Source: a virus
Virus record (IMG/VR): IMGVR_UViG_3300032241_002503
Location: 1 to 37,273 of that record
DNA length: 37,273 nucleotides
Direction: 5' to 3' (one strand)
Both the position numbers and the translations under genes were made by a program. Numbering within the stretch: position 1 is the first letter of the stretch; each line of letters begins with the position of its first letter. Shown here one piece after another: positions 1-37,273 of this stretch. Under the pieces are notes generated by a model. That model was not told where the DNA came from, ran no database searches, and was given only the letters and a program-made list of their open reading frames with translations.

Positions 1-165
1 CTGGTTCTAGTTTTTCTGGAACTGGTTTATCTTTAGATTCTACTGGAACTGGTTCTAGTTTTTGTGGAACTGGTTTATCTTTAGATTCTACTGGAACTGG
101 TTCTAGTTTTTCTGGAACTGGTTCTAGTTTTTGTGGAACTGGTTTATTTTCAGAATCCAATGGCA
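1..165 (-). repeat. 48-bp tandem repeat coding for Pro-Val-Glu-Lys units
   Basis: Units at 1-48 and 49-96 are nearly identical. A 21-bp partial unit follows at 97-117 and a diverged full unit at 118-165. Each 48-bp unit is made of a 21-bp and a 27-bp sub-block, both beginning CTGGTT. The encoded 16-residue repeat alternates PVPVESKDK and PVPEKLE. The array may continue beyond the window start, and copy number could vary by slippage or recombination. Confidence 0.85.
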
Positions 166-859
166 CCATGGACAAATTAACACCAGTAAATGATTCTATG
201 TATTCAAGCTTCTCGCCTTTGTTTTTACCAAACGTGGCCAATTCGTGACCATATAAAAGATTTTGAAACTGTGATAATGATTGGTCAGTTTCTTTTTCTA
301 ATTCATTAATAACTTTTCTTTTTTCTTCATTATTAATATTTTTATTTTTATTAATATTTTTTATTTTTTTATCTAATTCAATAATTTTTTTAGAAATAGA
401 TTTTTTTTCATCCAATATTTTTTTACTTAATTCAATATTTTCATCTTGTAATTTTTGTATTTGTTTTCCTAGAGCAAGCAATTCTTCGGCATTACCTTCA
501 CCTTTTGTAATTACGGTAGCTAATTGCTGTATCTTTTTTGTATTTTCCGATTGTTTTTCTTTATTTGCAGATGGAACCGGTTCTTCTACTTGTTGTTCTG
601 GTATTACTTTTTCATCAATATCAACTAAAGATATTGGTGTTGATTCGGAACTAGCTTTGGGTTCTTTAACAGATTCTTCAATTTGTTCTGTGGGTTTGCC
701 TAATTGTGAATATTCTTCCTTGGAAGCGGCTTTGCCAAATCCTCCATTTTTACCCAAGACAAACCAATAACCTTTATTATTAAAGGCCTTTTCATCCCAA
801 ATGAATATTTGATCGCCTAATTTTTTAGTAATTGGTTTACTTTTGTTTACATTTTTCAT
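1..859 (-). CDS. Partial structural protein with coiled coil and Pro-Val repeats; N-terminus paralogous to the downstream hydrolase
   Basis: The frame is open from an ATG at 859 to the window edge, about 286 codons, so the C-terminus is missing. The first ~48 residues (ITKKLGDQIFIW, GYWFVLGKNGGFGKAASKEE, LGKP) closely match the N-terminus of the 868-3003 hydrolase, so the two share a module. Then follow an acidic linker, a Lys/Glu/Ile-rich stretch that looks like a coiled coil (about residues 128-196), and a C-terminal tract of Pro-Val-Pro repeats with a 16-residue period. No enzymatic domain is visible. The start lies 8 bases after the hydrolase stop, behind a GGATAAAAA leader with a weak GGA ribosome site, consistent with the same leftward operon. 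It may be a non-catalytic tail or baseplate component using the same anchor as the hydrolase. Function is unknown. Confidence 0.75.
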   Translation of the reverse strand, partial: MKNVNKSKPITKKLGDQIFIWDEKAFNNKGYWFVLGKNGGFGKAASKEEYSQLGKPTEQIEESVKEPKASSESTPISLVDIDEKVIPEQQVEEPVPSANKEKQSENTKKIQQLATVITKGEGNAEELLALGKQIQKLQDENIELSKKILDEKKSISKKIIELDKKIKNINKNKNINNEEKRKVINELEKETDQSLSQFQNLLYGHELATFGKNKGEKLEYIESFTGVNLSMVPLDSENKPVPQKLEPVPEKLEPVPVESKDKPVPQKLEPVPVESKDKPVPEKLEP

Positions 860-867
860 TTTTTATC

Positions 868-3003
868 CTATGCACCCATAAAAGCAACCGGCACATTGTC
901 ATTTGGGTTACTTTCTGCAACTGTGTTGTTTGTTGGTCCGTGATTAACAGTATTATTATTATTTACAATAATTGGAGTTACAGAAGCCGTTTGTGATTGT
1001 TTGTCTTTCAAATCTTTATTTTGTGATGATGCTGCGGCAAGGTTGGATGATTTAGGTGTAGGAGGTACATCTGAAGCCGTTGCAGTTTCTTTTGGAAAAG
1101 GTTTAGCTGATCCACCGCCATCAAGGCTAGCCATTTGTACATGCATATGGCCACCTGTTGCCTTTCCTGACTTGTGATTATATTCATCAATTGCATGATC
1201 TGCACCCATTTTTTTCAATTTATCAACTAGTTGTTTTCCTTCTTCATCAGTTGGGGGTTTATCTAATACAAAATCAATTCCTAATCCTTTTGCATGTTGA
1301 CTAGTCGGTGATTTTTGTTGATGAAACCCATCATTAAAACTAGAAAAATATGCAAAACCTGGAAATGTTTCTTGGATGGATTTAGCAATAGATAATAATT
1401 TAGAAGCAACGGGAGAATTATCTGCTTGAACATCTCCTTTTTTTAATTTGTAACCAGATTTAATTAGTTCGTCTTGTGATGTTACAGTACCTCCACCAGA
1501 ACCAGTACCGCCAGGAATAGTTGGTGTTGAACTGGATACTGTTGTTGGCATAGAAGAACTTGGTGTTGATTTGGCAGGTTCTCCATCTTTTCCTTGTTTT
1601 ATTAAACCAACAACTTCTTTTGCTCTATTGCCAACTTGTGTGTACCATTTACTATCTTTTAGTTCATCTCCAGTTTTATCAAAATTTCCAACGGCAGCTG
1701 ATTTAGCGGCATTTTTAAAAACAGTCCACCATGCTCCCACGTTGTAAGTTAAATCTACAAATGCGCCTTGTGCAGGCTCATTTGCTTTATCAAATCCTGG
1801 ACCTTTTTCTGCAATTTTTTCATGTTTTTTATAATCTTCTTCAAACAGTTTATTCATCTGTTCTTGAGTTAAAGCAGGAGTCGTATTATTACCTTTAGCA
1901 CCAACTGCACCATTATTTTTCCAAGCGGCATATTCAGGCGGTAAAGTTTTTCCGTCACCGATTAAGTGGCCAACACCAATAGTCCAAAGTCCTTTACTAT
2001 CTCTATATGGATAAGGAACTGCACCCTCATGACGTATAATCATCTTTTTTGTATCATCAGATGTTCTTGGAATTCCAACTTTTTCAGCCGTGGGTTTGGG
2101 TTGTTCAACCTTTGCAGGTGTGACTTTTTCTTTAGCTGATGGTGCTGGTGCCTTACCAGGTTTAGGTTGTTCAACTTTTGCAGGAACAACTTTTTCTTCA
2201 GAAGGTGTTGGCGCTTCGCTGGGACGAGCTTCGGGTACAGGTTGTTCGACAGCAGCTGGACCAGTAGGTTTCTTGGCCAACATTAATCCACCGGCAACCA
2301 TTAACGCTGGCTTGGCGGCTTTTTTTGCTATTTTTTTAAGAACCGAATCTTTTTTTTCTTTTTTAAGTTCTTTTACTGCTTTTATTTTTTTTGTTTTTTC
2401 TACTGCTTGAGTACCTTTTGGTTTTCCACCCGTTATAGCAGAAATTAACTCATCATGGCGTTTTTGTTGTTCAGATTCTTTTTCTTCTTTAAAATTATTT
2501 TGTAATTCTTTATTTTTTTGATTGTATTCATTTTTTGTTTTAATTAAAGTAAATACTTTACCTAAAGAATCAGCAATAGAATCACCTTTTTTGATAGGCT
2601 CTGGTGTACTACCAGTAAATTTTAATTTTAGATTGTCTGAAGAATCTAATGATAGTGGTTTATTTTTTGCCGTTACATCAGACAGAGGAGTTCTTATTTT
2701 TGGCGTTTTTTTAACAGGTTCTGCTTTTTTATTAAATTCTTCTCTTTGTTCAGGAGGAATAACATAGCCACGTTCTTCAAAAACTTTGAGTTGTTTATCT
2801 ACATCATTTCTTTTTTCTTTGAGGATGTCGGATTCTTTTGTTTCTTGCGTATCTTTTTTTGGTTTGCCAAGAGAAGCCATTTCTTTTTTAGAAGCGGCAC
2901 GGCCATAACCACCTTTTTTGCCTAAGACGAACCAATACCCTTTGCCGGCAAAAGCATCAGGATTCCAAGCAAATATTTCATCGCCTAATTTTTTGGTTAT
3001 CAT
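868..3003 (-). CDS. Tail-associated peptidoglycan hydrolase with GH24 lysozyme and M15-type peptidase domains
   Basis: This 711-residue protein combines two wall-degrading domains. Residues 1-48 are the module shared with the 1-859 protein. Residues ~50-310 are a Lys/Glu/Pro-rich linker with a short hydrophobic patch flanked by lysines (~229-246) and a repeated VPAKVEQPKP/TPAKVEQPKP motif. Residues ~316-470 resemble T4-type lysozyme: RHEG (Glu326), YRDSKGLWTIGVGH (Asp335, Thr341), which correspond to T4 Glu11, Asp20 and Thr26. After a Ser/Thr/Gly linker, residues ~510-626 have the M15/VanY-like zinc pattern SQHAKGLGIDF (His570, Asp577) and GGHMHVQ (His619/His621), with Asp606/Glu607 as possible catalytic acids. 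The tail is Asn-rich. The start ATG overlaps the upstream stop as ATGA. Because the gp5-like spike here has no lysozyme domain, this protein probably drills the wall during infection. An endolysin is less likely given its large size and linkers. Confidence 0.85.
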   Translation of the reverse strand: MITKKLGDEIFAWNPDAFAGKGYWFVLGKKGGYGRAASKKEMASLGKPKKDTQETKESDILKEKRNDVDKQLKVFEERGYVIPPEQREEFNKKAEPVKKTPKIRTPLSDVTAKNKPLSLDSSDNLKLKFTGSTPEPIKKGDSIADSLGKVFTLIKTKNEYNQKNKELQNNFKEEKESEQQKRHDELISAITGGKPKGTQAVEKTKKIKAVKELKKEKKDSVLKKIAKKAAKPALMVAGGLMLAKKPTGPAAVEQPVPEARPSEAPTPSEEKVVPAKVEQPKPGKAPAPSAKEKVTPAKVEQPKPTAEKVGIPRTSDDTKKMIIRHEGAVPYPYRDSKGLWTIGVGHLIGDGKTLPPEYAAWKNNGAVGAKGNNTTPALTQEQMNKLFEEDYKKHEKIAEKGPGFDKANEPAQGAFVDLTYNVGAWWTVFKNAAKSAAVGNFDKTGDELKDSKWYTQVGNRAKEVVGLIKQGKDGEPAKSTPSSSMPTTVSSSTPTIPGGTGSGGGTVTSQDELIKSGYKLKKGDVQADNSPVASKLLSIAKSIQETFPGFAYFSSFNDGFHQQKSPTSQHAKGLGIDFVLDKPPTDEEGKQLVDKLKKMGADHAIDEYNHKSGKATGGHMHVQMASLDGGGSAKPFPKETATASDVPPTPKSSNLAAASSQNKDLKDKQSQTASVTPIIVNNNNTVNHGPTNNTVAESNPNDNVPVAFMGA

Positions 3004-3197
3004 CTACGTCTTTCCATGTTTTTTTGCTTAATCTTCTCGTTTTCTTCTTCAATATATTGAATAAGCATAGCAACATAGATGTCCCTTTCCCAAGGTAACA
3101 TGGATTCCAATTCTGCCAAACTATACTTGTGGTGCTGTATCAATGCAAAATTGGTTTTATAATAATTCTTCAGATTGTCATGACGAAAGGTTAGCCG
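3000..3197 (-). CDS. Short -1 frame extension of the gp26-like gene (candidate frameshift product)
   Basis: A 65-codon open frame with protein-like sequence (SLAELESMLPWERDIY, then QYIEEENEKIKQKN) fills the gap between the gp26-like gene and the hydrolase. It has no ATG near its 5' end; the first is internal, at 3101, and would give only 33 residues. The frame is -1 relative to the upstream gene and stays open across that gene's stop. The overlap contains A AAT TTT (3200-3206) and T TTT TTC (3197-3203), both fitting the X XXY YYZ slippery pattern. A -1 shift would give a fusion of about 306 residues. The stop TGA overlaps the hydrolase ATG as ATGA. The alternative is an independent small protein from TTG or the internal ATG. 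The coding nature is convincing; the translation mechanism is inferred. Confidence 0.65.
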   Translation of the reverse strand, partial: RLTFRHDNLKNYYKTNFALIQHHKYSLAELESMLPWERDIYVAMLIQYIEEENEKIKQKNMERRR

Positions 3198-3919
3198 AAA
3201 AAATTTTCGAGGCCTTCAACTTTAATTTTATGTTCAAATCCACATTTACCGCAAGTCATTTCTATGTTTTTATTCAACGTTGGTAAGTTATTAAAAAATT
3301 CTTCTATTTTACTAAATTGTTCCGTATTGAGTGATTCAACAAATTCAATTAACTCAACAGGATCAGCTTCTTTTGCATAATAAAACTGTTGGCCATCGTG
3401 AATGTACTCAATAGATTCTGCAATTAATTCTAATGCCAAGTCGGCCATATTATCAAAATTGGTAGCACGTTTAACAACAGAAAATTGTGGATATCTTAAT
3501 TTAACGGAAAGTTTGTCATTCAGTTTAATGGTATCAATGATGCCTTCTGGTTTATCAACTTTAATTTCTAATAGATTAAAATTGACATCCATGATATTAC
3601 CACATTCTTGTTCATCTTGAACTATATTATTACACTTATATTTGTTCTCTACTATTTCCCCAACAGACCTTGCACGGAGTTGTAAGAAGTAATATTCAAT
3701 ATCAATTAAAGGAATGTTATCAAGGTCAAATTTATCTGTAAGTGTACAATTCATCAACACTTGACGAATATTTTGTTCAATAGTTTCAGCATCATCTGAT
3801 TCCATTGCCATCAATAAGTTTCTTTGTTCTTTTACTAAGAAAGGTCTGTAACGAATTTGTTTACCACTTAAAGGTAAAGTCAATTCATATACCGGTGCGT
3901 CAATTTTTGGCAAAGCCAT
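3191..3919 (-). CDS. T4 gp26-like baseplate assembly protein (T4_baseplate family)
   Basis: The 242-residue protein begins with LPKIDAPVYELTLPLSGK and RYRPFLVKEQRNLLMA, typical of the T4 gp26/gp51 type of baseplate hub assembly proteins in T4-like phages. T4 gp26 is slightly shorter (208 residues). Cys96 and Cys106, plus a C-terminal CGKC (Cys223/Cys226), look like a split zinc-ribbon. A strong ribosome site, AAGGAG, precedes the ATG. The gene lies between the tube protein gene and the hydrolase, so a role in hub or tail initiation fits. The last codons (GLENFFG) contain a slippery sequence through which a -1 shift would add 65 residues. Family assignment is from sequence pattern; the exact T4 equivalent (gp26 or gp51) is uncertain. 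Confidence 0.75.
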   Translation of the reverse strand: MALPKIDAPVYELTLPLSGKQIRYRPFLVKEQRNLLMAMESDDAETIEQNIRQVLMNCTLTDKFDLDNIPLIDIEYYFLQLRARSVGEIVENKYKCNNIVQDEQECGNIMDVNFNLLEIKVDKPEGIIDTIKLNDKLSVKLRYPQFSVVKRATNFDNMADLALELIAESIEYIHDGQQFYYAKEADPVELIEFVESLNTEQFSKIEEFFNNLPTLNKNIEMTCGKCGFEHKIKVEGLENFFG

Positions 3920-3951
3920 TTTATATCTCCTTTTTCAAATCAATTTACAAA

Positions 3952-4644
3952 TTAAAAACCAACCGTATTATCTTTAAATTGGCCAGCAATATTTGTCATA
4001 TCCCATGCTGGTGGGTTTGATGGTCCAACACCACTAATTGCTTCACCTAAAGCACTAGCCGCAAAGTCAGCAGCTGCAGCAATACCAGCCGACAATATAT
4101 TTGTTCCCAAATTGGCCAATGAAGTATTCTGCCAAGAGGTATAAGCAAACACCACAGAAAGTTTATGGTGTGAATCTGTGCTACTCCAGTCCAAATCTAA
4201 TTGATTTACAGCAATTGGATAGGCATCAATTAAAGAAGCAGTATACACCAACGCACCGGTATTATCATATTGATTAACTTGGATTGTTGTTGAATAGTCT
4301 CCTTTGTAACCAAAGTCATATGTTGAGTTTGGATTAATTAATTGCATCCAACCATCAAAGAATATTTTTTCCGACATATCATCAGATACAATGAATGTAA
4401 ATGTTGAATCGTTGTATAATATTTGATTTGGAAACTTTTCAATAGGATTTGAACCTATTTTTTGATCTATTGTGCCAAAAGCAACACTAGGCAACTCGGC
4501 AGCTTCACATCTATAAATTAACTGTTGCGCTGTGTTATAATACATCAACAATTTTAAAGGCAAAGGAATTTGAACATCAAATCTTGATGGCCTTGCCACA
4601 TCTGTAGTAAAACTATTACGAAAGTCGTTAATTGTACCTGCCAT
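3952..4644 (-). CDS. gp19-family tail tube or tube initiator protein (gp54-like)
   Basis: The 230-residue sequence has the gp19-family pattern: an N-terminal SRFDVQIPLP strand, then YRCEAAELPSVAFGTI, FTFIVSDDMSEKIFFDGWMQ, a DAYPIAVNQLDLDWSSTD block and VVFAYTSW. T4 gp19 (tube, 163 residues) and gp54 (tube initiator, 320 residues) share this fold. In this baseplate cluster, beside gp26- and gp48-like genes, the initiator role is favoured, but the main tube subunit cannot be excluded because no gp18/gp19 pair is in view. The C-terminal ~45 residues are Ala/Ser-rich and would lie outside the core fold. AAAAGG provides a ribosome site and overlaps the end of the upstream gene, suggesting cotranslation. 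Confidence 0.7.
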   Translation of the reverse strand: MAGTINDFRNSFTTDVARPSRFDVQIPLPLKLLMYYNTAQQLIYRCEAAELPSVAFGTIDQKIGSNPIEKFPNQILYNDSTFTFIVSDDMSEKIFFDGWMQLINPNSTYDFGYKGDYSTTIQVNQYDNTGALVYTASLIDAYPIAVNQLDLDWSSTDSHHKLSVVFAYTSWQNTSLANLGTNILSAGIAAAADFAASALGEAISGVGPSNPPAWDMTNIAGQFKDNTVGF

Positions 4645-4656
4645 TTACTATACCTT

Positions 4657-5283
4657 TTAAGATATGGAACCAAAAGTTTTATTGGTATCCTTAATTTCGT
4701 CTACCGAATCTTTCCAAACATCCGTTGCTTTGGCACCCCTGAACTGTTGAATAGGCAAGAATGCCGCTATTTCCCATTCGTTTGGTTGAATGGTAAGTAT
4801 TTTTGAACGAATCTGACTGGTCAGATAACGTTTAATACACGGCCTAAACTCTTTAAACGTCTTGGAGGCCTGTAATATATCATAGGTGACACGAATCTTC
4901 ATCACATCATTATCATCGTTTAGGACTGCGTATTTCATCAATTTACCGAGGAATGCCAACCGATACTTATATGGCAAGTAATGTAGATTTAAACCAAGAA
5001 AACCGTCATTGTATTTCTCTAATGCCAGTACCATTGGGAATCTATCATAATATGGTAAATCTGCCTTACCAATTGGATCGTAATAAAAACAATACAATCT
5101 TCCCAACAGGAATCGTTTGCTGTTTCGGAATGCTTCTTGAGAGATACCTTTTGGAATCGCAGACGGATTTCGTATCTCATCAATTTTCTCTTTCAACCAC
5201 CTCATTGAATCTTTAGAGAGGATTTGTTGGTCTAAAGAAGATTTCTCTTGAGCCAGTTCTGTAAGTTTTGATTGATATGCCAT
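4657..5283 (-). CDS. Conserved phage protein of unknown function between gp4 and the tube protein
   Basis: This 208-residue protein has a helical N-terminus (QSKLTELAQEKSSLDQQI) and a conserved-looking core with LLGRLYCFYYDP, LPYYDRFPMVLAL, GFLGLNLHYLPYKYR and a basic/aromatic end. I associate the YYDP...LPYYDRFP...GFLGLNLHYL pattern with virion proteins of large myophages but cannot name the family. In T4, gene 2 (DNA end protector) lies next to gene 4, so a gp2-like role is possible by position only. The ATG lies 8 bases after the gp4 stop and no good ribosome site is seen, suggesting translation coupled to gp4. No catalytic motif, signal peptide or membrane segment is evident. Confidence 0.7.
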   Translation of the reverse strand: MAYQSKLTELAQEKSSLDQQILSKDSMRWLKEKIDEIRNPSAIPKGISQEAFRNSKRFLLGRLYCFYYDPIGKADLPYYDRFPMVLALEKYNDGFLGLNLHYLPYKYRLAFLGKLMKYAVLNDDNDVMKIRVTYDILQASKTFKEFRPCIKRYLTSQIRSKILTIQPNEWEIAAFLPIQQFRGAKATDVWKDSVDEIKDTNKTFGSIS

Positions 5284-5291
5284 TTGATTAT

Positions 5292-5729
5292 TTAGTTGAG
5301 TCCCAAATGATCTTCAGTCATTAAAGTAAACTGCCAGCCTCGGTCTAAACAATATTCATTAGCTGCTTTCCATTTGGCTTGGTTAACACCCCATGTGGTC
5401 ACTTCTGTAATATATTGTTTGGTGATTCTTTTTCTTTGTTCGGGAGGTTGAGTTTGTTTTTTAGGTTTAACTTCAATCATTAATGTTTTTAATTTACCAT
5501 CTTTTGTTCTGGATTTAACAATAAAATCAGGAAAGTATCGGTGCCATTTATTATCAACTGGAGATTTATAGGGAATTGCAATTTCTTCACTAGCCCATGT
5601 TAAAATGTCTGGATTGTTGTCTAACCAATACATTACCTTACATTCCCAGCTTGAACGATAGACAATGTTGGTCGGATCACCAACATATTTTTGAGGATTA
5701 CGAGGTTTAAATAAGCCTGAATAAGCCAT
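5292..5729 (-). CDS. 4: T4 gp4-like head completion protein with a nuclease-like fold
   Basis: The 145-residue protein is colinear with T4 gp4 (150 residues). It shares a MAYSG start, DPTNIVYRSSWE, a YFPDFIVK strand and IEVKPKKQTQPP followed by a Trp-Lys-Ala-Ala segment near the C-terminus. Glu48/Glu49, Asp68 (FPDF) and Glu86-Val-Lys88 form a PD-(D/E)xK-like arrangement, so DNA binding or end processing is plausible. In T4, gp4 closes the filled head so the tail can be joined. This is the first gene of the leftward operon and starts at the edge of the divergent intergenic region. Its own promoter is not obvious on the minus strand. Confidence 0.88.
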   Translation of the reverse strand: MAYSGLFKPRNPQKYVGDPTNIVYRSSWECKVMYWLDNNPDILTWASEEIAIPYKSPVDNKWHRYFPDFIVKSRTKDGKLKTLMIEVKPKKQTQPPEQRKRITKQYITEVTTWGVNQAKWKAANEYCLDRGWQFTLMTEDHLGLN

Positions 5730-5736
5730 ATAAATA
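5729..5736 (+). promoter_or_regulatory. Late promoter box TATAAATA upstream of gp48
   Basis: A perfect T4 late-promoter -10 element lies 31 bases before the gp48 ATG, in the 38-bp gap between divergent genes. Its first base overlaps the gp4 start codon on the other strand. In T4-like phages this box is read by the phage late sigma factor with the sliding clamp. It probably drives the long rightward baseplate operon. The rest of the gap is A/T-rich and shows no strong ribosome site before gp48. Confidence 0.7.
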
Positions 5737-5767
5737 ACTATTATTACCTTTCTATAAAAAAATCAAA

Positions 5768-6913
5768 ATGGCCGTTTTCAATCAAATTGGTGGAATATCC
5801 ACTTCAAGTATAGGTAGTTTACTGAGTGGACCACTATCTAGTCTGCTCGGCAACGGTGGCGCCAACATACTACAATATCCACAAGATTTAACTAATGATC
5901 CTTCACGAATGCATTGGATTCAATTTACTGTTTTTAATACAGTACCGAATGATTTTGCAACGGAAGCCTCCAGTTCTACCTCAGATTCAAGCTTGGGTGC
6001 CTCTAGTTCCGAATCTGGAAGTTTTTTTGACCAAGCTGTATCAGCACTAAAATCTGTAGCAACTGGTGTTTTAGGTAACCTTACTGCAACAAATACACCT
6101 CAAGCGGCCGGTCAAGTACAGACAATTATTAATTTATATATGCCAGACACATTGAATATTTCTTATGATAATCAATATGATGAATTGTCATTGACTGAAG
6201 CAACTGGTGGCGTTAATAGACTTATTGAAGGTGCCCAAGATTTTGTTGGCCAACTCAAAAATGGACAATCAACTAAATCACTATCTGCTGATCCAAAAAT
6301 TACTGAATTACTTTCTAATATTATAGGCGGTCAAAAAGGCGGTGGAGATTTTGCTGCTTTAAACTTATCTAATGCTGGTTATGCAGTTAACCCACAAATG
6401 CAATTGATATACAAAGGTATTAGTTTTAGAACATTTCAATTAGAATTTATTATGACTCCAAAATCTCAACAAGAATCCGACCAAGTATCTTCTATTGTAA
6501 ATGCTTTTATCTATTCTTCATCACCAACAATATCACACGGTTCTTTGTATTATATTCCTCCGGCACAATACGAATTATCATTCAGAATGGCAACACAAGG
6601 TCCTGCTTCAGGATTTTTAAATCAATTGCAACAAGCCGGCAATAGTTTGGTATCTGGCTTTCCTTTAGGTAATGCTGTTGCTGGTTTATTGGGTGGTGGC
6701 GGTTCAGCAACCAAAGGTGTTGAAAATGCTAGACTTATGAAATTTGGTCGTTGTGTGTTGGAAAATGTTAATGTAGATTATGCACCAAATGGTTGGACTT
6801 CTTTCTCTGGTGGTGCACCGGTACAAACAAGATTGACACTACAGTTTAAAGAGATTGACCAAATTAATAGAAACAGATTGGCTTCAACTAATCCTTCACT
6901 ACAGGTAAGATAA
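5768..6913 (+). CDS. 48: Baseplate tail tube cap / initiator, gp48-like
   Basis: The 381-residue protein is close in length to T4 gp48 (364 residues). It carries the typical blocks YKGISFRTFQLEFIMTPKS, FIYSSSPTIS, YYIPPAQYELSF and a C-terminal LMKFGRCVLENVNVDYAP, GGAPVQTRLTLQFKEID. The N-terminal half is rich in Gly/Ser, with inserts not expected in T4. gp48 sits on the hub and, with gp54, starts tail tube polymerisation. It is the first gene of the rightward operon, downstream of the TATAAATA box, and its stop overlaps the next start as TAATG, suggesting coupled translation with gp53. The assignment is firm from the C-terminal block and position. Confidence 0.82.
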   Translation: MAVFNQIGGISTSSIGSLLSGPLSSLLGNGGANILQYPQDLTNDPSRMHWIQFTVFNTVPNDFATEASSSTSDSSLGASSSESGSFFDQAVSALKSVATGVLGNLTATNTPQAAGQVQTIINLYMPDTLNISYDNQYDELSLTEATGGVNRLIEGAQDFVGQLKNGQSTKSLSADPKITELLSNIIGGQKGGGDFAALNLSNAGYAVNPQMQLIYKGISFRTFQLEFIMTPKSQQESDQVSSIVNAFIYSSSPTISHGSLYYIPPAQYELSFRMATQGPASGFLNQLQQAGNSLVSGFPLGNAVAGLLGGGGSATKGVENARLMKFGRCVLENVNVDYAPNGWTSFSGGAPVQTRLTLQFKEIDQINRNRLASTNPSLQVR

Positions 6914-7548
6914 TGAAATATTTTAGAGCTATGCCTAGAATTCAAGTTTCAAATATTACTAGTGCAAACACATTAGCAACTAATTTAATGGTTAGAACGG
7001 AACTGTTGCCTAGCCTTTTAAATAATCCATCATTATTCTATAAGTATGATGTTCAAGATGGTGATACGCCAGAAGTGATTGCAGCAAAGTATTATGGAGA
7101 TTCTTATCGTTATTGGTTAGTAATGTATGGCAATCAAATATTAGACCCACAATGGGATTTACCAATATCAAATTATAATTTTGAAATATATTTAAACGAT
7201 AAGTATACTACGGCAGCCAATGCAAACAATCAAACAGTAGTGGCGTATACACAATCTACTGTATACGAATATCAAAAAATAGTAACAACCGTTGATACAG
7301 GAACAGGCACAACCTCTATTGATACTTTTGTTATTGACCTAGATACATATAATAATACGCCACAAGAAGATGTTGGTATAACTTATAATATTCCTAATGG
7401 TTCTCCTGTTACAGTAACTACAAGTAGAAATATATTGAATATCTATGATTATGAAGTTCAAACAAATGAAGCAAAAAGGTCAATTAACATCATTAACAGC
7501 AAATATGCAATTCCTTTGGAAAACCAATTAGTCTCTCTACTGAAATAA
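6913..7548 (+). CDS. 53: Baseplate wedge protein gp53
   Basis: This 211-residue protein has a LysM-like segment typical of gp53: YDVQDGDTPEVIAAKYYG, then YRYWLVMYGNQILDPQWDLP. In T4 gp53 the equivalent segment spans the residues around ELANAIYGNPQLYWVLL. The C-terminal part ends with SINIINSKYAIPLENQLVSL, as expected for a wedge component that clamps neighbouring wedges together. The ATG at 6913 shares a base with the gp48 stop and is preceded by AGGT. A second in-frame ATG at 6931 has no ribosome site, so the first is preferred. Length is slightly above T4 gp53 (196). Confidence 0.85.
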   Translation: MKYFRAMPRIQVSNITSANTLATNLMVRTELLPSLLNNPSLFYKYDVQDGDTPEVIAAKYYGDSYRYWLVMYGNQILDPQWDLPISNYNFEIYLNDKYTTAANANNQTVVAYTQSTVYEYQKIVTTVDTGTGTTSIDTFVIDLDTYNNTPQEDVGITYNIPNGSPVTVTTSRNILNIYDYEVQTNEAKRSINIINSKYAIPLENQLVSLLK

Positions 7549-7551
7549 TTT

Positions 7552-9030
7552 ATGGCACTTGACATTGATAGTTCACCTCAACCACTAGCTGGTCCTTCTG
7601 AAGGTCAGGAAGGTTATGCTTATTCTCGTGATTTTAAGGTAATAGCATTAAACATATTATCTTCTGGTTCACCTGAACCTGTTAATTTAAAACCAATGAT
7701 GTCTGAGTTTATATATCATGAAGATATATTTGCTCATACCACAACGGGAACTCTTTTACTTACAGATGCGCAAGGCATTATTGAAAAATTAAATTTACAT
7801 GGTAATGAATATTTAAGAGTTAAAATTGCTAAAGATAAAGAAAGTCCTGATAATTCTGATGGTTCTACTGTTATTGATAAACTATTTCGTTTATATAAAA
7901 TAGGACACAGACAAAAAACCGACAATGAGGCGACCGAGAATTATATTCTATATTTTTGTTCTGATGAAAATATGGTATCGGAACAATACAAAATTAGTAA
8001 GTCTTATAATGGTCAAATGATTAGTGAAATTATTACTGACATTTTACAAAATCAATTAAATGTTCAAGATGTTTCTGCTGGTGGAAAATATGATGCCAGT
8101 AAGATAGAAGATACTCAAGGCGTTTATAGTTTTATTGTACCAAATTTTCATCCATTTGAGGCAATTAATTGGGTAGCACAATTTGCTTTACCTGCCGATT
8201 CTTCTTGTGTTGGTGCAGACATGATATTTTTTGAAGATGGTTATGGATATGTTTTTGCTTCTATGCAATCACTAATGCAACAATCAAGTGTGTATACATT
8301 TGTATACGGACCAAAAAATTTAAGTCAAGAGTTTTTTAACGATTTAACAGACCAAACATTTAATGTATTGTGGTGGAAAGTAGAAAAATCTTTTGATTCT
8401 TTACATGGTGTAAATTCTGGAGTATTTGCAAATCGGTTAATTTCATTGGATCCACTTCAACAAACATCAAATACAACAGATTTTAATTATGCAGAATATT
8501 CTAAACAAGCACAAAGTTTAAATAATAATAATCCTGTTATTAATTCACTTCAGAATAGAAATGGAGATGCATTAACTGATACTCCAATGGCCACTTTAAG
8601 AATGGCAGTAAGTAATGCAAACCAAGATCAAAATCCATACATTAGTAAAAATCCGGGTTCTGTGACTAAAGATGTGTTTATTGAAAAAGTTTTGACGCAT
8701 AGAAAAGCACAAATGCACACAAATACATATCATAAGATAAGAATTTCTGTTGCAGGTAATCCATACTTTACCGTGGGTCAAGTGGTTACATTTAATTTAT
8801 TATCCAATACACCTTCTGGTTCCGAAGAAATACCTAAAGAGTTGGATAAAATATATTCTGGTAACTATTTGGTTGCTGCAACTAAACATCAAATACAAAC
8901 AGGCGGTTATACTACAATGTTAGAATTGATTAAAGAAAGTCTGCCAAATAACTTTGAACAAGCGGGATACTTGGATGTTGATAATAATGCTTCAATTTGG
9001 CAAAATACTGTGCAAGGTACTTTAGCATGA
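7552..9030 (+). CDS. Baseplate hub protein (gp27-like role)
   Basis: A 492-residue protein with a mostly beta pattern. It starts with a strand block FKVIALNILSS, MMSEFIYHEDIFAHTTTGTL and LLTDAQGIIEKL, resembling the tube-like domains of T4 gp27 and gpD hub proteins. A central part with IISEIITDILQ and FIVPNFHPFEAINWVA matches the inserted domain seen in hub proteins of contractile tails. The C-terminal part, ISVAGNPYFTVGQVVTF and GNYLVAATKHQI, is another hub-type block. It lies directly before the gp5-like spike gene and its stop overlaps that gene's ATG as ATGA, as expected for a hub-spike pair. T4 gp27 is shorter (391), so orthology is inferred from fold pattern and position. Confidence 0.7.
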   Translation: MALDIDSSPQPLAGPSEGQEGYAYSRDFKVIALNILSSGSPEPVNLKPMMSEFIYHEDIFAHTTTGTLLLTDAQGIIEKLNLHGNEYLRVKIAKDKESPDNSDGSTVIDKLFRLYKIGHRQKTDNEATENYILYFCSDENMVSEQYKISKSYNGQMISEIITDILQNQLNVQDVSAGGKYDASKIEDTQGVYSFIVPNFHPFEAINWVAQFALPADSSCVGADMIFFEDGYGYVFASMQSLMQQSSVYTFVYGPKNLSQEFFNDLTDQTFNVLWWKVEKSFDSLHGVNSGVFANRLISLDPLQQTSNTTDFNYAEYSKQAQSLNNNNPVINSLQNRNGDALTDTPMATLRMAVSNANQDQNPYISKNPGSVTKDVFIEKVLTHRKAQMHTNTYHKIRISVAGNPYFTVGQVVTFNLLSNTPSGSEEIPKELDKIYSGNYLVAATKHQIQTGGYTTMLELIKESLPNNFEQAGYLDVDNNASIWQNTVQGTLA

Positions 9031-10019
9031 AAGAAGAAACATTTTTAGGAGCCAACGGATTTATCTGGTGGTTAGGAGTAGTTGAGAGTAGACAAGACCC
9101 ATTAAATTTAGGTAGATGTCAGATTAGGGTGCATGGTTGGCACACAGATGACATGGATAGCATTCCATCGGAGGATTTACCTTGGGCTCAGCCTGTATTT
9201 TCACCAAACAATTCAAAAGAGTATAAGTCGCCTTATGAAGGTGATTGGGTTGTTGGTTTCTATATGGACGGTATGTCTGGCCAAGTACCTATGTATTTTG
9301 GTGTTTTACCTGGAGTACCAGCTGGAGCTCCAGTCTCAGGAAAAGGATTTAGTGACCAAGGAGATTCTAATAGACCAACTTCTCCTTATGCGGATCAACC
9401 ACCTGGACCTTATCCTAGTCGTTTAAATGAACCAACATCAAGTCGGTTATACAGAAATGAAGAAATTGATACTACCATTATTCAAGCAGAAAAAGATGCT
9501 GCTGTTTCTGGAGTAGACTCTGCCGGAGTTTCGTGGTCACAACCGGTACCATCTTATGCAGCCATACCTCCTTATAATGATGTAAAACAAACTGAGTCTG
9601 GCCATGTATTAGAATTTGATGATACTCCAAGTGCAGAAAGAATTCATTTAGCACATAGAAAAGGCACATATCTTGAAATTAGACCAGACGGAACTCAAGT
9701 AACAAGAATTGTTGCTGATAATTATGAGGTTATTTCAGGTAGTAATTTTGTTTCCATTAAAGGTACTTGTAATATTACTGTAAATGGAGATGCGAATATA
9801 TCTGTTGGCGGTAACGCTGTAGCCAAAGTTGGTGGAAATGCAGATGTTAACGTCTCTGGAGATGCTACGGCATCTGTTGGTGGAAAAGCTGATGTTAAAG
9901 TTGGCGGAGATGCCAATGTACAGGTTGGAGGCAATATAACTACAAAGGCTGGAGGAAACTACAATATTACTGCCGGCGGTACTTTTAGTGTTAGTGCTTC
10001 CACTATCAACCTAAACTAG
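9027..10019 (+). CDS. 5: gp5-like central spike: OB-fold plus short beta-helical needle, no lysozyme domain
   Basis: I place the start at the ATG at 9027, which overlaps the hub stop as ATGA, rather than an in-frame ATG at 8997 inside the hub gene. The protein has 330 residues. Residues ~8-100 (WWLGVVESRQDPLNLGRCQI, VHGWH, DWVVGFYMDG, MYFGVLPG) are the OB-fold of gp5/VgrG-type spikes. A proline-rich linker follows, then SGHVLEFDDTPSAERIHLAH, a typical spike neck. Residues 252-323 form nine consecutive 8-residue units of the form (V/A)xGxxxxx, the repeat of the gp5 C-terminal needle. The lysozyme domain present between these parts in T4 gp5 is absent. The spike would pierce the outer membrane as a trimer, and wall digestion must come from another protein. 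Confidence 0.85.
   Translation: MKEETFLGANGFIWWLGVVESRQDPLNLGRCQIRVHGWHTDDMDSIPSEDLPWAQPVFSPNNSKEYKSPYEGDWVVGFYMDGMSGQVPMYFGVLPGVPAGAPVSGKGFSDQGDSNRPTSPYADQPPGPYPSRLNEPTSSRLYRNEEIDTTIIQAEKDAAVSGVDSAGVSWSQPVPSYAAIPPYNDVKQTESGHVLEFDDTPSAERIHLAHRKGTYLEIRPDGTQVTRIVADNYEVISGSNFVSIKGTCNITVNGDANISVGGNAVAKVGGNADVNVSGDATASVGGKADVKVGGDANVQVGGNITTKAGGNYNITAGGTFSVSASTINLN
9780..9995 (+). repeat. Nine octapeptide repeats of the spike needle
   Basis: Nine in-frame 24-bp units encode VNGDANIS, VGGNAVAK, VGGNADVN, VSGDATAS, VGGKADVK, VGGDANVQ, VGGNITTK, AGGNYNIT and AGGTFSVS. The Gly at position 3 and small or beta residues elsewhere fit a triple-stranded beta helix. The needle is short. Confidence 0.85.
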
Positions 10020-10020
10020 T

Positions 10021-10028
10021 CATAAATA
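10021..10028 (+). promoter_or_regulatory. Possible late box CATAAATA before gp25
   Basis: This is a close match to the nATAAATA late box, but it ends only 4 bases before the gp25 ATG. A transcript from it would start at or inside the gene and would be leaderless for gp25. It could still supply gp6 and later genes. It may be chance in A/T-rich intergenic DNA. Confidence 0.25.
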
Positions 10029-10032
10029 AACG

Positions 10033-10428
10033 ATGGCCAATACACTAAAAAAGATATACTCCGATATAGACTTAACTTTTACGCCTAATCCGGTAACAGG
10101 AGATGTGGCGATGAGTTATGACGAACAGTCCGTAATTCGTTCTATTCGTAATTTATTGTTGACTAATTTCTATGAAAGACCATTTCAACCTAAGTTGGGG
10201 TCAAATTTAAATGCTTTTTTATTTGAAAATACGTCAGCTATTACATCCAGCGCTTTAGAAAAAGAAATTTCGGCAGTTATTAGAAATTTTGAGCCTAGGG
10301 CTACAATCAATTCATTGGTCGTTACTGCTCTGGAAGATTTAAATTCTTTTTTCATTGAATTATCAGTTTATATTGGTAATAATACACAACCATCTTCAGT
10401 AAACGTACTGCTTGAGAGGACACGATAA
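10033..10428 (+). CDS. 25: Baseplate wedge protein gp25
   Basis: The 131-residue protein matches T4 gp25 (132 residues) in length and in its hallmark block SIRNLLLTNFYERPFQPKLG followed by SNLNAFLFE. The N-terminal DIDLTFTPNPVTGDVAM and the C-terminal LEDLNSFFIELSVYIG also fit. gp25 belongs to the gp25/lysozyme-like family found in all contractile machines, is not catalytic, and joins the wedge to the sheath start. Its stop overlaps the gp6 ATG as TAATG, indicating translational coupling. The assignment is certain by sequence and position. Confidence 0.93.
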   Translation: MANTLKKIYSDIDLTFTPNPVTGDVAMSYDEQSVIRSIRNLLLTNFYERPFQPKLGSNLNAFLFENTSAITSSALEKEISAVIRNFEPRATINSLVVTALEDLNSFFIELSVYIGNNTQPSSVNVLLERTR

Positions 10429-12515
10429 TGGCAGCAGCCAACAGTAATATCCAATTATCGAGTTTGGACTTTAGTGATATAAAGACAAACTTTACTAATT
10501 TTTTACAAAGTCAAGATACTTTTAAAGATTACAACTTTAAAGGATCTGGTTTATCCATTCTGCTTGATATTTTGGCATACAACACACAGTATAATGCCTT
10601 CTATCTCAATATGGTTGCCAATGAAATGTTTTTGGACACTGCGGTACAAAGAGAATCGGTCGTATCTCATGCCAAACTATTAAATTATACTCCACAATCA
10701 GCTATTGCACCTACAGCTACAGTTAATATCAAAGTTAACCAAGTATCGCAATCTTCACTAACATTGCCAATTTACACAAAATTCATTTCTCAAGCAATTG
10801 ATGGTGTAAACTATACTTTTGTTACCACAAATACGATGGCAAACAATACTGTTAATGGCACAGTAACTTTTAATGGTGTTGAGATTAAACAAGGACAACC
10901 TTTAAGTTATAATTTTACAGTTAATACTACGGCCAATCCAGGACTTATTTTTGAAATTCCTGATAGTAATATTGATACCTCATCTTTGATTGTTCTTGTT
11001 CAACAATCATCTTCTAATAATTCGTATGAAATTTTCAATAATGCAACAGATTATTTAACATTAAATGGTAGTAGTGCTGTTTACTTCTTACAAGAAGGTA
11101 TTTCTGGCAACTATCAAATTTATTTTGGTGACGGAGTTTTAGGACAAACATTAATAGACGGAAATATTGTTAAAGTTTCCTATATTTCTACACAAGGTAC
11201 TGCTGCTCACGGCGCAAATTCGTTTACACTAATGAGTTCTATTGGAGGTTTTGCTAATACTCAAGTAATACCAGTAACCGCTGCATCAAATGGCAAACCA
11301 CAAGAATCTATTGATTCTATTAAATTTCAAGCACCAAAATCATTTACTGCACAAAACCGAGCTGTAACTAAAAACGATTACATTACCGCAATACAACAAA
11401 ACACTTTAGGTATTACATTTGATGCGGTTAATGTTTGGGGCGGTGAAGAAAATAATCCGCCAGCATATGGCCAAGTGTTTATTTGTTTAAAACCAACCGG
11501 GGCTTATGATTTAACGGAAACACAAAAACAACAATTATTAACTAATGTTATCAAACCTATTAGTATATTAACAGTAACTCCTAATATTATAAATCCTGAT
11601 TATACATACATTAAATTGGCAGTAAATGCTTATTATAATCCAAAACAAACCAATTTAACTTCAGCACAATTACAATCGGCAATATTGACTAGTGTTAAGT
11701 CATTTACCTCATCTACATTAAATACATTTAATTCTACTTTTAATGCTTATGGGTTATTAAGTTCAATACAGAACACAAATCAATCTGTAGTTACAAGTGA
11801 TTATGAACTCAAATTGCAAAAGAAATTTTATCCAAATTTTTCAATACCATCAACATATACATTAAATTATAATACACCATTACAAAGAGGAACTTTCTCT
11901 AGTGGTGTATCAAGTTCACCAGAATTAACTTTTGTTAATCCTACAAATTTAGCAAATAATATTTCTGGAGTATATCTAGAAGAATTTCTGACAGAGACTT
12001 TTGGAATACAATCAATTAATGTTGTTAATCCAGGATTTAATTATCAATTACCACCAACAATTAAAATTATTGGTGACGGAACTGGTGCAACGGCAAATTG
12101 TCAAATTATTAACGGATCCATTTCAGCTATTAACATCACAAATTCGGGTAACAACTATACTGCTGCTATCGTAGTAATCACACCTCAGACATCAGATACA
12201 GCTGGAAGATTAGGTTCTGCTGTTGCTATTTTAGAAGGTCAATATGGAACTCTAAGGTCATATTATTATGCAAATACAACAAACGGCCAACTCAAGACAG
12301 TTTTAAATTCAAACGTAGGTACGATAGATTATACAAATGGTATAATTACACTAAATTCTTTCAATCCTATTGCCGTAAATAATCCTTTAGGCGAATTAAC
12401 AATAAGTGTTACTCCAACAACATCAGTTATTTCTTCAACATACGATGGAATCATAACTTCCGATCCTTTTGATGCAAATGCTATTACTGTTAATGTATTA
12501 GAAATAAACAATTAA
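10428..12515 (+). CDS. 6: Baseplate wedge protein gp6 (baseplate J-like) with inserted GxxY beta module
   Basis: The 695-residue protein is close to T4 gp6 (660). The N-terminus has SLDFSDIKTNFTNFLQSQ, GLSILLDILAYNTQYNAFYL and NEMFLDTAVQRESVVSHAKL, characteristic of gp6. The centre contains the baseplate-J type block (IYFGDGVLGQ, VKVSYISTQGTAAHGANSF, then FTAQNRAVTKNDYITAIQ). Around residues 530-585 lies an insertion (VVNPGFNYQLPPTIKIIGDG, GATANCQI, INITNSGNNY) that is also found in the gp7, gp8 and giant proteins of this window and is not part of T4 gp6. gp6 dimers form the iris that changes during contraction. The start overlaps the gp25 stop. Confidence 0.9.
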   Translation: MAAANSNIQLSSLDFSDIKTNFTNFLQSQDTFKDYNFKGSGLSILLDILAYNTQYNAFYLNMVANEMFLDTAVQRESVVSHAKLLNYTPQSAIAPTATVNIKVNQVSQSSLTLPIYTKFISQAIDGVNYTFVTTNTMANNTVNGTVTFNGVEIKQGQPLSYNFTVNTTANPGLIFEIPDSNIDTSSLIVLVQQSSSNNSYEIFNNATDYLTLNGSSAVYFLQEGISGNYQIYFGDGVLGQTLIDGNIVKVSYISTQGTAAHGANSFTLMSSIGGFANTQVIPVTAASNGKPQESIDSIKFQAPKSFTAQNRAVTKNDYITAIQQNTLGITFDAVNVWGGEENNPPAYGQVFICLKPTGAYDLTETQKQQLLTNVIKPISILTVTPNIINPDYTYIKLAVNAYYNPKQTNLTSAQLQSAILTSVKSFTSSTLNTFNSTFNAYGLLSSIQNTNQSVVTSDYELKLQKKFYPNFSIPSTYTLNYNTPLQRGTFSSGVSSSPELTFVNPTNLANNISGVYLEEFLTETFGIQSINVVNPGFNYQLPPTIKIIGDGTGATANCQIINGSISAINITNSGNNYTAAIVVITPQTSDTAGRLGSAVAILEGQYGTLRSYYYANTTNGQLKTVLNSNVGTIDYTNGIITLNSFNPIAVNNPLGELTISVTPTTSVISSTYDGIITSDPFDANAITVNVLEINN

Positions 12516-12522
12516 GTATTAA

Positions 12523-15500
12523 ATGATACCAAATAATTATAAAACTTCGTTATTAATACCGTCACAGCTGCCCGAATTTATTCGTGATGATACTTCTTAT
12601 GCCAATTTTGTATTATTCTTGCAAGCATATTATGAATGGTTAGAAACTACTAACGCAGCCAATTCAGCAAGTACGATTGTTAGTGCAAATAACCAAGGTG
12701 TTACTTACGCTACTAAAAATTTATTAAATTATGACGATATTGATAATACTATTGATGAGTTTATTCAATATTTTTCTAATGACTTTCTTAATTATTTTCC
12801 ACCAGATTCAACTTGGGCAGCAAAAAACACCGCAGAAGTATTTAAATTAGCAAAAAACTTATATCAAGCCAAAGGCACACCGGCCTCATTTGAATTTTTA
12901 TTTCGTATTCTTTACAATTCTAACGTAGATATATTTTATACCAAAGATGCAGTTTTAAGAGCTTCTGCGGGTAATTGGTATGTTCCAAGAAGTTTAAAAT
13001 TAGCTACCTTGGATTCAAATTTTTTATACATCAGTAATTTAAGACTTTTTGGAAACATTTCAAAATCAATTGCAACAGTTGAAAATTCTATTGTTGCTGG
13101 AGATAAAACAGAAGTATTCATATCAAATATTGAACGTCTGTTTCAATCAGGTGAATCCGTTACTGTTGTAGACTCAAACAATCAGCCTGTATATTTTCTA
13201 AATGGTAAAATTGTTCCAACAAATACGCCTGAGTTATTAGCAAAAGCTATAACAATTGGTGCAGAAACTTTAACTGCTATTATTGTTGGCCAAATTAGTC
13301 AAATTTTAATTGCTAATCCTGGCCAAAACTATAATACTGGTGATCCTGTTATTGTCTATGGTGGTTTAAATTCAAATATTGCCAACCCTATGGGAGCAAC
13401 AGCTGTTGTTGGAGATGTAACATCAGGATCCATTCAGCGTATTAATACAGTCACAGAAGGTTTTGGTTATACAACAAACACAATAGTCACATTAACAAAT
13501 TCTGGTGGTGCAATTGCAATTGTTGGCGGACTTGATACAACATCTCCCAATGTTGCAAATGTTACCTTAATTTCAAACAATTACATCGCATCATTAAATA
13601 ATACCACAATTGGTAATGGTTCAGAGTATGGTTTTTTTTCAAATCCGCATGCAAACGCAAACACAACATTAGCTAATAGTTTTGATTTTATTAGTTTTAC
13701 CACTTATCCAGTAGCATCTATCGTTGTTACTTCTGCCGGCGGTGGTATTTCAGGAACTCCACAAATTTCTTTGGAATCTTCTTTTGAAAGTGAAAACAAT
13801 GTATATTTGGAAGATGTGGCAACATTAGGAATTTTAGGTCCAATACAAATCGTAAATGGTGGTTCGGGTTATGTAGCCAATGATATAATTGTTTTTTCAG
13901 GAGGTTCTGGATATGGCGCATATGCCAATGTATTAACAGTAAATTCTAACGGTGCAATTACTTCCGTTGGTTATGTTTACAATCAAAATATTCAATATCC
14001 TTTGGGTGGGTTAGGTTATACGAACCAAACATTACCAACAATTACAATTAATTCAGCAAATAATCAAGCAGCCAATGCTGTACTGTCGGTTCCCGGTATT
14101 TTAGGTACTGACGCCACTTTTTCAATTGTAACAAATGAAGTTGGTGCAATTCTTAACATTAATCTTACTAATCCGGGTGAAGATTATATTTCTGCACCAA
14201 ACGTAACTTTTAAAGTACAAGATATTGTTGTAACAAATGTGGATACTAATAATTTTCCTAAAAATGGCGACTTTGTATATCAAGGATCAGCTCCAAATAC
14301 GGCAATTTATTCAGCTTTTGTTTATTCTACAAATAAAGTAATCAACAATGCAAACAATCAACAATCAGTTTATGTATTGCGAGTTTACAATTACAATCAA
14401 ACGACAGTTAATGTTGCCGCACCATTGAAAATTGATAGGACCAGTGAAGTTTTACTGACTATAAGTCCTTCGTCTTATACAATAGATGATCCAAGATATA
14501 ACGCAACACAAGGAACATTAACTTATGGCGATGGCCATGCAACAGGTACAGCCACATTCTTAGATGGTCTTGTTATTGGCCAAGGACAATATTTGGATTC
14601 TTCTGGTCAACCAAGTGGCTTTGATGTTCTAGAAGATTCAACATATAACAATTACACTTACCAACTTACGTTAAATAAAGAAGTTGCAAAATACAGAAAA
14701 GTATTATTAGACCTATTACATCCGTCTGGTATGCAATACATAGGTCGGTATGCAATGGAGTCTGCCAATAACTATCGTTTCACTGCAGCGGATGGTTTAA
14801 ATCAAGGTTATTCATTATCTCACTATACTGGTTCAAATTCTTCAGGCATTTCTATTTCTGGTAGTTTTACTAATCCAAGTAGTAATATTATAACTTTAAT
14901 AGATACATTTGATGCTAATGTACAACAAATTATATCTCCCAATAGTACAATTGATATTATTACTGCAAACGGAGATAATTATTCATTTGAAGTTTCTTCG
15001 GTTTTCTTTGGTTCCAATGAGGATTTGTTAGTTGAGACTGGTTCTGAAGATTTATTGGCCAATACCGGCACAGACGATTTATTGGCAGATAGTGGATTCA
15101 ACCCTTATATTATTACTAAAAATAATGTTTTTGTAGCCTTTGCAAATGTTGCGTATGTTTCAGCAAATGCCAATAGTAATGTCATAAATATTAAATCATT
15201 AACGAACTCTTATAATCTTATCAATGGTGGGGTTTATAGTAATCCTAACGTACCTTTGATGGACATTGTTCGTGCGGGAGATAGTGTTTTAGTAGCTAAT
15301 AATTCGGCAAAAACTGTAACAAACATAAATTATCCGTTAGGTTTAATATACCTAAATGGTAATATAGCAAATACTGTTTCTAATGGGTTTATGTCAACCA
15401 GTAGAACAATAAAGGCATACGATTCAAATGTTTTGATTTATGGACCTATTGGCGTACAATTTATACCAGAGCTGACAACACAAGATGGTTTATATCAGAT

Positions 15501-15537
15501 AACAGACCAAAACGGAAATATAATTCTTACAATTTAG
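12523..15537 (+). CDS. 7: Baseplate wedge protein gp7 with several GxxY beta modules
   Basis: At 1004 residues it is close to T4 gp7 (1032). The N-terminal ~160 residues (LLIPSQLPEFIRDD, FVLFLQAYYEWLE, LAKNLYQAKGTPASFEFLFR) are the block typical of gp7-like wedge proteins in aquatic T4-like phages. From ~250 to ~560 come about five GxxY-type beta modules, for example NPGQNYNTGDPVIVYGG, GGSGYVANDIIVFSGGSGYG and NPGEDYISAPNVTF. The later segment KYRKVLLDLLHPSGMQYIGR is also diagnostic. Residues ~833-859 contain three 9-residue units beginning EDLL/DDLL. gp7 links the wedge to gp8 and gp10-type peripheral parts. The ATG follows the gp6 stop by seven bases, with no clear ribosome site. Confidence 0.82.
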   Translation: MIPNNYKTSLLIPSQLPEFIRDDTSYANFVLFLQAYYEWLETTNAANSASTIVSANNQGVTYATKNLLNYDDIDNTIDEFIQYFSNDFLNYFPPDSTWAAKNTAEVFKLAKNLYQAKGTPASFEFLFRILYNSNVDIFYTKDAVLRASAGNWYVPRSLKLATLDSNFLYISNLRLFGNISKSIATVENSIVAGDKTEVFISNIERLFQSGESVTVVDSNNQPVYFLNGKIVPTNTPELLAKAITIGAETLTAIIVGQISQILIANPGQNYNTGDPVIVYGGLNSNIANPMGATAVVGDVTSGSIQRINTVTEGFGYTTNTIVTLTNSGGAIAIVGGLDTTSPNVANVTLISNNYIASLNNTTIGNGSEYGFFSNPHANANTTLANSFDFISFTTYPVASIVVTSAGGGISGTPQISLESSFESENNVYLEDVATLGILGPIQIVNGGSGYVANDIIVFSGGSGYGAYANVLTVNSNGAITSVGYVYNQNIQYPLGGLGYTNQTLPTITINSANNQAANAVLSVPGILGTDATFSIVTNEVGAILNINLTNPGEDYISAPNVTFKVQDIVVTNVDTNNFPKNGDFVYQGSAPNTAIYSAFVYSTNKVINNANNQQSVYVLRVYNYNQTTVNVAAPLKIDRTSEVLLTISPSSYTIDDPRYNATQGTLTYGDGHATGTATFLDGLVIGQGQYLDSSGQPSGFDVLEDSTYNNYTYQLTLNKEVAKYRKVLLDLLHPSGMQYIGRYAMESANNYRFTAADGLNQGYSLSHYTGSNSSGISISGSFTNPSSNIITLIDTFDANVQQIISPNSTIDIITANGDNYSFEVSSVFFGSNEDLLVETGSEDLLANTGTDDLLADSGFNPYIITKNNVFVAFANVAYVSANANSNVINIKSLTNSYNLINGGVYSNPNVPLMDIVRAGDSVLVANNSAKTVTNINYPLGLIYLNGNIANTVSNGFMSTSRTIKAYDSNVLIYGPIGVQFIPELTTQDGLYQITDQNGNIILTI
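15019..15099 (+). repeat. Three 27-bp in-frame repeats in gp7
   Basis: The repeats encode EDLLVETGS, EDLLANTGT and DDLLADSGF. The DNA copies differ mainly at synonymous or conservative positions, so the triplication is not recent. Alternating acidic and Leu-Leu pairs suggest a short exposed beta ladder. Confidence 0.8.
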
Positions 15538-15545
15538 GATAAAAA

Positions 15546-17777
15546 ATGAGTACCATAAAGATCACGGATCTACCACAGATTTCAACATTAAATCCAAACA
15601 CAGCAAAAACCGTATTTGTTGGTGTTGACCTTTCTGCTAATATAACTGCACAATTTTCTGCACAGACTATTGGAGCATCTTTATACTCAAACAACTCTCT
15701 TCCTGTTGGTAATAATTTAATTGTTTTTCCAAATACAACTGCACAATTTTCAAATAGTGATCCGTTATATACTCAAGTTAATTTACAAAATTTTAGCAAT
15801 ACTGGTGCAGCAGATTACATCATAACAGCAGATACAGGTACAAATTCAAATAGTTATGTTGATTTGGGTATTAACAATTCTCAATGGAATCCTATACCAT
15901 TAGGACAAACATCACAACAACCATATGATGGTTATTTGATCGTACAAGGTCCTACAACCAACGGAAATCAAGGTAATTTAGTAATAGGTACTGCGTCTGC
16001 CAATGCAAATTTAGTATTTGCTGTCGGTGGCCAATTTGCAAATAATATTTCTGCAAAGATTACTGCAAATGGATTGGTGTTAAACACACAATCTTATATG
16101 ACATTTAGTGATGGTACTGTGCAAAGAACGGCTGCAGCAACTAACGCATATTCTATTGCTGCTTTTGCGGCCGCCAATACCGCAGCGGCAAATACAGTAT
16201 TACTAACAGGTGTAAATTTAACACAAAATACTTCAATTACTGCCTCGTTTAATCAGGCTAATGCTGCTTTCAATCAAGCTAATGCTTCGTTTACCGTAGC
16301 AAATGCGGCTTTCACCAGCTCTAATGGTTCAATTGCTTGGTCTACCGCTAATGCCGCTTTTGTGCAAGCTAATGCGGTATTTACAAGAGATAACGCTGCC
16401 TTCTTACAAGCTAATGCTTCGTTTACTGTAGCTAATGCGGCATTTACCAGTTCTAATGGTTCAATTGCTTGGTCTACTGCCAACTCAGCGGCAACATATG
16501 CTAACGGTGCTTTTACTCAAGCAAATGCCGCATTTGGTGTAGCCAATAATGCTTTGGCTAATACAACAGGAACACTTAACGGTTCATTGACAATTACAGG
16601 AAACGTTACTGCAAATTACGCTTTCATACAATCTGCTGTCGATTTCACATCTAATGGTACTATTGCAACATCAAGTGGTGTAAACAATAGTAAGAATTTG
16701 AATATCACCGCTGGTAGTGATTCGGGCGGTTATCCAGGGGGTTCAATCACAATCACATCAGGTACTAGTTTGGCAACGAACGGCACAGGTGGTAACATTA
16801 ATTTAAATCCTGGTACAGGTAATGTAACAGATGGTTCGGTTATAGTGTCTGGTAATTTGATCGCCAATGGAATTCAATCAATTACTGGTGTAATTTCCAC
16901 AGGAAATTTAGTTGTTAATGGTACTACAACATCAAATGGTACTGCAAATATTACAGGCACATTGAATGTAACAGGTATCGTTAACATGAATGCTCAGGTC
17001 GTTTTAACTAACACTTCATTCTCAAATACACAATCAGCATTGACGATTACAGCAACACCAAACGTTGCAGTACCATCACAAGATGGTTACATGATTCACA
17101 TTTCTGGTAAACAAAACGTATCTTCACGTATTGTTACCGATTCATATGGTGCAAACACTTATGTTGTTTATGCTGGTCGTTCTGCGAGGGGTAATGTATC
17201 CAACCCAACAGGTGTCAAAGCAGGTGATATATTGACCCGTTTCTCTGGTAATGGTTTTGGTACAACAGGTTATGCACCCTTAGGATCAGGCCGTTTAGAT
17301 ATTGTTGCGGTAGAAGATTTTACTGATACAAATCGTGGCACACAGTTGCAACTATGGAATACACCAATCGGTAGCAATACGCTAACAAACATTGCAAACT
17401 TCAATGGCGTGGATGTTACATTTGCCGGTGAAGTAAACCCACAAAAAGGTTTTGTATTCACACCTAATGTATTGTCTAGTATCACGACATCGTTGACTAT
17501 TGATATTGCAAATACTTCATTATTTTATTTTAAAACAAATGCTACTACAACATTATCGTTGACCGGATTCAAAACAGGTAAGGTTGTTGAAGTTTGGTTA
17601 ACTAATACAGATACAGGTCCTGGTTCAAATCATACTATTACACACGGTTGTTTGGCAAATAATTCAACAGTTGGTGCCACGTCATTCACTTTGACATCTG
17701 GTCATTCAGCATACATTAAGTATTTCAGTATTGGTACCGACCAAGGAAATACTTATTGTCAAATCTCCTATAGCTAA
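15546..17777 (+). CDS. Fibre-like virion protein with Asn/Ala heptads
   Basis: A 743-residue protein inserted between gp7 and gp8. Residues ~1-60 (KITDLPQISTLNPNTAKTVF) look like a fibre attachment domain. Residues ~87-190 (NSYVDLGIN, DGYLIVQGPTTNGNQGNLVI) resemble a block in the 33482 fibre (NGWIDMGI, EGYLF, SGNLVIATD). Residues ~232-341 are Asn/Ala heptads such as NQANASFTVANAAF, including a 44-residue near-duplicate with TSSNGSIAWSTAN. Then come Gly/Thr/Asn-rich beta repeats (GNLIANG, GNLVVNGTT) and a globular C-terminal domain. There is no S74 chaperone motif. It is preceded by GGATAAAAA, a weak ribosome site. The position in the wedge cluster suggests a baseplate-attached fibre or decoration, perhaps taking the place of gp9-gp12 type parts. 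Function is inferred. Confidence 0.7.
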   Translation: MSTIKITDLPQISTLNPNTAKTVFVGVDLSANITAQFSAQTIGASLYSNNSLPVGNNLIVFPNTTAQFSNSDPLYTQVNLQNFSNTGAADYIITADTGTNSNSYVDLGINNSQWNPIPLGQTSQQPYDGYLIVQGPTTNGNQGNLVIGTASANANLVFAVGGQFANNISAKITANGLVLNTQSYMTFSDGTVQRTAAATNAYSIAAFAAANTAAANTVLLTGVNLTQNTSITASFNQANAAFNQANASFTVANAAFTSSNGSIAWSTANAAFVQANAVFTRDNAAFLQANASFTVANAAFTSSNGSIAWSTANSAATYANGAFTQANAAFGVANNALANTTGTLNGSLTITGNVTANYAFIQSAVDFTSNGTIATSSGVNNSKNLNITAGSDSGGYPGGSITITSGTSLATNGTGGNINLNPGTGNVTDGSVIVSGNLIANGIQSITGVISTGNLVVNGTTTSNGTANITGTLNVTGIVNMNAQVVLTNTSFSNTQSALTITATPNVAVPSQDGYMIHISGKQNVSSRIVTDSYGANTYVVYAGRSARGNVSNPTGVKAGDILTRFSGNGFGTTGYAPLGSGRLDIVAVEDFTDTNRGTQLQLWNTPIGSNTLTNIANFNGVDVTFAGEVNPQKGFVFTPNVLSSITTSLTIDIANTSLFYFKTNATTTLSLTGFKTGKVVEVWLTNTDTGPGSNHTITHGCLANNSTVGATSFTLTSGHSAYIKYFSIGTDQGNTYCQISYS
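16281..16544 (+). repeat. 132-bp near-repeat within the Asn/Ala heptad region
   Basis: The segment beginning AATGCTTCGTTTAC at 16281 recurs at 16413, a 132-bp (44-residue) offset. Both encode NASFTVANAAFTSSNGSIAW. Differences are mostly third-position changes, and the second copy diverges towards its end. Confidence 0.7.
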
Positions 17778-17783
17778 TAAATA
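17776..17783 (+). promoter_or_regulatory. Possible late box AATAAATA before gp8
   Basis: An nATAAATA match overlaps the stop of the upstream gene and lies 6 bases before the gp8 ATG, which has no ribosome site. Like the box before gp25, it would give an almost leaderless message, so its activity is doubtful. Confidence 0.25.
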
Positions 17784-17789
17784 CATATT

Positions 17790-19235
17790 ATGTCAGATTC
17801 TAATAAAAATATACTCACCTACAATGCTAGTGTGGCTCAAATTGAGCAGAACTATTATGCTCCAATTTCCACTATTACTTCTTCAGGTAATATAGTTGAA
17901 ACGACTTATGCGTTTATGTCAAAAGTTGATCCTTGGCCGACCGACCCTTTGACGAATGTTGAGGATCCAGCACAACCCACACAAGACCAAAAGTATATTA
18001 AATCTGTTTTTAAGAATATGTTTTATCTTAAACGATTGACTTCAAATAACATTAGGTCAGTTGCACAAAGAATTGATTGGCAAACAGGAACAACATATCA
18101 ATATTACCAAGACAATATTGATATATTTGCAACAGATACCAACGGATATTTGATTAATAATTTTTATGTACGAAATCGTTATAATCAAGTTTTCAAATGT
18201 CTTTGGAACAATAATGGCGCTCCAACAACTGTAGAACCGTTTTTTCAACCAGGAAATTATGGAACAAATAACATTTTTGTTGGTTCAGATGGGTATAAAT
18301 GGAAGTTTATGTTTGTAATTACTGGAGGAGACCAGGTCAATTTTTTAGACGCATCTTGGATCCCCGTTCCTATTGTACACACTTCACCTAGTCCAACATA
18401 TACACCAACAAGTTCTGGTTACAACTTTCAATCTTTAACAAATGCTGGATCAGGTGATGTGGAAGTAGTCAATGTAACTAATGGTGGTGTGGGTTACACA
18501 GCGCAAAATACCACAGTTAAGATTGTTGGTGATGGTTTTGGAGCAAGCGCCAATGCTGTTATTTCTGGTGGTGTAATTACTGATATTACTGTCTCAAATC
18601 CAGGTTATAATTATACGTATGCAAATGTAGTAATTACTACTACAGATACATTATCAAATACGGCAACTGCTGTGGCACCAGTATCTCCAGTTGGAGGACA
18701 CGGATTTGACCCCATTTCTGAATTAGGTTGCTTTAGAACAATGTATAATATTGAATTTAGTGGAAGTGAAGGTTCTTCATTACCCACGGATATTAATTAT
18801 CGTCAAATAGGACTTTTAGTTAATCCAACATCACAAGACTCATATCCACTTCCAGCAACAGATATGGAATTTAACACTTCAATTAAAGTTACAGTAGCGC
18901 CAGGCATTGGAACATATATAAATGATGAAATCGTAACACAAGTTGACCTTAACGCAAATTCACCTACTTATAATCAAGTCGTATTTTCTGGCACAGTTTT
19001 GAGTTTTAACTCTGCAACCAACCTGGTCGAGTTGATAAATATAACAGTAGGAACAACTCCTGTATTGAATTCTAGTTTAACAGGAAGTATATCAAAAAAT
19101 GCAAGAACTGTTTTGAACTTTTCCACTTCTACTTTTATACCTTTTTCTGGTTATCTCACATACATAGAAAATAGAAGTGGAGTTCAAAGAAGTGCTGACG
19201 GTATTGAACAATTTAAGTTTGTCCTAGGATACTAA
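17790..19235 (+). CDS. 8: Baseplate wedge protein gp8
   Basis: The 481-residue protein has gp8 features: an N-terminal YAFMSKVDPWPTDP (compare the T4 SEPWSSNE region), YIKSVFKNMFYLKRLTSNNI with RIDWQTGTTY, FYVRNRYNQVFKCLWNN, and VGSDGYKWKFMFVI, which matches T4 DGYVWEYLFEI. The C-terminus ends with FIPFSGYLTYIENRSGVQRS and a final phenylalanine-rich strand, as in T4 (MIYMENRPPI). It is longer than T4 gp8 (334), partly because residues ~225-285 contain a GxxY module (TNGGVGYTAQNTTVKIVGDG, GASANAVISGG, NPGYNY). gp8 dimers bridge gp7 and gp6 at the wedge periphery. Confidence 0.87.
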   Translation: MSDSNKNILTYNASVAQIEQNYYAPISTITSSGNIVETTYAFMSKVDPWPTDPLTNVEDPAQPTQDQKYIKSVFKNMFYLKRLTSNNIRSVAQRIDWQTGTTYQYYQDNIDIFATDTNGYLINNFYVRNRYNQVFKCLWNNNGAPTTVEPFFQPGNYGTNNIFVGSDGYKWKFMFVITGGDQVNFLDASWIPVPIVHTSPSPTYTPTSSGYNFQSLTNAGSGDVEVVNVTNGGVGYTAQNTTVKIVGDGFGASANAVISGGVITDITVSNPGYNYTYANVVITTTDTLSNTATAVAPVSPVGGHGFDPISELGCFRTMYNIEFSGSEGSSLPTDINYRQIGLLVNPTSQDSYPLPATDMEFNTSIKVTVAPGIGTYINDEIVTQVDLNANSPTYNQVVFSGTVLSFNSATNLVELINITVGTTPVLNSSLTGSISKNARTVLNFSTSTFIPFSGYLTYIENRSGVQRSADGIEQFKFVLGY

Positions 19236-19244
19236 AGGAATAAA

Positions 19245-22200
19245 ATGTCTCTGAATTTTAATGTAAGCCCATATTATGATGATTTTGATCCAGCAAAAAA
19301 CTTCTATCGTATACTCTTTAAACCAGGTTATGCGGTACAAGCAAGAGAACTAACACAATCTCAATCAATCACTCAAAATCAGATTGTTAATTTTGCTTCA
19401 GCTATTTTTGCTCAAAATACTCCTATTTCTGGTGGAAAAGTAAGTGTAAATGTGAATTGTTATTACATTAAATTATTGGCAACCACTCCGCTTGGTGTTT
19501 CTTCCGATTCAATCATTTCACAATTCCTTGGTCAAACAATTCAAGACCAAACAGGTACAATTGTTGCAACTGTTGTTGCTGCTATTCCTTCTACAGGTGT
19601 TGGTGGTGATCCTACAACATTAATCGTTTCTTATTTGTCCGGCCAACATTTTTCTAATGGTGCAGTTCTTTTCAACACTTCAAACAACAATTTACAAGTG
19701 CAAGCAATTGCATCAAACGCAACAGGATCAAGTTCTGTAGCTTCTATTTCTCAAGGTGTATTTTGGGTTTCTTCAAACTATACAAATAAATCTGGAGAAG
19801 TAATTCAAAATGGAGCTTTTGTTCAAGTTAATCCACAAACAATCGTTCTTGATAAGTATGATAATTCTCCATCATTGAGAATTGGTTTAAACATTACAGA
19901 AAACATTGTTAGTTATAACTACGATCCATCTCTATTGGATCCAGCAGTTGGTGCATCAAACTATCAAGCACCAGGTGCTGACCGATATCAAATTCTATTA
20001 ACATTGGTAACACTACCTATTACTTTAGGTAATGACCAAAACTTTATTGAGTTGACTCGTGTTGTTAATGGACAAATTGTTTACACTAATAATACCACTC
20101 AATATTCTTCTATTGATGATTATTTGGCCAAAAGAACTTATGAAACTAATGGCGATTTTATCGTTGATAATTTTGGTTTAAACCCGGTTTCAAATACAGC
20201 AACACCAAATGGCCACAATGGTTATACACAATATGATTTGCAAATTGGTAAAGGTGTTGCTTATGTTCATGGTTATCGTATAGAAAATCAATCTACTTTA
20301 GTATTAACAAACGACAGAGCACAAACAACCACAACTCAAAATAATAATTATAATTATATTGATTATGGTCAATATTTTTATGTTGATACTGTTGGTGGTT
20401 TATTTGATGTTTCTACAAGTCCTAAAGTTGATGTGCATATTGTTGGTGCCGGTTCTATTATAACTTCTAACGCAAATACATACAATTCAACATTAGTTGG
20501 TACTGGTTACATAACAGATTTGGTATATGACCATGACACAACAGATGCAAATACATCATCATATGTTTTTAAAGCATACGTACACGATATTGTTACAAAT
20601 TCTTTGACCGGCAATGCAACAAGTGCCAACGCTACAACAATTGTATTCCCCAATAATGGTATATTCTCTACTGTAGCCAATGCTTATTATGGTGTAACAT
20701 TAACAATTATTGCTGGACCTTCAATTGGTGATTCTAGAACTATTGTAAGTTATAATGCTCAAACTTTGACCGCAACAGTAAATTCACCATTTACTACAAC
20801 ACCAACTGCAAATTCTACGTTTGCACTACAATTTGGTACAAAAGATGTTGATTCTATTGTTATTGCCAATTCTTCAACCTATGCAATCTCTGCAAATGCC
20901 AATATCAATATTGAAGGTAAACTTGGTGGAATTATTACCAATGGCACGTTCTATGAAAATCCGGATGTTCCAGAATTAATATACAACCTTGGTTATCCAT
21001 ATGTTGCTTCTATTTCTGGAACAAGTTATTCTTCTAGACAAGTTTTCAGAAGGAAGCAATTTACCGGCACACCCGCAGCATTACAAATTACTATACCTGT
21101 GGGCAGCCAAGGTGTTGTTGGTTTTGAAGGCGGACCTGGAACATTATCTGCTGATGCAATTAAACAGAACTATACTGCAATTATTACAAATTCATCAAAC
21201 ACAGCTAATACAGGCGCAATTAATAGTATTTTAGATTTAGCGGACACGGCAAACTTATCTGTTGTTATTTCTGGAACAAATAATTCCGTACTAACTATCT
21301 CAGATTTAACTGGTAAATATACTGGTGCTGGTTTGACTGTTTCCATTATTTCTAAAGTCAATATTCTTAATGCAGATAATACTCAACACGTATTAAAAAC
21401 AAAAACTTTAGTTACTGGTAATACAACGGCAAATGCTGCTGTAACAGGCACTGCGGTAACTGGAGTAGCAAATGTATATTATGATTTAACCAATGCACAA
21501 GTTTATATTAAAAATTCTGCACTTGTTGGTGTAAGTAATACACAAAGTTTATATGTAACTGATGTAAAATCTATAGTTAAAGTTGTAGACTCTTTGTCTC
21601 GTAGTGCAAATGTTACCACATCAATGATGACTGATCCTGCTTACGACCTTACAAGTAGTTTTGTGCTTGATAATGGACAAAGAGATAGCATTTATTCCCA
21701 TGCTGGTATTATACTAAAACCGGGAGCACCAAACCCTAAAGGTAATATTTTAGTTGTATTTAATTATTATTCACATACATCTCAGTTAGCAGATGGTTAT
21801 TTCAGTTACCAGTCTTATGTTAATGAAACATATTCTCAGATTCCAAGTTATCTTAGCAACCGTGGTACCGTATACAATTTGAGAGATTGTATTGACTTTA
21901 GGCCATGTCGTGTAAATGGTACATCAGCCTATGCTTTAGAATATACAGGAAATCCAAGTTCTGATGATACAGGAACTTATATTCCGCAAGACTTAACAAA
22001 CTTTATTAGTAATTATTCTTATTATTTGTCACGTTGTGACAGGTTGGTTTTAAGTAAAGATAAAAACTTTCAAATTATCCAAGGTAAACCAGCATTAAAT
22101 CCAGAATTGCCAACTGAACCTGATGGTTCTTTGATACTTGTTAATTTATATCACGACCCTTATACAACGTATTTGCCAAGTGAAGCGCCAGCTGGTATTT

Positions 22201-25200
22201 TACCTAATCTATCTATTGAAAATGTTCGCCATCGCCGTTGGACTATGCAAGATATTTCAGATTTGGAAAAACGTTTTGATAATTTTGTTGATGCATTAAA
22301 CCCGTCAGAACAAACAGCAATGAATTTTTTAATTCCTGATTCTCGTGGAATACCAAGAATTAAAAATGCTGTTGTTGTTGATGATTTTACTTCTTATGGA
22401 GTAGCAGACACTTCTAATCCATATTTTTCAGCATCAATTGATACATTAAAAAATTCATTTTCGGCTTCACATAATGTTTATAATTTCAAATTACAAGCAA
22501 ATACTGCTATAAACAGTTTAAATCAGATGGACGCCAACACAGCGGCCGAATTAGGTTACGTTGTTAATAATGTTAGTAAAGTGTCCAGATATTATAGTTT
22601 ACCATATACCAGTACTGCAGCAATAACACAAACTCTTGCAAGTAGAACTTTAAATTTAAATCCATTTGCAATTCAAGTTTATAAAGGTGTTGGCAGTCTT
22701 TATCCTCCAATGGATAATTGGATTGATGGAACGATTGCACCTGATTTATTATTAGCTAATATTAATAACTTAGTTGCAAATACATCCAACACAGGATTAA
22801 ATGCCACCAACGTTAATAATTATCAATCTATTCCAGGAACTCAGTTACCAACAGGAACATCAAACACTACAAGTTTAGTTTCTTCTTATGTACTGAACAA
22901 TGGTTATGTGAGAAATAATACTTTACAACCATACATCAGACCACAAGAGTTAATTTTCCGTGCTAAAAATATGAAAATTAACACTCCAATTAGTTGTTAT
23001 TTTGATGGCGTTAATGTTAATAATTACATAACCAATCCAAATATAATTGAATTAAAAAATTCTGTTGGCCAATTTCAGGAAGATGATGTGATTGGTATCA
23101 CTTCAAATAACACATTTTATCCAATTGCTGTGGTTGCTTACACATACAATTATCCTAATTCAAACAATGTTCGTTTATATGTAACTTCTGATTTTAGTAC
23201 AAATTATTCTGCTTTAAATAATTCAGATTATATTACAGATATTATTTCAAATGCAAAATTTGATGCTAACGGAAATTATTTAAGTAATACTGCATATGCA
23301 CAATTAATTAATACACAAATTATTACAACAGTTAATAATGGTTACATCTCTGGTGTTGGAGGTTCATTTACAGACCTTTCTTCAAATACAATTGCTGGAA
23401 TTTATAGCACATCTTCTGCCGGTTACGGATCTTTTGCACAAAATTATGGAGTTTGGAATTCTGCAAAACCTGGAACTCCAAGTACATTTGATGTAACTTT
23501 CCCATTAACAATTACAGCAAATGGAACATATTATTTTGCTGCTGAGGGAGATGATGAAGTTGTTGTTTATTTGAACGGTAATCTAATTATTAATAAAACA
23601 AATGCTTCTGGTTCTCTTGGATACTATTCAACCAATTTAACTGCAAACAATTATACTGTGCGTATTGTTAATACACAAGGTGATAATGATGCTTTTGTTG
23701 CTTGTGCTATTTCTACAACGGCTTGGACAAATCAAACCACAACAGGACAAATTGTTTGGTCGACAAGAGCTCCTTATCATGCAATATTGCCAAATAATAT
23801 TACTGGTATTGCCACCGTATCTTCTATTTTAGGTGGTGGAAATTATTATACTGGTGTAACAAATATTATTTTACATCCATTGACAAGCAATACAGTTAAT
23901 TTGAATGCACAAACAATTACAATAACTACGCCAACATTTGGTATAAATGGCACACAAGGTGCTTCAATAACAACTACAAGCAATATTACTAGTTATAATG
24001 TTAGTACAAAAGTTGCAACAATAAATCCTTCTGTTAGTATTGCTATTGGTCAAAACCAAACTTATGGATTAATTGATTCGACTTATTCTATTACAGGAAC
24101 AGCAAATAATTACATATTGGCTCAAATTGATGGAGGTCCTTCTCCACTTGCAACTAATGAGAATGGCGCTTTCTGTGGAATCTTTAATGTTCCTCCAGCA
24201 GCATTTACAACAGGCGTAAAAACGTTCCGTGCAGATAATAGAACTACTGCTACTGATCCAACTACTGCAACAACATATGCTGAAGCCACATTCTATGGTT
24301 CAAGTATATCCAACGCACAAAATGGTAATTATAATTTTAGCCCTTCTGTTGTTTCTGATTCTCAAGTTATTATAGCTACTGCAACTGCACCAACGACAAC
24401 AGTTGCTCAAAGTCCAACAACAACACTTTATGATCCGATTGCACAAACATTTAGCGTTGATCCAAAAACATATCCAAATGGAATGTTCTTGTATTCAATG
24501 CAATTCTTTTTTAATACAAAAGCAGTATTAACACAATCTCCAGTGCAATTATCAATTGTTGGCACTTCAAATGATGGCACACCAAACGGACAAACATTAG
24601 ATAATTCTATTGTTGTTTTGAATCCAGACAAAATTAACGTATCCAACACACCGTATTATGCAGATAGTAATACAATGACAGAGTTTGTATTCCCTGCGCC
24701 AGTATACATTCAACCTGGTGTGACTTATGCTGCTATATTGCAATCACAGTCAACAGAATACAACGTTTGGATTGCATCACAAAATGATATAGCCTTGCAA
24801 TCTTCTGTTGGCGCAAATACCGAAACAGTTACAAAAATTACTTCTGTACCTTATGCTGGTCAATTATATGAAACTCAAAATGGACAACAATGGACAGGAG
24901 ATTCTACAAAAGCATTAATGTTTGTTTTAAATCGTTGTTTCTTTGATACAAGTAAGCATCCTAAGATTCCTTTTATTGTTGCATCAAATTTACCGCAAAC
25001 TACAACTGTCCAAAATGATGTTAGAAATTATTATAATAATCAGACAACAAATTTACAATATGAAATTGATGCTTTAAATGTTACAACAACAGATTATATA
25101 CCTACTAATACAAACATTACATATTCGTATCAAGGATTATTAGCATCAGGACAATTATCTACTGAAGTTTCTGTCGTGCCGGGTAGATTGGGTGCTCCAA

Positions 25201-26066
25201 ATTATTATGATGAAAATCTTGGCGATGGTCAAGGTCCTAGATATTTACAAGCAAATAATGCAAATTCTTTTGTTGTCTATGCAACTTTAAATTCAACAGA
25301 CAACAGAATGACTCCTATTATTGCTGATAATGCTTTAACATTATTTACTGTTCAAAAAAATATTAACAATTTACCATTAAATAATACAAACATTAATATA
25401 TTATATGGTGGTTCTGGATATAATGCAAATACTACACAAGCAAACGTTTCGGCACCTGATATTTCTGGCGGAATACAAGCTACAGCAAATGTAGTTATTG
25501 CAAATGGTGTTGTTCAAGGTATTTACGTTACAAATTCAAGTTCAGGATATTTAAATCCTCCAACCATTACCATATACGATGCAAACACCGGCGCTCCAGG
25601 AACAGGTGCTATTATTTCTACAACAACAGAATTATCTCCAACTGAAGGAAATGCTGGAGTTCGTTATGTAAGCAAAACTATTTCTCTATCCAACATAAAT
25701 TCTTCAGGAGATTTAAGAGTATACTTAACTGCATATAGACCTAATAATACCAATATATTTGTGTTTGCTCGAGTTCAAAATTTAAATGATTCGCAGCGGT
25801 TTACAGATGGTCCATGGCAATTATTAACATATATCAATAATTCATATGGTTTCTCTGAGAATACAAAAGATTATTTACAACTACAATTAGCACCAGGTAT
25901 AAATGGTGTTGCTAATAATCAAATTTCTTACTTGAGCACCTCTACAGGATTAACATATTCATCATTTAATCAATTTGCATTTAAGGTTGTTTTGACTTCA
26001 AGTGATAGCACCAGTATTCCTGAGGTTACTAATTTAAGTGTGGTAGCTTTACCGGCAGGAAACTAA
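19245..26066 (+). CDS. Giant baseplate/fibre protein with DUF4815-type N-terminus and a PA14-like domain
   Basis: At 2273 residues this is the largest gene here. The N-terminus (PYYDDFDPAKNFYRILF, GYAVQARELTQSQSITQNQI) is typical of DUF4815 phage structural proteins. The block LPTEPDGSLILVNLYHDPYT, with NVRHRRWTMQDISDLEKR, also fits that family in aquatic T4-like phages. Residues ~1398-1490 (NGTYYFAAEGDDEVVVYLNG, NYTVRIVN) look like a PA14/GLEYA-type beta-sandwich, often carbohydrate-binding. Residues ~2052-2120 hold a GxxY module. It follows gp8, where T4 has gp9-gp10, so it may take the place of the peripheral gp10 type protein and carry fibres. AAGGA precedes the ATG. Domain names are from pattern recognition only. 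Confidence 0.75.
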   Translation: MSLNFNVSPYYDDFDPAKNFYRILFKPGYAVQARELTQSQSITQNQIVNFASAIFAQNTPISGGKVSVNVNCYYIKLLATTPLGVSSDSIISQFLGQTIQDQTGTIVATVVAAIPSTGVGGDPTTLIVSYLSGQHFSNGAVLFNTSNNNLQVQAIASNATGSSSVASISQGVFWVSSNYTNKSGEVIQNGAFVQVNPQTIVLDKYDNSPSLRIGLNITENIVSYNYDPSLLDPAVGASNYQAPGADRYQILLTLVTLPITLGNDQNFIELTRVVNGQIVYTNNTTQYSSIDDYLAKRTYETNGDFIVDNFGLNPVSNTATPNGHNGYTQYDLQIGKGVAYVHGYRIENQSTLVLTNDRAQTTTTQNNNYNYIDYGQYFYVDTVGGLFDVSTSPKVDVHIVGAGSIITSNANTYNSTLVGTGYITDLVYDHDTTDANTSSYVFKAYVHDIVTNSLTGNATSANATTIVFPNNGIFSTVANAYYGVTLTIIAGPSIGDSRTIVSYNAQTLTATVNSPFTTTPTANSTFALQFGTKDVDSIVIANSSTYAISANANINIEGKLGGIITNGTFYENPDVPELIYNLGYPYVASISGTSYSSRQVFRRKQFTGTPAALQITIPVGSQGVVGFEGGPGTLSADAIKQNYTAIITNSSNTANTGAINSILDLADTANLSVVISGTNNSVLTISDLTGKYTGAGLTVSIISKVNILNADNTQHVLKTKTLVTGNTTANAAVTGTAVTGVANVYYDLTNAQVYIKNSALVGVSNTQSLYVTDVKSIVKVVDSLSRSANVTTSMMTDPAYDLTSSFVLDNGQRDSIYSHAGIILKPGAPNPKGNILVVFNYYSHTSQLADGYFSYQSYVNETYSQIPSYLSNRGTVYNLRDCIDFRPCRVNGTSAYALEYTGNPSSDDTGTYIPQDLTNFISNYSYYLSRCDRLVLSKDKNFQIIQGKPALNPELPTEPDGSLILVNLYHDPYTTYLPSEAPAGILPNLSIENVRHRRWTMQDISDLEKRFDNFVDALNPSEQTAMNFLIPDSRGIPRIKNAVVVDDFTSYGVADTSNPYFSASIDTLKNSFSASHNVYNFKLQANTAINSLNQMDANTAAELGYVVNNVSKVSRYYSLPYTSTAAITQTLASRTLNLNPFAIQVYKGVGSLYPPMDNWIDGTIAPDLLLANINNLVANTSNTGLNATNVNNYQSIPGTQLPTGTSNTTSLVSSYVLNNGYVRNNTLQPYIRPQELIFRAKNMKINTPISCYFDGVNVNNYITNPNIIELKNSVGQFQEDDVIGITSNNTFYPIAVVAYTYNYPNSNNVRLYVTSDFSTNYSALNNSDYITDIISNAKFDANGNYLSNTAYAQLINTQIITTVNNGYISGVGGSFTDLSSNTIAGIYSTSSAGYGSFAQNYGVWNSAKPGTPSTFDVTFPLTITANGTYYFAAEGDDEVVVYLNGNLIINKTNASGSLGYYSTNLTANNYTVRIVNTQGDNDAFVACAISTTAWTNQTTTGQIVWSTRAPYHAILPNNITGIATVSSILGGGNYYTGVTNIILHPLTSNTVNLNAQTITITTPTFGINGTQGASITTTSNITSYNVSTKVATINPSVSIAIGQNQTYGLIDSTYSITGTANNYILAQIDGGPSPLATNENGAFCGIFNVPPAAFTTGVKTFRADNRTTATDPTTATTYAEATFYGSSISNAQNGNYNFSPSVVSDSQVIIATATAPTTTVAQSPTTTLYDPIAQTFSVDPKTYPNGMFLYSMQFFFNTKAVLTQSPVQLSIVGTSNDGTPNGQTLDNSIVVLNPDKINVSNTPYYADSNTMTEFVFPAPVYIQPGVTYAAILQSQSTEYNVWIASQNDIALQSSVGANTETVTKITSVPYAGQLYETQNGQQWTGDSTKALMFVLNRCFFDTSKHPKIPFIVASNLPQTTTVQNDVRNYYNNQTTNLQYEIDALNVTTTDYIPTNTNITYSYQGLLASGQLSTEVSVVPGRLGAPNYYDENLGDGQGPRYLQANNANSFVVYATLNSTDNRMTPIIADNALTLFTVQKNINNLPLNNTNINILYGGSGYNANTTQANVSAPDISGGIQATANVVIANGVVQGIYVTNSSSGYLNPPTITIYDANTGAPGTGAIISTTTELSPTEGNAGVRYVSKTISLSNINSSGDLRVYLTAYRPNNTNIFVFARVQNLNDSQRFTDGPWQLLTYINNSYGFSENTKDYLQLQLAPGINGVANNQISYLSTSTGLTYSSFNQFAFKVVLTSSDSTSIPEVTNLSVVALPAGN

Positions 26067-26067
26067 A

Positions 26068-26298
26068 ATGAGTCAAATAAAAATCCAAGGAACTTCTTTT
26101 GTTAGAGACACTAGAACAAATGCGTTAATTAATACAAATATTGTTGAAATTAAAGATTACAATGAAAAAGTATTGATGGCAAAAGAAGAAAAATATGAAA
26201 TAAATAAAGTTAAGTCAGAAATACAAACTATCAAAGATGATATGTCAGAAATTAAATCTTTGATGCTAAAATTGTTAGAAAAAGGTTCAAATGTCTAA
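26068..26298 (+). CDS. Small coiled-coil protein
   Basis: A 76-residue protein starting one base after the upstream stop. An N-terminal beta-like part (KIQGTSFVRDTRTNALINTN) is followed by a charged helix (KVKSEIQTIKDDMSEIKSLM) with clear heptads ending in LLEKGSNV. Its last codons overlap the following fibre start (ATGTCTAA), so the two are likely co-translated. It could be a fibre linker or assembly factor, by position. No named family is recognised. Confidence 0.7.
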   Translation: MSQIKIQGTSFVRDTRTNALINTNIVEIKDYNEKVLMAKEEKYEINKVKSEIQTIKDDMSEIKSLMLKLLEKGSNV

Positions 26299-29200
26299 TT
26301 TCGCCACAGCTCAAACGTTTCCTGTTGTTAGTTATAGTAATACCTTTTCTTCATGGTTAGCTACGACCAATCAACTGGTTTTACAAAATAACGACCTTGC
26401 GTCTAATAATTTTACAAAACCAACAGGAACACTATATCTAAGTGATGGTACTTTGGGTTTGCAAGTAGCCAGTCAAGCTATTTTTCAAGGCGCTTTTCAA
26501 GTAAACGGCACAGGTTCTTCTGCAACCATTCAAAATAATTTAACGGTACAAAGTCAAATATATGCAACAAATACAGCAACATCTATTGTTGCCAATGGTT
26601 CTGTAAGTGCTGCTGGAACTTTATATGCTCAAAATACAGGAACAAGTTTATCGGTTTCTAACAATGCAACAATTGGCGGAACACTCATTGTTACAGGAGC
26701 TGGAACATTTAATAATACTTTGAATGTTAATTCGGCAACTTATCTTGCTAACACGTTGTCTGTTACTGGCAATACAGTATTAAATAGTAATTTAATTGTT
26801 GCAGTTAATACTACTTCTAATAATATTACCTCAAACAATAATATACAAACATCCACATTAAATGTTAGTAACGACGCCACAATTACAAGCAATACAATAA
26901 CTAATGTATTACAAGCCAATAGTTCCGTAAACACGACAACTTTATCTGTAACAGGTACATCCTATACTAATGTATCACAGGCCAACAGTTCTGTTAATAC
27001 TTCAAGTTTGTCTGTAACAGGTACATCTTATACCAATATATTACAAGCAAATACTTCACTTAATACACCAACATCATCAGTAACCGGCACATCATATACC
27101 AATGTATTACAAGCGAACAGTTCTGTTAATACCTCAAGTTTATCGGTAACCGGTACATCTTATACTAATACATTGCAGGGCAATACTAACGTAAATACCG
27201 CAACACTATCTGTAACCGGTGTTTCTTATACCAATATATTACAAGCAAATACTTCACTTAATACACCAACATCATCAGTAACAGGTACATCCTATACTAA
27301 TGTATTACAAGGTAATACAACTGTAAATACTGCAAGTTTATCTGTAACAGGTACATCCTATACTAATGTATTACAGGCCAATAATTCTGTTAATACCACA
27401 AGTTTGTCTGTAACAGGTACATCTTATACCAATGTATTGCAAGCAAATACAAATGTAAATTCTTCAGCAATGTCGGTTTCTGGTTCGGGTATTTTTAACA
27501 ACCTTACTGCCAATGTGAAAGTTACAACGGCAAATTTAACATCAACAAATGTATTAACATCAAACGTATTGACATCAAATGTAATTTCATTAAACAATAC
27601 GTTAAGTGGAAATTCTGCTACCGCATTTTTTAACACCTTATATGCAGGAACACTATCCGTAACTAGTGGATTTATTATTTCTGGTACCACATCTTATAAT
27701 TCAAATACATTTACATTATCATCCAATAGTCCCGACCAAAATTCATGGATTACTGTTTATAGAACTACTGGACCTAACGCAGCTATTCAATGGGACCAAG
27801 CAAACACATACTGGTCAATATTAGATGTAAGTAATAATAATTATTATAGAATACTGACCACAGAACAATTAACTGATAATTTAACATCAGTAAGTACCAT
27901 TACTGCGGCAACTTCCAACACGGCAAATGCTTTAAACACTGCTTTAAATTCATACATATCATTAAATAATGGTGTTAGAACTACACAAAATAATTCAATT
28001 ACTGCATCGTTTGTTCAAGCTAATGCTGGTTTTGCCGTTTCTAATAGTGCAGCCATATATGCTAATGGTGCTTTTGCACAAGCCAATGCTACTTCCAATG
28101 TAGCTAATACATGGACTTCTTACTCACAAACTGCAAATAATACTGCTAACACTTATTATATTAGCAATGGAATTCTTGGATTATTTTCGTATGCAAATGC
28201 TGCTTATGCTCAAGCTAATGCTTCATTTACGAGAGGCAACGCAGCATCTATTCAAGCTAATGCTGGTTTTGCCGTAGCCAATAGTGCAGCCATATATGCT
28301 AATGGTGCTTTTGCACAAGCCAATGCTTCTTTTGCTGTTTCTAATAGTGCATCAATATACGCTAATGGTGCTTTCTTACAAGCCAATGCTTCATTCACAA
28401 TAGCAAATAATGCCTTTACTAGTTCAAATGGTACAATATCTTGGATTACCGCTAATGCGGCATTTATACAAGCCAATGCAGCCTTCTTAACAGCTAACAC
28501 ACCAGACTATGTAGCAAACTCAGCTGCATCATACGCCAACTCTGGATTTTCTGTAGCAAACTCAGCAGCCATATATGCCAATGGTGCTTTCAACCAAGCC
28601 AATAGTGCAGCCATATATGCCAATGGTGCTTTTGTTCAATCAAATGCGGCTTTTGGTGTAGCTAATAGTGCAGCCATATATGCCAATGGTGCTTTCAACC
28701 AAGCTAATGCTTCATTCATTGTTGCTAATACATGGACCAATTACGCATTTGCTGCAAATATTTCGGCTAACAATTATTATATTAGCAATGGAATTATTGG
28801 AATATTTCCATATGCAAATGCTGCTTATGCTCAAGCTAATGCCGCTTTCTTGGCAGCTAATACTCCTAACTATGAAGCGAATTCAGCTGCAACCTATGCC
28901 AATGGTGCTTTTGCTCAAGCTAATGCAGCATTTATAGCAGCAAATACTGCCGCAGGTTCTTATGCTAATGCCGCTTTTAACCAAGCTAATGCTTCATTTA
29001 TTGTTGCCAATAGTGCTCAATCACAAGTAACAACACTCTATAATGCTTCAAATTCAGTACTTGGTATAGCAAGTGTATCAGCAAACGCTTTATCTGCTGG
29101 TTCTTATGCTAATGCTGCTTTTTTAGTAGCTAATACTCCAAACTACGTAGCGAACTCGGCAGCATCTTATGCCAACTCAGCATTTACTAAGGCTAATGGT

Positions 29201-30073
29201 GCTGTACAAACTGCTTTTGTTACATACTCAGCAAACAGTACAACATTAACACCATCAAGTAATAACGACACACTTACAATAACTTCCGCTACATCAAATG
29301 GTATTAATGTTTTAGCTAATTCAACAACAAAAATAATTGATTTAGGTTTAAGAACAACCGGAGTGACTGCGGCTACTTATGGTAATACAACAAGTATTCC
29401 TTCAGTAACAGTAGATAGTTTTGGTCGTGTTACTTCTATTTCTAATAATTCAATTTCAGTTCCACCAGGAACAGCAATCTTTGCAAATTCTGGTCAATTA
29501 ACTGCAAACTCGTCCACAGGAAACGTTGCTATTGGACTTGCAACTGTTGGCACTGCTGGTACATATGGTAATACAACATCTTATCCTATTATTACTACTG
29601 ATTCTTATGGTCGTGTAACCGCCGTATCAAACACAACAATATCTGCGGGTAGTGTAACAATTACTAATGATGTATCAAATTCAAACACATACTATCCATT
29701 ATTAGCAACAATAACTTCTGGAACATTATCTGGCGCCAATACAAGTAACTCAGGATTAACCTTTGTTCCTTCCACAGGTACTCTTGGTGCTACAATATTC
29801 CAGTCATTATCTGATGAATCATTAAAAGGTGATGTGGTTACAATTCCAAACGCTTTGAATATTGTTAATGATTTGAGAGGCGTTTCATTTACTTGGAACA
29901 CAACTGGTCAAAAATCTTTGGGTGTAATTGCTCAAGAAGTTGAAAAAGTTATACCAGAAGTTGTTTCTGAAATGAATGGTTTAAAAACTGTTTCCTATGA
30001 TAGTATTATTGGTGTTCTGATTCAAGCGGTTAAAGAACTCAAATCTGAAATTGATGAATTAAAGAAATCTTAA
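26291..30073 (+). CDS. Long tail fibre with beta repeats, Asn/Ala heptads and a C-terminal S74 chaperone
   Basis: A 1260-residue fibre. The N-terminal ~200 residues are beta-repeat rich. Residues ~219-394 contain eight 22-residue units (SVTGTSYTNVLQAN core). A block at ~470-540 (SWITVYRTTGPNAAIQWDQA) looks globular. Residues ~567-973 are Asn/Ala heptads (YANGAFAQAN, VANSAA), with two TWT..YYISNGI...PYANAAYAQANA inserts. At ~1030-1120 come two copies of a (T/S)YGNTTS(I/Y)P...D(S/T)(Y/F)GRVT(A/S) fibre motif. The C-terminus from ~1172 is an S74 intramolecular chaperone: SLSDESLKGD (Ser1174-Asp1175, Lys1179), LGVIAQEVEKVIPEVV and a final coiled coil. Members trimerise the fibre and cut themselves off at the Ser of the SD motif. 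AAGG precedes the ATG. Confidence 0.85.
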   Translation: MSNFATAQTFPVVSYSNTFSSWLATTNQLVLQNNDLASNNFTKPTGTLYLSDGTLGLQVASQAIFQGAFQVNGTGSSATIQNNLTVQSQIYATNTATSIVANGSVSAAGTLYAQNTGTSLSVSNNATIGGTLIVTGAGTFNNTLNVNSATYLANTLSVTGNTVLNSNLIVAVNTTSNNITSNNNIQTSTLNVSNDATITSNTITNVLQANSSVNTTTLSVTGTSYTNVSQANSSVNTSSLSVTGTSYTNILQANTSLNTPTSSVTGTSYTNVLQANSSVNTSSLSVTGTSYTNTLQGNTNVNTATLSVTGVSYTNILQANTSLNTPTSSVTGTSYTNVLQGNTTVNTASLSVTGTSYTNVLQANNSVNTTSLSVTGTSYTNVLQANTNVNSSAMSVSGSGIFNNLTANVKVTTANLTSTNVLTSNVLTSNVISLNNTLSGNSATAFFNTLYAGTLSVTSGFIISGTTSYNSNTFTLSSNSPDQNSWITVYRTTGPNAAIQWDQANTYWSILDVSNNNYYRILTTEQLTDNLTSVSTITAATSNTANALNTALNSYISLNNGVRTTQNNSITASFVQANAGFAVSNSAAIYANGAFAQANATSNVANTWTSYSQTANNTANTYYISNGILGLFSYANAAYAQANASFTRGNAASIQANAGFAVANSAAIYANGAFAQANASFAVSNSASIYANGAFLQANASFTIANNAFTSSNGTISWITANAAFIQANAAFLTANTPDYVANSAASYANSGFSVANSAAIYANGAFNQANSAAIYANGAFVQSNAAFGVANSAAIYANGAFNQANASFIVANTWTNYAFAANISANNYYISNGIIGIFPYANAAYAQANAAFLAANTPNYEANSAATYANGAFAQANAAFIAANTAAGSYANAAFNQANASFIVANSAQSQVTTLYNASNSVLGIASVSANALSAGSYANAAFLVANTPNYVANSAASYANSAFTKANGAVQTAFVTYSANSTTLTPSSNNDTLTITSATSNGINVLANSTTKIIDLGLRTTGVTAATYGNTTSIPSVTVDSFGRVTSISNNSISVPPGTAIFANSGQLTANSSTGNVAIGLATVGTAGTYGNTTSYPIITTDSYGRVTAVSNTTISAGSVTITNDVSNSNTYYPLLATITSGTLSGANTSNSGLTFVPSTGTLGATIFQSLSDESLKGDVVTIPNALNIVNDLRGVSFTWNTTGQKSLGVIAQEVEKVIPEVVSEMNGLKTVSYDSIIGVLIQAVKELKSEIDELKKS
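26945..27472 (+). repeat. Eight 66-bp tandem repeats in the S74 fibre
   Basis: Eight in-frame units of exactly 66 bp encode a 22-residue repeat with SVTG(T/V)SYTN at its start and a variable (Q)(A/G)N...VN/LN segment. A higher-order period is visible: the block around 27031 recurs almost exactly at 27229, offset 198 bp or three units. This suggests expansion by unequal recombination of a multi-unit block. Confidence 0.9.
27990..29210 (+). repeat. Asn/Ala heptad array
   Basis: The region encodes runs of seven-residue units of the form xxANxAF or xxANSAA (IYANGAF, AQANASF, AVANSAA), interrupted by TSSNGTISWITAN and YYISNGI inserts. The strict period of 21 bp and the fixed Asn fit a trimeric helical shaft. 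The same type of array is present in three other fibres of the window. Confidence 0.8.
29804..30070 (+). other. S74 self-cleaving chaperone domain of the first S74 fibre
   Basis: This region encodes the 89-residue C-terminal domain. The predicted cut is just before Ser1174 in the SD motif, with Lys1179 as the likely partner. The released chaperone is not part of the mature fibre in characterised family members. The partial fibre at the window end carries the same motif. Confidence 0.8.
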
Positions 30074-30091
30074 AAATTCAAAATTTTAAGT

Positions 30092-30113
30092 TCCGGCCCC
30101 TAAATTTTCCGGA
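30092..30113 (+). terminator. Weak hairpin after the S74 fibre
   Basis: TCCGG (30092-30096) pairs with CCGGA (30109-30113) across a 12-base A/T-rich loop. No T-run follows, so it is not a classical intrinsic terminator. It may mark a transcript end or a 3' stabilising stem. Confidence 0.3.
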
Positions 30114-30120
30114 CATCATT

Positions 30121-30143
30121 CAAAAGTTCAAAAAGCACTTTTG
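30121..30143 (+). other. A/T-rich inverted repeat before a late box
   Basis: CAAAAGT (30121-30127) and ACTTTTG (30137-30143) can form a 7-bp stem with a 9-base loop. It sits directly upstream of the GATAAATA box. It could be an RNA stem at the end of the previous transcript, or chance. Confidence 0.3.
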
Positions 30144-30148
30144 GATTA

Positions 30149-30156
30149 GATAAATA
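30149..30156 (+). promoter_or_regulatory. Late promoter box GATAAATA
   Basis: A seven-of-eight match to TATAAATA lies 27 bases before the ATG of the BppU-like gene, at a spacing similar to the box before gp48. It is in one of the few real gaps on this strand (30074-30183). It probably starts a separate late transcript for the downstream fibre genes. Confidence 0.55.
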
Positions 30157-30183
30157 ATATAATAAAACTATTGGAAAATTCAA

Positions 30184-30534
30184 ATGTCTGCTGGTTATCA
30201 AGATTTGTACCTAGAAAAAGGTACAACATTCACAGAAACACTAACTCTCAATGATACTTACGGAAATCCATACAATTTAAATGGATTTCAAGTGGCTAGT
30301 CAAGCTCGGTATTCGTATTATGCAGCCAACTCAACAATTACTTTTGTGGCTCAAATTACAAATGCAAATACTGGTGTTATCACATTATCGGCCAATGCGG
30401 CAACAACGGCAAATATAATTACTCCTCCAACGACTTTACTTTATGATGTTCTTTTAAAAGATACTTCAAATAATATTACAAGAGTGTTGGAAGGCAGAGT
30501 TTTTGTGGATCCTTCCATTACACCAAATTTTTAA
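30184..30534 (+). CDS. Small baseplate/fibre-adaptor protein, BppU N-terminal-like
   Basis: The 116-residue protein has the pattern of a common phage beta-sandwich: DLYLEKGTTFTETLTL, GNPYNLNGFQVASQARYSYY, TNANTGVITLSANAATTANI, LLYDVLLKD and RVLEGRVFVDPSITP. Similar domains occur at the N-terminus of lactococcal upper baseplate protein BppU and as separate small proteins in aquatic T4-like phages. It may attach fibres to the baseplate. It is followed six bases after AAAGGA-type ribosome site by the next gene, and is preceded by a late box. Family assignment is by pattern, and role by context. Confidence 0.65.
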   Translation: MSAGYQDLYLEKGTTFTETLTLNDTYGNPYNLNGFQVASQARYSYYAANSTITFVAQITNANTGVITLSANAATTANIITPPTTLLYDVLLKDTSNNITRVLEGRVFVDPSITPNF

Positions 30535-30543
30535 AGGATAACA

Positions 30544-30879
30544 ATGCCTGTAATTGTTACTCCTCCGTCAACTATTAATGTCAGGGTAGGTAATCCTGTT
30601 ATACCGGTAGTTACTAGTACCAGTACTTTTACTGGTGCAACCAATGTACAAAATGAAATTGATGCAATTTCCGCTACGGCCAATAGCGCATTACAAACTG
30701 CAAATATAGCGTATGCTTTAGCAAGTAGTGTTTATACCGTTGCTAATAACGCTTTAACAACTGCCAATTCAGCCTATGCCGCAGCTGCTAATTCTTTACC
30801 TTTGACCGGTGGAGAAATAACAGGTAATTTAATCGTGGATCAGACATTTACCGCTCTGCTTGACGGTGGCAGATTTTAA
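30544..30879 (+). CDS. Short fibre-like protein ending in DGGRF
   Basis: A 111-residue protein. The N-terminus (MPVIVTPPSTINVRVGNPVI) looks like an attachment strand. The middle (VQNEIDAISATANSALQTAN, TANSAYAAAANS) is a short helical Asn/Ala segment of the same style as the large fibres. The C-terminus is GGEITGNLIVDQ...ALLDGGRF, a beta unit followed by a tag shared with the next two proteins. It may be a minimal fibre segment or a linker. AAAGGA precedes the ATG. No named family is assigned. Confidence 0.65.
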   Translation: MPVIVTPPSTINVRVGNPVIPVVTSTSTFTGATNVQNEIDAISATANSALQTANIAYALASSVYTVANNALTTANSAYAAAANSLPLTGGEITGNLIVDQTFTALLDGGRF

Positions 30880-30897
30880 TAAATAGATTAATAAATA
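30878..30897 (+). promoter_or_regulatory. Two tandem AATAAATA late boxes
   Basis: Copies at 30878-30885 and 30890-30897 are direct repeats 12 bases apart, in the 61-base gap before the 30941 gene. Either could act as an nATAAATA late element. The second lies 43 bases upstream of the ATG, which has its own AAGGA ribosome site. Confidence 0.45.
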
Positions 30898-30940
30898 GAA
30901 ATACCAGTATTTTATATAATAACAATAACAAGGAATACAA

Positions 30941-32788
30941 ATGGCCATCTCCAATACCAATATTTTAATTAAACGGTCAACGACCACAAGTAAACCTACT
31001 TCCTTGCAAGCTGGGGAATTAGCATATTCATACCTATCAAACACAATTTTTATTGGTTCTCCGTCTGGTACTGGAGTAGTCAACGTAGGTGGTCAATATT
31101 ATACTTCACAAGTTGATAATGCCACTAGTGCAAATATAGCAAGTACGATTGTTAAACGTGATGCTTCTGGTAATATTGTTGTTGGTTCGGCTACTGTTTT
31201 AAGTGTTGTTTTTCCTGACGGTTCAACACAGTATACCTCATCCGATTCTGCTGGTGCATACGCTAATGGTGCTTTTATTCAGGCAAATGCGGCATACCAA
31301 ATGGCCAATTCTGGATCCTCGGCGGCCGCTGCTTTCACACAAGCCAATGCGGCTTTTGCTCAGGCTAATGCTTCTTTTGCAGAGTCAAACTCAGCGGCTT
31401 CTTATGCCAACTCTAGTTTTGTAGTAGCAAACTCGGCAGCCATTTATGCTAATGGTGCCTTTGCTCAAGCAAACGGAGCATTTACTACTGCTAATAATGC
31501 TTTCACAAGTTCCAACGGTTCTATTGCTTGGTCTACCGCCAATAGTGCAGCTTCATATGCCAACTCTGGTTTTGCAGTTGCTAATAGTGCAGCTTCATAT
31601 GCCAACTCAGGTTTTGTAGTAGCTAATAGTGCAGCAATATATGCCAATGGTGCTTTCTTACAGGCCAATGCCGCTTATACCAGAGCAAATAATTCACTCA
31701 ACGCAAATACTGGCGGTACAGTACAAGGTACAATATTTGTTAGTACCGGTGCCGGTTTATCATTAAACACCACAGGTTCAGTTGTTATTGGTGGTGACAT
31801 TACAGTAACAGGTAACTTAAATATCTCAGGTAATGCAAATACCTATTCTTCAAATACATTGAGCGTTACTGATCCAATGATTTATTTGGCCGCCAATAAT
31901 ACGGCTGATGCTGTAGACATTGGTTTTGTTGGTCACTTTATTGGTCAAGGTAGTTCAGGTTTCTCACATTATCAACATACCGGATTTGTCCGTGACTACA
32001 ATGATAGAAAATGGAAACTGTTTAGTAACGTATCAGCAGAACCGTCATCAGTTGTTTCATTTGACGCCAATACGATTTACGATACCATTAAAGTTGGCGG
32101 TATTGACTTATCATATGGCAGTATAAGTAGTGCAAACGTATTAAGTGCAAATACATTAACATTAACTAACGCTTTAACAGTTCCATACGGCGGTACAGGT
32201 GCAACAACACTAGGTGCTGGTCAAATATTGATTGGTAACGGAACAGGCGCTATTAGTGCTATTGCAAACGTTGGTACCGCTGGTACTTATGGTTCTTCTA
32301 GTTATATTCCTGTTGTTACAACTGATGCATATGGTCGTGTAACTGCTGTATCAAATACACAGATTGCAATTTCTGCTTCACAAGTTACTTCAGGCACATT
32401 AGCGATTGCTCAAGGCGGTACAAACCAATCGTCATATACAAACAATCAAATTACCTACTATAACGGAACTTCTATTGTTTCGTTGGCGAATACTGGTACT
32501 GCTGGTACATATGGTGCAATTAACTATATTCCAATTATCACAACAGACGGTTTTGGCCGAGTATCTTCAGTATCCAATACTGCAATTAGTGGTTTGACTG
32601 TATCACAAGGCGGTACTGGTCAATCATCATTCACTCAATATGGTATCACATATGGCAACGGAACGTCCGGCCTTGGTGTTACTGCTGTGGCGGGTACTTC
32701 TGACCAAACATATAGTAATGAAATTCTTACTGTTACTAATGCTGGAGTACCTGTTTGGACATCAGCACTTGATGGTGGGCAGTTTTAA
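30941..32788 (+). CDS. Tail fibre with GGTG receptor-type repeats, ending in DGGQF
   Basis: The 615-residue protein starts with AISNTNILIKRSTTTSKPTS and LQAGELAYSYLSNTIFIG, an N-terminal fibre domain also seen at 33482. Residues ~105-250 are Asn/Ala heptads. Residues 250-386 are an ~137-residue block (SVTDPMIYLAANN, FVGHFIGQGSSGFSHYQHTG, RKWKLFSNVSAEP) duplicated in the 33482 fibre. The C-terminal part has three GGTG-type repeats (PYGGTGATTLGAGQILIGNG, QGGTNQSSYTNNQITYYNG, QGGTGQSSFTQYGITYGNG) and a YGRVT motif, common in phage fibre tips, and then ALDGGQF. No S74 chaperone is present. It is likely an adhesin or fibre segment. Confidence 0.8.
   Translation: MAISNTNILIKRSTTTSKPTSLQAGELAYSYLSNTIFIGSPSGTGVVNVGGQYYTSQVDNATSANIASTIVKRDASGNIVVGSATVLSVVFPDGSTQYTSSDSAGAYANGAFIQANAAYQMANSGSSAAAAFTQANAAFAQANASFAESNSAASYANSSFVVANSAAIYANGAFAQANGAFTTANNAFTSSNGSIAWSTANSAASYANSGFAVANSAASYANSGFVVANSAAIYANGAFLQANAAYTRANNSLNANTGGTVQGTIFVSTGAGLSLNTTGSVVIGGDITVTGNLNISGNANTYSSNTLSVTDPMIYLAANNTADAVDIGFVGHFIGQGSSGFSHYQHTGFVRDYNDRKWKLFSNVSAEPSSVVSFDANTIYDTIKVGGIDLSYGSISSANVLSANTLTLTNALTVPYGGTGATTLGAGQILIGNGTGAISAIANVGTAGTYGSSSYIPVVTTDAYGRVTAVSNTQIAISASQVTSGTLAIAQGGTNQSSYTNNQITYYNGTSIVSLANTGTAGTYGAINYIPIITTDGFGRVSSVSNTAISGLTVSQGGTGQSSFTQYGITYGNGTSGLGVTAVAGTSDQTYSNEILTVTNAGVPVWTSALDGGQF
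31688..32098 (+). repeat. 411-bp duplicated fibre module, copy 1
   Basis: It aligns without any indel at either end with 35450-35860. Both copies encode a beta domain with SDPMIYL/TDPMIYL, DIGFVGHFIG and RKWKLFSNV. Most differences are at third codon positions, so the copies are old but kept under protein-level selection. Confidence 0.85.
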
Positions 32789-32794
32789 TGCGTG

Positions 32795-32802
32795 AATAAA
32801 TA
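32795..32802 (+). promoter_or_regulatory. Possible late box AATAAATA before the coiled-coil gene
   Basis: An nATAAATA match lies 33 bases before the ATG at 32836, in a 47-base gap. The downstream gene has a strong AAGGAG ribosome site, consistent with a new transcript start. Confidence 0.45.
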
Positions 32803-32835
32803 ACTTTGTAATTATTTTATAATAAGGAGTTTGAG

Positions 32836-33477
32836 ATGGAAAATGAAAATTTTATTAATGCATATATTGAAATATTGACTAATACGATGACTGATGCTGT
32901 AATTAGAAATGTATCGTTACAGGCAAATCTAAAAATTAATGAAAGTGTTGTTGAACAACAAGCAAAAACTGTTGAACAATTTAGAGATACTATTCGTGTT
33001 TTAGAGCAAGAAAATGGAAATTTAACAAGCAGTCAAATTAATTCTGAAAATACCAGAATAAAAGAACTGGAAGAACAAGTTAGAATTCATTTGGAAACAA
33101 TTTCTACTTTACAACCTAAAGTAAATGATTATGAAAATGTTAAAGCTCAGGTTAATCATCTTGACACTTTTAGAAATGAATTGATTAAAGAACGTGAGGA
33201 ACATGAAAAAACTCGTGCTCAATTGACTGTTAAAATTGGTGAACATAATACTATTAGTTCTAGTTTGGAAAATGTCAATACAACATTAAATCAAATACAA
33301 TCTGAAAAAGATAATTTGATTAAACAAATTGAAAACCAAACGAATATTATTAAATCATTAAATGATAAAATTGAATATTTACAATTAACTCCTGCCCAGC
33401 GAAAAAAAGTTGAAGAACCTAAACCAGCATTGTCTGTTTTAGAAACTGCTACATTAAAGGACGGCGGAGAATTTTAA
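32836..33477 (+). CDS. Coiled-coil protein ending in DGGEF
   Basis: A 213-residue, highly charged, mostly helical protein. From ~residue 30 to 190 it is a near-continuous coiled coil (VEQFRDTIRVLEQENGNL, RIKELEEQVRIHLETIS, LNDKIEYLQLTPAQRKK). The C-terminus is SVLETATLKDGGEF, matching the DGGRF and DGGQF ends of the two genes before it although the rest of the protein is unrelated. The strong AAGGAG site eight bases from the ATG suggests high expression. It may be a helical connector or a fibre assembly factor. No named family is recognised. Confidence 0.75.
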   Translation: MENENFINAYIEILTNTMTDAVIRNVSLQANLKINESVVEQQAKTVEQFRDTIRVLEQENGNLTSSQINSENTRIKELEEQVRIHLETISTLQPKVNDYENVKAQVNHLDTFRNELIKEREEHEKTRAQLTVKIGEHNTISSSLENVNTTLNQIQSEKDNLIKQIENQTNIIKSLNDKIEYLQLTPAQRKKVEEPKPALSVLETATLKDGGEF

Positions 33478-33481
33478 GTAA

Positions 33482-36400
33482 ATGGCAATTTCAAATACAG
33501 TAATACAACTTAAAAAATCAGCAAATACGGGTAATGCACCAACGGCTTTAGCCAATGGTGAGTTAGCTCTGAATTATGTTGATGGTAAATTGTATTATAA
33601 AAACTCCTCAGGAAATATTTCTTATTTCTATGGACAAAATAATGGTCCATCGTTTGCGACTGCCAACGCAAACAATAATCTCATACTTGCCACAAATCCC
33701 AATGATACATTAAGTTTTACATCAGCAAATGGTATTTCTATTACTGCTTGTACCACATCAAAAACAATAAATGTTGGTCAAAATTATATTAACATAGCTA
33801 ATGGACAATCAATTGTGAATTACAACGGTGGTCTAGGAAATCAACAAGCAGTAACAGTTTTATCTGGTGCTAATACTAAAGGTGGTATTGGTTATGTTGA
33901 TTTTCTACAAGCAAACAATCAAAGTGATGGTTCAGCAAATACAAGTAAATGGTTTAGACTAGATTCTAACGGCCAATTTCAAATTATCAATTCTACGTAC
34001 ACAACAAATATTTTCAATTTAAGTGATGCCGGCATATTGTCAGTACCTAGTATGTCTAGTTTGACATTGACACAAGGTGGTGGAGGTTCAATTACTTTTG
34101 CTGACGGTACTATACAAGCAACAGCTGCAAGTGGTGCAGCAACCGATTCATATGCAAGAAGTACTGCTAACTCAGCAGCAATATATGCCAATGGTGCTTT
34201 TGCTCAGGCAAATGGTGCTTTTACTACTGCTAATAATGCTTTACCTAATACCGGTTCAGTAATTACAGTCAATTCTTCATCACAATTAATTATTTCCAAT
34301 ACTTTAGCAAGTACATCAAACTCAACAGGAGCTTTGCTTGTTAGTGGTGGTATTGGCGTTACTGGTAACATTAATGTATATGGTGCAAATAGTTTTTTTG
34401 CCAATAACGTTAACGTTGGTGGAACACTCAGTGCATCTAATGCTGTTTTTTCTAATTCATCATTTACTTTACAAGATAGTACCGATCCAACAAAACAAGC
34501 AAAATTTCTATTATCTGGTCTTTCAACCGGTAACACAACAGTATACACCCTACCAGCAGGATCAGCAAATACATCAACACTTGTTGACTTGATAACTACA
34601 CAAACAATTAACGGCGCAAAGACATTTAGTGGTATACAAACGTTCTCCAGTGCAACTCAAAATATGGGTTCATCTACTGCAAACTCAACACAAAACTTTG
34701 CTTATGGCGCTACAATTGCTGGTGCATTAAAGACTGTAAATATTGGAACCGGTGGTGTTGTAGGATCAAACACGGTTATTAACATTGGTACATCATCTGC
34801 AGGTAATACGACAGTATCATTTGGTACCAACACAATTGTTAAACTCATTAATACAATATCTTCAATAACGAATACTTCTGGTGCTTTAATTATTTCTGGT
34901 GGTGTAGGTATATCAGGTAACATTTATTCTGGCGGACTTTATATTACCGGTTCAGGTAACGGCATCACATTTGTTGATGGAACTACACAAACAACATCAT
35001 CAACAAGTGCTGGCACATACGCTAATGGTGCATTCATCCAAGCTAATGCGGCCTTTTTAACGGCTAATACTCCAGACTATCAATCTAATTCATCAGCCAT
35101 TTATGCTAATGGTGCTTTTGTACAAGCTAATGCTTCATTCACCGTAGCTAATACATGGACTTCTTACTCACAAACTGCAAATAATACTGCTAACACTTAT
35201 TATATTAGCAATGGAATTATTGGAATATTTCCATATGCAAATGCTGCTTATGCTCAAGCAAACGCAGCATTTTTGGTAGCCAATACACCAAACTATGTAG
35301 CAAACTCAGCGGCCATCTACGCCAACGGAGCATTTAACCAAGCTAATGCTTCTTTTGCTGAATCAAATTCTGCTGCTTCTTATGCTAATTCATCATTTAG
35401 TGTTGCTAACTCTGCCGCAATATATGCCAACGGTGCTTTTGCTCGTGCCAATAATTCTTTGAACGCAAACAATGGCGGCACAGTAACAGGCACAATATTT
35501 GTTAGTACAGGTACCGGATTATCATTGAATACAACAGGACCAATTGTTGTCGGTGGAGACATAACCGTAAACGGTAACTTGAATCTTTCTGGTAATGCAA
35601 ACACTTATTCTTCAAATACATTGAGTGTTTCCGACCCAATGATTTATCTAGCAGCAAACAATACAGCAGATGCGGTTGATATTGGTTTTGTTGGACATTT
35701 TATTGGAACAGGAAGTTCAGGATTCTCACACTATCAGCACACAGGTATTGTTCGTGATTATACAGATAGAAAATGGAAACTCTTTAGTAACGTAAGTAAT
35801 GAACCAACAACAACAGTTACTTTTGATGCAAATACAATTTACGATACATTAAAAGTTGGCACAATTGAAGCTGCAACTTCTAATATTAATGGTTATGATT
35901 TATTAGTATATTCAAACGCTTCTTTTGCCGTTGCCAATAGTGCATCAATATACGCTAACGGAGCATTTATACAAGCCAATGCTTCTTTTGCAGAATCAAA
36001 CTCAGCGGCATCTTACGCTAACTCTGGATTCTCAGTAGCCAACTCGGCAGCCATTTATGCTAACGGAGCATTTATACAAGCCAATGCTGTATTTACAAGA
36101 GATAACGCAGCATTTATACAAGCTAATGCTGCCTTCTTAACAGCTAACACACCAAACTATGTAGCAAACTCTGCAGCAATATATGCCAATGGTGCTTTTA
36201 ATCAAGCTAATGGTGCCTTCACTACCGCCAACAATGCCTTTACATCAAGTAATGGTGCAATTGCTTGGTCTACAGCCAATAGTGCAGGTTCATATGCAAA
36301 CTCGGCATTTTCTGTTGCTAATAATGCTCTTGCTAATACTGGTTCATTAATTACATCCAACGGCACATCACAAATATTAATTGCCAATACTCAAGCATCT

Positions 36401-37273
36401 ACATCAAACACTACAGGTGCTTTGGTTATTAAAGGTGGTCTTGGTGTTCAAGGTAATGTATATTCAACAAACAATTATGTACTAAATGACGTTGTAGCAG
36501 GTTTGCAAGATGGTGTTGCATTAGGTGGTGCAACAAATCCAATTATTGCAGCTATTGGCAATACAGACAACTACATTCAGTCATATCAAATCAACTATGC
36601 AAATACAGCAAACGCATCTTCAGACTTTGTAGCTTATCCAAATAATGGAAATGATTCCAATGGTTGGATTGATATGGGTATTACTTCTAATGCCTATACA
36701 CAAGCAATATATTCTGTCACAGGTCGTAATGAAGGTTACTTGTTCATGTCTGCACCCGGTGGTTCAGGTACATCAGGTAACTTAGTAATTGCTACAGACT
36801 CAACTGGTGTATACAATTCTATTGAATTCTATCTTGGTGGTTTCAATACCGCCAAAGGTACTGGTGAATTTACAATCAGAAATATTTCTGCTGCAACAAG
36901 CACCACAAACGGAACAATACAAGTTGCTGGTGGTATTGCTGCATCAGGCAACGCATATTCAGGTAACGTTTATACCAATGGTCTGTTCTATGCGGCTAAC
37001 GGACTACCGTATGCAACCGGTTCTTCTGTAAAAATTAATAATGATACATCAAATTCAGCAACACAATATGTTGTGTTTTCCTCACAGTTTTCTGGTACAT
37101 TAACCAATGCTAACACAAGCAACTCAGGTTTAACTTTTGTTCCTTCTACTGGTACATTGGGTGCTACAATATTCCAATCATTGTCAGACGAGAATCAAAA
37201 AACAAATATTAGAATCATTGATAATGCCATGGATATCACAGATAATCTTCGTGGTGTTACATTTGACTGGAAA
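33482..37273 (+). CDS. Second S74 tail fibre, truncated by the window end
   Basis: The frame runs 1264 codons from the ATG at 33482 to the edge. The ATG is five bases from the preceding stop and has no strong ribosome site, suggesting coupling to that gene. The N-terminus (MAISNTVIQLKKSANTGNAP, LANGELALNYVDGKLYYKN) parallels the 30941 fibre. Asn/Ala heptads occur in three blocks (~228-255, ~505-660, ~815-955) and a duplicated 137-residue block at 657-793. Residues ~1045-1125 resemble a block in the 15546 protein (NGWIDMGI, SGNLVIATD, YLGGF). It ends inside an S74 chaperone: Ser1235-Asp1236 of QSLSDENQKTN, then ITDNLRGVTFDWK. The stop lies outside the window. It probably works with or replaces the first S74 fibre in host recognition. 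Confidence 0.85.
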   Translation, partial: MAISNTVIQLKKSANTGNAPTALANGELALNYVDGKLYYKNSSGNISYFYGQNNGPSFATANANNNLILATNPNDTLSFTSANGISITACTTSKTINVGQNYINIANGQSIVNYNGGLGNQQAVTVLSGANTKGGIGYVDFLQANNQSDGSANTSKWFRLDSNGQFQIINSTYTTNIFNLSDAGILSVPSMSSLTLTQGGGGSITFADGTIQATAASGAATDSYARSTANSAAIYANGAFAQANGAFTTANNALPNTGSVITVNSSSQLIISNTLASTSNSTGALLVSGGIGVTGNINVYGANSFFANNVNVGGTLSASNAVFSNSSFTLQDSTDPTKQAKFLLSGLSTGNTTVYTLPAGSANTSTLVDLITTQTINGAKTFSGIQTFSSATQNMGSSTANSTQNFAYGATIAGALKTVNIGTGGVVGSNTVINIGTSSAGNTTVSFGTNTIVKLINTISSITNTSGALIISGGVGISGNIYSGGLYITGSGNGITFVDGTTQTTSSTSAGTYANGAFIQANAAFLTANTPDYQSNSSAIYANGAFVQANASFTVANTWTSYSQTANNTANTYYISNGIIGIFPYANAAYAQANAAFLVANTPNYVANSAAIYANGAFNQANASFAESNSAASYANSSFSVANSAAIYANGAFARANNSLNANNGGTVTGTIFVSTGTGLSLNTTGPIVVGGDITVNGNLNLSGNANTYSSNTLSVSDPMIYLAANNTADAVDIGFVGHFIGTGSSGFSHYQHTGIVRDYTDRKWKLFSNVSNEPTTTVTFDANTIYDTLKVGTIEAATSNINGYDLLVYSNASFAVANSASIYANGAFIQANASFAESNSAASYANSGFSVANSAAIYANGAFIQANAVFTRDNAAFIQANAAFLTANTPNYVANSAAIYANGAFNQANGAFTTANNAFTSSNGAIAWSTANSAGSYANSAFSVANNALANTGSLITSNGTSQILIANTQASTSNTTGALVIKGGLGVQGNVYSTNNYVLNDVVAGLQDGVALGGATNPIIAAIGNTDNYIQSYQINYANTANASSDFVAYPNNGNDSNGWIDMGITSNAYTQAIYSVTGRNEGYLFMSAPGGSGTSGNLVIATDSTGVYNSIEFYLGGFNTAKGTGEFTIRNISAATSTTNGTIQVAGGIAASGNAYSGNVYTNGLFYAANGLPYATGSSVKINNDTSNSATQYVVFSSQFSGTLTNANTSNSGLTFVPSTGTLGATIFQSLSDENQKTNIRIIDNAMDITDNLRGVTFDWK
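35144..35259 (+). repeat. Mosaic block identical to two sites in the first S74 fibre
   Basis: Positions 35144-35218 are identical to 28100-28174 (75 bases). Positions 35197-35259 are identical to 28774-28836 (63 bases). The identities overlap in the shared TTATTATATTAGCAATGGAA segment, as expected from recombination between repeats. Confidence 0.85.
35450..35860 (+). repeat. 411-bp duplicated fibre module, copy 2
   Basis: This is the partner of 31688-32098, aligned end to end with no length change. It encodes SVSDPMIYLAANN, FVGHFIGTGSSGFSHYQHTG and RKWKLFSNVSNEP. Confidence 0.85.

Follow-up and report, generated by a model that had tools for sequence, protein, structure and literature searches.

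In phage lambda, slippage into the -1 frame close to the end of a gene that lies just ahead of the tape measure gene gives a short and a long product, gpG and gpGT. For the T4-like phages, Vladimirov et al. are said to have named in 2022 genes 26 and 51 as the tail assembly chaperone (TAC) genes of T4, and frameshifting is reportedly found in several other T4-like groups. According to PMC3004832, T4 gp26 and gp51 were for a long time entered as chaperones of hub assembly, their function being unclear. Passages on T4-like TACs in two other papers (PMC10885494, PMC12846349) cite Vladimirov, Gautam and Davidson (Virology 2022, 566:9-15) for these chaperones; in the first, which also describes the Xu et al. 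data set of TAC frameshifts, some T4-like phages are noted as having, in place of frameshifting, two genes, one for the short form and one for the fusion, and in the second, poly-T slip signals are given as known in TAC-N genes of T4-like phages. These passages make no mention of a conserved Shine-Dalgarno-like (SD-like) element, and a literature search joining gp26 and gp51 with frameshifting or tail assembly chaperones found no work treating the present locus directly. As T4-like TAC genes were identified by Vladimirov et al. (2022), a frameshifted chaperone pair is not new in kind, and the original prediction for this DNA is out of date in remarking that a frameshift at gp26 is not usual in descriptions of T4-like phages.

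The locus lies in an IMG/VR virus record of 37,273 bases, the whole of which is referred to here as the window. It very probably codes for two tail assembly chaperones, a short and a long one as in the lambda G/GT pair, with predicted products of 242 and 306 aa related by a -1 frameshift. The basis of this reading is sequence, phase, conservation, gp26/gp51 homology, fold resemblance and gene order, from which we infer the slippage, its rate, the partners of the products and the identity of the tape measure protein. The short/long pair of 242 and 306 residues put forward in the original prediction thus draws support from comparative evidence. Its description of the products as hub assembly chaperones holds as regards a chaperone pair but is too specific as regards the hub, the two being better described as TAC-N and TAC-NC forms that would act on the tape measure protein.

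The putative short form (TAC-N, 242 aa) is encoded by a gp26-like gene on the minus strand (3191-3919), which matched PHROG 150 in a profile search. With the fused product as query, PF12322 (T4_baseplate) was matched at E=1.3e-61 and 208.5 bits, against a curated cut-off of 24.5; T2 gp26 and gp51 also match this family. Genes of tail-tube type and for a DNA-end-protector lie upstream of the gp26-like gene in the reading direction, and the T4-like tail gene families present in the window include head closure, tube cap, wedge and hub/lysozyme. The baseplate region also holds a 743-aa ORF (window 15546-17777) without a PHROG match at an E-value of 0.001.

Modelled with AlphaFold2 (pLDDT 88), the short form had as its top three PDB matches 3fgx (Z 8.1), 3klu (7.5) and 2ob9 (7.2), with the next match at 4.8. 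All three are phage tail assembly chaperones according to the part of PMC9603447 concerned with them. They match residues 1-95, with Foldseek E-values which are not significant and Z-scores near 8 which can arise by coincidence; even so, three chaperones as the first three matches to a gp26 model appear to stand out. The gp26 profile, searched against the sequences of solved structures, matched none. The fourth structure, 5ir0 (Z 4.8), comes from a PICI-like element of Vibrio cholerae (its ORF19) and hints weakly at a fold of chaperone type.

The gp26-like ORF ends, on the minus strand, with ..GAA AAT TTT TTC GGC TAA. The original prediction named two heptamers here, A AAT TTT and T TTT TTC, and both are in the phase for -1 slippage. 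The second, at 3197-3203 (the T of AAT at 3203, TTT at 3202-3200 and TTC at 3199-3197), was compared across 101 loci from IMG/VR contigs, cyanophages, KVP40 and phages of Pelagibacter, Methylophilales, Sinorhizobium and Aeromonas, a set which includes 80 further contigs beyond the first group of relatives. Two loci were left out: L049, in which the gp26 frame was unresolved by the script (though it reads AGT TTT TTC), and L022, which is an in-frame fusion of the T4 type. Junction statistics were computed on the 96 distinct junctions among the 101 loci.

An in-phase T TTT TTN was found at the identical place in all 101 resolvable loci, each time with the extension in the -1 frame, so that the alignment with related phages proposed as a check in the original prediction came out in its favour. 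The heptamer is TTTTTTC in 81 loci, TTTTTTT in 12 and TTTTTTA in eight, and its last base is G in Rhizobium phage RL2RES; variation of this base among C, T, A and G is consistent with what slippage allows. The extension in the -1 frame together with T TTT TTC, TTT or TTG occurs in close IMG/VR relatives, in cyanophages S-RSM4, P-TIM40 and ACG-2014h, Pelagibacter phage Mosig, Methylophilales phage Melnitz-1, Vibrio phage KVP40 and Sinorhizobium phage phiM19, and in RL2RES. The codon preceding TTT TTN is AAT in only 30 of the 96 distinct junctions and AGT, GAT, GCT or TCT in the other 66; A AAT TTT is therefore incidental and was rejected as the slip site, T TTT TTN alone being conserved.

Past the slip site the -1 frame is open for 65 codons on the minus strand (3003-3197), as had been noted in the original prediction together with the lack of an ATG near its start. 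Its translation is RLTFRHDNLKNYYKTNFALIQHHKYSLAELESMLPWERDIYVAMLIQYIEEENEKIKQKNMERRR* (3197-3003, stop 3002-3000), which would give a fused product of 306 aa. The TGA stop (3000-3002) overlaps the ATG (3003-3001) of the next gene, a 711-aa ORF, and the ATGA at 3003-3000 is thus shared between the two, again as predicted. This putative TAC-C segment matched PHROG 634 ('baseplate hub assembly catalyst') at E=1.4e-27, compared with 8.2e-24 for T2 gp51. In gp51 of T2 and IME13 the gp26-like domain (PF12322) and the extension (PHROG 634) lie in one frame and can be aligned over the junction with the fused product; the window's extension is collinear with T2 gp51, and by these matches the extension is taken to be homologous to the C-terminus of T4-type gp51. 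Within the part of the extension that precedes the usual ATG (+57), pairwise differences are 0.325, 0.238 and 0.551 at codon positions 1, 2 and 3, respectively. On these comparisons the -1 frame is conserved protein-coding sequence, beyond chance, because of the PHROG 634 match, the sequence and phase kept in 101 loci and the codon-position pattern.

An alternative is that the extension is a separate small gene, the 'gp51' of cyanophages, translated by reinitiation or from an internal start after the gp26 stop. Existing records annotate it in this way: g51 of S-RSM4 starts at an ATG 50 nt past the gp26 stop, and in KVP40 the annotated ATG lies on the stop codon. Start codons in the -1 frame are also not rare, with an ATG between the slip site and +54 in 41 of the 96 junctions, where a separate start of translation could supplement slippage or take its place. 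The slip site is nevertheless kept in all of these, and an ATG-started small gene lacking a slippery site was found at none of the 101 loci. T TTT TTN is invariant with or without an ATG, conservation of the protein begins ahead of any start codon, and the same domain exists as a fusion in T2-type gp51. Moreover, the first 19 extension codons lack an ATG in 55/96 junctions, the first 10 lack ATG, GTG and TTG in 44/96, and no ATG occurs through +57 in 13/96. The window's junction is among those without an early start: a TTG comes first, at +54 nt, and an ATG not before +96 nt, inside the conserved domain. Translation as a separate gene is accordingly considered unlikely as the general explanation. 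At four junctions (L016:2513, L024:2022, L006 and L007) a -1-frame ATG lies on or directly after the gp26 stop with the slip site kept, and slippage and reinitiation are both possible there.

That the extension is an untranslated remnant of a split gene, or a sequencing error, is a reading that one genome by itself could not have ruled against, but the same phase, a similar length and the codon-position pattern in 101 loci (96 distinct junctions) make it exceedingly improbable. Equally negligible is the suggestion that the T run is kept solely for the protein's two Phe residues, which are indeed conserved at the end of the short form, with no slippage by the ribosome: the synonymous sites are frozen, the third base T is common to four different preceding amino acids, and the second Phe is replaced by Leu in some loci which still keep the T run.

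The frozen codon of the slip site supports the frameshift reading further. T TTT is present at the slip place in 96/96 distinct junctions, against 0.45 per locus expected from gp26 codon usage if the protein alone counted, although the loci are related by descent and such counts are not independent trials. Other Phe columns can be used as a control because they share the ancestry of the slip codon, and while the slip Phe codon is TTT in 52/52, the other well-conserved Phe columns are all mixtures of TTT and TTC. At other Phe-Phe pairs in these gp26 genes the context T TTT TTN was found in only three of 87 cases.

Candidate stimulators of slippage were sought on both sides of the heptamer. GGAGG occurs at one exact position, which corresponds to 3218-3214 and has its end 10 nt short of the heptamer, in 27/96 distinct junctions, compared with 2.9 expected and a maximum of nine in 1000 sets with synonymous codons redrawn. 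The codons which form it (GAG, GTG, TTG/CTG and GGG) are over-used. In the window itself there is a weak SD-like GAAGG about 10 nt before the heptamer (3213-3217, minus strand), with an anti-SD duplex of only -3.3 kcal/mol. The upstream SD-like element, enriched in relatives and weak in the window, is a possible addition to what has been described for the TAC genes of T4-like phages. RNA folding 3' of the slip site was somewhat stronger than in gp26 control stretches (single-sequence mean z of -1.1 to -1.75 versus -0.1 to -0.4). A shared 3' hairpin was rejected as a stimulator, RNAalifold on 36 sequences returning no consensus pair for a conserved downstream stem-loop. It may be put forward tentatively, as a plausible idea rather than a favoured one, that the GGAGG at a fixed 10 nt is this family's main stimulator in place of downstream RNA structure, with its strength tuning the short/long ratio; on this view the frameshift would have given way, in the T4 type, to a duplication that produced the gp26/gp51 gene pair.

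The gene which follows, a 711-aa ORF on the minus strand (868-3003), has a lysozyme domain (Phage_lysozyme, E=2e-11). In the PHROG search it matched only lysozyme/endolysin families and families of unknown function; the family which it matches is filed by PHROGs under endolysin. The ORFs at the same position in P-TIM40, L067, L064, L053, L069, L075 and L060 match tape-measure PHROGs, and tape-measure-matching ORFs of relatives sometimes carry endolysin domains. From its position and these relatives, the 711-aa ORF is probably the tape measure protein. At about 0.15 nm per residue, a tape measure of 711 residues would correspond to a tail near 107 nm. The ORF after the chaperone locus differs greatly among relatives in sequence and domain content.

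The gp26/gp51 relation, the fold matches and the probable tape measure gene next door are the reasons for which the locus is read as a tail assembly chaperone pair. Under the proposed mechanism, most ribosomes would read through to the TAA and produce the 242-aa TAC-N, while a minority, with Phe tRNAs on TTT and TTC, would move back by a single base on T TTT TTC. The two tRNAs would then re-pair with TTT and the -1 frame would be read for 65 codons, giving the 306-aa TAC-NC. Together the two forms may coat the tape measure protein or keep it soluble, and the extension may bring in subunits of the tube or of other parts of the tail.

In the public phage records examined no joined CDS crosses the slip site. 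The extension is annotated as a separate gene from an internal ATG at L015:2265-2399, L018:2076-2222 and L020:2064-2207 and in similar phage records, where it is labeled gp51, 'baseplate hub assembly catalyst' or hypothetical, and in ACG-2014h (L019) it is without annotation. A similar domain (..LMPWHL..) occurs in the -1 frame past the gp26-like stop in Klebsiella phage Menlow (L026:3741 on) and Vibrio phage D528 (L027:3669 on). No canonical slippery heptamer was seen at the gp26 end in these two phages, whose groups may use another slip site or a separate start. By this analysis, what many cyanophage records list as a small ORF for 'gp51, baseplate hub assembly catalyst', and what is seen at the present locus, would be the C-terminal portion of a chaperone made by frameshifting, and the split annotations should therefore be joined. 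The loci also offer many naturally occurring slip sites, some with a strong and some with a weak SD-like element upstream, on which ideas of how phages set the chaperone ratio can be tested.

In a dnaX-type -1 cassette an SD-like element precedes the heptamer by 10 nt. Some of the relatives have such an element at the same spacing, but the locus differs in that no conserved 3' hairpin was found and the window's own element is weak; the dnaX-type combination of upstream SD-like element and downstream hairpin was not seen at the locus. As in the lambda gpG/gpGT system, a short/long pair would arise by slipping into the -1 frame shortly before the short gene ends, with a (probable) tape measure gene next in order; the heptamer differs, the short form is larger here and the match seen in structure is to HK97 gp13 (2ob9). 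In the TAC locus of the Vandenendeviridae and Andersonviridae, as described in a passage of PMC12846349, a -1 frame that runs on uninterrupted and a T run that is conserved were likewise the grounds for proposing a -1 frameshift, but the motif is GTTTTT and the phage group is another one. The T4-like TACs of Vladimirov et al. (2022), as cited in the passages named at the outset, also have short and long forms and a poly-T frameshift signal. The correspondence with T4 and T2 themselves is one of proteins rather than of gene arrangement: T2 gp26 corresponds to the short form and T2 gp51 aligns end to end with the predicted frameshifted product, but there the two are encoded by paralogous genes on opposite strands, whereas here a single frameshifting gene would supply both.
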